NCBI RefSeq assembly: GCF_000337915.1
Contig: NZ_AOJE01000069.1
Span: 17,625-68,132 of the forward strand
Length of the DNA: 50,508 nucleotides
From: Halorubrum saccharovorum DSM 1137
Lineage (GTDB): Archaea > Halobacteriota > Halobacteria > Halobacteriales > Haloferacaceae
Direction: 5' to 3'
Position 1 is the first letter of the stretch. Every line of letters starts with the position of its first letter. A program made the translations under genes and the position numbers. This document shows, one piece after another, positions 1 through 50,508 of this stretch. Below the pieces are notes generated by a model. It was not told where the DNA came from. It did not search any database and saw only the letters and a program-made list of their open reading frames with translations.

Positions 1-14
1 GCCAGCCCGCTCAG

Positions 15-33
15 AGATGTGTATAAGAGACAG
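15..33 (+). other. Tn5/Nextera mosaic-end adapter (artefact)
   Basis: The 19 bases AGATGTGTATAAGAGACAG are exactly the transposon mosaic end used in Nextera library preparation. The bases before it also do not continue the cox reading frame that runs up to position 34. This is untrimmed adapter at a contig end, not biology. Bases 1-33 should be masked. Confidence 0.96.
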
Positions 34-2192
34 CTCTTGCGGTGGGCGGCCACCAGCGCGAGGATCACCGTGAACGAGGAGGTGATCAGCACGAACGTGT
101 TGATGAGGCCGGGTAGCGATTCCGTCAGCGGCTCCCACGTCATCCAGCCGGCGTTGTACCGGACGAAGATGGCCGCGGAGAGGAACGCGCCGAAGACGAT
201 GACGTCCGACGCGAGGAAGAACCACACCCCCAGCTTCACCTTCTCGATGCCCTCGAAGGGCCACCGTTCGGCGAACTCGGTAGGCGGGGCGTAGAAGTCC
301 TCCAGTCCCCACTTCACGCCGGTCCAGATCAGCCCGACCAGTCCCGCGACGGCGAGTATCGGGTAGATCGGGTTCGATATCTCGACGCTCGTCTGGGTCA
401 GCGTCTCACCCAGGACGAAGGTGACCGACTCGCTGAACCCGGAGAGGCCGAGCAGCATGACGCCGAGCGCCAGCGAGAGGGCGAACGGCCAGATGCTCGC
501 GTGGCTCGGGTGTTTGTCCCAGTACGGATACTCCGTGATGTGCTCGTCGTGGCTGTCGCCGCCGTCGGTCGCGGCGTTACCCTCGGAGTCGGTCTTCACG
601 GCCGGGCCGCCGTCGGGCACGTAGTCCTTCACGAACTCGAGCTTGCCGGAGGCGTACGAGGGGCGGTTCGGCCAGTTCTCAAGCGGCGGGGGGGAGGAGA
701 CAGCCCACTCCGCGGTCCGCGAGTAGTCCCACGGGTTGTCCCCGGCGGGCTCGCCGGAGACGTAGGACTTCGCGAAGTTGTAGAACATGATGAAGAAGGA
801 CAGCCCGAGCACGAACGCCCCGATCGTCCCGAACTGGTGGTAGATCTGGAACTCGGGGTTGTACTCGAAGACACGGCGGGGCGTCTCCCAGCCGAGGAAC
901 ATCGAGAAGTAGACGGCGTTGAACCCGATGAAGAAGACGACGAAGTGGAGCTTACCGAGGAGTTCGTCGTACATCTTCCCGGTCACCTTCGGGAACCAGT
1001 AGTAGGCCCCGCCGAACAGCGCCGTCGCGCCGCCGAACATCACGTAGTGGAAGTGCGCGACCACCCAGTAGGTGCCGCGGAACTCGTAGTCGAGCACGAT
1101 CGCGCCGAGGAATACCCCGGTGATGCCGCCGAGGATGAACAGCAGCAGCGCCCCGAACGCGAAGAGGAACGGGGTCGTGAACTGGATACGACCCTTGATC
1201 AGAGTGTAGATAAGCGAGAACACCACCAGGTCGAAGGGTAACGAGATCCCGATCGTCGTCGCCATCATCAGCGTCTTGATCTCCAGGTTGATCGTCGTCA
1301 GGAACATGTGGTGCATCCACACGAGGAACGACTGAACCGAGATCAGACAGATGGAGATGATCACCCACTTGCGGCCGACGAGCCGCCGCCCGGAGAAGGT
1401 CTGGAACAGCTCCAACATCACGCCGAGCGCCGGGAAGAAGACGATGTACACCTCCGGATGGCCGAAGAACCAGAAGAGGTGGCCCCACAGCAGAGAGCCC
1501 CCTTCGGTCGCGGAGAAGTACACGCTCCCGAGCACGCGGTCGGACGCGAGGATGAGCCCGACCGCCAGCAGTGCCGCGAACGCGAACAGCATCATCCACA
1601 CCGTCGCGAGCATGGACCAGGTGAACATCGGCATGTCCATGATCCCCATTCCCTCAGCGCGCGAGTGATGGATAGACGTGAGGAAGTTCACCGTTGACGC
1701 CGTGATGCCGACGACGAACATGAACAGCGCGAGCACCGCCCCGGTCGACCCGATGCTCGGCGTGTACATCGGGATGTTGAGCGGGGCGTACATCGTCCAC
1801 CCGGCGTCGAGCGTCCCTCCCTGGAAGAAGCTGATCCCCAGCAGAATGCCGGAGAACAGGTACATCCAGTAGGACAGCGCGTTTAGTCGGGGGAACGCGA
1901 GGTCGTCGGCGCCGATCTGCAGCGGCACGAAGTAGTTCGCGAACCCGAATCCGAACGGCGAGAGGAACCAGAACACCATGATGAGCCCGTGCGCGGTGAC
2001 GGCCTCGTTGTACGCCAGCCCGGAGAGGATCTGGCTCGTCGGGTCCCACAGCTGCATGCGGATCAGCAGCGCGAGCACCCCGCCGAACAGCAGGAAGAAC
2101 AGCGCGGTGATCGTGTACAGAATGCCGATGTCCTTGTGGTTCGTCGTGACGAACCAGCGCTTGACGGAGGTCGTGGGCGGAAGCTCGCTCAT
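34..2192 (-). CDS. coxA: haem-copper oxidase subunit I/III fusion, 3' end missing
   Basis: This is the catalytic subunit of an A-type haem-copper terminal oxidase in the cytoplasmic membrane, which reduces O2 to water and pumps protons. The frame is open from ATG at 2192 to the adapter, about 719 residues. It has the many hydrophobic helices of subunit I, the GHPEVY active-site helix and the AHFHYVMFGG haem/CuB histidine pair. After a hydrophilic Gly/Asp-rich linker, the chain continues with helices resembling subunit III (LASDVIVFGAFLSAAIFVRY), so I and III are fused, as is common in haloarchaea. The C-terminus is lost at the contig end. The start codon overlaps the stop of the upstream subunit II gene by 4 nt (ATGA), which indicates one operon with translational coupling. 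Confidence 0.95.
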
Positions 2193-2977
2193 GCGCTCAC
2201 ACCTCCGATGGCGGCGCCGTTGATGCTCGCGGCACCGCCGACGCTCGCACCGCCCTCGACGTTGGAGGAGTTACCGCCGGTCCCCTCGTACCACTCCTCC
2301 CACTCGTCTTGCGGGATGACGGTGATCTGTCCCTTCATCGCGGAGTGACCGGGGCCGCAGAGCTCGAAGCACTCGACCCTGTACGTCGCTTCGCCGCCCT
2401 GCGCCTGGACCTCTTCGGAACTCACGGAGAACCAGTTGGTGTTGGTGTCTCCCGGGATGGCGTCGGACTTTATCCGCAACTCCGACGAGCCGAAGTTGTG
2501 CCACACGTCCCGTGAGGTCACCGAGATGTCGATCCGCGTGTCGGCGGGAACGATCATCTCACCCGTCTCGGTGTGGCCGTTCGGGTACTCGTAGTCCCAG
2601 CCGTACTGGTACCCCTCGACCATGATCTCGATGTTGTCCCCGTTGGCGTCGGGTCCCTCCTCGACATAGAGGAGGATCCCGTACGCGTACACGACGAGGC
2701 TGATGACGACGATCGCGCTCAGCCCGAACGACAGGAAGAGCTTCTTTGCTTTCGGACCGCCCTGTCCCGTCGGGAGCTCGCCGACCTCCGGCGCGTCGAA
2801 GTCCTCTTTCGGTTCCCCGCCGTCGTCGCGGTACTTGTACACGTTCCACAGCGTGTACGCGACGACGATGGTTCCGATGAGGGTTCCTAACGCGAGGAAG
2901 ACGAAGAATATCTCGTCGAAGACCTCCGCCTGCGCGCGCCAGCTGCTCCCCTGTTGCAGGATAAGTGTATCTGTCAT
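2189..2977 (-). CDS. coxB: cytochrome c oxidase subunit II
   Basis: A 262-residue membrane protein that carries the binuclear CuA centre receiving electrons for the oxidase. Two transmembrane helices (about residues 23-50 and 78-105) precede an extracellular cupredoxin domain. The CuA ligands are visible: a His in DVWHNFG, then Cys203, Cys207, His211 and Met214 in CFELCGPGHSAM. The C-terminal tail is Gly/Ser/Ala-rich. It is first in the cox operon and overlaps the subunit I start by 4 nt. An AAGGAGGG-like stretch lies about 20 nt upstream of the ATG, rather far for a Shine-Dalgarno site. Confidence 0.95.
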   Translation of the reverse strand: MTDTLILQQGSSWRAQAEVFDEIFFVFLALGTLIGTIVVAYTLWNVYKYRDDGGEPKEDFDAPEVGELPTGQGGPKAKKLFLSFGLSAIVVISLVVYAYGILLYVEEGPDANGDNIEIMVEGYQYGWDYEYPNGHTETGEMIVPADTRIDISVTSRDVWHNFGSSELRIKSDAIPGDTNTNWFSVSSEEVQAQGGEATYRVECFELCGPGHSAMKGQITVIPQDEWEEWYEGTGGNSSNVEGGASVGGAASINGAAIGGVSA

Positions 2978-3095
2978 GTTCGTCTCTCTGCTCTTGTACC
3001 CTCCTTGGCGAAGGCGCAGTTAACTCTTGTGTAGCCGACCGAGACGTGCACCCCCTGGCGGTCAACGTGAGCTGACCCAGGGGTGACGCGGGGGG

Positions 3096-3141
3096 GCGTT
3101 CGGCGGAACGTACGAAGGGCGTTCGGCGGAACATACGAAGG
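3096..3141 (+). repeat. 23-bp tandem direct repeat, 2 copies
   Basis: Two adjacent 23-bp units (3096-3118 and 3119-3141) differ at one base. The core is GTTCGGCGGAAC followed by GTACGAAGG or ATACGAAGG. They lie directly upstream of a TATA-like CTATTTGTA (about 3142-3150) and the gene at 3184, where tandem activator sites would be expected. Confidence 0.75.
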
Positions 3142-3183
3142 CTATTTGTACGCGGGAACGGACCGGCTAACAACGAACTCACC

Positions 3184-3636
3184 ATGGTCTCACTCACGCT
3201 CTTGAGCACGGCACTGATGGGGCTGCTCGTCGTGGCCACCTTCGTCGCCGTCGCGCAGATCGGCGGGAAACGAACCGCGCCCGGCGCCGGATCGACCAGC
3301 AGGTACGACGCGATCGTCGGGACGCTGAGCGACATCGCCCAGAAACCAGTCGTCTGGGCGGTCGCGTTTATCGCCATCGCGGTCGGCATCGGTGCGACCG
3401 CGCTCCTCGCGGTCGGTAACTTCGGGCTGCCGGAGGGGTTCTCCGGGAGCTTCCTCACGCTCGCGTACGTCGCCGTCGGGCTCCTGGTGACCGGCTTCGT
3501 CTTCCTCGGCGCCTACTTCAGCACCCGCGGTCGCGGTCTCGGGAACGCCCACGGCGTCGCGGCCGGCACGTTCGCGTCCGGGCTCGTGTTCCTCGTGCTC
3601 ATCGCGGCCGAGCTCCTCGTCGGGTTTCTCGGGTAG
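3184..3636 (+). CDS. small four-helix membrane protein, unknown function
   Basis: A 150-residue hydrophobic protein with about four predicted transmembrane helices (near residues 5-25, 57-78, 90-112 and 127-148). There are no Cys or His clusters or other recognisable catalytic motifs. It is divergent from the cox operon with about 200 bp between them, so a respiratory accessory role is possible but not shown. A TATA-like box (CTATTTGTA) lies about 35 nt before the ATG, and a 23-bp tandem repeat sits just upstream of that. I do not recognise a named family. Confidence 0.8.
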   Translation: MVSLTLLSTALMGLLVVATFVAVAQIGGKRTAPGAGSTSRYDAIVGTLSDIAQKPVVWAVAFIAIAVGIGATALLAVGNFGLPEGFSGSFLTLAYVAVGLLVTGFVFLGAYFSTRGRGLGNAHGVAAGTFASGLVFLVLIAAELLVGFLG

Positions 3637-3780
3637 CCCGGTCGGTTTTCTCGGGTAACCCGATCGGACCGGTAGGTGACCGGACACGCAGCCAGCGGGG
3701 CTGCCGGACAGAAGGACGGTTTCTTCGTCTCGCTCGACGCGCTCCGACTCAGGCGCGCCCCTCGCGAGAAGCTTCGACTT

Positions 3781-3831
3781 TGGTAGGCCTCGCCGCGTGG
3801 TAGGCCTCGCCGCGTGGTAGGCCTCGCCGCG
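3781..3831 (+). repeat. 17-bp minisatellite, 3 perfect copies
   Basis: TGGTAGGCCTCGCCGCG is repeated three times without a mismatch (3781-3797, 3798-3814, 3815-3831). It lies in the convergent gap between the membrane protein at 3184 and the small minus-strand gene ending at 3839. It is noncoding as far as can be seen. Confidence 0.95.
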
Positions 3832-3838
3832 TGACCGA

Positions 3839-4039
3839 TCAGGCGACCGCGACGCCGTTCCGGGCGAGAAAATCGCTCGCGGCCTTGATCTCGACCGGAC
3901 TCCCGATGATCCGGTAGTGGTCGTCGCCCTCGACCACCGTCACGGTGAACCGCTCGGCGACGCCGTCCCGCAGTCCGTCGAGCGCGCGGCGCGGAAGAAC
4001 GATCTGCGTGCTGTCACGGAGGCTCGACGGATCGGGCAT
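3839..4039 (-). CDS. small conserved haloarchaeal protein (possibly VNG_1110C family)
   Basis: A 66-residue soluble acidic protein beginning MPDPSSLRDSTQIVLPRR and ending with a KAASDFLARNGV helix. Composition and spacing look like a genuine haloarchaeal gene, and the predicted pattern is a short alpha/beta fold. It resembles the small family I recall as VNG_1110C, but I cannot verify this. It is divergent from the DRG GTPase gene at 4238 with about 200 bp between them. No function can be assigned. Confidence 0.7.
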   Translation of the reverse strand: MPDPSSLRDSTQIVLPRRALDGLRDGVAERFTVTVVEGDDHYRIIGSPVEIKAASDFLARNGVAVA

Positions 4040-4237
4040 TCGACGTGTCGTCCGTCGCAGTAAACCGGTATAATCGTGTCGAAAGTTTGCCGAATCGGTT
4101 CGAATCTCCCAACAACGCGGTCCGTCACGCTCCGAGCCGTGGGCAGGGTCGACGGAAATCGGCGCATGGAGAGAGACTGGTGCGGCCGCGAGGCGGAAGG
4201 AACACCTTTAACGAGACGAGCGGCCGACTGTACGCCA

Positions 4238-5347
4238 ATGGGACTGGAGGAAGAGATCGAGGACCTCCGCGAGGAGATCGCCGAGACGCCCTACAACAAG
4301 TCCACCGAGGCACACATCGGGCGGCTGAAGGCGAAACTCGCGGAGAAAAAGGAGAAACTGGAGAACCAGTCCTCCGCCGGCGGCGGCCACGGCTACGCGG
4401 TCGAGAAGCACGGGGACGCCACGGTCGCGCTCGTCGGGTTCCCGAGCGTGGGGAAGTCCACCCTCATCAACGCCCTCACCAACGCCGACAGCGAGGTGGG
4501 GTCCTACGAGTTCACGACCCTCGACGTCAACCCCGGGATGCTGAAGTACCGCGGCGCGAACATCCAGATCCTCGACGTGCCGGGACTGATCGAGGGCGCC
4601 GCGGGCGGGCGCGGGGGCGGCAAGGAGGTACTCTCCGTCGTCCGGACCGCGGATCTGGTCGTGTTCATGCTCTCCGTCTTCGAGATCGAGCAGTACGACC
4701 GCCTCCGCGAGGAGCTGTACGCGACCAACATCCGGCTCGACACGGAGCCGCCCAACATCAACATTCGGAAAACCCACAAGGACGGGATCGGGGTGACGAT
4801 GAGCGACGACGTGAGCCTCGACGAGGGCACCGTCAAGCAGGTGCTCCGCGAGTACGGCTACGTTAACGCCAAGGTGACGATCCCTCACGACCTCACCATC
4901 GACGAGCTGATCGACGCCGTGATGGACAACCGCGAGTACCTCCCCTCGATGGTCACCGTGAACAAAGCGGACCTCATCGACAAGAGCTACCTCCCGACGG
5001 TCAAAGAGGAGCTCCGCGAGCGCGACCTCGACCCCGACGACGTGCTCTTTATCTCCGCCGAGAAGGAACTCGGTCTCGACGGGCTCAAGGAGCGCCTCTG
5101 GGAGGAGCTGGGACTCATCCGCATTTACATGGACAAGCCCGGTCGCGGCGTCGACTACGAGGAGCCGCTGGTCCTCTTTGAGGGCGACACCGTCGGCGAC
5201 GCCTGCTCGAAGATCGGCGGCGAGTTCGACGAGCGGTTCAAGTTCGCTCGCGTCTCCGGTCCGAGCGCGAAACACGACGACCAGCAGGTCGGGAAGGGCC
5301 ACGAGCTGGCCGACGAGGACGTGCTCCGGATCGTCGCTCGGAAGTAA
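4238..5347 (+). CDS. DRG-type Obg-family GTPase with TGS domain
   Basis: A 369-residue GTPase of the DRG (developmentally regulated GTP-binding protein) family, conserved in archaea and eukaryotes and associated with ribosomes. An N-terminal helical region (1-60) precedes the G domain. Visible motifs are the P-loop GFPSVGKST, the switch II DVPGLIEGA and the specificity motif NKAD. The last 75 or so residues form a TGS domain. The ATG at 4238 was chosen over an in-frame upstream start at 4076 because an ACCTTTAA box lies about 30 nt before it and because the extra 54 residues are Arg-rich and unlike the family. The next gene is a second TGS GTPase, YchF. Confidence 0.93.
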   Translation: MGLEEEIEDLREEIAETPYNKSTEAHIGRLKAKLAEKKEKLENQSSAGGGHGYAVEKHGDATVALVGFPSVGKSTLINALTNADSEVGSYEFTTLDVNPGMLKYRGANIQILDVPGLIEGAAGGRGGGKEVLSVVRTADLVVFMLSVFEIEQYDRLREELYATNIRLDTEPPNINIRKTHKDGIGVTMSDDVSLDEGTVKQVLREYGYVNAKVTIPHDLTIDELIDAVMDNREYLPSMVTVNKADLIDKSYLPTVKEELRERDLDPDDVLFISAEKELGLDGLKERLWEELGLIRIYMDKPGRGVDYEEPLVLFEGDTVGDACSKIGGEFDERFKFARVSGPSAKHDDQQVGKGHELADEDVLRIVARK

Positions 5348-5416
5348 ACCCGGGTCGGTCGACGCCTCTCCCCGCCCGACCGAAAGGCGCTTTTTCCGGG
5401 GCCGCGACCCACCACC

Positions 5417-6604
5417 ATGATCACGGTCGCGCTGGCGGGCAAGCCGAACGCCGGCAAGTCCACCTTTTACACCGCCGCCACGAGGGCCGACGTCGACGTG
5501 GCGAACTACCCGTTCACGACGATCGACGCCAACCGCGGCGTGACCCACGTCCGCACCGAGTGCCCCTGCCTCGACCGCGACGAGCGCTGCGGGTCGGAGA
5601 ACTGCCGCGACGGGAAGCGGTACGTCCCCGTCGAGCTCCTCGACGTGGCCGGGCTGGTCCCGGGCGCTCACGAGGGGAAGGGGCTCGGTAACCAGTTCCT
5701 CGACGAGCTGACGAACGCGGACGTGGTGTTGAACGTCGTCGACGCCTCTGGGGCGACGAACGCCGAGGGCGAGCCCGTCGAGCCCGGGAGCCACGACCCC
5801 CTCGACGACGTGGACTTCATCGAGGAGGAGATGGACCTGTGGCTCGCCGGGATCGTCGACCGCAACTGGGAGGGCGTCGAGCGGCAGTCCCGCTCGCCCG
5901 ACTTCGACCTGGACGCGGCGGTCACCGATCTTTTGACCGGGTTCGGCGCGACGGAGCACGACGTGACCGCGGTCCTCCGCGAGTTGGAGTACCCCGACGA
6001 CCCGAAGGCGTGGAGCGGCGACGACCGCGAGGCGCTCGCGCGGGCGATCCGGCGGCGGACCAAGCCGATCGTCGTCGTCGCCAACAAGGTCGATGCCGCG
6101 CCCGAGGGCGCGGTCGACCGTCTCCGCGAGGGGACGGACAAGCCGGTGGTCCCGGCCACGGCGGACGGCGAACTCGCCCTGCGCCGCGCCGCGGAGGCTG
6201 GCGTCGTCGACTACGACCCGGGCGACGAGGGGTTCGACGTGGTCGGCGACGTGTCGGACGGACAACGCGAAGGCCTGGAAGCGATCCGCGGGGCGATGGC
6301 CGAACACGGCGGGACGGGCGTTCAGACTGGCCTCAACGCGGCGGTGTACGACCTGCTCGACCGGATCACGGTGTACCCAGTGCAGGACGCCTCGAAGTGG
6401 ACGGACGGGACCGGGAACGTCCTCCCGGACGCGTTCCTTCTCCCGTCGGGAGCGACCCCGCCGGACCTGGCGTACGCGGTCCACACCGACATCGGCGAGG
6501 GGTACCTCCACGCGGTCGACGCGCGCTCCTCGCGCCGGATCGGCGAGGACCACGAGCTCTCGGAGGGCGACGTGGTGAAGATCGTCTCGACCGCGGGACC
6601 CTGA
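5417..6604 (+). CDS. ychF: YchF-type nucleotide-binding GTPase/ATPase with TGS domain
   Basis: A 395-residue Obg-related P-loop protein of the archaeal YchF group. Motifs are GKPNAGKST (P-loop, residues 8-16), DVAGLVPGAHEGKGLGN (switch II) and ANKVD. A Cys-containing insertion (CPCLDRDERCGSENC, near residues 50-64) and a C-terminal TGS domain are typical of archaeal members. The family binds ribosomes and, in bacteria, hydrolyses ATP rather than GTP. It follows the DRG gene by 69 bp on the same strand. A T-rich GCGCTTTTTCC at 5388-5397 could serve as terminator for drg, promoter element for ychF, or both. Confidence 0.93.
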   Translation: MITVALAGKPNAGKSTFYTAATRADVDVANYPFTTIDANRGVTHVRTECPCLDRDERCGSENCRDGKRYVPVELLDVAGLVPGAHEGKGLGNQFLDELTNADVVLNVVDASGATNAEGEPVEPGSHDPLDDVDFIEEEMDLWLAGIVDRNWEGVERQSRSPDFDLDAAVTDLLTGFGATEHDVTAVLRELEYPDDPKAWSGDDREALARAIRRRTKPIVVVANKVDAAPEGAVDRLREGTDKPVVPATADGELALRRAAEAGVVDYDPGDEGFDVVGDVSDGQREGLEAIRGAMAEHGGTGVQTGLNAAVYDLLDRITVYPVQDASKWTDGTGNVLPDAFLLPSGATPPDLAYAVHTDIGEGYLHAVDARSSRRIGEDHELSEGDVVKIVSTAGP

Positions 6605-6613
6605 CCGCGGGGA

Positions 6614-7081
6614 TCACTCCAGCGACCGCACGAAGGTCACCCGCTTCGGCTCGAATCCCGAGTCGCGGTAGAACCGCCGCGCGCCGTCGTTGCCCCGCTC
6701 GCAGGAGACGGTGACATAGTCGCGGTCCTGATCCCGGGCCATCGCCGCCACGCGGTCGAGGACCTCGGTGCCGTAGCCGCGGTTTCGGTGCTCCTCGTCG
6801 ACGGCGAGGTTCACGATCTTCAGGTATCGCGAGCGCTTCCGCGAGGGTCGACGGCCCGATTTGACCGTGACGAACCCGACGGCGTCGCCGTCGACGACGA
6901 CGAGGTAATCCGTCACGGACGGGTCATCGAGATGTGCGCGGAACCAGTCGTCCGGGACCGCCGTCGCCTCCTCGAACGCGAGTTCGTTCAGCTCCGAGTA
7001 CGGTTCCATCGACGTCGCGAGGTCGTACCACCGCTCGACGAGCGCGTCGAGGTCCGCCTCGGTGGCTTCGACGAGCTCCAT
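6614..7081 (-). CDS. GNAT-family N-acetyltransferase
   Basis: A 155-residue GNAT acetyltransferase, which transfers an acetyl group from acetyl-CoA to an unknown amine. The acetyl-CoA-binding motif A is visible as VNLAVDEEHRNRGYGTEVLD (R/Q-x-x-G-x-G/A type), followed by motif B around ARRFYRDSGFEPKR. ATG at 7081 gives the normal single-domain length, and longer in-frame extensions read into composition unlike the family. It is convergent with ychF (10 bp apart) and divergent from the amidohydrolase-like gene at 7169. Confidence 0.88.
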   Translation of the reverse strand: MELVEATEADLDALVERWYDLATSMEPYSELNELAFEEATAVPDDWFRAHLDDPSVTDYLVVVDGDAVGFVTVKSGRRPSRKRSRYLKIVNLAVDEEHRNRGYGTEVLDRVAAMARDQDRDYVTVSCERGNDGARRFYRDSGFEPKRVTFVRSLE

Positions 7082-7168
7082 GCCGTCCCGCCCGCGGCCG
7101 CGGGCCTTCAGTTTTCCCTCGGCGTGCGACCGACAGGCACATGCGGATCCGCCGAGAGGGGCCGGTAG

Positions 7169-7999
7169 ATGCTCGGGCTGGAACACGACTTCCGGATCGT
7201 CGACACCCGCGCGACGCTCGACCCCGACGAGTCGTCGGTCGCGACCCACGGGCGGGACATCTCCCCCGAGCGGCTGGAACGCGAGATGCTGCAGGCCGGC
7301 GTCGTCCGCGCGGTCGCGAGCCCGGGCCGGCGCGCGTCCGGTCAGAGCTACCTCCGCGCGAACAACGCGGTCGCGCGGCTCTCGATCGACCGCCCGTTCG
7401 TCGCCTTCGCCCGCCTCAACGGCCCCCGCGATCCGGGCAGCGGTCCCCTCTCCGCGGTCAGGAACATCCGCGCCGAGCGCGACGACCACCACGCCCGGCC
7501 CGACGACGTCGAGCAGTACTCCTACGACGACCGGTTCCACGGGTTCACCCTCGTCCCGCACGCCGACGGGCTCCCGAACGAGGACGTGCTCACCCGGTTG
7601 GAGGACGCCGACCTCCCCGTGATCGTCCACGCGGGGAAGCGGTTTCCCCCGGAGGCGGTCGAGCGCGAGCTGCTCGGCTACGACATGCCGGTCGTGCTCG
7701 CCAGCTTCGGCGGCTACCCCCTCGACGCCGACCTGATGAACGAGACGCTCGACCTGTTGGAGGATCACGACCGGCTGTACGTCGAGACGAGCGCGGTGCG
7801 GTACCGCGAGGTGCTCGAGCGCGGCGTCCTGGAGCACCCCGACCGCGTCCTCTTCGGCTCCGGCGCGCCCGACGTGCACCCGAACGTCGGCGTGATGGAG
7901 GTGCTCACCCTCGACGTCTCCGAGGACCTGATGCGCCGCGTGTTTGCGAAGAACCCCGCCCGGCTGATCCCCGCGCTCGCCGAGGGGGCCGACGTCTGA
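7169..7999 (+). CDS. amidohydrolase-fold protein with degenerate metal site
   Basis: A 276-residue protein with the layout of the amidohydrolase-2/TatD TIM-barrel metal hydrolases. Strand 1 (FRIVDTRATLDP) should carry the metal-binding D-x-H-x-H but reads DTRATL, so both histidines are missing. A later His (VIVHAGKRF) and the C-terminal FGSGAPDVHPNVG resemble the strand 5 and strand 8 elements. It may be an inactive relative, or may bind a single metal. Such proteins are annotated in haloarchaea as TatD-related or amidohydrolase-like. The next gene (DUF371) starts 65 bp downstream on the same strand. Confidence 0.75.
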   Translation: MLGLEHDFRIVDTRATLDPDESSVATHGRDISPERLEREMLQAGVVRAVASPGRRASGQSYLRANNAVARLSIDRPFVAFARLNGPRDPGSGPLSAVRNIRAERDDHHARPDDVEQYSYDDRFHGFTLVPHADGLPNEDVLTRLEDADLPVIVHAGKRFPPEAVERELLGYDMPVVLASFGGYPLDADLMNETLDLLEDHDRLYVETSAVRYREVLERGVLEHPDRVLFGSGAPDVHPNVGVMEVLTLDVSEDLMRRVFAKNPARLIPALAEGADV

Positions 8000-8063
8000 G
8001 TCGTTGCCGTCCGACCGGTCCGAGACGGTAGCCACTTGTCGCACCGACGCCGACCCGACGAGC

Positions 8064-8558
8064 ATGAGCGACGCAGACGCTTCCGCTGACGGCCCGCTCG
8101 TCGAGGTCGTCCGCGCCGTGGGCCACGAGAACGTCACCGCCGAGCACGCGAGCACCGTCGAACTCACGACCGACGACTGGCTCACCCCCGCGGGCGACTG
8201 CATCGTCGGCGTCGAGGCCGACCGAACGCCGCGCGACTTCGCCGCCGACTTCCGCGAGGCGTGTCGGAACGCGGACGCCACGATCACGGCGACGTTCGCG
8301 GTCGCCGAGCCGGGCGACGACGCGGCCGACCTCGACGACCCCGCTCACGTCGCCGAGATCGTCGGCCGCGGCGACCCCGGACTCGCCCTCCTCGACGACC
8401 GATCGATGGTCGGCCGGACCAGCGACTACACCGACGACGAGCGCACGATCTTCGTCGACGGCGACGGCGCCGCCGCCGATCTCGACCGCGACCTCGTGGC
8501 CGCGCTCGCGGGGGGCGCGCCCCTGACGCTGCGGTTGGAAGTCGAGTCCGCGGAGTGA
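8064..8558 (+). CDS. DUF371 family protein
   Basis: A 164-residue soluble archaeal protein matching my memory of DUF371. The N-terminal GHENVTAEHASTVELTTDD, followed by LTPAGDCIVGV, is the characteristic opening. The biochemical role is unknown. The ATG at 8064 was chosen over an in-frame upstream one at 8004, because the latter adds 20 low-complexity residues that overlap the probable promoter. It is downstream of the amidohydrolase-like gene and convergent with the gene ending at 8585. Confidence 0.85.
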   Translation: MSDADASADGPLVEVVRAVGHENVTAEHASTVELTTDDWLTPAGDCIVGVEADRTPRDFAADFREACRNADATITATFAVAEPGDDAADLDDPAHVAEIVGRGDPGLALLDDRSMVGRTSDYTDDERTIFVDGDGAAADLDRDLVAALAGGAPLTLRLEVESAE

Positions 8559-8584
8559 GGGGAGAAGGACCCGATCAGCACCGA

Positions 8585-8938
8585 TCAGGCGAACTCGCTG
8601 GTAGCGGCTTCGGCGAGGTCGATGACGGGGAACGGATCGCGGCGATCGAACGACGCGAAGGCGGCTTCGTAGCGCGCCGAGGGGAGGACGAGCACGACGA
8701 TGTTCTCGAAGAACAGCGTCTGCGCCTGGAACTCCTCTCCGATGAGGTCCTTGAAGTCGTCGCCGGTGACCTGATTCGCCATGAGCAGCTGATACGCCTC
8801 CTCGAGATCCCGATCGGTGTACTCGGATTCGAGGTCTTCCCGGACGCATTCGATCGTGAAATCCAGGGAGTCCAAGCGGGCGATAACCCGAGCGGTGGCC
8901 CCGTCGATGCCGCGCAGAGTATCGACGATCTGAGACAT
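8585..8938 (-). CDS. haloarchaeal protein of unknown function, 117 aa
   Basis: An acidic, probably alpha/beta, 117-residue protein (MSQIVDTLRGIDGATARV at the start). It has an internal hydrophobic strand (FENIVVLVLP) and no catalytic motif I can name. Its promoter region is conspicuously AT-rich, with a TTTACA-like box about 25 nt before the ATG. A perfect 7-bp inverted repeat lies between that box and the start codon, so expression is probably regulated. Codon use matches the neighbours. Confidence 0.75.
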   Translation of the reverse strand: MSQIVDTLRGIDGATARVIARLDSLDFTIECVREDLESEYTDRDLEEAYQLLMANQVTGDDFKDLIGEEFQAQTLFFENIVVLVLPSARYEAAFASFDRRDPFPVIDLAEAATSEFA

Positions 8939-8959
8939 ACCAGCAAGTATTACTGGTAT
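8937..8959 (-). promoter_or_regulatory. inverted repeat at start of the 117-aa gene (operator candidate)
   Basis: ATACCAG (8937-8943) and CTGGTAT (8953-8959) are perfect 7-bp arms around a 9-nt spacer. The dyad runs from the first bases of the start codon up to the TATA-like TTTACA on the minus strand. A protein bound here would block a leaderless promoter. Confidence 0.55.
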
Positions 8960-9073
8960 GTTGTAAATGTGCTCAGGTGGGTTCCTACCGACCGATCCGG
9001 CGGGATTAGAGCGTGTTGACGGGCGAGGTGTCCGACCGGTGGGTTCCGGCCGGACGCGTCGCCGACGCGGGAC

Positions 9074-9676
9074 TCAGATCGGCAACTCCGCGTCCGCCCC
9101 GACGACCCGATCGACCTCCTCGGGCGCGCGCCAGTCGGTCGTCCGTTCCAAAAGCTGCACGACCATCCGACCGGTCGCTCCCCAGACGGTGTAGCCGTCG
9201 ACGTGGAAGAAGTGAACGCGGTGGTCGCCGTACTCCGGGTGGCCGACGCGACGCTCAGACTCGTAGTTCGCGGGGTCGGTCAGCCCGCTGACGGAGAGGA
9301 CGGCCACTTCCGCGACCTCCGACTCGTCGGGGACGTACTCGCGATCGGGTGCGACGCCGACGAACGGCCGGATCCGGTAGGCGGAGGAGGTTCGGGTGTC
9401 GTCGAGCCGTCCGACCACGTCGACCTCGACGGGTCGCATCCCGACCTCCTCGTCGGCCTCGCGGAGCGCGGTGTCGGTCAGGGTGCGGTCGATCGGCTCG
9501 CGGCCGCCGCCGGGGAAGCTCATCTGTCCGGGGTGTCTCCCGAGGTGGGCCGCGCGCTTGGTGAACAGCAGGTGGGCCTCGCCGCCGCGCTCGATGACAG
9601 GTGCCAACACGGCGGCCTCGCGGCGCGTCCGAGTCACCTCCTCGGGCGTGTGCCGGCGGAGCCCCGTCAGGTCCAT
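9074..9676 (-). CDS. Nudix hydrolase, CoA-diphosphatase type
   Basis: A 200-residue Nudix enzyme. Upstream of the Nudix box is the CoA pyrophosphatase-type signature (LLFTKRAAHLGRHPGQMSFP), followed by GGGREPID and TALREADEEVGM, which supply the REx2EE metal-binding residues. The likely reaction is hydrolysis of CoA or related nucleotides to phosphopantetheine and 3',5'-ADP. That substrate assignment rests on the subtype signature only. ATG 9676 gives the family length, and a longer in-frame extension to 9829 would run into the proS start region. Confidence 0.87.
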   Translation of the reverse strand: MDLTGLRRHTPEEVTRTRREAAVLAPVIERGGEAHLLFTKRAAHLGRHPGQMSFPGGGREPIDRTLTDTALREADEEVGMRPVEVDVVGRLDDTRTSSAYRIRPFVGVAPDREYVPDESEVAEVAVLSVSGLTDPANYESERRVGHPEYGDHRVHFFHVDGYTVWGATGRMVVQLLERTTDWRAPEEVDRVVGADAELPI

Positions 9677-9828
9677 GTCGGGAGTAGACGCTCGGACGGG
9701 GTTAACGTTTCTCCGCGTTCCGGCGATCCGAAACGACTCGGTGGATGACCGAGACGGCGGCGTCGAGTTCGGGACGCGGCCGCACGGCTTCGGACGTTTT
9801 AAGCCCGCGACCAACCCTTCACAGGACA

Positions 9829-11304
9829 ATGAGCGACGACGACCAGGAGCTCGGCATTACCGAGTCCAAGTCACACAACACCGGCGAGTGGTACGCCGAG
9901 GTCGTACAGAAGGCGGGGCTGGCGGACTACGGCCCCGAGGGGATGAGCGGGTTCATCGTCACCCGCCCCCGCGCGTACGCGGTGTGGGAGCGGCTACAGG
10001 GGTTCCTCGACGCGAAGTTCAAGGACACCGGCGTCCAGAACGCCTACTTCCCGCTGTTCATCCCCGAGTCGTACCTCGAACGAGAGAAGGACATCGTCGA
10101 GGGGTTCGACCCCGAAGTCGCGTGGGTGACCGAGGCGGGCAACAAGGAGCTCGAAGAGCGGCTCGCCGTCCGGCCCACCTCCGAGTCGATCATCACTCCG
10201 TACATCAGCCAGTGGGTGCGGAGCCACCGCGACCTCCCGCTGCGCGTGAACCAGTGGTGTTCGGTCGTGCGCTGGGAGGCGACGGAGACGAAGCCGTTCT
10301 TCCGCACGAAGGAGTTCCTCTGGCAGGAGGGCCACACCGCCCACGCGACGAGCGAGGACGCGTGGGAGGAGACGATGACGCGGCTCGACCAGTACGAGTC
10401 GGTTTACGAGGACCTGCTGGCGATGCCCGTGCTGAAGGGGCAAAAGCCCGACCACGACAAGTTCCCCGGCGCGGACACGACGGCGACCGTCGAGGCGCTG
10501 ATGCCCGACGGCAAGTCGGTGCAGGCCGGCACCTCCCACCACCTCGGCCAGTCGTTCGCCGAGGCGTTCGACATCACGTACTCCGACGAGGACGAGGAGG
10601 AGCGGCTCGCGCACACCACCTCGTGGGGGCTCTCGTGGCGCGCACTCGGCGCGCTGATCATGACCCACTCCGACGAGCAGGGGCTCGTGCTCCCGCCCGG
10701 CGTCGCCCCCGAGCAGGTCGCCGTCGTCCCGATCTGGCAGGAGGACACGAAAGACGAGGTGCTGGAGTACGCTCGGGGCGTCGCTGACGACCTCGACGAC
10801 GCGGGGATCCGCGTCGAACTCGACGACCGCGACGGGCGCAACCCCGGGTTCAAGTTCAACGAGCACGAGCTCAACGGCGTCCCCCTTCGGATCGAGATCG
10901 GCCCTCACGAGGTCGAGGACGGCGAGCTCACCCTCGTCCACCGACCCGACGGCGAGAGCGTCGTCGAGGGGCGCGACGGCGTCGTCGAGACGGTCTGTGA
11001 CCACTTCGACGAGGTGTACGCGAAGCTGTACGCCGCCGCCGAGGAGACCCTCGACGGCGAGGTGCGCGAGGCGGACGACCGCGCCGACATCCTCGGCACG
11101 CTCGGCCAGCACGGCGGCTACGTGAAGGCCCCGTGGTGCGGCGACGAGGAGTGCGAGGAGCCGATCAAGGAGCCGATGGCCGCCGAGATCGTGATGGTCC
11201 CGTTCGAGGACGACGACCCCCTCGTCGAGACGGACCACGACGAGACCTGCGCGATCTGCGACGACGACGCCGAGCGGACGGCGTACTTCGCGAAGTCGTA
11301 CTGA
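9829..11304 (+). CDS. proS: prolyl-tRNA synthetase (archaeal/eukaryal type)
   Basis: A 491-residue class II aminoacyl-tRNA synthetase that charges tRNA-Pro. Motif 2 (RWEATETKPFFRTKEFLWQEGHTAH) and motif 3 (SWGLSWRALGALIMTHSDEQGLVLPP) are visible, followed by the anticodon-binding domain. The C-terminal zinc domain has CGDEEC and CAIC and ends in the conserved AYFAKSY. It lacks the bacterial editing insertion, so it is the short archaeal form. A GTTTTAA box (9796-9802) about 30 nt before the ATG points to a leaderless transcript and fixes the start at 9829. Confidence 0.97.
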   Translation: MSDDDQELGITESKSHNTGEWYAEVVQKAGLADYGPEGMSGFIVTRPRAYAVWERLQGFLDAKFKDTGVQNAYFPLFIPESYLEREKDIVEGFDPEVAWVTEAGNKELEERLAVRPTSESIITPYISQWVRSHRDLPLRVNQWCSVVRWEATETKPFFRTKEFLWQEGHTAHATSEDAWEETMTRLDQYESVYEDLLAMPVLKGQKPDHDKFPGADTTATVEALMPDGKSVQAGTSHHLGQSFAEAFDITYSDEDEEERLAHTTSWGLSWRALGALIMTHSDEQGLVLPPGVAPEQVAVVPIWQEDTKDEVLEYARGVADDLDDAGIRVELDDRDGRNPGFKFNEHELNGVPLRIEIGPHEVEDGELTLVHRPDGESVVEGRDGVVETVCDHFDEVYAKLYAAAEETLDGEVREADDRADILGTLGQHGGYVKAPWCGDEECEEPIKEPMAAEIVMVPFEDDDPLVETDHDETCAICDDDAERTAYFAKSY

Positions 11305-11395
11305 ACCGGGGGCGTCGACGCGGTCGCACCCGCTCCCCCCCATCTCGCCGCCGTCCCCCGTTTAATCCGCGTTGATCCGGCTTAACGGAGATCGG

Positions 11396-11403
11396 TTTAT
11401 ATA
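11396..11403 (+). promoter_or_regulatory. TATA box of the exported coiled-coil protein
   Basis: TTTATATA sits 26-33 nt before the ATG at 11429. It lies inside the longer in-frame extension (ATT/ATG-like start near 11372), which argues for the shorter, leaderless start. Confidence 0.7.
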
Positions 11404-11428
11404 CGGATACGTCGCGTACCGTCAGGTG

Positions 11429-12586
11429 ATGAACCGAGGGATCGCGCTCATCGCCGTCGCGGTCGTGCTCGTCGGCGTCGCCGGGATCGCCGCGGCCGGC
11501 CCCGTCGGGACGGCCGTCGCCCAGGACGACCCACTGGCGACGAACGAGACGAGCGAGGGTAACGAGACGACGAACGGGACCGACATCAGCCCCGGCGAGC
11601 GCCTCTCCGGCGTGCTCGGCGTCCAGCGCGCCGAGATAGCCGGCGAGGTCGACTCGCGGGCGTTCGAGGTCGCGCTCAACCGAACGAAGAGCCCCGAGGA
11701 GCGGGCCGAGCTGGTCGCCGAGCGGCTGAACGGGACCGAGGAGCGGCTGACCGATATCGAGCGGCGCCAGCGCGAGCTCCGCGAGCTCCGCGCCGCCGGC
11801 GAGCTGACTCAGGGCGAGTTCGCCGCGCGGATGGCGGAGACGGGCGCTCGCGCCGAGACGGTCGAACGCGAGGCGAACCGGAGCGCCACCGTCGCCCGCG
11901 AGCTCCCGGAGGCCGCGAGGGAGAACCGCGGGCTCGACGAGGCGCGGCTCGACGCACTCCGCGAGCGAGCGAGCGAGGCGGGCGGCCCGGAGGTCGCGGC
12001 CATCGCCCGCGGCGTCGCCGGCAACGATGTGGGCGGTCCGCTGGCGTCCGCCGGACGCGGACCGCCGGAGGGCGTGGGCGGCGGTGAGGGCCCCGAGAGA
12101 GGGGGCGGACCGGGCGCCGGCGGCGGACCTGGCGCCGGCGACGGATCGGGCGCCGGCGACGGACCGGGAGCGGGTGACACTCCGGGAGCGGGTGATGGAC
12201 CACCCCGTAACGGAACGCCAGGTAACGTGTCACACGGTGGCGGGCCACCGGACCGCGACGCCGGAAACGCCGCGAACGCGAGCGACGGCGCCGACCGGGG
12301 GACCGGAGCCGACGCGGGGGACTCGACGCCTCCGCGAGACGGCCCGTCCCCGCCCGCTGGCGGCGACCGGGACGACTCCCCGGGAGCGGGCGATGATGAC
12401 GGTCCGGGAGCGGGCGACGGTGACGGTCCGGGAGCGGGCGACGGTGACGGTCCGGAAGCGGGCGACGGTGACCGCCTCGACGCCAACGCCGCGAACGCCG
12501 TCGACGCGGTCGCGGAGCGGCTCGCCGAACCGGTGACGGACGGTGCCGACCTCGTCCGACGGATCGTCGGCGGTATCGATGGATAG
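11429..12586 (+). CDS. exported coiled-coil protein with Gly/Asp repeat tail (DUF7096-like)
   Basis: A 385-residue protein with a Sec-type signal (MNRGIALIAVAVVLVGVAGIAAAG, cleaved near AVAQ). It is followed by Asn/Thr sequons, a 150-residue Glu/Arg-rich helical region (about 50-200) and a long low-complexity tail of GAGDG(D/S)GP units. The tail includes three near-identical 24-bp DNA repeats at 12401-12472. I recall the helical part as the haloarchaeal DUF7096, but this needs a profile search. The neighbour 110 bp downstream is a membrane-anchored winged-helix protein, and the two are probably a functional pair. Function is unknown, possibly extracellular sensing. Confidence 0.8.
   Translation: MNRGIALIAVAVVLVGVAGIAAAGPVGTAVAQDDPLATNETSEGNETTNGTDISPGERLSGVLGVQRAEIAGEVDSRAFEVALNRTKSPEERAELVAERLNGTEERLTDIERRQRELRELRAAGELTQGEFAARMAETGARAETVEREANRSATVARELPEAARENRGLDEARLDALRERASEAGGPEVAAIARGVAGNDVGGPLASAGRGPPEGVGGGEGPERGGGPGAGGGPGAGDGSGAGDGPGAGDTPGAGDGPPRNGTPGNVSHGGGPPDRDAGNAANASDGADRGTGADAGDSTPPRDGPSPPAGGDRDDSPGAGDDDGPGAGDGDGPGAGDGDGPEAGDGDRLDANAANAVDAVAERLAEPVTDGADLVRRIVGGIDG
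12401..12472 (+). repeat. 24-bp coding repeat, 3 copies
   Basis: GGTCCGGGAGCGGGCGACGG followed by TGAC occurs at 12401-12424 and 12425-12448, and with one mismatch at 12449-12472. It encodes GPGAGDGD units in the tail of the exported protein, so slippage would change tail length without shifting the frame. Confidence 0.9.
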
Positions 12587-12668
12587 GCCGGGATCAGCCG
12601 GGCCGGACCGCGGGGCGGCCGCGAGCGGTCCGAGTGCGACTCGGCATCACTCGGTAGATGGGAAGCGA

Positions 12669-12674
12669 TTTATC
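12669..12674 (+). promoter_or_regulatory. TATA-like box placing a GTG start
   Basis: TTTATC is centred about 26 nt before GTG 12697 and lies downstream of the in-frame ATG at 12658. The ATG would therefore be outside the transcript, and the leaderless GTG is the better start. Confidence 0.6.
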
Positions 12675-12696
12675 CGTGCCTCGTAACTGTCCGTTC

Positions 12697-13920
12697 GTGC
12701 AGCGAACGGTGCTCCTTCTGGTCGTCATCGCGCTCGCCGCCGGCGCCGGCCTCGCGTCGACCGGGGCGGCACAGGGCGGCGCGGGCCTCCCGGCCGGCGG
12801 CTTCGACCAGATGGACGTCGATCCGGACGACATCCTGATCGAGGTCTCCGTCGAGCCCGACGGCGACGCGGTTTGGGAGACGCAGTATCGGGTCCAACTC
12901 GCGAGCGACGACGAGGAACAGGCCTTCGAGGAGCTCAGCGCCGACGTGGGGGCGAACCCGGACGCGTACACGAGGCGGTTCGGCGACCGGATGCGCGCGA
13001 CGGCCGGCGCCGCCGAGAACGCGACGGGTCGCGAGATGAACGTCACGAACGTCACGGTGACCGCCGAGCGGCGCGAGCTCCCGCAGTCGTACGGCGTGCT
13101 CACCTACCGGTTCGAGTGGAGCAACTTCGCGGCCGTCGACGGCGACCGGCTCGTCGTCGGCGACGCGATCGACGCGCTGTTCCTCGACGAGGCCTCGTCG
13201 CTCATCGTCTCGTGGGAGGACGGCTACCGGCTCGGCGACGCCTCGCCGTCGCCGACCGAGACCCGCGACAGCGCGGTCGTCTGGCAGGGCCCGGTCGACT
13301 TCACGGAGGGGCAACCGCGCGTGGCCATCGAGCCCGAGGGGCGCTCCGACGGGCCGATCCTGTTCGTCGCGCTCGGTCTACTCGTGGCGGTCGTCGCGGC
13401 GATCGGATACCGGCGCCGTCCGTGGGAGGGCTCGGCGCCCGATCAACCGTCGGAGGGACCGGCCGCGACCGGCGGCGAGCCCGCCGCGGATCCCGGCGAC
13501 ACGGGGGCCGCGGAGAGCGCGGCACCCCCGACGAGCGGCACTGCCGACGGGGAAGGCGGATCCGGCGGGCCAGCGGGCGGATCCGAGGGCGACGCGGGCG
13601 GGGAAGGCGACGACGGCGGAGACGGGGACGAGCGCTCCGACTCGGCGCCGCAGATCGACGAGGACCTGTTGAGCAACGAAGAGCAGGTGCTCCGCCTCGT
13701 CGAGGCCAACGGCGGCCGGATGAAGCAGAAGCGGGTCGCCGAGGAGCTCGACTGGACCGCCGCCAAGACGAGTCAGGTCGTGACCGGGCTCCGCGACGAG
13801 GGCGACCTCGACGGGTTCCGGCTCGGGCGGGAGAACGTCCTCTCGCTGCCCGACTACGACGCGACGGCGGACAACGGCGGGGCGGACGACGACGAGGCGG
13901 ACGACGACGACGAGGAGTGA
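12697..13920 (+). CDS. membrane-anchored winged-helix regulator (DUF7345/DUF7343-like)
   Basis: A 407-residue protein with an N-terminal signal or anchor (QRTVLLLVVIALAAGAGLAS). It has an extracytoplasmic beta-rich domain (about 35-215), one transmembrane helix (ILFVALGLLVAVVAAIGY, about 225-243) and a disordered Gly/Ala/Asp linker. The C-terminal winged helix (about 330-392) includes EEQVLRLVEANGGRMKQKRV and a recognition-helix-like TAAKTSQVVTGL. The topology is that of a one-component transmembrane regulator, with the sensor outside and DNA binding inside. GTG 12697 was chosen because of the TATA box position. It pairs with the exported protein upstream. The DUF names are from memory. Confidence 0.82.
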   Translation: MQRTVLLLVVIALAAGAGLASTGAAQGGAGLPAGGFDQMDVDPDDILIEVSVEPDGDAVWETQYRVQLASDDEEQAFEELSADVGANPDAYTRRFGDRMRATAGAAENATGREMNVTNVTVTAERRELPQSYGVLTYRFEWSNFAAVDGDRLVVGDAIDALFLDEASSLIVSWEDGYRLGDASPSPTETRDSAVVWQGPVDFTEGQPRVAIEPEGRSDGPILFVALGLLVAVVAAIGYRRRPWEGSAPDQPSEGPAATGGEPAADPGDTGAAESAAPPTSGTADGEGGSGGPAGGSEGDAGGEGDDGGDGDERSDSAPQIDEDLLSNEEQVLRLVEANGGRMKQKRVAEELDWTAAKTSQVVTGLRDEGDLDGFRLGRENVLSLPDYDATADNGGADDDEADDDDEE

Positions 13921-13932
13921 CGCCCGCCCTCG

Positions 13933-14064
13933 TTACAGGTCCCGCGACCGACCGAGGTGTCGAAGCTCGCCGCCGCACTCGCAGGTGCCGCCCCTCTCGT
14001 AGCGCTCGCCGCATTCGAAACACTCGTACAGTTCTCGCCCGGTGTGTTCTGATTCTGGTCGCAT
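13933..14064 (-). CDS. 43-aa zinc-ribbon (rubrerythrin-like) protein
   Basis: A tiny protein with two Cys pairs: CFEC, then CEC after GERYERGGT, with a GGELRHLG ending. This is the haloarchaeal rubrerythrin-like zinc-ribbon type, and the window holds two relatives (23966 and 36911). Such proteins probably bind one zinc or iron, and their role is unknown. The ATG at 14064 follows an AT-rich promoter region containing a perfect TATTAG-CC-CTAATA palindrome. Its stop lies 12 bp from the end of the winged-helix gene, so the two are convergent. Confidence 0.75.
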   Translation of the reverse strand: MRPESEHTGRELYECFECGERYERGGTCECGGELRHLGRSRDL

Positions 14065-14093
14065 ACTGTGTGAATTGTTACCGATGGGTGTAG

Positions 14094-14107
14094 TATTAGC
14101 CCTAATA
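14094..14107 (-). promoter_or_regulatory. palindrome over the zinc-ribbon promoter
   Basis: TATTAG-CC-CTAATA is a perfect 6-bp inverted repeat. It overlaps the TATA-like TAATAC about 30 nt upstream of the minus-strand start at 14064 and is a candidate operator. Confidence 0.45.
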
Positions 14108-14142
14108 TTCTTTACAGTGTATAATCCAAGGAGGAGCGTCCT

Positions 14143-14202
14143 GTGAACGAACGATCGGTTCGGCGGGGAACGAGCGTGAACGGCCTCTGGCATAGCGATT
14201 AG
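14143..14202 (+). CDS. possible 19-aa leader peptide
   Basis: GTG 14143 opens a 19-codon frame (MNERSVRRGTSVNGLWHSD) ending TAG at 14200-14202. It is preceded at 14128-14135 by AAGGAGGA, a full Shine-Dalgarno match at 7 nt spacing. Such matches are rare in a genome dominated by leaderless starts. It lies 41 bp before the cyclic-DPG synthetase homologue on the same strand. TATAAT at 14120-14125 is too close to be its archaeal TATA box. It may be a leader peptide or chance. Confidence 0.3.
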   Translation: MNERSVRRGTSVNGLWHSD

Positions 14203-14243
14203 GGGAAACTCACTTTCACGCGGCGGTTCAACGCGATGCCGAG

Positions 14244-15569
14244 ATGCGCGTCCTAATTATGGGTGCGGCGGGGCGAGACTACCACGACTTCCTGACCGTC
14301 TTCGAGGACCGTGAGGACGCCGAGGTCGTCGCCTTCACGCGGGCGCCCGGACAGAACCTCGGCGAACTCGGAGGCGTTGACCGGCGGTTCCCGAGCGCGC
14401 TCGCCGGCGAGGGGTATCCCGAGGGCATCCCGATCGAGCCGGAGGAGCGGCTCGCGGAACTGGTCGAGACCCACGACGTCGATCAGGTCGTGTTCTCCTA
14501 CTCCGACGTCTCTCACGAACACGTGATGCACGCCGCCTCCCGCGCCATGGCGGCGGGTGCGGACTTCCGGATCGTCGGGCCCGACGCGATGATGCTTGAG
14601 GCGTCCGTGCCGGTGCTCGCGGTCGACGCGGTCCGCACCGGCTGCGGCAAGTCGCAGGCCGCGGGCGCGTTCGCCGACGCGCTCGCGGACCGCGGCCACG
14701 CCGTCCGTCTCATTCGGGAGCCGATGCCCTACGGGGACCTCGTCGAGAACCGCGTCCAGCGGTTCGCCAGTCACGCGGACCTCGACGCCGCCGGCGTCAC
14801 CATCGAGGAACGGGAGGAGTACGAACAACACGTCGACGCCGGACACGTGGTCTTCGCGGGCGTCGACTACGAGGCCGTCCTCGACGCCGCCGAGGCCGAG
14901 GCGGACGTCATCGTCTGGGACGGCGGAAACAACGAACTGCCCTTCGTCCGACCGGACCTGCACGTCGTGCTCGCCGACCCGTTGCGGGCCGGCGACGAGA
15001 CGAGCTACCATCCCGGCGAGACGAATCTCCGACGGGCCGACTGCGTCCTCCTCAACAAGGAGAACACCGCCGACGCCGTCGCGCCCGTCGTCGAGAACGT
15101 CCGCGAGGTCAATCCCGACGCCGATATCCGTCACGCGGACTCGGTCGTGAGCGTCCCCGACCCGGACCGGATCGACGGCGCCCGCGTGCTCGCCGTCGAG
15201 GACGGCCCGACGCTCACGCACGGCGACGCGACCCGCGGCGCCGCCGCCGCCGCCGCCGAGACGTACGGCGCGGCGGCTCGCGTCGACCCGACTGACGCGG
15301 CGGTCGGGAGCATCGCGGAGGCGCTCGCGGAGTACGACCACCTCGACGGGGTCCTCCCCGCGATGGGGTACAGCGACGAGCAGATCCGCGACCTCGAAGC
15401 GACGATCGCGGGCGTCGACTGCGACCTCGTCCTCGCGGGGACCCCCCACGACCTCGCTCGCCAGGTCGACGTCGACGTCCCAGTCGTCGACGTCGGCTAC
15501 GACATCGACCTCCACGAGGGGTCGTTCGACGACCTGCTGGACCGGTACGACGACCGGCTCGGCCTCTGA
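14244..15569 (+). CDS. cyclic 2,3-diphosphoglycerate synthetase homologue
   Basis: A 441-residue P-loop NTPase-fold protein related to cyclic 2,3-diphosphoglycerate synthetase (CpgS). An N-terminal Rossmann-like part begins MRVLIMGAAGRDYHDF. A P-loop-like VRTGCGKSQAAGAF lies near residues 130-143, followed by VIVWDGGNNELPF and a C-terminal part with DLVLAGTPHDL. In methanogens the family makes the compatible solute cDPG. In haloarchaea, which rely on KCl, the substrate is unclear and the activity may differ. Carbamate kinase follows 76 bp downstream on the same strand, hinting at a shared acyl-phosphate or ATP-linked pathway. The ATG at 14244 begins the conserved VLIMGAAG. Confidence 0.82.
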   Translation: MRVLIMGAAGRDYHDFLTVFEDREDAEVVAFTRAPGQNLGELGGVDRRFPSALAGEGYPEGIPIEPEERLAELVETHDVDQVVFSYSDVSHEHVMHAASRAMAAGADFRIVGPDAMMLEASVPVLAVDAVRTGCGKSQAAGAFADALADRGHAVRLIREPMPYGDLVENRVQRFASHADLDAAGVTIEEREEYEQHVDAGHVVFAGVDYEAVLDAAEAEADVIVWDGGNNELPFVRPDLHVVLADPLRAGDETSYHPGETNLRRADCVLLNKENTADAVAPVVENVREVNPDADIRHADSVVSVPDPDRIDGARVLAVEDGPTLTHGDATRGAAAAAAETYGAAARVDPTDAAVGSIAEALAEYDHLDGVLPAMGYSDEQIRDLEATIAGVDCDLVLAGTPHDLARQVDVDVPVVDVGYDIDLHEGSFDDLLDRYDDRLGL

Positions 15570-15645
15570 CCGGCCAACACTCAGTCCGGAGCGCCGTTCG
15601 GCGATTTGCCCGCTGATTTTTGAGCGTCGACCGAGACGAACGCGT

Positions 15646-16623
15646 ATGCGAACAGCGATCGCGCTCGGCGGGAACGCCATCGCCAGCGAGAGCCCGGTCA
15701 CGGTCGCCCGGCAGAAGGCGCGGATCGGGGAGACGGTCGACGCCGTCGAGGCGCTCACCGACCGGGGACACGAGCTCGTGTTCACCCACGGTAACGGCCC
15801 GCAAGTCGGCCAGTCGTTGGTACAGCAGGCGACGGCGGACGCCCCCGAACGCCCGCTCCACGTGCTCGTCGCCGAGACCCAGGCGCAGATCGGCTATCTG
15901 ATCGCCGACCAGCTGGAGGGCGCGGTCGACGGGCGGATCGCGACCGTCGTGACCCGGGTGCGCGTCGACCCTGCCGATCCGGATTTCGACGACCCGTCGA
16001 AGCCGGTCGGCCCGTACTACACGGCGGCGGAAGCCGCGGAGAAGCCCTTCGAAACGGGAGAAGTCACGACGCCCGACGGCGATCGAGCGTACCGGCGGCT
16101 GGTCCCCTCGCCCGAACCGACGGCGGTGCTCGAGACCGACGCGATCCGAGCCCTCGTCGACGGGGGATCGACGGTCGTCTGCGGCGGCGGTGGCGGCGTT
16201 CCGGTCGTCGACGACGGCGGCGATGCGGTCGTCCGCGACAGAGGGGGAGATGGGGTCGTCGGCCACGGAGACGGCGACGGGGTCGTCCGCGACGGAGACG
16301 GGGTCGACGCCGTCGTCGACAAAGACCGCACGACGCGGCTCGTCGCTTCGGCGGTCGACGCGGAGTGTCTGGTGATGGCGACGGACGTCGAGTACGCGTA
16401 CCGCGACTTCGGGACCGACGACCAGCGACCGATCCGGGAGACGGACGCCGCGTCGCTCCGGGTCGCTCTCGAGAAAGGCGAGTTCGCCGCGGGGAGCATG
16501 CGACCGAAGATCGAGGCGTGTCTGGCGTTCCTCGACGACGGCGGTGAGCGAGCGGTCATCACGACCCCCGACGAGATCGACGCCGCCGTCGCCGGGGACG
16601 CCGGGACGCAGATCCGCCCCTGA
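15646..16623 (+). CDS. arcC: carbamate kinase with expanded loop
   Basis: A 325-residue carbamate kinase, which makes ATP and carbamate from carbamoyl phosphate and ADP, usually in the arginine deiminase pathway. Family motifs are ALGGNAI, FTHGNGPQVGQ, VGPYYT, the CGGGGGVPVV block and AVVDKDRTTRLVA, and it ends with MRPKIEACLAFL. Between GGVPVV and AVVDKD there are about 25 extra residues of imperfect Asp/Gly/Val/Arg repeats (roughly residues 187-222) where typical enzymes have about 10. ArcA and ArcB are not in the window. It is downstream of the cDPG synthetase homologue, probably co-transcribed. Confidence 0.92.
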   Translation: MRTAIALGGNAIASESPVTVARQKARIGETVDAVEALTDRGHELVFTHGNGPQVGQSLVQQATADAPERPLHVLVAETQAQIGYLIADQLEGAVDGRIATVVTRVRVDPADPDFDDPSKPVGPYYTAAEAAEKPFETGEVTTPDGDRAYRRLVPSPEPTAVLETDAIRALVDGGSTVVCGGGGGVPVVDDGGDAVVRDRGGDGVVGHGDGDGVVRDGDGVDAVVDKDRTTRLVASAVDAECLVMATDVEYAYRDFGTDDQRPIRETDAASLRVALEKGEFAAGSMRPKIEACLAFLDDGGERAVITTPDEIDAAVAGDAGTQIRP

Positions 16624-16638
16624 CGGAGGTCTCGACCG

Positions 16639-17277
16639 CTATCTGGGAGCGGCGGACGCTTCGAGATACTCGACGGCCTCCTCGGTCGACACCTGGTCGA
16701 ACGTCTGGTGGAACCGGCCGACGGCCGTGAACCGCTCCGGCGCTCGGAGGGTTATCACTGCGTCGGCCTCCCGTTCCAGCTCGGGGACTCTCGTGGACGG
16801 GGCCACCGGGACCGCGACGGTGACGCGCGACGCTCCCCCGTCCTTGGCGGTCCGGACACAGGACCGCATCGTCGCACCGGTCGCGACGCCGTCGTCCACG
16901 ATCAGGACGTGCTTCCCCTCGAGATCGACCGGCGGGCGCCCGTCTTGGAAGCCGTCGAGCTTCTCTTCGGCGCGCTGTCGGGCCCGCTCGCGCTCGTCGT
17001 CGAGCTCGTCCTCGTCGAGCCCGAGCTGGCGGAGGGGCTCGTCGTCGTACCACGCGACGTCGTCGGCGGTGACCGCGCCGACGGCGTACTCCGGGTTGCC
17101 CGGGTGCGCGATCTTCTTGGCGACGATGACGTCCAACGGTACCCCGAGTCGCTCCGCCACCGCCGCGGCCGCGGGCAACCCGCCGCGCGGGATCCCGAGG
17201 ACGATGTCCGCGTCGACGCCGCGCTCTTCGAGCATCGATGCGAGTTGCTCACCCGCGTCGGCCCTGTCCGTGAACAT
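16639..17277 (-). CDS. COG1926 phosphoribosyltransferase, copy 1 (intact)
   Basis: A 212-residue type I phosphoribosyltransferase. GIPRGGLPAAAAVAERL with AKKIAHPGNPEYAVGAV forms the flexible-loop region. The PRPP-binding loop HVLIVDDGVATGATM retains both acidic residues. An Asp/Glu/Arg-rich helical insertion (about 85-110) is typical of this group, whose substrate is unknown. In other organisms these enzymes sit beside, or are fused to, erythromycin-esterase domains, and one of those is encoded at 18907. Two shorter relatives occur at 21334 and 40349. It is convergent with arcC, with a gap of 15 bp. Confidence 0.9.
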   Translation of the reverse strand: MFTDRADAGEQLASMLEERGVDADIVLGIPRGGLPAAAAVAERLGVPLDVIVAKKIAHPGNPEYAVGAVTADDVAWYDDEPLRQLGLDEDELDDERERARQRAEEKLDGFQDGRPPVDLEGKHVLIVDDGVATGATMRSCVRTAKDGGASRVTVAVPVAPSTRVPELEREADAVITLRAPERFTAVGRFHQTFDQVSTEEAVEYLEASAAPR

Positions 17278-17322
17278 GGCTCGTCTCGGTCGGCTCGCGA
17301 TCGGGACCGAAGAAGGACCGCC

Positions 17323-17571
17323 CTAATCGAGGGCCCGGTGTGGGGCCCCACGGTGTTCGACGGCTCGAACCTCGGCTTCCCGGATCGCGGCGGACCGGAT
17401 CGCCTCCCGGAGGTCCTCCGCCTGCGCTTCGGCCTCGGCTTTCGAGAGGTCCGCGACCGCCCCGAACTCCGTGTCCGGCTCTCGGACGTAGGGGTTGTCG
17501 TCGCTGACGTCGCTCGGCGTCTCGAACTGACCGTCGGTCGTTTGGCCAGCCGTCTCGTCGGTCCCGGCCAT
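17323..17571 (-). CDS. small acidic protein of unknown function
   Basis: An 82-residue Asp/Glu/Ala-rich protein (MAGTDETAGQTTDGQFETPS at the start). It has a disordered N-terminal half and a helical C-terminal half (SKAEAEAQAEDLREAIRSAA). I recognise no family. A TATA-like GTATAACC (RC of 17597-17604) lies about 30 nt before the ATG, which supports a leaderless start. It is divergent from the CBS gene and 45 bp upstream of the phosphoribosyltransferase at 17277, which it may be transcribed with. Confidence 0.62.
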   Translation of the reverse strand: MAGTDETAGQTTDGQFETPSDVSDDNPYVREPDTEFGAVADLSKAEAEAQAEDLREAIRSAAIREAEVRAVEHRGAPHRALD

Positions 17572-17685
17572 GGTGCGCGGTTGACGGCGCCGCGGGTTAT
17601 ACTCCCGTGCCTATCCGTCGACACGTCGCTCGGGCGCTTAGGCTCCGTGTTTAACCCCCAATCTCCGGAAGTGAGGGCCGCACCT

Positions 17686-18105
17686 ATGCCAGTCGAACAC
17701 CTCGCAGTCGAGCCAGTCGTCGCAGAGCCGGACACACCAGCCGTCCGCGTCGCGGAGCTCCTCAGGAACGAGGGCGTCGGGAGCGTCATCGTCGAGGAGG
17801 CGGGACGGCCCGTCGGCGTCGTCACCGACAGGGACGTCGCGATGGCGGTCGCGGACCACGGGGACGTCTCGGCGCTGGACGCGAGCGACATCATGACCGC
17901 CGACCCGGTCACCATCGAGGGCGACGCCGAGGCGGTCGAGCTGCCGAAGACGATGGCCGAGACGCACGCGCGCCGGATTCCGGTCGTCGAGGACGGGAAG
18001 CTCATCGGCGTCGCGACGCTCGACGACGTCGTCGCGACGGCGGGCGAGGAGTTGGGGGACATCGCGGAAGTGATCGAGGCCCAGTCGCCCGAGTACTCGC
18101 CCTGA
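17686..18105 (+). CDS. CBS-domain pair protein
   Basis: A 139-residue protein made of two CBS domains only. The first contains SVIVEEAGRPVGVVTDRD and the second contains RIPVVEDGKLIGVATLDD, separated by DIMTADPVTI. CBS pairs bind adenine nucleotides such as AMP, ATP or SAM and act as energy sensors. It stands alone in the stress-type neighbourhood, like the mycobacterial hypoxic response protein Hrp1. The ATG at 17686 follows TGTTTAACC (about 17648-17656). A much longer in-frame extension runs antisense through the neighbouring genes and is not credible. Confidence 0.92.
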   Translation: MPVEHLAVEPVVAEPDTPAVRVAELLRNEGVGSVIVEEAGRPVGVVTDRDVAMAVADHGDVSALDASDIMTADPVTIEGDAEAVELPKTMAETHARRIPVVEDGKLIGVATLDDVVATAGEELGDIAEVIEAQSPEYSP

Positions 18106-18145
18106 GCGCCGCGACCGATTCATCCGACGCTCGTCGGCCCGTCCT

Positions 18146-18778
18146 TCAGACGATGCCGTGCTCCTCGAACCGGAGTTGCAGTCGGTCGATCGTGGGCACG
18201 ACGTGGTCACACTGGTCGGCGACGGCCGTGTCGGGATCGACGCCGATCCCCGTCGCCGCCGCCTGAATCATCGGTAGATCGCGCCGGTCGTCGCCGACCG
18301 CGACGGTCTCCGCCATCTCTGCGCCCTCCCGAGCGACGATCTCTTTCAGGACCGCGTCCTTGCTCTCTCCCAGAAGCGACCCCTCGATCTCCCCGGTGAG
18401 GGCGCCCTTCTCGCCCACGAGGCGAGTGCCGACGACCGTGTCAACGTCGAAGGTATCCGCTTCGAGACACGACCGGATCGCGACCTCCGGGGCGTCGCTG
18501 ATGACGGCGACGTGGTGGCCGGCGCGCTGGAGCGCGCCGAGAAGGTCGGAGGCGCCGCTGCGACGCTGGAGGTGTGTGAACGCCTCCTCGACCTCCTCGG
18601 TCTCGAGTCCTTCGAGGTGGTCGGCGATCGATCGCAGCCCGCCCTCGTGTTCGATGTCGCCCGCCCGCATCCGGTCGAGGAGGGAAGCGATGTCGTTTCC
18701 CGTGCCGTGCTGTTCGCCGAGTCGGACGAACGGGTCCGAAACCGCCAACGCGCCGTCGAAATCGAATGCGACGAGCAT
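18146..18778 (-). CDS. HAD-superfamily phosphatase (SerB-like)
   Basis: A 210-residue HAD hydrolase of the phosphoserine-phosphatase shape. Motif I is FDFDGAL near the N-terminus, where the usual Thr after DxDG is Ala. The alpha-helical cap covers about 15-80. Motif II is VISDAP, the motif III Lys is in GESKDAVLKEI, and motif IV is VGDDRRDLPM. Both nucleophile-region Asp residues are present, so it should be active. The substrate is unknown. ATG 18778 puts motif I at residue 5, as normal for SerB-like proteins. It is convergent with the CBS gene. Confidence 0.87.
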   Translation of the reverse strand: MLVAFDFDGALAVSDPFVRLGEQHGTGNDIASLLDRMRAGDIEHEGGLRSIADHLEGLETEEVEEAFTHLQRRSGASDLLGALQRAGHHVAVISDAPEVAIRSCLEADTFDVDTVVGTRLVGEKGALTGEIEGSLLGESKDAVLKEIVAREGAEMAETVAVGDDRRDLPMIQAAATGIGVDPDTAVADQCDHVVPTIDRLQLRFEEHGIV

Positions 18779-18906
18779 TGCGTAACCGCTCGCGGCGAGG
18801 GGAGATAGTCCCCGACCCAAATATCTTCATCGGACGGACGCCGCGGGGACGGCGGGTGGGCCTCCCATCCGACGCGGCCCCGGCGCGCCCCCGACTGAGG
18901 ACGCCC

Positions 18907-20247
18907 TCAGAGCCCGTACGGGTACAGCTCGGGAACGCGTTCGCGATCGGGGTGGAACTCGATCGGGTGGAGCGCGGTCGTCTCGTCGATGTGGAGGAAC
19001 GCGTCGTAGCGCTCGGGGAGGACCGTCGGGACGTAGTTCCCGGATTCGTTTTTCGGGCGGTAGACGACGCCGATCGCGCGGTGACCGCGCGCGTCTTCGA
19101 GCGGGTCGCCGTCGGGCACCTCGTCGCTGAACAGGAGGGCGTTCTCCGGCTCCGCCCGGCGGAACACGTCCTCGTAACTGTTCGCGCTGGCCGCGGGAAC
19201 GTCCAGCGTGCGCATCTCCGCACCCCATGAGTCGCTCGCGACGACCTCGCCCTCCGTCGAGCCGAACCCGACGAGTTCGACGTCGCCGATGGTGTCCTGT
19301 TCGCGGGCGAGCTGACCGATGTTGATTCGCCCGTGCCGCGGCATGTCGGTCGCGCGCGCGTCGCCGACGTGGGTGTTGTGCGCCCAGACGATCCCGGAGG
19401 CGTCCGGGCCGTGATGGTCGAGCAGCCGGTTCAGCGTTCGGGTCATGTGCCGATCGCGCACGTTCCAGGAGTCCTCCTCGCCGTCGACCATCGTCCGGTA
19501 GTAGGCCTCGGCGTTCCGCGCGACCAGCGCGTTCTGTTCGGCGTTGAACGCGTCGTCGTCGCTCGCTTCGCCGTACTTCGGCGCGCTCCGACGCAGCTCG
19601 TCGAGCAGTTCGACGACCTCCTCCTGGCAGGACTCGGGGACCAGCCGGAGGGACCGGGCGTACCGCTGTGCGTCCTTCCCGTAGGGCTCGAAACACCGGG
19701 AGGCCTCGCGAGCGTCCGCGGCGGCCTCGGGATCGACCTCGTCGAGGTAGTCGATGACCGCCTGAAGCGACTCGTAGAGGCTGTACACGTCCAGCCCGTA
19801 GAAGCCCGTCCGTTCGCCTTCGGGGAGCCCGTCGTTGTGCGTTCGGAGCCACCGGAGGAAGCCGATCGTCTCCCAGTTGGCCCACATCCAGGTGGGCCAC
19901 CGACCGAAGGCGTCGACCGCCTCGCGAGCCCCGTCGCGGGAGTCCGGCAGGTCCTTGACGTAGCGGTTGACCTCGTAACAGCTCGGCCAGTCGCCCTCGA
20001 CGGCGACGAACGAGAAGCCGTGATCGCGGAGCAGCTTCGCCGTGAGCTCCGCACGCCAGCGGTAGTACTCCGACGTGCCGTGCGAGGCCTCACCCAGGAG
20101 GACGCAGTCGGCGTCCGCGAGACGGTCGACGAGGGGGTCGAGGTCCCGGGGATCGCTCACCGCGCGAGCGTGTCTGTTCACCGATTCGACGGCGGGGGTC
20201 GCCTCGGACGGGCCGCGGAACGACCGACGCGGATCGAGCCGTGCCAT
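18907..20247 (-). CDS. erythromycin-esterase-family protein
   Basis: A 446-residue protein of the EreA/EreB/succinoglycan-biosynthesis (COG2312) superfamily. Catalytic-type motifs are LLGEASHGTSEYYRWR (the His/Glu pair near residues 50-60) and WAHNTHVGDARATDM. A helical insertion covers about 120-240. In bacteria the family ranges from macrolide esterases to proteins of unknown function fused to COG1926 phosphoribosyltransferases. Given the neighbours here, a stress role is likelier than antibiotic resistance. It begins 2 bp after the stop of the gene at 20250, so the two form an operon. Confidence 0.9.
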   Translation of the reverse strand: MARLDPRRSFRGPSEATPAVESVNRHARAVSDPRDLDPLVDRLADADCVLLGEASHGTSEYYRWRAELTAKLLRDHGFSFVAVEGDWPSCYEVNRYVKDLPDSRDGAREAVDAFGRWPTWMWANWETIGFLRWLRTHNDGLPEGERTGFYGLDVYSLYESLQAVIDYLDEVDPEAAADAREASRCFEPYGKDAQRYARSLRLVPESCQEEVVELLDELRRSAPKYGEASDDDAFNAEQNALVARNAEAYYRTMVDGEEDSWNVRDRHMTRTLNRLLDHHGPDASGIVWAHNTHVGDARATDMPRHGRINIGQLAREQDTIGDVELVGFGSTEGEVVASDSWGAEMRTLDVPAASANSYEDVFRRAEPENALLFSDEVPDGDPLEDARGHRAIGVVYRPKNESGNYVPTVLPERYDAFLHIDETTALHPIEFHPDRERVPELYPYGL

Positions 20248-20249
20248 CG

Positions 20250-20630
20250 TTACTCCCCCCGGTCGTCGTCTTGCAGCGACCCGACCGCGTGGGTGTCCTC
20301 CGCGAGCCGTTCGAGTTCGCGCTCGTCGTTGTACTCGCGCAGCTCGTGTTCCTCGCCGGTGAGCTCGTTGAGGACGGCCTCGCGGGCCTCCATCGGACTG
20401 TCGTACCGCTCGTCGACGAGCCTGTCGAAGACGCTGCCGAGCGACTCCGTCTCGTTCGGCAGGTCCATCACGCGGTCCGCGTACTCCGTCGCCAGCTCCT
20501 CTCGTCGCATCGGGTACTTGTGGGCGTCGTCCGCGAGACACTCCGTCTCCGCCAGAATCGACTCGACGTGCTCTGCGCGCGACTCCTCGTGATCGACGGG
20601 CAGACCGCTGTTCTGTTCGGGTTCGCCCAT
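20250..20630 (-). CDS. small haloarchaeal protein (DUF5789-like)
   Basis: A 126-residue acidic protein with HKYPMRREELATEYADRVMDLP and a second helix-rich segment (YDSPMEAREAVLNELTGEE). The pattern recalls DUF5789/DUF2795-type small proteins, which I cannot confirm without a profile search. Its stop is 2 bp before the ATG of the erythromycin-esterase-family gene, so it is the leading gene of that operon. Intergenic sequence 20631-20788 upstream has a T-rich GTCTTTTTCC that could be its promoter element. Confidence 0.68.
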   Translation of the reverse strand: MGEPEQNSGLPVDHEESRAEHVESILAETECLADDAHKYPMRREELATEYADRVMDLPNETESLGSVFDRLVDERYDSPMEAREAVLNELTGEEHELREYNDERELERLAEDTHAVGSLQDDDRGE

Positions 20631-20788
20631 AGGACGACTCTCCCGACGCTCGGGAAAAAGACACGGCCTATCGGGGGCCGGAACGCCCCTGTGTGCCTTC
20701 GTTGGGGGCGGAAGCCCCGTTTCTCGACGCCGAACCCCCGGCGCTCGGCGGTCGATCCCAGGACCCCGGGAACCCCTCCCCGAGTGAG

Positions 20789-21184
20789 TTACCAGGGAGC
20801 GGCGTCGGCGTCCGCCAGTTCGAAGAGGGCCGAGAACTCGTCCGGGAGCTGGGTCCGAACGTCCCGTACCTCGCTGTCGTGGGCTATCGAACAGACCAGC
20901 GACACGACGGCCTGCGCGTAGAACGCGGCCTCGCTCTCGCCGACGTGTGCCTCCTCCGCGACCCGGTCGACGAACTCGTCGTAGGTGAACTGCTGGCCCG
21001 AACGGGGCTCGGTGAGGAAGCGATCGATCTCCATCGGGAGCTGGGCCGCGAGATCGGCCGCCTCACCCGATCCGAGCCGTTCCCCGAGCGTCGTCAACAC
21101 GGCGCGGGTCGCCCTGACCGCCTCGCCGCTCGAACTCAGTTCGAGTCTGTGCTGTACTTCGCCCATGAAACTGTCGTAATCCAT
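20789..21184 (-). CDS. DUF2267 protein
   Basis: A 131-residue helical acidic protein beginning MDYDSFMGEVQHRLEL. The segments AVRATRAVLTTLGERLGSGEAADLAAQLP and FVDRVAEEAHV identify DUF2267. This family is frequent in archaeal and actinobacterial stress regions, often beside USP, CBS or phosphoribosyltransferase genes. Its biochemical role is unknown. The 149-bp gap to the next gene on the right shows no other gene. Confidence 0.88.
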   Translation of the reverse strand: MDYDSFMGEVQHRLELSSSGEAVRATRAVLTTLGERLGSGEAADLAAQLPMEIDRFLTEPRSGQQFTYDEFVDRVAEEAHVGESEAAFYAQAVVSLVCSIAHDSEVRDVRTQLPDEFSALFELADADAAPW

Positions 21185-21333
21185 GTGGGATCACCGGTTT
21201 GCGCGGAACAAACCGGAACGGGAGTTCCGACCGAGGCCCCCTCAAGACGGGACCTATTGTCTTCCCTCCGCGTCGATGCACTCCGCGGATCGCGGACCGA
21301 AGTGACCGCCGCGCCAGCGCGAGTCCCACCGTC

Positions 21334-21945
21334 CTACGGCTGCGAATCCGGCAGGTCTGTCCTCCCGCCGAACGCTTCGTAGTACCGGCCCAGAACCTCG
21401 CTGCCGGAGACCGTCCGGTTGAACACCACCTCGTCGCACTCGGCGCGGAGGGCGGCGGCGGCGTCGGTCGTCCCGATCGGCGCCGCCGCGACGGCGCTGG
21501 CGTCGTCGACCTGACTAACCGCCGAGACGCAGGCGTTCATCCGCATGCCGTCGATGACCCCGTCGCCGACGATCGCGACCGTCCCCGAGGGCGACGGGTC
21601 CCCGACCTCGGCCTCGTACTGCTCGCGCTTGGTCCTCGCGTCTCGGAAGGCCCGCTGCTTCTCAGCGGCGAACGCCTCGTCGTCGACGTCGAAGGCCTCG
21701 ACCGCGCGCTCGTCGACCCACGTGACGCCGGTGTCGGTGACGGCGGCGACCGGGAGGTCGTCGGTCGCCGAGGTCCGGATCGGCTCGGGGACCATCAGCC
21801 CCAGCTCGGCGTCGAACCGCTCGCAGATCGGCCGGGCGACGTTGATACCGCCCGCCGGTATCGCGAAGACGACGTCCGGGCGGATGTACTGACCGGCCAG
21901 CTCTTCGCCGAGTCTCCTGCCCGCGGTAACTCTATCCTCGTACAT
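21334..21945 (-). CDS. COG1926-type phosphoribosyltransferase, copy 2 (PRPP loop degenerate)
   Basis: A 203-residue paralogue of the protein at 40349. They share the opening (M-ED-AG-RL), the AIPAGG/ARPI-ERFDA-LGL segment and AAVTDTGVTWVDERAVE, then an Arg/Lys/Glu-rich helix. At the PRPP loop this copy reads VAIVGDGVIDGMRM where copy 3 has VVIVDDGIVTGTAM. The first catalytic Asp is Gly, and the TGTxM turn is changed to DGMxM. PRPP binding is therefore doubtful, and it may act as a regulator or be decaying, although codon use looks normal and the frame is intact. Confidence 0.85.
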   Translation of the reverse strand: MYEDRVTAGRRLGEELAGQYIRPDVVFAIPAGGINVARPICERFDAELGLMVPEPIRTSATDDLPVAAVTDTGVTWVDERAVEAFDVDDEAFAAEKQRAFRDARTKREQYEAEVGDPSPSGTVAIVGDGVIDGMRMNACVSAVSQVDDASAVAAAPIGTTDAAAALRAECDEVVFNRTVSGSEVLGRYYEAFGGRTDLPDSQP

Positions 21946-22092
21946 TTCAGCCGGTTCTACCGGCGTCAGTTGGGTAATGCCAGGGCCTAACGGGCTGGGT
22001 CGGCCGCCGACACGACCGAGTACGCGACGCGGTCGGTCACTCTCGGGGAATGCCTCGTCGGTCTCGTTTCCGGACCCCGAAATTGGTCCGTC

Positions 22093-22098
22093 TTTAAT
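22093..22098 (+). promoter_or_regulatory. TATA-like box upstream of the HalX regulator
   Basis: TTTAAT at 22093-22098 predicts a transcript start near 22123. That is 9 nt before a 29-codon short ORF (22132-22221) and about 100 nt before the response-regulator ATG at 22224. Confidence 0.55.
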
Positions 22099-22131
22099 GG
22101 TTGTTCAGACCAGAGTTGTCGCACGAAAACG

Positions 22132-22221
22132 ATGAGTGGCCGAACGGAAACGACGCGAGGCCCGCCGGTGAAGCCGGTCACGTCGCGAGAGACGACGCCC
22201 AGCGACAGCCGCCCAACCTAA
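22132..22221 (+). CDS. 29-codon upstream ORF of the HalX regulator
   Basis: ATG 22132 opens a 29-residue frame (MSGRTETTRGPPVKPVTSRE onward) that ends TAA at 22219-22221, two bases before the response-regulator ATG. It would be the first ORF on the transcript predicted from TTTAAT at 22093. A 29-codon ORF also precedes the second HalX receiver gene (37242-37331). The peptide resembles nothing I know. It may be a leader that couples translation. Confidence 0.4.
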   Translation: MSGRTETTRGPPVKPVTSRETTPSDSRPT

Positions 22222-22223
22222 CC

Positions 22224-22787
22224 ATGTCACAGACTCGACGCTCCGGTGATGAGCCGACCGTACTCGTGGTAGAGGACGACAGAGAACTGGCGGACACCTA
22301 CTCGGTCTGGCTCGAACCAGAGTACGAGGTTCGGACCGCCTACTCGGGATCGGACGGACTCACCTGGTACGACTCGTCGGTCGACATCGTCCTCCTCGAC
22401 CGACAGATCCCCGACCTCTCGGGAATGACGGTGATCCAGAACATGGAGAAGCGGGACGTCAACGATCAGAAGGCGATGCTGACCGGCCTCGAGCCCGGCA
22501 GCGACCTCGCCGAGCTCCCCTGCGACGAGTACCTCAGGAAGCCGGTCACGAAGTCGCAACTCCGCGACGCCGTCGACGAACTCCGGGTCCGATCGGACCT
22601 GGACGACGAACTCCAGCGTCACTTCACGCTCACGTCGAAAATCGCGGCCCTGAAGAACAACGACGCCACCGACACCGCGGACACCGTCGACGCCCTCAGG
22701 CGCGAGGCCGAGCAGACGCGTGCGCGCATCGAAGACCAGATGTCGGACCTCGACGAGGTCAGGAAGGCGTACAAGATCCTGGAGTGA
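22224..22787 (+). CDS. HalX-domain response regulator
   Basis: A 187-residue receiver plus HalX protein. The receiver (about 12-120) has the acidic pair in VVEDDRELADTY, the phosphoacceptor Asp59 in IVLLDRQIPDLSG, the Thr-equivalent in AMLTG and the Lys in LRKPVTKSQL. The C-terminal 65 residues form the HalX helical domain, with ALKNN and REAEQTRARIEDQ. There is no DNA-binding domain, so output is probably by protein interaction. No histidine kinase is adjacent, and the nearest kinases are at 31142 and 32773. A longer in-frame start at 22101 would precede the predicted transcript start. Confidence 0.9.
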   Translation: MSQTRRSGDEPTVLVVEDDRELADTYSVWLEPEYEVRTAYSGSDGLTWYDSSVDIVLLDRQIPDLSGMTVIQNMEKRDVNDQKAMLTGLEPGSDLAELPCDEYLRKPVTKSQLRDAVDELRVRSDLDDELQRHFTLTSKIAALKNNDATDTADTVDALRREAEQTRARIEDQMSDLDEVRKAYKILE

Positions 22788-22908
22788 GGCTCCGGTTTCT
22801 CATCGCGGGGGCGGGGCCGGCGCGAGTTCGACGACGCGCGCAACACCCGCCCGCTCGACGTGCTCACGGCGTACTTCGAGGGGTAGCGGCGGCGGAGTCC
22901 CGCGGCGA

Positions 22909-23880
22909 TCAGTCGCCCAGGACCGTCTCGCTCATCGCGTCGACGAACTCCCCGAGATCCGGGGACGTGACCAGCAGTTCGACCTCATCGAAGCCGGCCG
23001 CCGCGTGGCGGTCGATCAGGGCCCGCACCTCGGCCGGGTCGGTCGTGACCAGCCCCCAGTCGGCCCGCTCCTCGCGGGACAGCGACTCCCCCCGCGACTC
23101 GATCTCGCGGGGGTCGTGGACGTCCTCGTCGAAGCCGACGGCGTGCGAGCCGCTCCAGAACTCCGCGGCGTCGAGCGCCGCGTCGCGGTCGGTCGCGAAG
23201 GCGACCGACGCCTGCTTGATCCGCCTGATCGAGTCGGGGTCCCGCCCCGCCTCGGTGGCCCCCCGTTCAAGCGCGGGGACCAGTTCGTCGCGGTAGGTCT
23301 CCACGTCGGCCAGCGTGAGGAAGCCGTCGGCGTATCGGCCGGCGACCGTCGTCGTCTCGGCGCCGTTGCCTGCGACGAAGAGCGGCGGGCGCCGCTCGGG
23401 CAGCGTGTAGAGCCTCGCGGTGTCGAGGTCCCAGTAGCGGCCGTCGTAGTCGTGGAACCCTCCGTCCCACAGGCGATCGACGATCTCGCAGGCGTCGATC
23501 AGCCGACGCTTTCGCTCCGCGTACGGCGGCCAGTCGAACCCCAGCGGCCGCTCGTTGAGCGCCTCGCCCGTCGCGAGCGTGAGGTGGTGCCGACCGGGGT
23601 ACATCGACGCGAGCGTCGCCGACGCCTGCGCGATCAGCCCCGGGTGGTAGCGGGCGATCGGCGCGGTCACGCCGGTTCCGATCCGAACCGCGTCGGTGCG
23701 TTCCAGCGCCGCACCGAGCCACGGCCACGCCGCGCCGCACTCCGCGCCGGAGTGCCACCAGGGGTGGAAGTGGTCGCTCGTCCAGACCGAGTCGAAGCCC
23801 GCCCGCTCGGCGTGCTCGGCGAGGTCGACGAGCCGGGACGGGCCATGCTGTTCGTGCGGCGCAAACAGGCCGATATCCAT
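22909..23880 (-). CDS. F420-dependent LLM-class oxidoreductase (TIGR03557 type)
   Basis: A 323-residue luciferase-like monooxygenase-fold enzyme of the F420-using branch related to F420-dependent glucose-6-phosphate dehydrogenase. Visible features are MDIGLFAPHEQHGP, the signature SDHFHPWWHSG, VRIGTGVTAPIARYHP, the F420-binding ATGEALNERP and VAGNGAETTTVAGRYADGFL. Haloarchaea make F420, so the cofactor assignment is plausible. The substrate is unknown. It is transcribed towards the HalX gene (convergent), and a small zinc-ribbon gene lies upstream. Confidence 0.9.
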   Translation of the reverse strand: MDIGLFAPHEQHGPSRLVDLAEHAERAGFDSVWTSDHFHPWWHSGAECGAAWPWLGAALERTDAVRIGTGVTAPIARYHPGLIAQASATLASMYPGRHHLTLATGEALNERPLGFDWPPYAERKRRLIDACEIVDRLWDGGFHDYDGRYWDLDTARLYTLPERRPPLFVAGNGAETTTVAGRYADGFLTLADVETYRDELVPALERGATEAGRDPDSIRRIKQASVAFATDRDAALDAAEFWSGSHAVGFDEDVHDPREIESRGESLSREERADWGLVTTDPAEVRALIDRHAAAGFDEVELLVTSPDLGEFVDAMSETVLGD

Positions 23881-23965
23881 GGCGGCTCTCCTCGGGCCGG
23901 CCCCTTGTATCCGGCTCCAAATCCGGACCTCCCCGCGACGCGGATCGCGTCTCCCGGCGTTCGGT

Positions 23966-24127
23966 TCACTCCTCCGAGGGGTCGCGGAGTTCCGTGAACG
24001 AGTCGTTCCCGCACCGGACGCAGCTCATGGCCGAGTCGGTCTCGCTCAGTCCGATATCCGTCGCGGAGCGCGGCGCGCCGCACTCCTCACAGGCGACCAG
24101 TCCCTCAGTCGGGTCCGTGTCGAACAT
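23966..24127 (-). CDS. small zinc-ribbon protein, 53 aa
   Basis: A short protein with two CxxC pairs (CEEC and CVRC), a GLSETDSAMSC spacer and an acidic tail FTELRDPSEE. It is a probable one-metal zinc ribbon of the type common in haloarchaea. The start at 24127 is preferred over an in-frame ATG at 24154 because GGTTATG lies about 27 nt before it as a TATA-like element. The choice is not firm. Two other small ribbon proteins are in the window (13933 and 36911). Confidence 0.7.
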   Translation of the reverse strand: MFDTDPTEGLVACEECGAPRSATDIGLSETDSAMSCVRCGNDSFTELRDPSEE

Positions 24128-24239
24128 GGGCGAAGCAGGCGGGGCAGCGCTCATAACCGCACACCCTAATGCGACGACCAGCGCCGTCTCTCCGCCGCTC
24201 GACGGCGGTTCGTTCGAAGGCCGTTACCGATCGAGTTCG

Positions 24240-24389
24240 CTACTCGGAGTACCCCTCTTGGGTGAACGCCCCCTGTTGCTCGTAGATGGCCACCAACTCC
24301 TGGATGAGTTCGTCGTAGCTCTCGCCGTCCTCTCGGTGGGAGTCCAACTCGCGTACCGTCTCTTCGCTGACCTCGATCGTCGGGCTCAT
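24240..24389 (-). CDS. 49-aa antitoxin-like protein (VapB/DUF7557 type)
   Basis: A gene of 49 codons. It begins MSPTIEVSEETVRELDSHRE, continues DGESYDELIQELVAIYE and ends EGYSE. The first strand followed by two helices matches the ribbon-helix-helix-like small antitoxins that haloarchaea carry in quantity. GTTTTAAC (RC of 24415-24422) lies about 28 nt before the ATG and supports a leaderless transcript. No PIN-domain or other toxin gene is adjacent, so it is an orphan and may act as a DNA-binding regulator. Confidence 0.78.
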   Translation of the reverse strand: MSPTIEVSEETVRELDSHREDGESYDELIQELVAIYEQQGAFTQEGYSE

Positions 24390-24592
24390 GCACCGCCCGT
24401 CTCGGTGCCGTCCGGTTAAAACGGGGGGCTAACCGACGGTCGCCGCGAGCGTCCGACGCGAACGGGGCGGGTCCCCTGCTCACATCGCCGCGGTCGGAGC
24501 GTCGCGGTCGCACCGCCGCGGTCGGAGCGTCGCGAGACGGAGAGGCGACGATTTTGCTCGGGTTTTTCGGCGATCGAACCGGGACGCCCGGT

Positions 24593-25606
24593 ATGTCGAA
24601 CGCCGCAGACCCCGACGCCGTCGGAGAGACCCCCCTCGTCGAACTGGCGGTGGACGTCGATCCGACCGTGTACGGGAAAGCCGAGTGGTTCAATCAGCCG
24701 ACGCTCCCGCACGGCGGGGGGTCGATCAAGACCCGGATCGCGAAGGCGATGGTCGACGCGGCGCGGGCGTCGCCGGAGCCGCTCGACGGGCGGACCCTCG
24801 TCGAGGCGTCGAGCGGGAACACCGGCGCGGCGGTCGCGCGGTTCGGCAGGAGATACGGGCTCGACGTGGAGATCGTCTTACCCGACGACGCCGGTGCGGG
24901 CAAGATCGCCGCGATCGAGGACGCTGGCGCCGAGACGACGTTCGTCGACGACGAGCGCGGCTACGACGCGTACGTCGAGCGCTGCCGGGAGACGGTCCGA
25001 TCGGACCCCGATCGGTACCGCTACCTCGACCAGTACGAGAACCCGGCGAACCCGGGCGTCCACGCCGGAACGACCGGCGTCGAGATCTGGCGCCAGACCG
25101 ACGGCGCCGTCACGCACTTCGTCGCCGGCGCGGGGACGGGCGGCACGCTCGTCGGCGTGAGCCGCGCGCTGGCCGACCGGGGCGTCGACGTCTACGGGTT
25201 CGAACCGGCGACCGACGAGCACGACATCGCCGGGCTCAAACACATGCACTCGCAGGGCCACTACGTCCCGGGGACGTTCGAGCCGCGCGCCGTCGAGACG
25301 GTGTCGTTCGTCTCGACTGACACGGCTTATCGGTACGTACGGCGGCTCTACCGGGCACACGAGGACCGGCGGCTCCGGATCGTCGACCCCGGCCAGTGGG
25401 ACCGGTCGTTCGTCCGCGACCACCTCCGGGTCGACGGTGACTTCCTCGTCGGCCCGTCGAGTGGTGCGTGCCTGGCCAAGGTCGATCGGCTGGCGGAGCT
25501 GGGTGTCCTCGGCGCCGACGACGTGGTCGTGGTCCCGCTCCCGGATCGCGGGGATCGGTACTCGGAGCGGGACCTGCGCGGGTCGGGGGCGACGGACGAC
25601 GCGTGA
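24593..25606 (+). CDS. PLP-dependent cysteine-synthase-family enzyme
   Basis: A 337-residue fold-type II PLP enzyme. The Schiff-base Lys is in GGGSIKTRIAKAM, near residue 44. The substrate-binding loop is EASSGNTGAAVA, and the phosphate-binding glycine loop is AGAGTGGTLVG. LVGPSSGACLA lies near the C-terminus. The family includes cysteine synthase and cystathionine beta-synthase. Lys is followed by Thr-Arg instead of the usual Asp-Arg, so it is a divergent member and the exact reaction is open. ATG 24593 gives the normal length, whereas a TTG at 24554 is in frame but overlaps the probable promoter GATTTT. Confidence 0.88.
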   Translation: MSNAADPDAVGETPLVELAVDVDPTVYGKAEWFNQPTLPHGGGSIKTRIAKAMVDAARASPEPLDGRTLVEASSGNTGAAVARFGRRYGLDVEIVLPDDAGAGKIAAIEDAGAETTFVDDERGYDAYVERCRETVRSDPDRYRYLDQYENPANPGVHAGTTGVEIWRQTDGAVTHFVAGAGTGGTLVGVSRALADRGVDVYGFEPATDEHDIAGLKHMHSQGHYVPGTFEPRAVETVSFVSTDTAYRYVRRLYRAHEDRRLRIVDPGQWDRSFVRDHLRVDGDFLVGPSSGACLAKVDRLAELGVLGADDVVVVPLPDRGDRYSERDLRGSGATDDA

Positions 25607-26019
25607 GCGTCGCGGTGACATCGACGAGACCCGGGGTCGAGCCCCATTGAGGTCGCGACTTGGCCGCCGTTCGCCCGCGCTATATCGGCCTAACCGCCCG
25701 TGGGATCCGGCTGCAGTCTCGCGATTTTACTGAGCGTCTCGACGGATTTTTCGTGAAGTGTGTAGGTCCGTCCCTGATTGGGCTTCTCAGTCAACCACCG
25801 TCCAGTGCCAGGCTCCGGTACCGAGCCGGCATCAGAGAGGACTACCGATCATGAGCCGCCCACTCGACCGACGCGTCGATACGGCGAACGGACACTGGCG
25901 TCGCGGGCACGACCAGGAACCAACACCATCCCGGCCGGAGACGGCGCCTCGTCACCCGGAGTGGTCCGACAGCCCGGACCGATCCGGCGAATCGAACCGC
26001 CGCTCCGCGGAGATAATCG
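25607..26019. other. 413-bp intergenic region before the surface protein
   Basis: There is no secure gene. TATATC (25680-25685), GATTTTAC (about 25723-25730) and GATTTTTCG (about 25744-25752) are promoter- or terminator-like AT runs. A 58-codon frame on the plus strand (25851-26027) begins MSRPLDRRVDTANG after a weak purine run (GAGAGG) and ends 8 nt inside the surface-protein gene. It may be an upstream ORF, but its composition (Arg, Pro, Ser-rich) is not convincing. Confidence 0.5.
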
Positions 26020-29000
26020 ATGAGTAGCGATCCAGCGAAGCGGCGTGCGCTGGCGCTCTCGGCGCTCGTGGTCGCGTCGGTCGTCGCCGGCAGTGTCGCC
26101 CTCGCCGGCACCGCCGCGGCCGCGACGAACACGTCGATCGCCCCGGACGACGACGACGCGGGCGCGTCCAACGTCACGTACACGGCGGACGGAAACGTCG
26201 AGTTGGACAACCAAGACACCCTGCAGCACATCGATGTCCACCTCGCCCCGGCCGACGTGAGCGACGTCGGCGAGTCGGACGTACAGGTGTACGTCGACGG
26301 CGACGAGTTCGCCGGCGATCTCACTCAGTTCGATTCCTCCGGAGGGACTGTGGGGTTCAAGCTCGGAGACTCCCGGAGCGTGAGCGACGGTGACCCCGTC
26401 CGCGTCGTCGTCGGCAACGTCACGAACCCGTCCGACGACTTCGACGCCAACTTGACGCTCCACGACACGAGCGACAACCAGTGGCAAGAGTATCACGACA
26501 CCGTGGACATCGACACGTCGCCGAACGTCACGTACAGCAACCTCACGTTTGACGACGGCGTCGCCGACGGCAACAACACGACGGTCGAGGTCGGCGAGGA
26601 CCTGACCGTCTCGGCGACGGTCGAAAACACGGCGAGCGGGAGCGAAACGTACAACGCCTCCCTGCGGATCGACGGGTCGGTCGTCCGCTACCGCAACGGG
26701 ACGCTCGCGAGCGGCGAGCGCACGACCGTTTCGTTCGTCACCGACTTCAGCGCCACGGGCGCTCGCGACATCGCGATCAGTGACGAGCTGAGTGCGACCG
26801 AGGTCACCGTCACCGGCCCGATGTCGATCGCTGACGGCTCCGCGGATCCCGACTTGGTCACCCCCGGCGAGACGGTGAACAATCAGGAGGTGTCCGTCCG
26901 GGTGGCGAACGTGAGCCAGGACGGCGACACCGACTGGCACTACGTGGAGTTCCCGAACGCGCTGGCCGGGAACCTCTCTGTGAACTCCGCGAACGCCAAC
27001 GCCACGAGCATCACCTCCAGCGCCGAACTCGTCGAGGGGTACGACGACGACGGCGTGACCGAGACGGTGAAGTTCGCGACCAGCGGCGACGGCGGCGGCG
27101 ACGCCGACCTGGACCTGACGGTCGACGCCAGCGTCACCTACCCCGCCGGCGAATCGACCTACGGGATCGACGCCCGAGTCGTCGACAGCGGCGGCGACAC
27201 CGCGGAGGTCACGAACGCGACGACGGTCACCACGAGCGAGGTCCCCTCGATCACCGACTACGCGGTGTCGAACCCGACGGATCGGGAGGTGAACGTCTCG
27301 TTCAACTCCAGCGAGCACCTCGCGGAGATCGCCGTCGATGTCGCCGACGGCAGCGGCGAGACGGTGACGACGCTCACCGAGGGCGACTTCACCGAGACCC
27401 GACACAACAGCACCTACACGTACGATGCGACGACCGCCCTGAGCGATGACGGCAGCTACGACGTCACGCTTCGGAAGGCCGTCGACGACGAGGGCCACGA
27501 CGGTGCCAGCGGCGAGACCGAGTCCGTCAGGGTCAACGTTCTCACGGTCGGTATCGACGGCGGTGCGGCCGACCCCGAACGGGTGTCGCCCGGCACGACC
27601 GTCAACAACCAGAAGGTCGCGGTGACGCTCGCGAACGTCAGCGCCGACGGCGACACCGACACGCACTACGTGGAGTTCCCGAACGCGCTCGCTGACGGGC
27701 TCTCGGTGAACTACGCGACCGTCAACGGCTCGGCGAGCATCGCTCAGAGCGCCCAGATCGTCGAGGGGTACGACGACGACGGCACGGACGAGACGGTGCG
27801 GTTCCAGACCGACACCGACGCCGGCGGCGCGGTCGATCTGACCGTCACCGTCGACACCAGCGTCGACTACCCCGACACCAACGCGACCTACGACATCGAC
27901 GCCCGCGTCGAGGACAGCGACGGCGACAGCGCGGAACAGGACGCGGTCACGTCGATCACCGTCGGCGAGACGGAAGCGCCGATCATCACCGACTACGCGG
28001 TGACGAACCCCGCCGATCGAAACGTCAGCGTGCGCTTCGACTCCAGCCAGGAAATCGTCAACGCCACCGTCGATGTCACCAACGGCAGCGACGAGACGGT
28101 GGCGACGCTCACCGAGAGCGACTTCTCGGAGACGAACGCGAGCGGCACCTGGGTCTACGACACGACGTACTCGGCCCCGAGCGACGGGACCTACACGGCG
28201 ACGCTGACCGAGGCCGACGACGCCGACAACAACGACGGCGCCGACGGCGAGTCGGGCACCGTGACGCTCGACAGCACGCCCGCGACGATCGTTGACGGCT
28301 CGGCGACGCCGAACTCGGTCACGCCCGGCGAGACCGTGAACAACCAGAAGGTGTGCGTCCAGCTGTCGGACGTCAGCGCCGACGGCGACACCGACTGGCA
28401 CTACGTGGAGTTCCCGAACGCGCTCGCAAGCGGGCTCTCGGTGAACTCCGCGAACGCCAACGCCACGAGCATCACCTCCAGCGCCGAACTCGTCGAGGGG
28501 TACGACGACGACGGCACGGACGAGACGGTGAAGTTCGCGACCAGCGCCGACGGTGGCGGCGACATCGACCTCTGTGTCTCCGTCGACGTCAGCGTCGCGT
28601 ATCCGAACGGCGAGGCGACCTACGACGTCGATTCGCAACTCGTCGACAGCAAGATCGGTAGCGTGACGCGGAGCGACGTCGCCACTATCGACGCCACGAC
28701 CGGCGGCGACGGTGGGGGCGGAAGCGACGGGACCGATGGTAGTGGCGAGACCGATAGCAGTGACGGGACCGACGGGAGTGACGGGAGTGACGGAACCGAC
28801 GGGAGCGACGGTACTGACGGAAGTGATGGAACCGACGGGAGCGACGAAACCGACGGGAGTGACGAGATCGACAGAACCGGCGGGAGTGACGGAACCGCGG
28901 GCAGCGACGACGGCGGTTCGGACGGGAGTACTGACGGTGACGATACGCCGAAATACGCACTGCCCGCGCCGACCGTCCCCGAATTCGATCCGGTAGCCGA

Positions 29001-29139
29001 CGGGCAGGACACCCGAGACGGGCAACCGGTGACCGATGACTCGCCGTCGCCCATCGGGGCATCGCAGATCGCGCTCGCGGTGCTCGCTGGGATCGCGCTC
29101 CTCGGAGTCGCGCTCCTGGCCCGAAGGCGTCGCGACTGA
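26020..29139 (+). CDS. repeat-built surface protein with C-terminal anchor
   Basis: A 1039-residue exported protein. It has a signal peptide (RRALALSALVVASVVAGSVA, cleaved near AAAATNT), then beta-rich extracellular domains with many NxS/T sequons. Three copies of a roughly 100-residue module start with TPGETVNNQ-V and contain GDTDWHYVEFPNALA and ELVEGYDDDG (about residues 275-375, 515-615 and 755-860). They alternate with domains opening PSITDYAVSNPTDR and IITDYAVTNPADR. A Ser/Asp/Gly/Thr-rich stalk (about 890-970) leads to a hydrophobic helix (ASQIALAVLAGIALLGVALL) and RRRRD. No PGF-type archaeosortase motif is present, so anchoring is by the helix. Role: cell-surface or adhesin-like (inference). 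Confidence 0.85.
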   Translation: MSSDPAKRRALALSALVVASVVAGSVALAGTAAAATNTSIAPDDDDAGASNVTYTADGNVELDNQDTLQHIDVHLAPADVSDVGESDVQVYVDGDEFAGDLTQFDSSGGTVGFKLGDSRSVSDGDPVRVVVGNVTNPSDDFDANLTLHDTSDNQWQEYHDTVDIDTSPNVTYSNLTFDDGVADGNNTTVEVGEDLTVSATVENTASGSETYNASLRIDGSVVRYRNGTLASGERTTVSFVTDFSATGARDIAISDELSATEVTVTGPMSIADGSADPDLVTPGETVNNQEVSVRVANVSQDGDTDWHYVEFPNALAGNLSVNSANANATSITSSAELVEGYDDDGVTETVKFATSGDGGGDADLDLTVDASVTYPAGESTYGIDARVVDSGGDTAEVTNATTVTTSEVPSITDYAVSNPTDREVNVSFNSSEHLAEIAVDVADGSGETVTTLTEGDFTETRHNSTYTYDATTALSDDGSYDVTLRKAVDDEGHDGASGETESVRVNVLTVGIDGGAADPERVSPGTTVNNQKVAVTLANVSADGDTDTHYVEFPNALADGLSVNYATVNGSASIAQSAQIVEGYDDDGTDETVRFQTDTDAGGAVDLTVTVDTSVDYPDTNATYDIDARVEDSDGDSAEQDAVTSITVGETEAPIITDYAVTNPADRNVSVRFDSSQEIVNATVDVTNGSDETVATLTESDFSETNASGTWVYDTTYSAPSDGTYTATLTEADDADNNDGADGESGTVTLDSTPATIVDGSATPNSVTPGETVNNQKVCVQLSDVSADGDTDWHYVEFPNALASGLSVNSANANATSITSSAELVEGYDDDGTDETVKFATSADGGGDIDLCVSVDVSVAYPNGEATYDVDSQLVDSKIGSVTRSDVATIDATTGGDGGGGSDGTDGSGETDSSDGTDGSDGSDGTDGSDGTDGSDGTDGSDETDGSDEIDRTGGSDGTAGSDDGGSDGSTDGDDTPKYALPAPTVPEFDPVADGQDTRDGQPVTDDSPSPIGASQIALAVLAGIALLGVALLARRRRD
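26932..27083 (+). repeat. surface-protein repeat module, copy A core
   Basis: About 150 bp that are nearly identical at DNA level to 28393-28545 (copy C). This includes the stretch encoding VNSANANATSITSS-ELVEGYDDDG. Copy B (about 27652-27800) is clearly more diverged, so copies A and C have been homogenised or duplicated recently. Confidence 0.8.
28393..28545 (+). repeat. surface-protein repeat module, copy C core
   Basis: The counterpart of 26932-27083 within the same gene. Differences cluster around the segments encoding ALASGLS versus ALAGNLS and DDDGTDET versus DDDGVTET. Confidence 0.8.
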
Positions 29140-29279
29140 CTGTCCCTCTCGGTGACCGGCCAGAGATCCGGCCGTAGGCCGGGGCTCTCGGCGGACCGCC
29201 CGTCTCCCGTCTCTCCGGGAAGCGCCGCCTTTCCCCTCCGATCTCCCGCGAATCCCTTTTTCCCTGTCTGACGCCGGAA

Positions 29280-30524
29280 CTACACGATCTCGTCGCGTTG
29301 CCAGGCGTCGAGGTAGCGCTGCTGCAGGTCTGTCAGCGAGTCGATCTCCACCCCGAGCGCGTCGAGTTTCAGCCGCGCGATGTCCCTGTCGAGCCGCTCG
29401 GGAAGCTGGTGGACGCCCGGCTCGCGTTCGGTGCCGACCGCCAGTTCGCGGGCCGCCAGAAACATCGCACCGAACGTCGAGTCCATCACCGCGGCGGGGT
29501 GTCCCTGGCTGTACGGCCCGGTCAGGTTCACCAGCTTGCCCTCGGCCAACAGGTCGATCTCCCGACCGTCCGCCAGCGAGTAGCGGGTTATCCCCTCTTC
29601 GAGGTCCGTGATTTCGGTCGCCATGTCCGCGAGCTCCGCGACGGCGACTTCGACGTCGCGGTGGCCGACGTTACACAGCATCGCGCCGTCGCTCATCCGC
29701 TCGAAGTGCCGCGCGCGGAGGACGCGGCAGTTGCCCGTCGCGGTGACGAACAGGTCGCCGACATCGGCGGCCTCGTCCATCGGAAGCACCCGGTGGCCGT
29801 CCATGTGGGCTCTGATCGCTTTCCGCGGGTCGACCTCCGTGACGACGGTGTTTGCCCCGATCGCGCGCGCCTTGGTCGCGACACCGCGACCCACGTACCC
29901 GTACCCCGCGACGACGACCGTCCGCCCGGAGAGGACCGTGTTGGTCGAGATCATCACGTTCGTCAGCGCGCTCTCGCCGGTCCCGTGGACGTTGTCGAAC
30001 CAGTGTTTCATCGGCGTGTGATTGACCGCGAACACGGGGACGTCGAGGACGCCGTCGGCCTCCATCGCCCGCGCCCGCGAGACGCCGGAGGTCGTCTGTT
30101 CGGTACACCCGCGTATTTCGTCGGTCGAACGGTCCGGGTCGGCGTACAGTTTGGCGAGCAGCTCCGCGCCGTCGGTCGCGAGGACGTCCGGCTCCCTGTC
30201 CAGCAGTTCGCGGTGGGCTCGATCGAGATCGGCCTCGCTCATCCCCGGCTCGGCGAACGCGGTGATCCCCGGCTGTGCGTCGAGGTGGGCGACGACGTCG
30301 CCGTGGACGCTTTCGGGATCGTTCGCCGTGCAGAGGACCTCCGCACCGGCGTCTCGCAGCGTTTCGACGAAGATCCCCGTCTTCGGTTCGAGGTGCGACG
30401 AGACCGCGACCGCCGTCCCCTCGAACGGCAGGTCCTCCGCGCCCGCCTCGCTCAGCGTCTGGAGTACGGGGGTCCGCTCGCGGAGTCGGGCCAGCGGGTC
30501 ATCGGCGTGGTGTCGCTCGACCAT
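29280..30524 (-). CDS. ahcY: adenosylhomocysteinase (SAH hydrolase)
   Basis: A 414-residue NAD-dependent enzyme that reversibly splits S-adenosylhomocysteine into adenosine and homocysteine, relieving product inhibition of methyltransferases. It has substrate-domain motifs (SSHLEPKTGIF, GCTEQTTSGVSRARAM, VNHTPMKHWFDN-GTGES), the NAD-binding VAGYGYVGRGVATKARAIGA and CNVGHRDVEVAV. The C-terminus ends QQRYLDAWQ and lacks the bacterial insertion, as in archaea. ATG 30524 was chosen because CTATTTAC (RC of 30547-30554) lies 26 nt upstream. A longer in-frame start at 30611 would precede the promoter. Confidence 0.96.
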   Translation of the reverse strand: MVERHHADDPLARLRERTPVLQTLSEAGAEDLPFEGTAVAVSSHLEPKTGIFVETLRDAGAEVLCTANDPESVHGDVVAHLDAQPGITAFAEPGMSEADLDRAHRELLDREPDVLATDGAELLAKLYADPDRSTDEIRGCTEQTTSGVSRARAMEADGVLDVPVFAVNHTPMKHWFDNVHGTGESALTNVMISTNTVLSGRTVVVAGYGYVGRGVATKARAIGANTVVTEVDPRKAIRAHMDGHRVLPMDEAADVGDLFVTATGNCRVLRARHFERMSDGAMLCNVGHRDVEVAVAELADMATEITDLEEGITRYSLADGREIDLLAEGKLVNLTGPYSQGHPAAVMDSTFGAMFLAARELAVGTEREPGVHQLPERLDRDIARLKLDALGVEIDSLTDLQQRYLDAWQRDEIV

Positions 30525-30546
30525 ACGCTGATCCGCGACCGTTTCC

Positions 30547-30554
30547 GTAAATAG
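30547..30554 (-). promoter_or_regulatory. TATA box of ahcY
   Basis: CTATTTAC on the minus strand is centred 26 nt before the ahcY ATG (30524). This fits a leaderless transcript and decides the start codon. Confidence 0.7.
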
Positions 30555-30770
30555 CTCCGGGCTACACGCCCGTCCTGGGACCGAGCGAGACGTTTCGGGG
30601 AGTTCCGGCACACGGCGAACGCAGCCGGCGAAGTCGAACTCGCCACGTGATTAGGCCGATGGTTCAGTAGCCTAAGGCACGGAGAGGGTATTGCGGGTCG
30701 ATCAGAGGCGATCCGCAATTCGACAACCCTGCCCTGTGTCCGCCACACGACGACAGGGTCCCTCTCCCCA

Positions 30771-30839
30771 CCCACCTGCCCACCTGCCGACCACCCACCT
30801 GCCCACCTGCCGACCACCCACCTGCCCACCTGCCGACCA
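30771..30839 (+). repeat. 23-bp minisatellite, 3 perfect copies plus a partial
   Basis: A 23-bp unit (CCCACCTGCCCACCTGCCGA then CCA) occurs at 30771-30793, 30794-30816 and 30817-30839. A degenerate partial copy follows to about 30853. The unit itself contains CCCACCTG twice, so it grew from a shorter repeat. Confidence 0.95.
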
Positions 30840-30903
30840 TCCACCTGCCCGCCCCACTCCCCCCCCCCTCTGCTGGGACCGGCAATCACATGGTTGTTCC
30901 GCG

Positions 30904-30946
30904 CCCCATCGTCGGGGAAATCCCCGAGTGCTGTGGGCCCTCGGGG
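30904..30946. promoter_or_regulatory. competing hairpins (attenuator-like)
   Basis: Four alternating blocks: CCCC (30904-30907), CGGGG (30913-30917), CCCCGAG (30922-30928) and CTCGGGG (30940-30946). Block 2 can pair with block 1 or 3, and block 3 with block 2 or 4, so the hairpins are mutually exclusive on either strand. Confidence 0.45.
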
Positions 30947-31141
30947 TATCTTCTTCCGCAGTTCCCGTCGACGCTCCGCCCTTGAGTACGGAGGCGGTGA
31001 CAGAACGCGTCGGATCACGGATGGGCGAGGCTGAACCCCACGGCTTCAGTCGCGGACGTGGCGGTCACGTCTGCGCCGAGCACCGGCAGCGGTCGGCGTT
31101 AGATCGCCGTGCCGTCCGATGCCGGATCGCTGCGCCCGTCG

Positions 31142-32599
31142 TCAACCACGGCCGGCGACCGGCAGCTCAAGTTCGAACACGGCGCCGCGCGGATCGTTCT
31201 CGTGAACGCTGACGCTCCCCCCGTATCCCTCGACGATGTCCTTGACGAGGTAGAGCCCGAACCCGGTCCCGTCGCTGTCGGTTCCCCGCTCCTCCTGGGC
31301 GAAGATCGACTCCCGCCGGGACTCCGAGATTCCGGGCCCGTTGTCGGCGACGCGGAGCCGGACCACCTCGCCGTCCCGCTCGCCGTCGATCCGGATCCGG
31401 GGCGTCGACGAGCGGTTGTGCTCGACGGCGTTCTCGAACAGATTCGCCAGCACTCGGTGGAACAGGTCGTCCGCCCGGACGGGGGCCTCGGGAACCCGTC
31501 CCCTCTCGACCTCGACGTGGGGGTGCGTCTCTTCGATCGCCTCTGTCTGCTCGTCGACGACCGGTCCGAGCGCGACGGTCTGGAGGTCGTGGTCGTCGTT
31601 CAACACCGACCGCATATACGTTCGCATCGTCTGGACGAACTCCTCCATCTCTTGGGTCCGATCCAACGCGACCGCGAGGTGGTCCTCGTTGCTGTCGTCC
31701 TCGAAGTCCGCGTTCCGGTCGAGCATTCCGAGCCGCGCCTCGACCAGCGAGATGTCTCCGATCAGGTCGTGCCGGAGGGTGCGGTTGACGAACTCCAACA
31801 GGTTCCGCTCGTCGCGGAGCCGCTCCTCGCGCTCGACGCGCTGGATGGTCTCGTCGACGTAGGAGCCGAACAGCTGCAGCGTCGAGCGCTCGTGACGTTC
31901 GAGGCTCCCGCCCTGGAGTTCGATCGCCCCACGCTCGCCGATCGGGACGGTCTCGACGTCGCGGGCGGGATCGGTCGCGTTCGCCTCCCGACCGTGCTCG
32001 ATGACGGTCTCGCCGTCGACCACGACGCGAAACGGGGTGGCGGGGGCGACGCCCGCGATCGTGTCTTCGAGGATCTCGTACGTCTCCGCCCGGTCCGTCG
32101 CCGAGGCGAGCTCGTTGACGGCCTCGTAGAGGTCCTCCAGCCGATCGTTCAGCTCCCGATGGTGGCTGATCTGCTGTCTGAAGATGTTTGACCGTACCGT
32201 CGAGATGCTGAGCGCGAACGACGCGGCGGCCCCGACCAGCATGCCGTCGAGCGCCAACACGACAGGCTTGAGTCGACCGAGCACGTGGAGCTGGAGGGCC
32301 ATCGCCAGCCCGAGAAGCACGATCACGGCCGCTGCCGTGAGCAGGGTGCGGCGCGCGACCGTCGTGACCTGCCTCGTCTCCCAGTCGGTCCGGATCAGCC
32401 AGATACCCCCCACCGCGAGCCCGCTTGCGAGAAGCAGGAACGGGGCGTTTTCGATCAGCGTCGGTGCGATACTCCACGACAGATCGGTGATGTCGTCCCA
32501 GATGTCGTACAACGGGACGACGAGAAGGCCGCCTCCGAGCAGACTGACGCTCCCGCCGGCGAGCCAGCGTCGGAGTCGGTCTCCCAACGGGAGGCTCAT
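31142..32599 (-). CDS. membrane sensor histidine kinase
   Basis: A 485-residue sensor kinase. Four N-terminal transmembrane helices (about residues 15-130) form a membrane sensor without a large external loop, followed by a linker with a short input domain (about 150-250). The H box has the phosphoacceptor His277 in NRTLRHDLIGDISLVEARL. The ATPase domain has the N box LANLFENAVEHN, G1 VADNGPGI and G2 GTGFGLYLVKDIVEGYGG. ATG 32599 was chosen because TTTATC (RC of 32625-32630) lies 26-31 nt upstream. The in-frame GTG at 32623 and ATG at 32611 fall between box and start. It is divergent from the PAS kinase at 32773. Confidence 0.92.
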   Translation of the reverse strand: MSLPLGDRLRRWLAGGSVSLLGGGLLVVPLYDIWDDITDLSWSIAPTLIENAPFLLLASGLAVGGIWLIRTDWETRQVTTVARRTLLTAAAVIVLLGLAMALQLHVLGRLKPVVLALDGMLVGAAASFALSISTVRSNIFRQQISHHRELNDRLEDLYEAVNELASATDRAETYEILEDTIAGVAPATPFRVVVDGETVIEHGREANATDPARDVETVPIGERGAIELQGGSLERHERSTLQLFGSYVDETIQRVEREERLRDERNLLEFVNRTLRHDLIGDISLVEARLGMLDRNADFEDDSNEDHLAVALDRTQEMEEFVQTMRTYMRSVLNDDHDLQTVALGPVVDEQTEAIEETHPHVEVERGRVPEAPVRADDLFHRVLANLFENAVEHNRSSTPRIRIDGERDGEVVRLRVADNGPGISESRRESIFAQEERGTDSDGTGFGLYLVKDIVEGYGGSVSVHENDPRGAVFELELPVAGRG

Positions 32600-32624
32600 T
32601 ACGGGTGGCATTCGGAATCCCACT

Positions 32625-32630
32625 GATAAA
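32625..32630 (-). promoter_or_regulatory. TATA-like box of the membrane kinase
   Basis: TTTATC on the minus strand lies 26-31 nt before ATG 32599. It indicates a leaderless start and excludes the upstream in-frame codons at 32611 and 32623. Confidence 0.6.
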
Positions 32631-32772
32631 CCCCCGACCTAATCGTTGACTCGCCCGACCGGGCGCCGGTCCGAACGCGTCGAGCCACCTCCCGGTCGGC
32701 GCGCCGGCGGCCGCCGATCACCCCCCGAGGCGTAATGCCTATACCGCTGTTTCGAGACTGCCGTAATACGCT

Positions 32773-35700
32773 ATGGCGACCGTTGCCACGGACGCGGAGG
32801 AGGTGTTAGAGCGTATCGAAGACGCCTTCTTCGCGCTTGACGACGAGTGGCAGTTCACGTATCTCAACGCACGCGCCTCCGAGCTTCTCGAAGCCGACCG
32901 GGACGCCGTCGTCGGAACGGTCGTCTGGGACGCGTTCGAGGCGGCCGTCGGGACGACCTTCCAGCGCGAGTACGAGCGGGCGATGGCAACCCAGGAGCCG
33001 GTCTCCTTCGAGGAGTATTACCCGCCCCTGGACTCCTGGTTCGAGGTCAACGCCTACCCGTCTGAGACGGGGCTGTCCGTGTATTTCCGAGACGTGACGG
33101 AGCGGATCGAACGCGAGCGGGACCTCGAACGGTACGAGCGGATCGTCGAGACGATCCACGAGGGGATCTACGTCGTCGACGAGGAGGGGACCTTCCAGAT
33201 GGCCAACGACTCCTACGCCGAGATGGTCGGCTACTCGGAGGCGGACCTGGTCGGTCGAGACGTCTCGGCGGTCGTCGACGAGGAGACGACCGCAACGGCG
33301 TCGGCGCTCGAGGCCGAACTGCGGTCGGGAGCGCGCTCGACGGCGAGCCTGGAGGCGACGCTCGAACGGGCCGACGGAGAGACGCTCGACGCCGTCGCCA
33401 CGTTCTCGCTGCTCCCGAGCGGCGAACGGGTCGGCGTCGTCCGGGACATCACGGAACAGAAAGCGCGGCAGCGGGAGCTCGACCGAACCCAGGAGCTGCT
33501 CGAACAGGCGGAGCGGATCGCCGACGTCGGCGGGTGGGAGCTCGACGCCGAGACGACGGAGGTCTTCTGGTCCGACCACCTCTTCGACATGCTCGGCTTC
33601 GACCGCGAGGAGGAGCCGTCCCTCGAAGCCGCCCTCGGGGTCTACCACGAGGACGACCGACGCCTCGTCGAGGAGGCCGTGAACGGAGCGCTCGACTCCG
33701 GCGACTCCTTCGATATCGAGGCGCGGTTCGTGCCGGACGACGGCGAGGTCAGGTGGCTCCACGTCCAGGGCGTGCCGGTGACGGACGGCGGCGACGTGGC
33801 GAAGCTCCGAGGCACCGCGCAGGACATCACCGAGCGCAAGGAGCGCGAACGCGACCTCGAGCTGTACGAACGCGTCGTCGGGGCGGTCACCGACGGCGTC
33901 TACGCGGTCGACGAGGACGATCGGTTCATCATGGTCAACGACGCGTTCTGCGAGCTGAGCGGATACGATCGGGGGGAGCTGCTCGGCCAGCCCGTAACGG
34001 TCCTCAAAGACGAAGCGGTCTCTTCGGAGGCCGAACGGCTCGCCGAGGAGCTCGTCCGGGGGACCCGCGAGGAGGCGACGCTCGAACTCGACCTGTTCAC
34101 GAAGTCCGGCGAGGAACGCCCCGTCGAAGCGCGGTTAGAGCCCCTCGCGTTCGAGGAGGGGACCGGGCGCTGCGGCGTCGTCAGGGACATCACGGAGCGC
34201 AAGCGGTTCGAGGAGCGGCTCGTCGCCCTCCACGGGGTCACGACCGACCTCCTCCGGGCCGATTCCGAGGAGGCGGTCGCCGAGATCGCGACGGCGGCCG
34301 TTCGGGACGTGCTGGACGCGCCCGCCGCGTGGTATCTCGATCACGACCCGGAGGAAGACGCCCTGATACCGCGGACGATCGCCGACGACGCGGAACTGCT
34401 GGACCTCGATCCGCCCGCGGTGTCGTTGGACCGAGAGACCCCTCTCGGCTCGGCGTTCGCCGCGGGCGAGACTCGCCGCCTGGACGACGTCCGAACCGCG
34501 CCCCGCTACGACGGCCTCGACCGTGACGCCGACCTCCGGTCTGCCGTCTTCGCACCGGTCGGCGACCGAGGCGCCCTCGTCGCCGGCTCGCCGGCGGTCG
34601 GCGCGTTCGACGCGAGCACGCGGGAGCTGATCGAGATCGTCTCGACGACCGCCGCGGCCGCGGTCCACCGGATCGAGCGCGAGCAGACGCTCCGTGACCA
34701 GCACGAGCGGCTGACGGCGCTCAACGACCTCAACTCGCTCGTGCGCAACCTCGTGGAGTCGATATTCGGTCTCTCCTCCCGGTCGGAGATCGAGGAGCTG
34801 GTCTGCGATCGGCTCGCCTCGTCCGACTCCTACGCGTTCGCGTGGATCGGGACCGCGGAGGACGACGAGGTGACGGTGAGCGCCGAGGCCGGCGTCGAGG
34901 GGTACCTCGACGACACCACGATCTGGCTCGACGGGGGGCCGACCACCGAGGGCCCGACCGCGCAGGCCCACCTGACGGGCGAGATGCAGGTCGTCCAAGA
35001 CGTCTCGGCCGACAGCCGATACGACCCGTGGCGGGACCACGCGGAGCGGCTCGACTACTCGGCGTCCGCGTCGATCCCGATCGTCGACGGCGGCGAGTTT
35101 CACGGGACGCTCAACGTGTACTCCCGCCGGACGAACGCCTTCGACGACGAGGAACAGGCGGCGCTGGAGCGCTTCGGGTCGATCATCTCGTACGCGCTGC
35201 AGTCGGTCGAGCAGGACCGGCAGCTCCAGCGGGAGCGGAACCGCCTCGAGTTCATCAACCGCCTGCTCCGCCACAACCTCCTCAACAGCCTCAACGTGCT
35301 GGAAGCGCGCCTCGATCAGCTCGACGGCCGCGTCGACTACGAGGTGGCGTCGAGCCTGAAGACCGCCAGCGAACGGACCCGCGAGATGATCGACTTCGTC
35401 GAGACCGTCCAGCGGGTGACGGACCTGGTCGGGCGCGGCGAGGACCGGGAACTGCGCCCCCGCGACATCGGGTCGGTGATCGAACGCCGCGTCGTCCGTG
35501 CACAGCGGACTCACTCCGAGGCGACGTACCGCCTCCAGTCGGCGCCGTCCGTCGACGTCGTGGCCGACGACCTGCTCGGTGAGGTACTCGACAACGTCCT
35601 GCTCAACGCCGTCCAGCACAACCCGAGCGACGACCCGGCCGTGTGGGTCGACGTGACGGTCGATTCGGACTCGGTCGTGGTCTCGGTCGCCGACAACGGG

Positions 35701-35886
35701 CCCGGGATCCCCGACGAGCGGCGCGAGACCGTGTTCGACCAGACGGCGAAGGACTTCGAAAACCCCGGCACCGGCTTCGGGCTCTACCTCGTGAAGGAGG
35801 TCATCGACTTCTACGGCGGGAGCATCGAGGTCGGCGAGAGCGAGCACGACGGCGCGGTCTTCCGGCTGCGGTTCGACCGCGCCTGA
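32773..35886 (+). CDS. multi-PAS/GAF soluble histidine kinase
   Basis: A 1037-residue cytoplasmic sensor kinase with no transmembrane segment. There are four PAS domains (about 5-115, 118-235, 240-365 and 367-480), each ending in a PAC-like RDVTERIERERDLE, RDITEQKARQREL, QDITERKERERDLE or RDITERKRFEERL. Two GAF domains follow (about 490-640 and 660-815). The H box has His834 in NRLLRHNLLNSLNVLEARL. The ATPase domain has VLLNAVQHN, VADNGPGIPDERRE and PGTGFGLYLVKEVIDFYGG. H-box sequences are similar to those of the divergent kinase at 31142. CCTATACC (about 32738-32745) lies about 30 nt before the ATG. The ligand is unknown; redox or gas sensing by PAS is possible. Confidence 0.93.
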   Translation: MATVATDAEEVLERIEDAFFALDDEWQFTYLNARASELLEADRDAVVGTVVWDAFEAAVGTTFQREYERAMATQEPVSFEEYYPPLDSWFEVNAYPSETGLSVYFRDVTERIERERDLERYERIVETIHEGIYVVDEEGTFQMANDSYAEMVGYSEADLVGRDVSAVVDEETTATASALEAELRSGARSTASLEATLERADGETLDAVATFSLLPSGERVGVVRDITEQKARQRELDRTQELLEQAERIADVGGWELDAETTEVFWSDHLFDMLGFDREEEPSLEAALGVYHEDDRRLVEEAVNGALDSGDSFDIEARFVPDDGEVRWLHVQGVPVTDGGDVAKLRGTAQDITERKERERDLELYERVVGAVTDGVYAVDEDDRFIMVNDAFCELSGYDRGELLGQPVTVLKDEAVSSEAERLAEELVRGTREEATLELDLFTKSGEERPVEARLEPLAFEEGTGRCGVVRDITERKRFEERLVALHGVTTDLLRADSEEAVAEIATAAVRDVLDAPAAWYLDHDPEEDALIPRTIADDAELLDLDPPAVSLDRETPLGSAFAAGETRRLDDVRTAPRYDGLDRDADLRSAVFAPVGDRGALVAGSPAVGAFDASTRELIEIVSTTAAAAVHRIEREQTLRDQHERLTALNDLNSLVRNLVESIFGLSSRSEIEELVCDRLASSDSYAFAWIGTAEDDEVTVSAEAGVEGYLDDTTIWLDGGPTTEGPTAQAHLTGEMQVVQDVSADSRYDPWRDHAERLDYSASASIPIVDGGEFHGTLNVYSRRTNAFDDEEQAALERFGSIISYALQSVEQDRQLQRERNRLEFINRLLRHNLLNSLNVLEARLDQLDGRVDYEVASSLKTASERTREMIDFVETVQRVTDLVGRGEDRELRPRDIGSVIERRVVRAQRTHSEATYRLQSAPSVDVVADDLLGEVLDNVLLNAVQHNPSDDPAVWVDVTVDSDSVVVSVADNGPGIPDERRETVFDQTAKDFENPGTGFGLYLVKEVIDFYGGSIEVGESEHDGAVFRLRFDRA

Positions 35887-36006
35887 GGCGGCGCGCCCCG
35901 TTCCCGCGTTGCGCCTCCCTCGCGGTCGCCGGTGCCACCCCCGTCCGTGTAAGCAGATAGGTCCGCCCCTTTTCCGGCTCTCCGCTGAGGGTCCGGAGTG
36001 AAGCCC

Positions 36007-36897
36007 ATGTACGATTCAATCGTCGTTCCGTTCGACGCCAGTGAACCGGCAGAGGCCGCCGCGGAGACGGCCGTTCGGGTGGCAGACATCGTCGACGCCG
36101 AGGTCTCGATACTCGCCGTGGCGGAGCCCTCGCACTACCCGCGCACCGGCGTCGTGTCCGACGACCCCTTGCCGGACGACCCCGACCGCGAGGACCTCGG
36201 CACGCACTGGGTGCAGGCCATCGGCCGCGTCGAGGCCGCGGCGGCCGACGCGGGCGTCTCCTCTCGGACGACGATCGAGATGGGGGCGCCCCACGAGCGG
36301 ATCGAAGCCCACGTCGACCGGGTCGGCGCCGATCTCGTCGCGATGGGCACGCACGGCCGGACGGGGTTGGACCGCCTGCTGCTCGGGAGCGTCACCGAGC
36401 GGGCGCTTCGGACCCTCGACGTGCCGGTGTTGGCCGTCCCCGGTCCCGACGCTGTCGCGGCCGTCGACGACGTCCTCGTTCCGACGGACGGCTCGGCGGG
36501 ATCGGAGCGCGCGGCGGAGCACGCCTGCGCGCTCGCGGACGCCTGCGACGCGACCGTCCACGGTCTCGCGGTCGTCGACGTGCAGTCGATGGCCACGGGC
36601 GGGACGGGCGCCATCGCGGTCCCCGACATCGTCGACGCCCTCGAAGAGCAGCGCTCGAACGACGTGGAGAGGGTCGGCGAACACGCCGACGCCTACGGCC
36701 TCGACTTCGAGTCACGGGTCATGGAGGGCACCGCGGAACGGGCGATCTCCGACTACGCCCGCGAGCGGGACGTCGACCTCATCGCGATGGGGACCCACGG
36801 TCGGGAGGGCGTCCGGCGGTTCTTCCTCGGCAGCGTGACCGAGCGGACGGTCCGAGACGGGGTGGCGCCCGTCCTGGCGATCCCGATCGCCGAGTGA
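36007..36897 (+). CDS. tandem universal stress protein (UspA x2)
   Basis: A 296-residue protein of two UspA domains (about 1-145 and 150-296). Each has the ATP-binding glycine motif (MGTHGRTGLDRLLLGSVTER in the first, MGTHGREGVRRFFLGSVTER in the second) and a Walker-like strand start (MYDSIVVPFDAS, VDDVLVPTDGS). It probably binds ATP and folds as a pseudo-dimer. The preceding GTG at 35998 is in frame, but ATG 36007 begins the conserved YDSIVVP. It lies between two signalling genes, so it belongs to the sensory block. Confidence 0.95.
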   Translation: MYDSIVVPFDASEPAEAAAETAVRVADIVDAEVSILAVAEPSHYPRTGVVSDDPLPDDPDREDLGTHWVQAIGRVEAAAADAGVSSRTTIEMGAPHERIEAHVDRVGADLVAMGTHGRTGLDRLLLGSVTERALRTLDVPVLAVPGPDAVAAVDDVLVPTDGSAGSERAAEHACALADACDATVHGLAVVDVQSMATGGTGAIAVPDIVDALEEQRSNDVERVGEHADAYGLDFESRVMEGTAERAISDYARERDVDLIAMGTHGREGVRRFFLGSVTERTVRDGVAPVLAIPIAE

Positions 36898-36910
36898 GGC
36901 GTCGGCGCGC

Positions 36911-37081
36911 TCACTCCCCCGACGGGGTCCTGAGGTTCCACAGCTCGCCGCCGCACTCGGGGCACTCGATCAGCTCGTCTCCCGGATCGAACCCCGAGAG
37001 GGTCGCGGGATCGAGACGGCTCTGACACTCGGCGCACTCGTACACGAACGGCCGTTCGGAATGATACGGTTCGGCGGTCAT
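36911..37081 (-). CDS. 56-aa zinc-ribbon (rubrerythrin-like) protein
   Basis: A small protein with two CxxC pairs (YECAECQSRL and CPECGGELWNL), a metal-binding ribbon like that at 13933. The start at 37081 (MTAEPYHSERPF) gives a compact ribbon, whereas an in-frame upstream start at 37120 adds 13 Arg-rich residues. It is convergent with the UspA gene (13 bp gap) and divergent from the Bat-type regulator. Confidence 0.72.
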   Translation of the reverse strand: MTAEPYHSERPFVYECAECQSRLDPATLSGFDPGDELIECPECGGELWNLRTPSGE

Positions 37082-37194
37082 CGCCGGAGAGTCGTACCGG
37101 CGGCGTCGATATCGAACCACGGCCTATTCTTCGAGCCCGCAGGAGGTTCGGATCGGGTGGACGACCGGTCAGCAGATCGAGTATTAGGCTGAGG

Positions 37195-37202
37195 TTTTTA
37201 TA
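37195..37202 (+). promoter_or_regulatory. TATA box upstream of the Bat-type regulator
   Basis: TTTTTATA at 37195-37202 predicts a transcript start near 37226. That is about 100 nt before the regulator ATG at 37328 and 16 nt before a 29-codon short ORF. Confidence 0.7.
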
Positions 37203-37241
37203 CACCCATTACGGTCTACCACGCAGGGAGTGATTGGATCT

Positions 37242-37331
37242 ATGTCAATAACTCGGGTCCGTCGACGATGGGTGCGTGACGTGGGCGTCGGGGGCGCCCT
37301 CGGGGCCTTTCGGGGGGTGAGGTCGCGATGA
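37242..37331 (+). CDS. 29-codon upstream ORF overlapping the Bat-type regulator start
   Basis: ATG 37242 opens a 29-residue Arg/Gly/Val-rich frame (MSITRVRRRWVRDVGVGGAL onward). Its TGA stop overlaps the regulator ATG in an ATGA (37328-37331), the usual arrangement for translational coupling. It is the first ORF downstream of the TATA box at 37195. It may be a leader peptide. A similar-sized short ORF precedes the other HalX gene. Confidence 0.45.
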   Translation: MSITRVRRRWVRDVGVGGALGAFRGVRSR

Positions 37332-39109
37332 GCGAAGCGGGCTCGGCGTCGTCGGCCGAGGGCGTCACGGAGACCCCGACGGTTCTGATCGTCGACGACG
37401 ACAAGGACCTCGCGGACACGTACGGGATGTGGCTGCCCGACGAGTACGACGTCGAGATCGAGTACGGCGGCGTCCAGGCGCGCAAGCGCATCGACGACGA
37501 CCTCGATCTCGTCCTGCTCGACCGCCGAATGCCGGGCATCCCCGGCGACAAGGTCTTAGAGGACATCAGAGAGCGGGGTATCGACTGCCCGGTGGCGATG
37601 CTCACCGCGGTCGCGCCAGACACCGACATCATCGACCTCGAGTTCGACGAGTACCTCGTCAAGCCCATCACGCAGACGGAGCTCCGAGACACCGTCGACG
37701 AGCTCCTGTTGCGACGGGAGTTCGATCCGGACGCCCAGGACCACTTCGCGATGGAGTCCAAGGCGGAGGCGCTGGCGTCGCGGGACCCGGAGGACCTCCG
37801 CGATCCGGAGGCCGCGACCGACCTCAAGAACGAGGCCGAACGGGCCTCTGAGTCCGACCAGGTCCGCGAGCTGCGATCCGAACTTCAGCGGCTCCAGCGG
37901 ATCACCTCGCTCATCCGCGAGATCGACCGGGAACTCGTCGTCGCCTCCGAGCGCGAGGAGATCGAACGGACGGCCTGCGATCGACTCGTCGAACACGGCC
38001 CCTACGAACTGGCGTGGATCGGCGAGTACACCGTCAGCTTCCAGCAGACGACGCCACGGTACCTCGCCGGCGAAGACGGCGAGATCGGGGATCAGGCCGT
38101 GTCCGACGGCGGCGAGGGACCCATCACCGCCGCCGTCGACTCCGGAGCGGTACAGGTGGTCGACGACCTGGGAGACGGCGGCGAGACGCAGGCGCTCGAA
38201 CCGCTCGGCCTCTCGGCGACCGACCGGGGTATCTCCGCCGGCGCGATCGTCCCACTACAGCATCAGGACACCGTCTACGGCGTTTTGAGCGTGTTCACCG
38301 ACCAAGAGGACTTCTTCGACGAGCGGGAGGTCGCGGTGCTGTCGGAGCTCGGAGACAGCATCGCCAACGCGATCCACTCCGCCAAGACGAAGAAGCTGAT
38401 GCTCGCTGACACGGTCGTCGAACTGGAGTTCGACATCAACGACTCCGCGGACCTCTTCGTCGCGCTCTCTCGGGAGACCGGCGCCCGCATCGATCTGAAG
38501 GGGTTCGTCCCGGCGGCGGACCGCGAACTCACCTGCTACCTCGAGATCAGCGGGGCGACTGCACGGGAGTTCCTCGATGCCGCCACGGAGCGGCCCGAGG
38601 TCCAGATCGCCAGAGGGGTCAGCGACTCGGCCGACACGCGCCTCTGCGAGCTCCGGGTCGCCGATTCGACGGTCGTCCTCCCGCTGATTGAGGCCGGTGC
38701 CAGCATCGAGTCGATGGTGGTCGACGAGGGGAGCGGCCACCTCACGGCGAGGGTCGCGCCCGACACGGACGTGCGAACGGTCGTCGAGGCGATGGAAAGC
38801 GGGTTCGACGACATCGAACTCACCGCCAAGCGCGAGACCGAACGCGACATCCAGTCGGTCGGTGACTTCCGCCAGTCGCTGGAGAACAACCTCACGGACC
38901 GGCAGTACTCGGTCCTGGAGGCCGCCTACTCGGCGGGGTACTTCGACTGGCCCCGAGAGTCGACGGCCAAGGAGATCGCGAACTCGCTCGACCTGGCGCC
39001 GCCGACGCTCCACGAGCACCTCCGGGGGGCGCTGAAGGAGCTGAACGAGACGTTCTTCTCGGAGACGGGCGAGTTCTCCGAGGACGAGCGGTTACGGCCC
39101 CGGGAGTGA
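37328..39109 (+). CDS. receiver-HalX-GAF-Bat-HTH transcriptional regulator
   Basis: A 593-residue response regulator with its own DNA-binding domain. The receiver (about 15-125) has IVDDDKDLADTY, Asp65 in LVLLDRRMPG, AMLTA and VKPITQTEL. A HalX-like helical segment (about 125-190) and a GAF domain (about 195-355) follow. A Bat-type sensor domain of the bacterio-opsin-activator group covers about 365-520. The C-terminal HTH_10 domain has LTDRQYSVLEAAYSAGYFDWPRESTAKEIA and LAPPTLHEHLRGALKEL. It probably receives phosphate from one of the nearby kinases (inference). Its ATG overlaps the stop of a 29-codon short ORF. Confidence 0.93.
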   Translation: MSEAGSASSAEGVTETPTVLIVDDDKDLADTYGMWLPDEYDVEIEYGGVQARKRIDDDLDLVLLDRRMPGIPGDKVLEDIRERGIDCPVAMLTAVAPDTDIIDLEFDEYLVKPITQTELRDTVDELLLRREFDPDAQDHFAMESKAEALASRDPEDLRDPEAATDLKNEAERASESDQVRELRSELQRLQRITSLIREIDRELVVASEREEIERTACDRLVEHGPYELAWIGEYTVSFQQTTPRYLAGEDGEIGDQAVSDGGEGPITAAVDSGAVQVVDDLGDGGETQALEPLGLSATDRGISAGAIVPLQHQDTVYGVLSVFTDQEDFFDEREVAVLSELGDSIANAIHSAKTKKLMLADTVVELEFDINDSADLFVALSRETGARIDLKGFVPAADRELTCYLEISGATAREFLDAATERPEVQIARGVSDSADTRLCELRVADSTVVLPLIEAGASIESMVVDEGSGHLTARVAPDTDVRTVVEAMESGFDDIELTAKRETERDIQSVGDFRQSLENNLTDRQYSVLEAAYSAGYFDWPRESTAKEIANSLDLAPPTLHEHLRGALKELNETFFSETGEFSEDERLRPRE

Positions 39110-39132
39110 GCCCGGGCGGGGGTGCGGCCCCC

Positions 39133-40050
39133 TCACAACAGGAACGTCGGGACGTACATCGCGATACAGCCCACGGCCGCACGTCTGTTTATCTCGCCGT
39201 TCAGGTAGAAGAGCGCGACGACGACGATCGACACGGCGATCGCGTACACCGTGGACGCGACCGTCGGGGCGACTCGGTCGACGGCGAGTCCGCCGACGGC
39301 GGCGCCGGCCCCCAGCGAGAACAGCGGGTCGGTGACGTTGCTGCCGAACAGCGTTCCGACGGCGATGTCGGCCTCGTCTCGGCGGATCGCGAGGGCGGCG
39401 ATCGCGATCTCGGGGAGGGTCGTTCCGAGCCCGGTCACTAGCCCGAGGAGGTAGTCGGGAACCCCGAGCGAGACCGCCAGCGCCGTGCTGTGAACGACGA
39501 GGAGGTGCCCCCCGGCGGCGACGAGGGCGAACCCGACGGCGATCCAGGCCGCCGCCCGCCGGACGGAGCGGTCCCCGTCCGCGTGTCGCTCGACCAGCGT
39601 GGCGTGGCCGTCGGTCCGGATCCTGATCCCGAGAAAGCAGAGGTACGCCGCGACGAGCCCGCCGCCTTCGACGCGGGTGACCGTCCCCGACCTGATGGCG
39701 ATGAGCAGCAGCGACATCGCGAGGATCACCCCCGCCCCGTAGAACCGGACCTTCGCCCGCTCCAGTCGGAGCGGCGAGAGCAGCGCGACGACGCCGACGC
39801 CCAGCGTGATCTGCGACGTGACCGAGCCGATGATATGTCCGACGACGAAGTCCCCCGCGCCGTACAGCCCCGCGTAGACCGCCGTCGTGATCTCCGGGAT
39901 CGAGCTCCCGACGGCGACGAGCGTCCCGCCGACGAGCAGCGTCGGGAGACCGAACGCCGTCGCGATGGTGACCGCCGCCGCCACCGCCCGCTCGCCCCCG
40001 TAGATCAGGAGCGCGAGGCCGACGACCGCGCCGGCCAGGTGCCACGCCAT
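39133..40050 (-). CDS. CaCA-family sodium/calcium exchanger
   Basis: A 305-residue integral membrane protein with about ten helices and the two inverted alpha-repeats of Ca2+/cation antiporters. Repeat 1 contains GGTLVAVGSSIPEITTAVYA and GHIIGSVTSQ. Repeat 2 contains GLVTGLGTTLPEIAIAALA and GTLFGSNVTDPL. The Glu in each PE motif is the ion ligand in the family. A cytoplasmic loop (RTDGHATLVERHADGDRSVRR) separates the halves. It is convergent with the Bat-type regulator, 23 bp apart. The 298 bp upstream (40051-40348) contain no gene, only a GTTTTAGTC-like box near 40215. Confidence 0.92.
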   Translation of the reverse strand: MAWHLAGAVVGLALLIYGGERAVAAAVTIATAFGLPTLLVGGTLVAVGSSIPEITTAVYAGLYGAGDFVVGHIIGSVTSQITLGVGVVALLSPLRLERAKVRFYGAGVILAMSLLLIAIRSGTVTRVEGGGLVAAYLCFLGIRIRTDGHATLVERHADGDRSVRRAAAWIAVGFALVAAGGHLLVVHSTALAVSLGVPDYLLGLVTGLGTTLPEIAIAALAIRRDEADIAVGTLFGSNVTDPLFSLGAGAAVGGLAVDRVAPTVASTVYAIAVSIVVVALFYLNGEINRRAAVGCIAMYVPTFLL

Positions 40051-40348
40051 CACGCTCCCGGCGGCCGGATTCCGACCCCGCTGCGACCCGCTCCCAGACC
40101 GACCGAACGGCGGTCGCGACGCGCTGGGCGCAGCGGTATCTCGCTCCCGACGCCTTCGACTCCCGTGACAGGTCCCGGCATGCGCTCCGTGTCACCCCGT
40201 CGCGTCACCGTTGACTAAAACACTGTCCTAACGCGACGCCGAGCGTTCGCTCGGTGTCCGCGAGCCGGCGACCGGTTTTCGCCGTCGCCCCGACGGCCCT
40301 CGCCTGTCCGGTCCGCGCCCCCGACTGCGTCGCCCGGCTCCCCGGCCG

Positions 40349-40942
40349 CTAGGGGATGACGGACGTGTCGAACGTCTCGTAGAACTGGTCGAGGAGCTCG
40401 AACGACGGCGCCGTCGTCTCCACCACGACCTCGTCGGCGACCCCGTGGAGCTCGACCACGGATTCGGAGGCGCCCACCGGAGCGACCGCGACGGTGTAAC
40501 AGCTGTCGACTTCGCTCATCGCCGTCGCGCAGGCCTTCATCGCGGTCCCGGTGACGATCCCGTCGTCGACGATGACGACGACTCCCTCCGGAGTCGGGTC
40601 CTCGTCGATCTCGTCGAAGGTCTCGTGTTTGTTCCGCGCCTCCCGGAAGGCCCGGTGTTTCTCGGCTTCCAGCTTCTCCTCGTCGACGCCGAAGGTCTCG
40701 ACCAGCCGGTCGTCGACCCACGTCGCCCCGGTGTCGGTCACGGCGCCGAGGGGGACGTCCTCCGACGGCGGCCGGATGGATTCGGCCGCTATGAGCCCCA
40801 GATCGGCGTCGAACCGCTCGGCGATCGGTCGGGCCACGCCCGCGCCCCCCGTCGGGACGGCGAACACGGTGTCGGGCCGGAGATCGCGCTCGGCGAGCCG
40901 GTCGCTCAGACGCGCCCCCGCAGCTGTCCTGTCCTCGAACAT
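40349..40942 (-). CDS. COG1926-type phosphoribosyltransferase, copy 3 (intact)
   Basis: A 197-residue paralogue of the protein at 21334. AVPTGGAGVARPIAERFDA and LGAVTDTGATWVDDRLVE match it closely, and here the PRPP loop VVVIVDDGIVTGTAMKAC is complete. The substrate is unknown. ATG 40942 was chosen because both paralogues start with M-ED-AG-RL. It is upstream of the CaCA exchanger on the same strand and downstream of the PfkB kinase, with spacing of about 100 bp on the PfkB side. Confidence 0.9.
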   Translation of the reverse strand: MFEDRTAAGARLSDRLAERDLRPDTVFAVPTGGAGVARPIAERFDADLGLIAAESIRPPSEDVPLGAVTDTGATWVDDRLVETFGVDEEKLEAEKHRAFREARNKHETFDEIDEDPTPEGVVVIVDDGIVTGTAMKACATAMSEVDSCYTVAVAPVGASESVVELHGVADEVVVETTAPSFELLDQFYETFDTSVIP

Positions 40943-41048
40943 GCCTGATCGTCCGAGAGGCGCATCGCCGGGCGGGTAACGTGTGGCCCTAACAGCCCCC
41001 ACCTCCCGACGCGTCCGTCAGCGACGAGGCCGTGGGGAGCCGCGAGCC

Positions 41049-42071
41049 TCACCGGTCGCCTCGCCGCGCGAGCAGCGAGCGCACGTCTCGTCGCGTCGCC
41101 GTCTGCCCCTGTTCGACGAAGTACGTCGCACACGCGTTGCCGAGCGCGAGACACTCAGCCCACGGGAGCCCCGCCGCCAGCCCGGTCGCGAGCGCGCCGT
41201 CGAACCGGTCGCCCGCGCCCGTGCGCCGGGACACGCGCTCCGCCTCGAAGTTCTCGACCACGGTCAGTTCCCCCGTCGCGGCCACGGCGCGGCGCTCGTC
41301 GTGGAGGACGACCGCGTCGACGCCCAGTTCGCCCCGGAGGTCGGGTTCGCGTTCGACGCTTGCCGCGTCGACGCCGACGGCGTCGGCGAGGCGGGCGAGC
41401 TCCCCGTCGTTCGCCGTCAGAACGACCTCCGTCTCGGCGGCGAGCGTCCCGAGCGCCCGGCAGAGCGCCCGGACGGGCTCGTCGGCGGACGCGGTGACGC
41501 CGCCCGGATCGAAGACGACCGTCGCCTCGCCGAGATCAACGTCGGCGAGCGTCCGGAGGGCGTCCGTCATCCCGGTCACCCCGACCCAGTTCTGCAGCAC
41601 GACCACCTCGTCGGAGAGCCACTCGTCCGGATCCGTGGGAATCGCCGCGAAGAGGTCCTCGACGCGCCACTCGCGGAGGGCGTCGGACTCGACCGAGAGC
41701 ATCAGGTCCCGCTCGTCGAAGGAGAGGACGTGGACCGTCGCCGGCGCGCCCATCGAAACCGTCGGGAAGGCGAACGCGTCGAGAACGGGGTCGTCGAGAT
41801 GGCCGTACAGCGTTACGCGGGGACCGAGGACAGACACCTGTCGCGCCGCGTTCACCGCCTGTCCACCCGGCCGGACCGACTCGGGGGTCAGTTTCAGGGA
41901 CCGGACCCCGTCGGCGGAGATCCGGTCGACGAACTCGGAGCGCGTCGGGACCCGATCACCGGTGGCGTCCGCGACGCCGTAGTACCGATCGACGCTCCCG
42001 TCCGGGAGCGCGATCACGTCGCGGTAGTCGAGCTCCCCCGCGAGGCGGGAGCGAAGGGCCTCGTAATGCAT
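41049..42071 (-). CDS. PfkB-family carbohydrate kinase
   Basis: A 340-residue ribokinase-fold sugar or nucleoside kinase. Signature 1-like GGQAVNAARQVSVLG lies near residue 70, and VVLTANDGELARLADAV is in the middle. The catalytic signature 2, SRRTGAGDRFDGALATGLAAGLP, is near residue 285, with the GAGD anion hole and catalytic Asp. The substrate is unknown, and fructose-type sugars or ADP-ribose precursors are both possible. ATTTACGG (RC of about 42099-42106) lies about 30 nt before ATG 42071. The gene is next to the phosphoribosyltransferase at 40349, which would fit ribose-phosphate metabolism (inference). Confidence 0.9.
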   Translation of the reverse strand: MHYEALRSRLAGELDYRDVIALPDGSVDRYYGVADATGDRVPTRSEFVDRISADGVRSLKLTPESVRPGGQAVNAARQVSVLGPRVTLYGHLDDPVLDAFAFPTVSMGAPATVHVLSFDERDLMLSVESDALREWRVEDLFAAIPTDPDEWLSDEVVVLQNWVGVTGMTDALRTLADVDLGEATVVFDPGGVTASADEPVRALCRALGTLAAETEVVLTANDGELARLADAVGVDAASVEREPDLRGELGVDAVVLHDERRAVAATGELTVVENFEAERVSRRTGAGDRFDGALATGLAAGLPWAECLALGNACATYFVEQGQTATRRDVRSLLARRGDR

Positions 42072-42232
42072 CGTCGTCTGAACCCACGGGGCTCTTCGGC
42101 CGTAAATCCGGGTCACGAGACGCGCGGTCGTCCCGTCGCCCCGGGTCGGAACGCTGATCCGGGAAGCGCCGACCCGGAAGCGCCGACCCGGAAGCGACTC
42201 CCGTGTTGCTCCGCTCCCCGAACTCACCGGTG

Positions 42233-42287
42233 GCTCTTCGATTCGCGTTGGTCCGTCAGAAGAACCGGAGGAGGGGATTGTGAACCA
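42233..42287 (-). repeat. degenerate copy of tRNA-Thr 3' end (att relic)
   Basis: About 55 bp (42233-42287) align with 42334-42387 at roughly 80% identity. On the minus strand they reproduce the tRNA T-arm and acceptor end (GGTTCACAATCCCCTCCTCC), plus flanking bases including CGAAGAGC. A third T-arm-like segment in the opposite direction (GATTCAAATCCCTC, about 42315-42328) lies between. This is the pattern left by site-specific integration at a tRNA gene. Confidence 0.6.
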
Positions 42288-42365
42288 CGGTCGTTCCGCT
42301 GCGCTTCACTCCCTGATTCAAATCCCTCTCACAGCTCTTCGACTCCATTTCGCTCCGTCAAAAGA

Positions 42366-42438
42366 GCCGGAGGAGGGATTTGAACCCTCGACCTATTCCT
42401 TACGAAGGAATCGCTCTGCCAGCTGAGCTACCCCGGCG
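42366..42438 (-). tRNA. tRNA-Thr (anticodon CGT)
   Basis: 73 nt on the minus strand. The acceptor GCCGGGG pairs with CTCCGGC (one G-T), and the discriminator is T with no encoded CCA. The D arm is GCTC-AGCTGGCA-GAGC. The anticodon arm is ATTCC-TTCGTAA-GGAAT with anticodon CGT at loop positions 34-36 (reads ACG, threonine). A 5-nt variable region is followed by the T arm GAGGG-TTCAAAT-CCCTC. All four stems are intact and no intron is present. Confidence 0.98.
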
Positions 42439-43023
42439 CGCATCTGATCATTCCCGAACGGCAAAATAAGGGTTCCGAAACCGCGACGCCACGGTCCGCA
42501 AGATCACGCGACACCGACCGGTCCCCTCCCTGTCGATCGCGACAGCCGTATCGGGCGCGTTCGTTTCGAAATAATCTCCAGATAAGTCGGATCGGTGTGT
42601 AGAGTAGGAGTTTATCACATGAATATAAGGAAAAAGCATATATACGTGTTCGAACTTCGATTGAACCGTGATCGCACCGATCGTGTGCCGCGATGGCGGG
42701 GATCGACTCCCCCGACGGTGTCTGCCCGGTCGGAGCCCGTACCGGGCGTTGGTCGTCTCGTCGGTCGTGATCCCCACCGCGACCCGACGTGGCCGACACC
42801 CCCATCAGCGATCCGATACGGCCGACGTGTGACTCACGTCTCCGACGTGCCAAGCGCAAAATCGCCTCTGGTCCCGACCACTTCGCGGCCGTGGACTCTT
42901 GTCATGTGACGGGCCCGCAGCCGCCCCGACCCGCCGCGTTCCCCGGGTGGGGCGGCAGTCACGCTGTACGCCGGTTCTGTAACGCCGCACCGAAGCGCGC
43001 CGCCGCCGAGACGGACGGCTCGC
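42439..43023. other. 585-bp gap upstream of tRNA-Thr with an AT-rich island
   Basis: There is no convincing gene on either strand. 42560-42660 is markedly AT-rich for this genome. It holds TTTCGAAA (42564-42571), GTTCGAAC (42648-42655) and TATATA (42639-42644), the last able to serve as a TATA box in either direction. The remainder is GC-rich without codon-periodic structure I trust. Beside a tRNA with duplicated 3' ends, it may be leftover sequence of an integrated element. Confidence 0.55.
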
Positions 43024-44013
43024 TCACGCACGCGAGAGGCGAACGTCCAGACAGACGTTGTACTCGTGTGGCGCGTACGACCGAACGACGCGCTCGGTCT
43101 CGACGCTCACGTCGTACGCGTCGCCGGCGGCCTCGCGGATCGCCCGCGCGCCGGGACCGAACGGGTCGTCCTCGTGTTGGATGTCGTAGTAGTGAATCAC
43201 GCAGTCGTCGCCCGCCAGCCGAACCGCCGTGTCGAGGAACTCGCCGGCGGAGTGCGGGAGGTTCATCACGAGCCGGTCGGCCGTGTCGGTGTGCTCGTCG
43301 GCGAGCTCCCGCACGTCGCCGGCGATCGCGGTCACGCGGTCGGCGACGCCGTTGCGCTCGGCGTTCTCTCGGAGGTACTCGACCGCGCGCCCGTTGAGGT
43401 CGCAGGCGACCACCTCGGCGCCGCGCGCGGCCATCGGGACGGCGTAGGGGCCGACGCCGGCGAACATGTCGACGACCGTCTCGTCGGGGGCGACCTGCTC
43501 GATCACGCGGTGGCGCTCGGTGGCGAGCCGTGGAGAGAAGTACACCTCGGCCACGTCCAACAGGAACTCGTGGCCGTACTCGCGGTGGACCGTCTCGGTG
43601 CCGTTCCCCGCCAGCACGTCCCAGCGCCGGACGCGCAGCTCGCCCTCGATGGGAGAGGCTCGGTTGAGCACCGTCTCGCAGGGCACGTCGGAGGCCATCA
43701 CGGCGTCGGCGATCTCGCGGGCGCGCTCGCCGTCGTCCTCGTCGACGATGACGATGTCGCCGAGCCGCTCCAGCGAGGGGTCGTAGCCGAGGATCGCGGC
43801 GGGGGTCAGCGGGCGGTCGCGCTCGGCGGCGTCGCGCTCGACGATCGTCGCCGCGAGGTCGTCGGGGACCGCCTCGGGGTCCGCGACCGGGATGTAGATC
43901 GTGTCGCCGTCGACCGCGATCTCGTGGTCGCCGTCGAGGGCGTCGGCGTCGGCGAGCCGCTCGCGGACCGCCTCGCCGCGCTCGCGCTCGACCGCGACGC
44001 AGGGGACGCTCAT
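43024..44013 (-). CDS. trm5: Trm5-type tRNA (guanine37-N1)-methyltransferase
   Basis: A 329-residue class I SAM methyltransferase of the archaeal/eukaryal Trm5 family, which makes m1G37 in tRNA and prevents frameshifting. The N-terminal domains (about 1-110) precede the catalytic part with VYFSPRLATERHRV, the SAM-binding VDMFAGVGPYAVPMA and CDLNGRAVEYLRENAERNGV. The family catalytic motif NLPHSAGEFL is present, and the end is YNVCLDVRL. ATG 44013 gives the normal start MSVPCVAVERERG. Its neighbours are RNase P protein 4 and a Trm112-like gene, so this is an RNA-processing cluster. Confidence 0.93.
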   Translation of the reverse strand: MSVPCVAVERERGEAVRERLADADALDGDHEIAVDGDTIYIPVADPEAVPDDLAATIVERDAAERDRPLTPAAILGYDPSLERLGDIVIVDEDDGERAREIADAVMASDVPCETVLNRASPIEGELRVRRWDVLAGNGTETVHREYGHEFLLDVAEVYFSPRLATERHRVIEQVAPDETVVDMFAGVGPYAVPMAARGAEVVACDLNGRAVEYLRENAERNGVADRVTAIAGDVRELADEHTDTADRLVMNLPHSAGEFLDTAVRLAGDDCVIHYYDIQHEDDPFGPGARAIREAAGDAYDVSVETERVVRSYAPHEYNVCLDVRLSRA

Positions 44014-44110
44014 TGTCGCGAGAACGCGGGGCGAGCCATAAACGCTGACGCTTTCGCGGTCCGAGAGCGAAGCGGGGGACCGCGGGGGCACGCGGGATCG
44101 TCGCAGTCGG

Positions 44111-44389
44111 TCACTCGAAGGGGTACCGGGCGGTCGACCCGCACTCGCGACAGCGGACGACCACTCGTCCGGGGCGAAGCCGGACGCGGCTCGTCTTCCC
44201 CGGTCGGAGGTAGACGCCGCAGTCGTCGCAGGTCTTCCGGGAGAACTCGGCGGGGACGCCACTGCGGTTCCGCTCCGCGATCCGGCGCGCGAGCGCGACG
44301 TACTCCCGCGCGCGGTCGTACTCGTCGTCGACGACGGCCTCGCGGGCGAGCGCGAACAGCCGATCGATCCGTTCCGACGGGATCCCCAT
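44111..44389 (-). CDS. rnp4: RNase P protein component 4 (Rpp21/Rpr2)
   Basis: A 92-residue protein component of archaeal RNase P, which matures the 5' ends of tRNAs. An N-terminal helical part (LFALAREAV, AREYVALARRIAERNRSGVP, about 10-45) precedes a zinc ribbon with CDDC and CREC. PGKTSRVRLRPGRVVVRC is typical of the family. ATG 44389 (MGIPSERIDRLF) gives the expected length. It is transcribed upstream of trm5 with 97 bp between. Confidence 0.92.
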   Translation of the reverse strand: MGIPSERIDRLFALAREAVVDDEYDRAREYVALARRIAERNRSGVPAEFSRKTCDDCGVYLRPGKTSRVRLRPGRVVVRCRECGSTARYPFE

Positions 44390-44521
44390 ACCTCGCCGGC
44401 CGTGACGGACCGGCAAAGTCGTTGCCATCGAGGTGCGGCTCTCCGGGCGCGCCCGGACGCTCCGTCCCGCCTCGCTCGCCAACCCGCACGCTTTTTTAAC
44501 GGCCCGCGCGAACGACGCGGC

Positions 44522-44713
44522 ATGAAGGAATCCCTGATGGACGTCGTCTGCTGTCCGCTCGACAAGGCCGACCTGGACCTCGACGTCGACGACCGGGACG
44601 ACGAGGAGATCCTCGCGGGGACGCTGACGTGCACCGAGTGCGGCGAGGCCTACCCGATCGAGGACGGCATCCCGAACCTCCTCCCGCCGGACATGCGCGA
44701 GGAGGCGGCGTAG
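44522..44713 (+). CDS. Trm112-like methyltransferase activator
   Basis: A 63-residue zinc-ribbon protein. It begins MKESLMDVVCCPLDKADLDL and continues with LTCTECGEAYPIEDGIPNLLP. The Cys residues and the YPIEDGIPNLLP ending are the Trm112 signature. Trm112 proteins stabilise and activate several rRNA, tRNA and protein methyltransferases, and it is divergent from rnp4/trm5. TTTTTTAA (44492-44499) lies 23-30 nt before ATG 44522, indicating a leaderless transcript. Confidence 0.93.
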   Translation: MKESLMDVVCCPLDKADLDLDVDDRDDEEILAGTLTCTECGEAYPIEDGIPNLLPPDMREEAA

Positions 44714-44753
44714 GACGCGCCATCGCTCCTCCCGTGCCGCAGTAGTCCCCCGC

Positions 44754-44828
44754 TGCCGCGCCGGGTCACCTCTGCCCGTGCCGCGCCGGGTCACCTCTGC
44801 CCGTGCCGCGCCGGGTCACCCCTTCCCG
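44754..44828 (+). repeat. 25-bp minisatellite, 3 copies
   Basis: A 25-bp unit (TGCCGCGCCGGGTCACCTCT then GCCCG) occurs at 44754-44778 and 44779-44803 perfectly, and at 44804-44828 with two differences. A shorter CCCGTGCCGC precedes it near 44731. It is intergenic, between the Trm112-like gene and the gene at 44892. Confidence 0.93.
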
Positions 44829-44891
44829 TGCCGCGGCATCTTCCCTCTCCCGTACTGCATCTTTTTTTAGTGTGAGTGCGTCGACCCGTAT

Positions 44892-45473
44892 GTGTCGACA
44901 CTCTCCGTCGAACTGAACGGGGACGCGGTCCACTCGATCGGGGCCCCCGACCGGTTCGAGGCGACCGGCCCGTTCGCGGTCTCGCTCGAAAACGCGGGCC
45001 GCTCCACGCACGTCCACCTGCACTTCGGCGACGAGCTCGATCGGGTCGTCTCGGTCGACGAGACGAACCACTTCGTCGCCGACGAGGCCACGAGACACGT
45101 CCACGTCGGCGTCGCGGACGTGGCCGAGCCGGTCCGGGGAAAGCTGAAGATCGTCACCGGCTACGGCTCGAACACCCGGTACGTGGACCTCCGGATCGAG
45201 CCCCCCGAGGACACCGCGCCCGACGAGGTCGCCGTCGACGAGGCGTTCGCGAAGCCCCCGGAGCGCCCGCCGGAGCTCTCGCCGTCTCAGCGCGCGGCGA
45301 CCGCGATCGACCGGCTGATCGAGCGGGGCGGCGTGCCCGGGGCGATCGCCGCGTTTCTCGCGTTGGCCGCGGGGGTCGCCATCGCGCTCGCGCTCGACAG
45401 CGCGGTCGTCTCGGTGGTCGTCGCCGTCGTGTTGGCGGTGTCGCTCGGCGCGGCGCTCCTGGCGGCGTGGTGA
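44892..45473 (+). CDS. membrane-anchored haloarchaeal protein of unknown function (DUF7524-like)
   Basis: A 193-residue protein. A beta-rich N-terminal domain (about 1-110, with FHVHLHFGDELDRV-like HVHLHFGDELDRVVSV) leads to a Pro/Glu linker and two closely spaced C-terminal hydrophobic helices (AIAAFLALAAGVAIALAL and VVVAVVLAVSLGAALL). The start is GTG 44892, because TTTTTTTA (44862-44869) lies 23-30 nt upstream. The overlapping ATG at 44890 is in another frame. The DUF name is from memory, and no function is known. Confidence 0.78.
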   Translation: MSTLSVELNGDAVHSIGAPDRFEATGPFAVSLENAGRSTHVHLHFGDELDRVVSVDETNHFVADEATRHVHVGVADVAEPVRGKLKIVTGYGSNTRYVDLRIEPPEDTAPDEVAVDEAFAKPPERPPELSPSQRAATAIDRLIERGGVPGAIAAFLALAAGVAIALALDSAVVSVVVAVVLAVSLGAALLAAW

Positions 45474-45573
45474 CTGGTCGGGCCGGAGCGGCGGCGGTCT
45501 CCCGCGCGGCGATCGCCGTCACCGATCGCTGCGAATCCGGGCGCTTTTAAGCGTGCCAGCGGAAGGTTGGCGT

Positions 45574-45762
45574 ATGAGCTTCGAGAAGGAAGACGAAGTC
45601 GTGCTCCACGACAAACACAGCGAGTACGACGGCGAGACGGGCACGATCACGCAGGTCATGGAGACGATGTTCGGCGACGCGACCTACACGGTCAGCTTCG
45701 AGGACGGACAGGAGACCGGCGTCCCCGAGGACGCCCTCGACGCCGTCGAGAGCGAGGAGTAA
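45574..45762 (+). CDS. DUF1918 small beta protein
   Basis: A 62-residue acidic protein (MSFEKEDEVVLHDKHSEYDG, then GTITQVMETMFGDATYTVSF). It has the short SH3-like beta pattern of DUF1918, recalled from memory. CTTTTAAGC (45544-45552) lies about 25 nt before ATG 45574, so it is probably leaderless. The in-frame start at 45553 lies within that promoter. The next gene starts 20 bp downstream and may be co-transcribed. Confidence 0.85.
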   Translation: MSFEKEDEVVLHDKHSEYDGETGTITQVMETMFGDATYTVSFEDGQETGVPEDALDAVESEE

Positions 45763-45782
45763 CCGCCCCGTTTCCGACCCGC

Positions 45783-46265
45783 ATGGCCAAAGTCCCCTTC
45801 CACTACGTCGACCTCCGGGCGTTCGCGTACGCCACCGAGGACGAAAAGCGGGTCGCGGACGCCCTCCGAACGTTCCTTCCCGAGGACGCCGAACTTGACC
45901 GCGTCGAGAACGTCGGCCACCACGGCGACCGGATCGTCGTGCTCTCGGCTCGAATCGAGAACGCGGACGGGATGCGCCACGTCCTCGACCGGCTCTCCGG
46001 GCTCGACGAGGTCGACCGCGTGATCGACGAACTCGACCAGCGGGTCGACGACAACTGCGCGCTGTTCCTCCGCGTCGACAAGCAGGCCGCGTTCCGCGGC
46101 GAGGTCCGGCTCGGCCCCGGGATCACCGTCCGCGCGAAGGTCGAGGCATACCCCGCGAAGAAGGAGGCTGCGGTCGAGAACGCCCGGGAGACGCTCGGGC
46201 GGCTGGCCGACGAGGACGCCGGCGAGGCCGCGGACGACGCCGCAGACGACGCCGACGAAGAGTAG
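45783..46265 (+). CDS. RNA-binding/exosome-associated protein (COG1325)
   Basis: A 160-residue protein of the archaeal family annotated as RNA-binding or exosome subunit (COG1325). FHYVDLRAFAYATEDEKRV opens an alpha/beta domain. DQRVDDNCALFLRVDKQAAFRGE and ITVRAKVEAYPAKKEAAVENARE are the conserved blocks, followed by an acidic Asp/Ala tail. Exact function is uncertain. It follows the DUF1918 gene by 20 bp. Confidence 0.87.
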   Translation: MAKVPFHYVDLRAFAYATEDEKRVADALRTFLPEDAELDRVENVGHHGDRIVVLSARIENADGMRHVLDRLSGLDEVDRVIDELDQRVDDNCALFLRVDKQAAFRGEVRLGPGITVRAKVEAYPAKKEAAVENARETLGRLADEDAGEAADDAADDADEE

Positions 46266-46412
46266 GTCCGCACAGCTGACGGAACGTCACCCCCGTCGCC
46301 GACCGTTGCTCTTCGGGAAATCGTCCGCTCGACCTCCACCCGAAGGGGGTCCGCCCAAAGGGTGAGTCTGGGCTCGTCTCTCTCCGAAATAATACGGGTG
46401 AGCCGGAGGCGC

Positions 46413-48815
46413 TCAGTCGAGCGATCGCGCCCAGGTATTGCGGAACTGCACCTCGCTACCCTCTTCCGCGAGGCGGAGCGGCAGCTCCGAGGCGTGGGGC
46501 TCGTACTCGTCGAGCGAGCCGTCGGCGTTTCGCCCCTCGACCCGCAGTCGCGTCTGGACTGCGACGCCGTTCAGGAACACGGTGGTCTGCGCCTCCTGTG
46601 CGAGTTCGCCCTCCTCGAACTGCGGCCCCTGCCAGACGATGTCGAGCTGCTGCCACTCTCCCGGGCGGCGGGCGGCGTCGTGGTGGGGTGCTGCCTGATC
46701 GACGTAGGCGCCGGTCCACTCGTCGGCGTCGACGTCGTTCATGTAGGTGTCGACGATTTGGATCTCGTACTGTCCCAACGTCAGGACGCCGCTGTTGCCC
46801 CGGTCCGCACCCTCTCCTTCGACGCCTTCGGGGATGCGGAACTCGACGTGGATCTGTGCGTCGCCGTACTCCTCGTCGCTCGTCCAGTCGCCGTCACCCG
46901 GCTCAAGCGTGAGTTCGTCGTCGATCAACACGTCGGCGTCGCCCGGCGGATCGCCGGGCGCCTCGCCGGACTCGATCTGCTCGGGGTGGTCCGGGTGGTC
47001 GGGATCCGTCGCGGCGTCGCGGTCCGGCCACTCCTCGCGCTCCTCCCAGACGCCCCGTTCGCTGTCGTAGTCCGGCAGGGCGCTCGGATCGTCGATTTCG
47101 ACGGGCGACTCGGGCAGGTCGCGGTACCAGATGTTTCGGTAGTGCACCTCGTCCGTCGCAGCCCCGTGGTCCTGCAGCATGAGGGGCGCTTCCTCAAGGA
47201 AGGTCCCGTCCTCGTCCTGCGGGTGGGGGTTGGTGTCGTTATCGAAGTCGTCTTCGAACAGATCCACCCAGTAGTTGGGTCCGGGGACGTCGAAGTGATT
47301 GATGATCGCGACGCCGTTGAAAAACACCGTCAGCTGTGGATACCGCAGTAGGTCCCCGTCGTCGAACCGAGGACCGCGCCAGACGATGTCGTACGCGTTC
47401 CACTCGCCGGGCGGGTTGATCGGCAGGACCAGCGGCACGGCACCGCCCTCGGGCGAGGCGAGGTAGAACGACCCGGCGTAGCCGCTCGGGTAGGTGGGAT
47501 TGTCGTGGCTCTGGAGCACCTGGATCTCGTAGGTCTCCATCAGGAAGACGCCGCTGTTCCCCGGTGTCTGGCCGTCGCCCCCCTCGTCGATGTCGACGTA
47601 GCCGTCGTACTCCTCGGGGACGCGCCACTCGAGGTGCAGGTGACTGTCGCCGAACGCTTCCTCCGTTCGAATGCTGCCGGAGCCGAGATTCACCGCGAAG
47701 TACTCCTCGTTTTCACTCCACTCCGCATCGCTCCCGTCGGTGTGCTCCCAGCCGTCGAGGGTCGCCTTGGCGCCGTCCCAGAGAACGGTCGCATCCGACG
47801 GCGGATCGCCGCTTAGCCCTTCCTCTCCCGGCACGACACGCGGGGGCCACTCCTCGGACGGAACGCCGTCGCGATCCGTCGGGCCGTTCGCTCGTTCGAG
47901 GTATTGCGCGCCGTAGTACAGGGAGTCCATCGGCTCGGGCGCGCCGTCGTACTCGTAGATGAGATAGTCGACGTCCGTGTTCTTCCGGGCGACGTTCGCG
48001 AGTGCGTTCATGTTGACGTCTCCCTCGCCGATCTCGGTGAACTCCCCGTCGGCGGTCATGTCCTTCATGTGGAGCGACCCGATCTTGTCGCGGTGTCTGT
48101 TGAGGAGCGCGACCGGGTCGGCGCCGCCGACGAGGGCCCATCCAACGTCCAGTTGCAGGTGGACGTTGTCGTTGACGTGCTCGGCGAAGATATCGAACCC
48201 GAACCTGCCGTCGAACGTCTGGAACTCCTGGTCGTGGTTGTGATAGCCGAACTCCATCCCCTCTTCGGCGACCCGGTCCGCCATCTCGTTGACGCGCTCG
48301 GCCCACTCGACGATCGCGTCCTCGCTCTCCCAGGTGCCGCCGCCCTTGTAGGCGTGAATGAGCGCGTCGGCACCGAACTCATCGTACGTGTCGATCGTCG
48401 CATCGAAATTGTCCTCCAGCGTCCCGATGCCGACGTGGGCGCTCGACAGTTCGAGCCCGGTTTCCTCGAGTGCGGTGGCGACCGCCTCCTCGTCGTCGAT
48501 ATAATACGGCTCGACGGTATCGTAGCCCGCGTTGGCGCTCTCATAGATGAGATCCGCGACCGACAACTCGGAGTTGTTGTACGTCCAGAACTGCGTGGAG
48601 ATCGGAATTTCTCCCGGTCCACGCTGCGGCTTCTCTTTCCCGTTGTCCCGTCCCTTGCCCCGTCCCCTGCCTCTGCCCCGTCCGGACTGGGCATTCCCGA
48701 GTCCCGCGAGGGAACTGGTTACCCCGACAGCGCCGAGTCCTTGCAGCACTCTGCGACGGCTTGCCGCTTTTCCACCCTTGGCTCCCACGTCGTCCGTTTG
48801 ATCTGACTCGCTCAT
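46413..48815 (-). CDS. Tat-secreted sugar isomerase/epimerase fused to two DUF1080 domains
   Basis: An 800-residue exported protein. The Tat signal is S-R-R-R-V-L at residues 19-24, followed by a hydrophobic stretch to about residue 43. A basic linker (GRGRGRGRGKGRDNGKEK) leads to a xylose-isomerase-like TIM barrel (about 70-310). The barrel has metal-ligand-type residues in VEPYY, FGYHNHDQEF, QLDVGWAL and SLHMKDM. Two DUF1080 (3-keto-glycoside hydrolase, jelly-roll) domains follow (about 340-565 and 625-800). Each has NSGV-L/FL, YEIQ and PGEWN/Q with DIVW-GP. The parts fit extracellular processing of 3-keto-sugars (inference). A perfect palindrome lies at its promoter. Confidence 0.9.
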   Translation of the reverse strand: MSESDQTDDVGAKGGKAASRRRVLQGLGAVGVTSSLAGLGNAQSGRGRGRGRGKGRDNGKEKPQRGPGEIPISTQFWTYNNSELSVADLIYESANAGYDTVEPYYIDDEEAVATALEETGLELSSAHVGIGTLEDNFDATIDTYDEFGADALIHAYKGGGTWESEDAIVEWAERVNEMADRVAEEGMEFGYHNHDQEFQTFDGRFGFDIFAEHVNDNVHLQLDVGWALVGGADPVALLNRHRDKIGSLHMKDMTADGEFTEIGEGDVNMNALANVARKNTDVDYLIYEYDGAPEPMDSLYYGAQYLERANGPTDRDGVPSEEWPPRVVPGEEGLSGDPPSDATVLWDGAKATLDGWEHTDGSDAEWSENEEYFAVNLGSGSIRTEEAFGDSHLHLEWRVPEEYDGYVDIDEGGDGQTPGNSGVFLMETYEIQVLQSHDNPTYPSGYAGSFYLASPEGGAVPLVLPINPPGEWNAYDIVWRGPRFDDGDLLRYPQLTVFFNGVAIINHFDVPGPNYWVDLFEDDFDNDTNPHPQDEDGTFLEEAPLMLQDHGAATDEVHYRNIWYRDLPESPVEIDDPSALPDYDSERGVWEEREEWPDRDAATDPDHPDHPEQIESGEAPGDPPGDADVLIDDELTLEPGDGDWTSDEEYGDAQIHVEFRIPEGVEGEGADRGNSGVLTLGQYEIQIVDTYMNDVDADEWTGAYVDQAAPHHDAARRPGEWQQLDIVWQGPQFEEGELAQEAQTTVFLNGVAVQTRLRVEGRNADGSLDEYEPHASELPLRLAEEGSEVQFRNTWARSLD

Positions 48816-48860
48816 ATCTCTCTAGCACCCCCCGAACTCTCCGTCGGGGTAAGTCCCCCT

Positions 48861-48886
48861 ATCATGGAAATCCATGATAAATATTT
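48861..48886 (-). promoter_or_regulatory. TATA box with abutting 18-bp palindrome (operator candidate)
   Basis: ATCATGGA-AA-TCCATGAT (48861-48878) is a perfect 8-bp inverted repeat. It directly abuts or overlaps the TATA-like AAATATTTATC (RC of 48876-48886) of the secreted isomerase gene. The predicted transcript start near 48853 gives a leader of about 38 nt containing GGGGGGTG. Binding here would block initiation. Confidence 0.65.
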
Positions 48887-49592
48887 CGCAGAACTGTCAT
48901 CATTCCGGGAATGAGAGTTTCCGATCGGCCTCACCCGCCGCGTGGACGCGGAAGAATAACCCACCACGGGATTTCAGGCGCAGCGTTGCGGCCTGTCGGT
49001 TTCAACGAACACCGTCGCTTCGGCCGGCAGTCGCGGCATGCCAAGTCGCGGGCGGTGTCGATGTGGGTCCCGCTCATATTCGCCAATCAACGCTTGTTCG
49101 CACGCGGGCGACCGCGCGTCGCCGTCGAGGATCCCGAACGCGCCGCGAAGCCGCGCGGTTTCGGCGGCGGGCGGCCCCGAAGCGATCCGGCCGCGCGTGC
49201 GGTGATCGGTGAGCGCGGGTCGTGCGTGAGCGCGGGTCGTGCGTGAGCGCGGGTCGTGCGGGATCGCGGCGTCTCAGCGTCGGTTCGGTCATCGGGGAAC
49301 GCGAAGGCGACCACCAGAGTGGACCGCGCGCGAGCGAAACCCGTCGCTCACGAGCGTGAAAACCGTGTGGACGACGCGGTACCCCTACCAAAGAGTCGCG
49401 TGCGTCGTCCGCTGGGCGCTCCCATCTCACTCATCGCGTTCACCCCGTCTAAACGTTTCGGACGCGCGGGAGGTCGACACGAACGCCCGCTGACACCCCG
49501 TACGACGCCGAACCCGCGAGATCGAGATCCGGCGTCTGACGCTCCGAGCCGCCAATTTGGTAGGGTTTCACATGCACGACGTAGACACAAAG
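48887..49592. other. long intergenic region without a recognised gene
   Basis: About 700 bp between the secreted isomerase promoter and the S-layer-like gene promoter. The frames here are Arg/Pro-rich and lack haloarchaeal protein composition on either strand. It contains a 17-bp minisatellite (49209-49259). No RNA gene was recognised. Confidence 0.55.
49209..49259 (+). repeat. 17-bp minisatellite, 3 perfect copies
   Basis: GTGAGCGCGGGTCGTGC is repeated at 49209-49225, 49226-49242 and 49243-49259 without a mismatch. It is intergenic. Confidence 0.95.
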
Positions 49593-49599
49593 TATTTAC
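49593..49599 (+). promoter_or_regulatory. TATA box of the S-layer-like gene
   Basis: TATTTAC at 49593-49599 predicts a start near 49622 and an untranslated leader of about 145 nt. Long leaders are known for haloarchaeal S-layer genes, and no Shine-Dalgarno site precedes the ATG. Confidence 0.5.
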
Positions 49600-49766
49600 C
49601 AGAACCGGTGTGTGTTACGGACGCAGTACCCCTATCCGATGCAACGCGTGGTACGTAACTATCCACAGCCGAGTCCGGTGGCGCCCTCGACGCAGTGTAG
49701 GTCGATCGACGATCGGGCGACAGGCGACGGAGAAAGCTGCCAGCGCGACGCAGACACACAACAACA

Positions 49767-50508
49767 ATGACAAACGACACAAACACACGCAAGAAGGCCA
49801 GTTCGGTCTTCTTCGCGGCTATCATGGTGGTTTCCATGGTTGCGGTCGGCTTCGCGGCAGCCCCGGCAGCTGCTGCGAGCGGCGGTGCTACCCTGAATGA
49901 GGATAGCACTGCTTCGTCCGCTGACCCTGGTGCGTCTGGAACGGTCCAGACGATCATCATTGAGGACACGAGTAGTAACGGCAATCAGACGTATGTGGAT
50001 AATATCAGTGTTGATGGCTCCTCTGGCGCCATCGATGCCGCTGATATTGACCAGATCCAGCTACAGATCGATGGAGCTGGCATCGCTACCAATAACTCGG
50101 TTTCCGACCTGAGTGATGTCCAGTTCAGCGATTTCGGTGGCGCTACTGGAAATGCGTCTAACAGTGATCACGACAGCGACTCTGTAGATGAGCTCGCCAT
50201 CGACGACAACACTCTTGTCGAGATCGACGTAGTCGTCACCTTCGCTTCCAGCGCAGATAGTCATGGTGACGATCTCACTGTCACGTCGACAGTCAATCTT
50301 CTGAATGACACTCAGGCAGCACAGGGCAGCGATAACTCGCCTGTTGAAGCATTTAGCGGACCGTCGTATAGTGAGACGACGAGTCAGAGTGCTGCTCTGA
50401 GTCTCTTCAGCCTTGATGAAGGTTACTCGCCTGCGAACCCGTTCCAGGGTCAGGACGTGACCTTCGCGAACGACACGATCTCCACGTCGGACGAGCTTGA
50501 GCTGCGCC
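49767..50508 (+). CDS. S-layer-type surface glycoprotein, 5' part
   Basis: The frame is open to the window end (247 codons visible). The signal MTNDTNTRKKASSVFFAAIM, continuing to a cleavage near APAAAAS, is like Halorubrum S-layer precursors. About 180 Ser/Asp/Asn-rich residues with NxS/T sequons follow. The stretch NPFQGQDVTFANDTISTSDE near residue 225 resembles the FQGE-D opening of mature S-layer proteins, which normally lies close to the signal peptide. An extra domain therefore seems inserted. Codons in that extra domain often end in T (GAT, GCT, AGT, GGT), unlike the C/G-ending use elsewhere in the window and in the last 25 or so codons. The C-terminus lies outside the window. Confidence 0.83.
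   Translation, partial: MTNDTNTRKKASSVFFAAIMVVSMVAVGFAAAPAAAASGGATLNEDSTASSADPGASGTVQTIIIEDTSSNGNQTYVDNISVDGSSGAIDAADIDQIQLQIDGAGIATNNSVSDLSDVQFSDFGGATGNASNSDHDSDSVDELAIDDNTLVEIDVVVTFASSADSHGDDLTVTSTVNLLNDTQAAQGSDNSPVEAFSGPSYSETTSQSAALSLFSLDEGYSPANPFQGQDVTFANDTISTSDELELR

Follow-up and report, generated by a model that had tools for sequence, protein, structure and literature searches.

In Mycobacterium tuberculosis, Rv2030c is reported to consist of a phosphoribosyltransferase (PRT) plus an erythromycin esterase and to share an operon (Rv2028c-Rv2031c) with hspX and a gene resembling phosphofructokinase (PMC4410610). Both Rv2030c and Rv0571c are listed among the DosR-regulon genes not yet characterised (PMC5309233). 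A preliminary description of a haloarchaeal locus likened its gene content to this regulon and proposed a transferable stress module. The window analysed here, the whole stretch of 50,508 nucleotides from Halorubrum saccharovorum DSM 1137, contains every family named in that description, including a tandem UspA and a third phosphoribosyltransferase, at matching or very near coordinates:

14244..16623 (+): left neighbours, a 441-aa uncharacterised protein and a carbamate-kinase-like protein
16639..17277 (-): PRT1, a TT1426/COG1926-type phosphoribosyltransferase (Pfam PF00156; 1wd5) with PRGG, KK and DDGVATG motifs intact
17323..17571 (-): an 82-aa ORF, LigA-like N-terminal fragment (NCBIfam PRK14351, 6.5e-9 over 40 residues)
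17686..18105 (+): a two-CBS-domain protein (PF00571 twice), convergent with the HAD gene
18146..18784 (-): a HAD-IB (SerB-like) phosphatase, second genomic copy (PF12710; HAD-IB NCBIfam)
18907..20247 (-): EST, an erythromycin-esterase-family hydrolase of 446 aa (PF05139, 389 bits; 2qgm, 2rad)
20250..20630 (-): a DUF5789 protein (PF19102), 2 bp upstream of EST
20789..21184 (-): an all-helical DUF2267 protein (PF10025), assigned by both profile and fold match to TTHA1432 (2ysk)
21334..21945 (-): PRT2, a degenerate TT1426-type paralogue without a Pfam match, conserved residues lost
22224..22787 (+): a HalX response regulator (PF00072 and PF08663), divergent from PRT2 with 278 bp between
35998..36897 (+): a tandem UspA (PF00582 twice), 13 kb away
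40349..40942 (-): PRT3, a second degenerate PRT paralogue, 51% to PRT2
41049..42227 (-): a PfkB-superfamily-like kinase adjoining PRT3 (weak NCBIfam PfkB/ribokinase matches)

PRT1 and EST are encoded on the same strand 1.6 kb apart, with the HAD gene and the convergent CBS gene in between. On balance, we consider this core likely to be a transferable pair and a member of a widespread PRT(-DLH)-EST module, DLH being dienelactone hydrolase, whose parts would serve a common small-molecule route when cells are not growing. What is shown is homology, adjacency beyond chance, repeated fusion, plasmid carriage and the intact PRPP-binding residues of PRT1; the common route is inferred.

Homology links the pair to actinobacterial DosR-type loci. 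In two actinobacterial genomes (L210 and L211), a DosR-like response regulator, Usp, PfkB and a PRT-EST fusion occur together, and in L211 that regulator, with a GerE domain recognised by Pfam, adjoins a GAF-GAF-HisKA_3 kinase. PRT1 matches at 36% and EST at 43-44% the corresponding halves of the DosR-locus fusion, in an alignment that spans the whole fusion. The likeness to DosR stands for these two enzymes, which are full-length homologues, but not for the regulatory side: no GerE-type response regulator is encoded in the window, and the whole genome gave a single GerE match, which is weak at 24.5 bits and partial, covering 36 of 57 positions. The kinase beside PRT3 was considered as the DosR-locus PfkB and rejected: it is a distant relative, with 27% identity confined to the C-terminal part, and the PRT3-kinase adjacency did not recur among the haloarchaeal places listed. 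Scanning for DosR boxes returned 0 matches in the window and likewise 0 at L210 and L211, which served as positive controls. An archaeal hypoxia regulon that matched DosR, in which low oxygen induced every gene together through HalX, would account for the overlapping gene content and for the HalX gene divergent to PRT2; however, HalX has a different output domain and the genome lacks a GerE-type DosR beyond that weak match, making this equivalence very improbable.

The three PRT paralogues differ in their active-site residues. PRT1 matches TT1426 (1wd5) with an E value of 7e-35 over 202 residues and combines full-length homology with the PRGG, K and DDGxATG residues expected of a COG1926 member; PRT2 and PRT3 both miss residues conserved throughout the family. 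In PRT2, R31 is replaced by A, K55 by P, the first D of the PRPP motif by G, and T by D, while its predicted structure (pLDDT 92) superposes on 1wd5 with a TM score of 0.80; judged by these substitutions, PRT2 is probably non-catalytic. PRT3 has lost R31 and K55 and kept the PRPP motif.

EST has relatives of close type in Bacteroidota, Actinomycetota and other groups, and in the tree the haloarchaeal members fall into a single group. The Pfam family name, and the GExxH and AHN motifs that EST has in common with EreC, might suggest a macrolide-resistance esterase with the other genes incidental to it. That idea is almost certainly wrong: EST scored 19.3 bits against the EreB model, where the curated cut-off is 750; its match to EreC reached just 25 bits, and the protein is recurrently fused to PRT and DLH.

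To measure pairing, 78 loci from many phyla were collected by EST alone, and partners were counted within 3 kb. PRT and DLH were the commonest tight partners, found near EST in 24 and 19 of the 78 loci, respectively, even though most genomes have just one or two full-length PRTs. DLH is an optional part of the module, and the window has no DLH gene. Among the 49 loci with full flanks, inner to outer flank counts were 13:0 for PRT and 9:0 for DLH. In haloarchaea, with the source genome left out, three EST-PRT pairs lay within 5 kb of each other against 0.05 expected. Counted as PRT and a close-type EST within 3 kb, the module is present in the window, and the pairing spans at least eight phyla and also plasmids. 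Because it turns up in many phyla more often than chance predicts and also sits on plasmids, the claim of a transferable module holds for PRT-EST(-DLH). Our literature search, thin on subscription journals, found no description of such a cross-phylum module. Neither partner always needs the other, since 54 of the 78 EST loci lack a PRT within 3 kb and PRT is frequently found without EST. One genome (G061) retains DUF5789-EST-HAD-CBS but lacks PRT altogether, and another (G376) retains a PRT1 remnant whose PRPP motif is gone.

The evidence does not support one module uniting this core with the remaining families. Under the same haloarchaeal count, four EST-HAD pairs (three lineages) were seen against about 0.05 expected and four PRT-DUF2267 pairs against 0.23, so that the proposed co-occurrence exceeded chance for these as for EST-PRT; EST-DUF2267 gave 0 pairs, and DUF2267 adjoins EST in only 4 of the 78 EST-chosen loci. 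CBS, Usp and Hsp20 were not tightly linked to EST, their inner to outer counts in the full-flank loci being 2:2, 2:4 and 1:6, and the tandem UspA 13 kb off gave no sign of membership. The suggestion that the whole gene mix travels as a unit was therefore not borne out. The HAD gene occurs in 114 of 116 haloarchaeal genomes and the copy in the block is an additional one, 75% to the EST-adjoining copy of G061; extra copies also lie by EST in G061 and G096 and by DUF2267 in G049.

Comparison with G061 and G376 shows a locally assembled mosaic, with two or more sources contributing to the block. Positions 17637-20670 have 82-87% DNA identity to G061, where DUF5789 holds the same position (81%), and the left part of the block matches G376; the CBS-pair protein is 84% in both. 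DUF2267-PRT2-HalX has no counterpart in either genome. Among 29 genomes of the genus, the 441-aa gene is common to G376 only. A guess that this gene (14244) encodes cyclic-2,3-diphosphoglycerate synthetase found no confirmation in Pfam, NCBIfam or PDB sequence searches. Such a mosaic could be a stress-gene island, in which mobile elements and shared regulation gather unrelated stress genes without a common pathway, as the lack of tight linkage of CBS, Usp and Hsp20 to EST would also suggest, together with haloarchaeal and bacterial plasmids on which these families are loosely interspersed with Usp, Hsp20, CBS and transporter genes. We regard an island of this kind as unlikely, for it leaves unexplained the 13:0 and 9:0 flank ratios and the repeated joining of PRT, DLH and EST in single proteins.

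These fusions take several forms. PRT-EST fusions occur in Actinomycetota (including Rhodococcus) and Rokubacteria, PRT-DLH fusions in Actinomycetota and Myxococcota, and PRT-DLH-EST as one 883-aa Salipiger protein. In Rhizobium, EST is instead fused to a protein-repair methyltransferase (PIMT), as verified with Pfam, and the same fusion is annotated in Azospirillum and Rhodopseudomonas. The PIMT fusions would fit an EST that repairs damaged proteins or metabolites, to which PRT and DLH would be optional aids and the PRT link secondary. Also in keeping with repair, ppGpp raises the R. palustris PIMT RPA0376, not necessarily the fusion, more than eightfold during growth arrest (PMC13343836), and a Methylocella EST adjoins a ribosome-hibernation factor; yet the commonest tight partners are PRT and DLH, and we judge a primary repair role improbable. 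EST was found on 176 plasmids and PRT on 119. One Sphingobium plasmid carries Usp, a kinase, a regulator, EST-DLH-PRT, PfkB (46% to the DosR-locus PfkB), CBS, a PRPP synthetase and a thymidine-phosphorylase-family gene.

Within the favoured reading of a transferable PRT-EST pair, PRT1 would attach phosphoribose from PRPP to an acceptor that is base-like or damaged, or would catalyse the reverse reaction; the hydrolases, DLH elsewhere and EST here, would cleave an ester or lactone belonging to that route; and the extra HAD would take off a phosphate. PRT2, its PRPP motif lost, may be a subunit that senses or regulates without catalysis, and HalX, a candidate local regulator, could be the local switch. 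The specific chemistry proposed is a guess that we would not expect to hold in detail; the broader claim is one of salvage or repair under stress. A bolder and tentative extension is that PRT, DLH and EST make up one undescribed transferable PRPP-dependent metabolite route of dormant cells in bacteria and haloarchaea, sometimes as the single 883-aa protein, of which Rv2030c/Rv0571c would be the mycobacterial form and PRT2/PRT3 dead substrate-sensing paralogues. Because such domains are repeatedly paired and fused, and are carried by culturable haloarchaea and laboratory bacteria, the chemistry of Rv2030c/Rv0571c-type domains could be approached outside a pathogen, and the Salipiger triple fusion and the degenerate PRT paralogues are direct handles for biochemistry.

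Set against known systems, PRT1 resembles the orphan phosphoribosyltransferase TT1426 over its full length with catalytic motifs kept, whereas PRT2 and PRT3 are degenerate forms. EST belongs to the same family as the succinoglycan-biosynthesis-like/EreC esterase fold (2qgm, 2rad, 6xcq), with GExxH and WAHN motifs in common, but is a distant member, and the curated cut-off excludes an Ere resistance enzyme. Rv2030c has the same two domains by description, the sequence comparison having been made with the L210/L211 actinobacterial fusions; it is one fused protein in an operon with hspX and a phosphofructokinase-like gene, whereas the window has two separate genes, without a DosR-type regulator and with neither hspX nor an orthologous pfkB beside them. 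Although the Sphingobium cluster, on the conjugative plasmid pTK1, differs from the window in having DLH, PRPP synthetase and the thymidine-phosphorylase-family gene, it carries the same core EST-PRT pair and has Usp, kinase, regulator and CBS genes close by.

The block at 16639-22787 holds five genes that all read in one direction, a regulator divergent from them and three further features, and related genes lie elsewhere in the window:

HalX response regulator, divergent from PRT2
21334-21945, minus strand: PRT2, degenerate paralogue of the TT1426-type phosphoribosyltransferases (PRT)
minus strand: DUF2267 gene
minus strand: DUF5789 gene
18907-20247, minus strand: erythromycin-esterase-family hydrolase (EST)
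minus strand: HAD-IB phosphatase gene (HAD)
plus strand, after HAD: CBS-pair gene
minus strand, beyond the CBS gene: LigA-like fragment
16639-17277, minus strand: PRT1, TT1426/COG1926-type phosphoribosyltransferase
35998, 13 kb from the block: UspA
40349-40942, 18 kb from the block: PRT3, degenerate TT1426-type paralogue

From HalX downward the intergenic gaps are 278 bp (HalX-PRT2), 149 bp (PRT2-DUF2267), 158 bp (DUF2267-DUF5789), 2 bp (DUF5789-EST) and 122 bp (EST-HAD); given the 2 bp gap, DUF5789 and EST are probably co-translated. The window contains no dienelactone hydrolase (DLH) or Hsp20 gene. An 82-aa ORF at 17323-17571, of which 40 residues match the haloarchaeal LigA N-terminus, resembles a fragment lying at a recombination joint. 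A large secreted-like protein with internal repeats, seen as self-similar DNA segments against another haloarchaeal genome (G376), occupies 26020-29139.

PRT2 and PRT3 share 51% identity, and 116 haloarchaeal genomes contain no close relative of theirs: every other match to PRT2 is at 35% identity or less. Against the family alignment the PRGG Arg and the conserved Lys are missing from both, and the PRPP motif of PRT2 also lacks its first acidic residue and Thr. The structure model of PRT2 is confident, with a TM of 0.80 to TT1426 (1wd5), and the pair may serve in sensing or scaffolding.

The preliminary description had suggested that this mix of families is a transferable module. In 116 haloarchaeal genomes, with that of the window set aside, EST has PRT within 5 kb in three (Natrinema limicola, Halolamina pelagica and G021), where chance predicts 0.05. 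The corresponding figures are four against 0.23 for PRT-DUF2267 and four genomes, from three lineages, against about 0.05 for EST-HAD, the last expectation being recalculated as the original list was a subset. No EST-DUF2267 pair fell within that distance. A small ORF directly upstream of the Halolamina EST (L100:9573-9992) matches DUF2267 at 24.5 bits, below the cut-off of 29.8, and in another haloarchaeon (L219:9447-11499) a second HAD copy adjoins DUF2267 and Hsp20.

Scanning a collection with the EST alignment yielded at least 539 relatives; in the best 80 loci EST was called in 78, of which 24 have PRT, 19 DLH and 4 DUF2267 within 3 kb. Counted as inner against outer flank in the 49 full-flank loci, PRT scored 13:0, DLH 9:0 and DUF2267 3:1, and CBS, Usp and Hsp20 scored 2:2, 2:4 and 1:6; the loci share ancestry, many being Bacteroidota, and the Poisson figures ignore kinship. 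Most genomes of this set have one, two or no full-length PRTs and 23 of 50 have DUF2267, so together with the flank counts the PRT-DLH-EST association is real and the DUF2267 linkage weaker. Clustering held for PRT-DLH-EST and, in haloarchaea, for EST-PRT, PRT-DUF2267 and EST-HAD, and not for Usp, CBS and Hsp20, which are not tightly linked to EST; a loose stress island is an alternative reading. The association recurs in Bacteroidota, Planctomycetota, Myxococcota, Rokubacteria, candidate-phyla-radiation genomes, Actinomycetota, Deinococcota, Alphaproteobacteria and haloarchaea, which is the support for it across phyla; many of the loci stem from metagenome bins, and ORFs of GC-rich loci were called heuristically.

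In the EST tree the haloarchaeal proteins form one side of a branch with moderate support (88/89), the window's sister being G061 and Halolamina next. A comparison with 29 genomes of the genus found the left-edge 441-aa gene in G376 only, where it is followed by a carbamate-kinase-like gene, a PRT1 remnant lacking the N-terminus and PRPP motif (L223:14801-15330), CBS, other genes and the window's 26-30 kb part. Positions 17637-20670 match G061 at 82-87% DNA identity, and G061 has Hsp20, DUF5789, EST, HAD and CBS and lacks PRT. By these alignments, the block is a mosaic.

Plasmids carrying EST number 176 and those carrying PRT 119, with haloarchaeal ones among them. Relevant plasmid genes are:

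L230:7549-10200, Salipiger: PRT, DLH and EST in one 883-aa protein
L226:8209-10203, rhizobial: long gene annotated isoaspartate methyltransferase (PIMT), including EST
L232:8188-10215, Rhodopseudomonas: likewise
L238:9188-11203, Azospirillum: likewise
L234:8854-15979, Sphingobium conjugative plasmid pTK1: EST-DLH-PRT, PfkB, CBS, PRPP synthetase and a thymidine-phosphorylase-family gene

The Rhizobium PIMT-EST fusion is Pfam-verified; in Azospirillum and Rhodopseudomonas the EST match falls within the PIMT-annotated genes. These fusions suggest an alternative, a repair role centred on EST. A Methylocella plasmid carries an HPF/RaiA ribosome-hibernation gene directly before EST (L235:9273-11191). 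pTK1 also encodes Usp, BON, a PAS kinase and a regulator; taken together, its genes suggest chemistry of PRPP and nucleotides. Homology, adjacency, fusion and mobility are established, as are the intact motifs of PRT1. PRT, DLH and EST would share a small-molecule route that uses PRPP, includes ester or lactone hydrolysis and operates in non-growing cells, any specific version of this chemistry being unlikely.

The window's gene mix had been likened to the mycobacterial dormancy (DosR) set, and a true hypoxia regulon is a further alternative. The closest recurrence of that mix is pTK1, one plasmid lineage, whose PfkB is 46% identical to that of the DosR locus. Close-type EST frames are often 660-760 aa (197 genomes, phylum of a Rubrobacteraceae genome), and HMMs identified PRT-EST fusions in L210-L213, L215 and L222. 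Rokubacteria and Rhodococcus also have PRT-EST fusions. In Myxococcota a PRT-DLH fusion adjoins EST, as in L214 by HMM. Rv0571c of M. tuberculosis is likewise made up of PRT and DLH. L210 has Usp, a PfkB and a regulator whose start is near-identical to that of L211. Rv2030c joins PRT and esterase in an operon shared with hspX (PMC4410610), Rv0571c bears a DosR motif (PMC2275270), and both are uncharacterised (PMC5309233). With the M. tuberculosis side taken from papers and the L210/L211 fusions used for sequence comparison, window PRT1 is 36% identical to fusion residues 15-220 and window EST 43-44% to residues 237-680. L211 runs GAF-GAF-HisKA_3 kinase, GerE-output response regulator, Usp, PfkB, 680-aa PRT-EST fusion and nitroreductase, the arrangement of a DosR locus.
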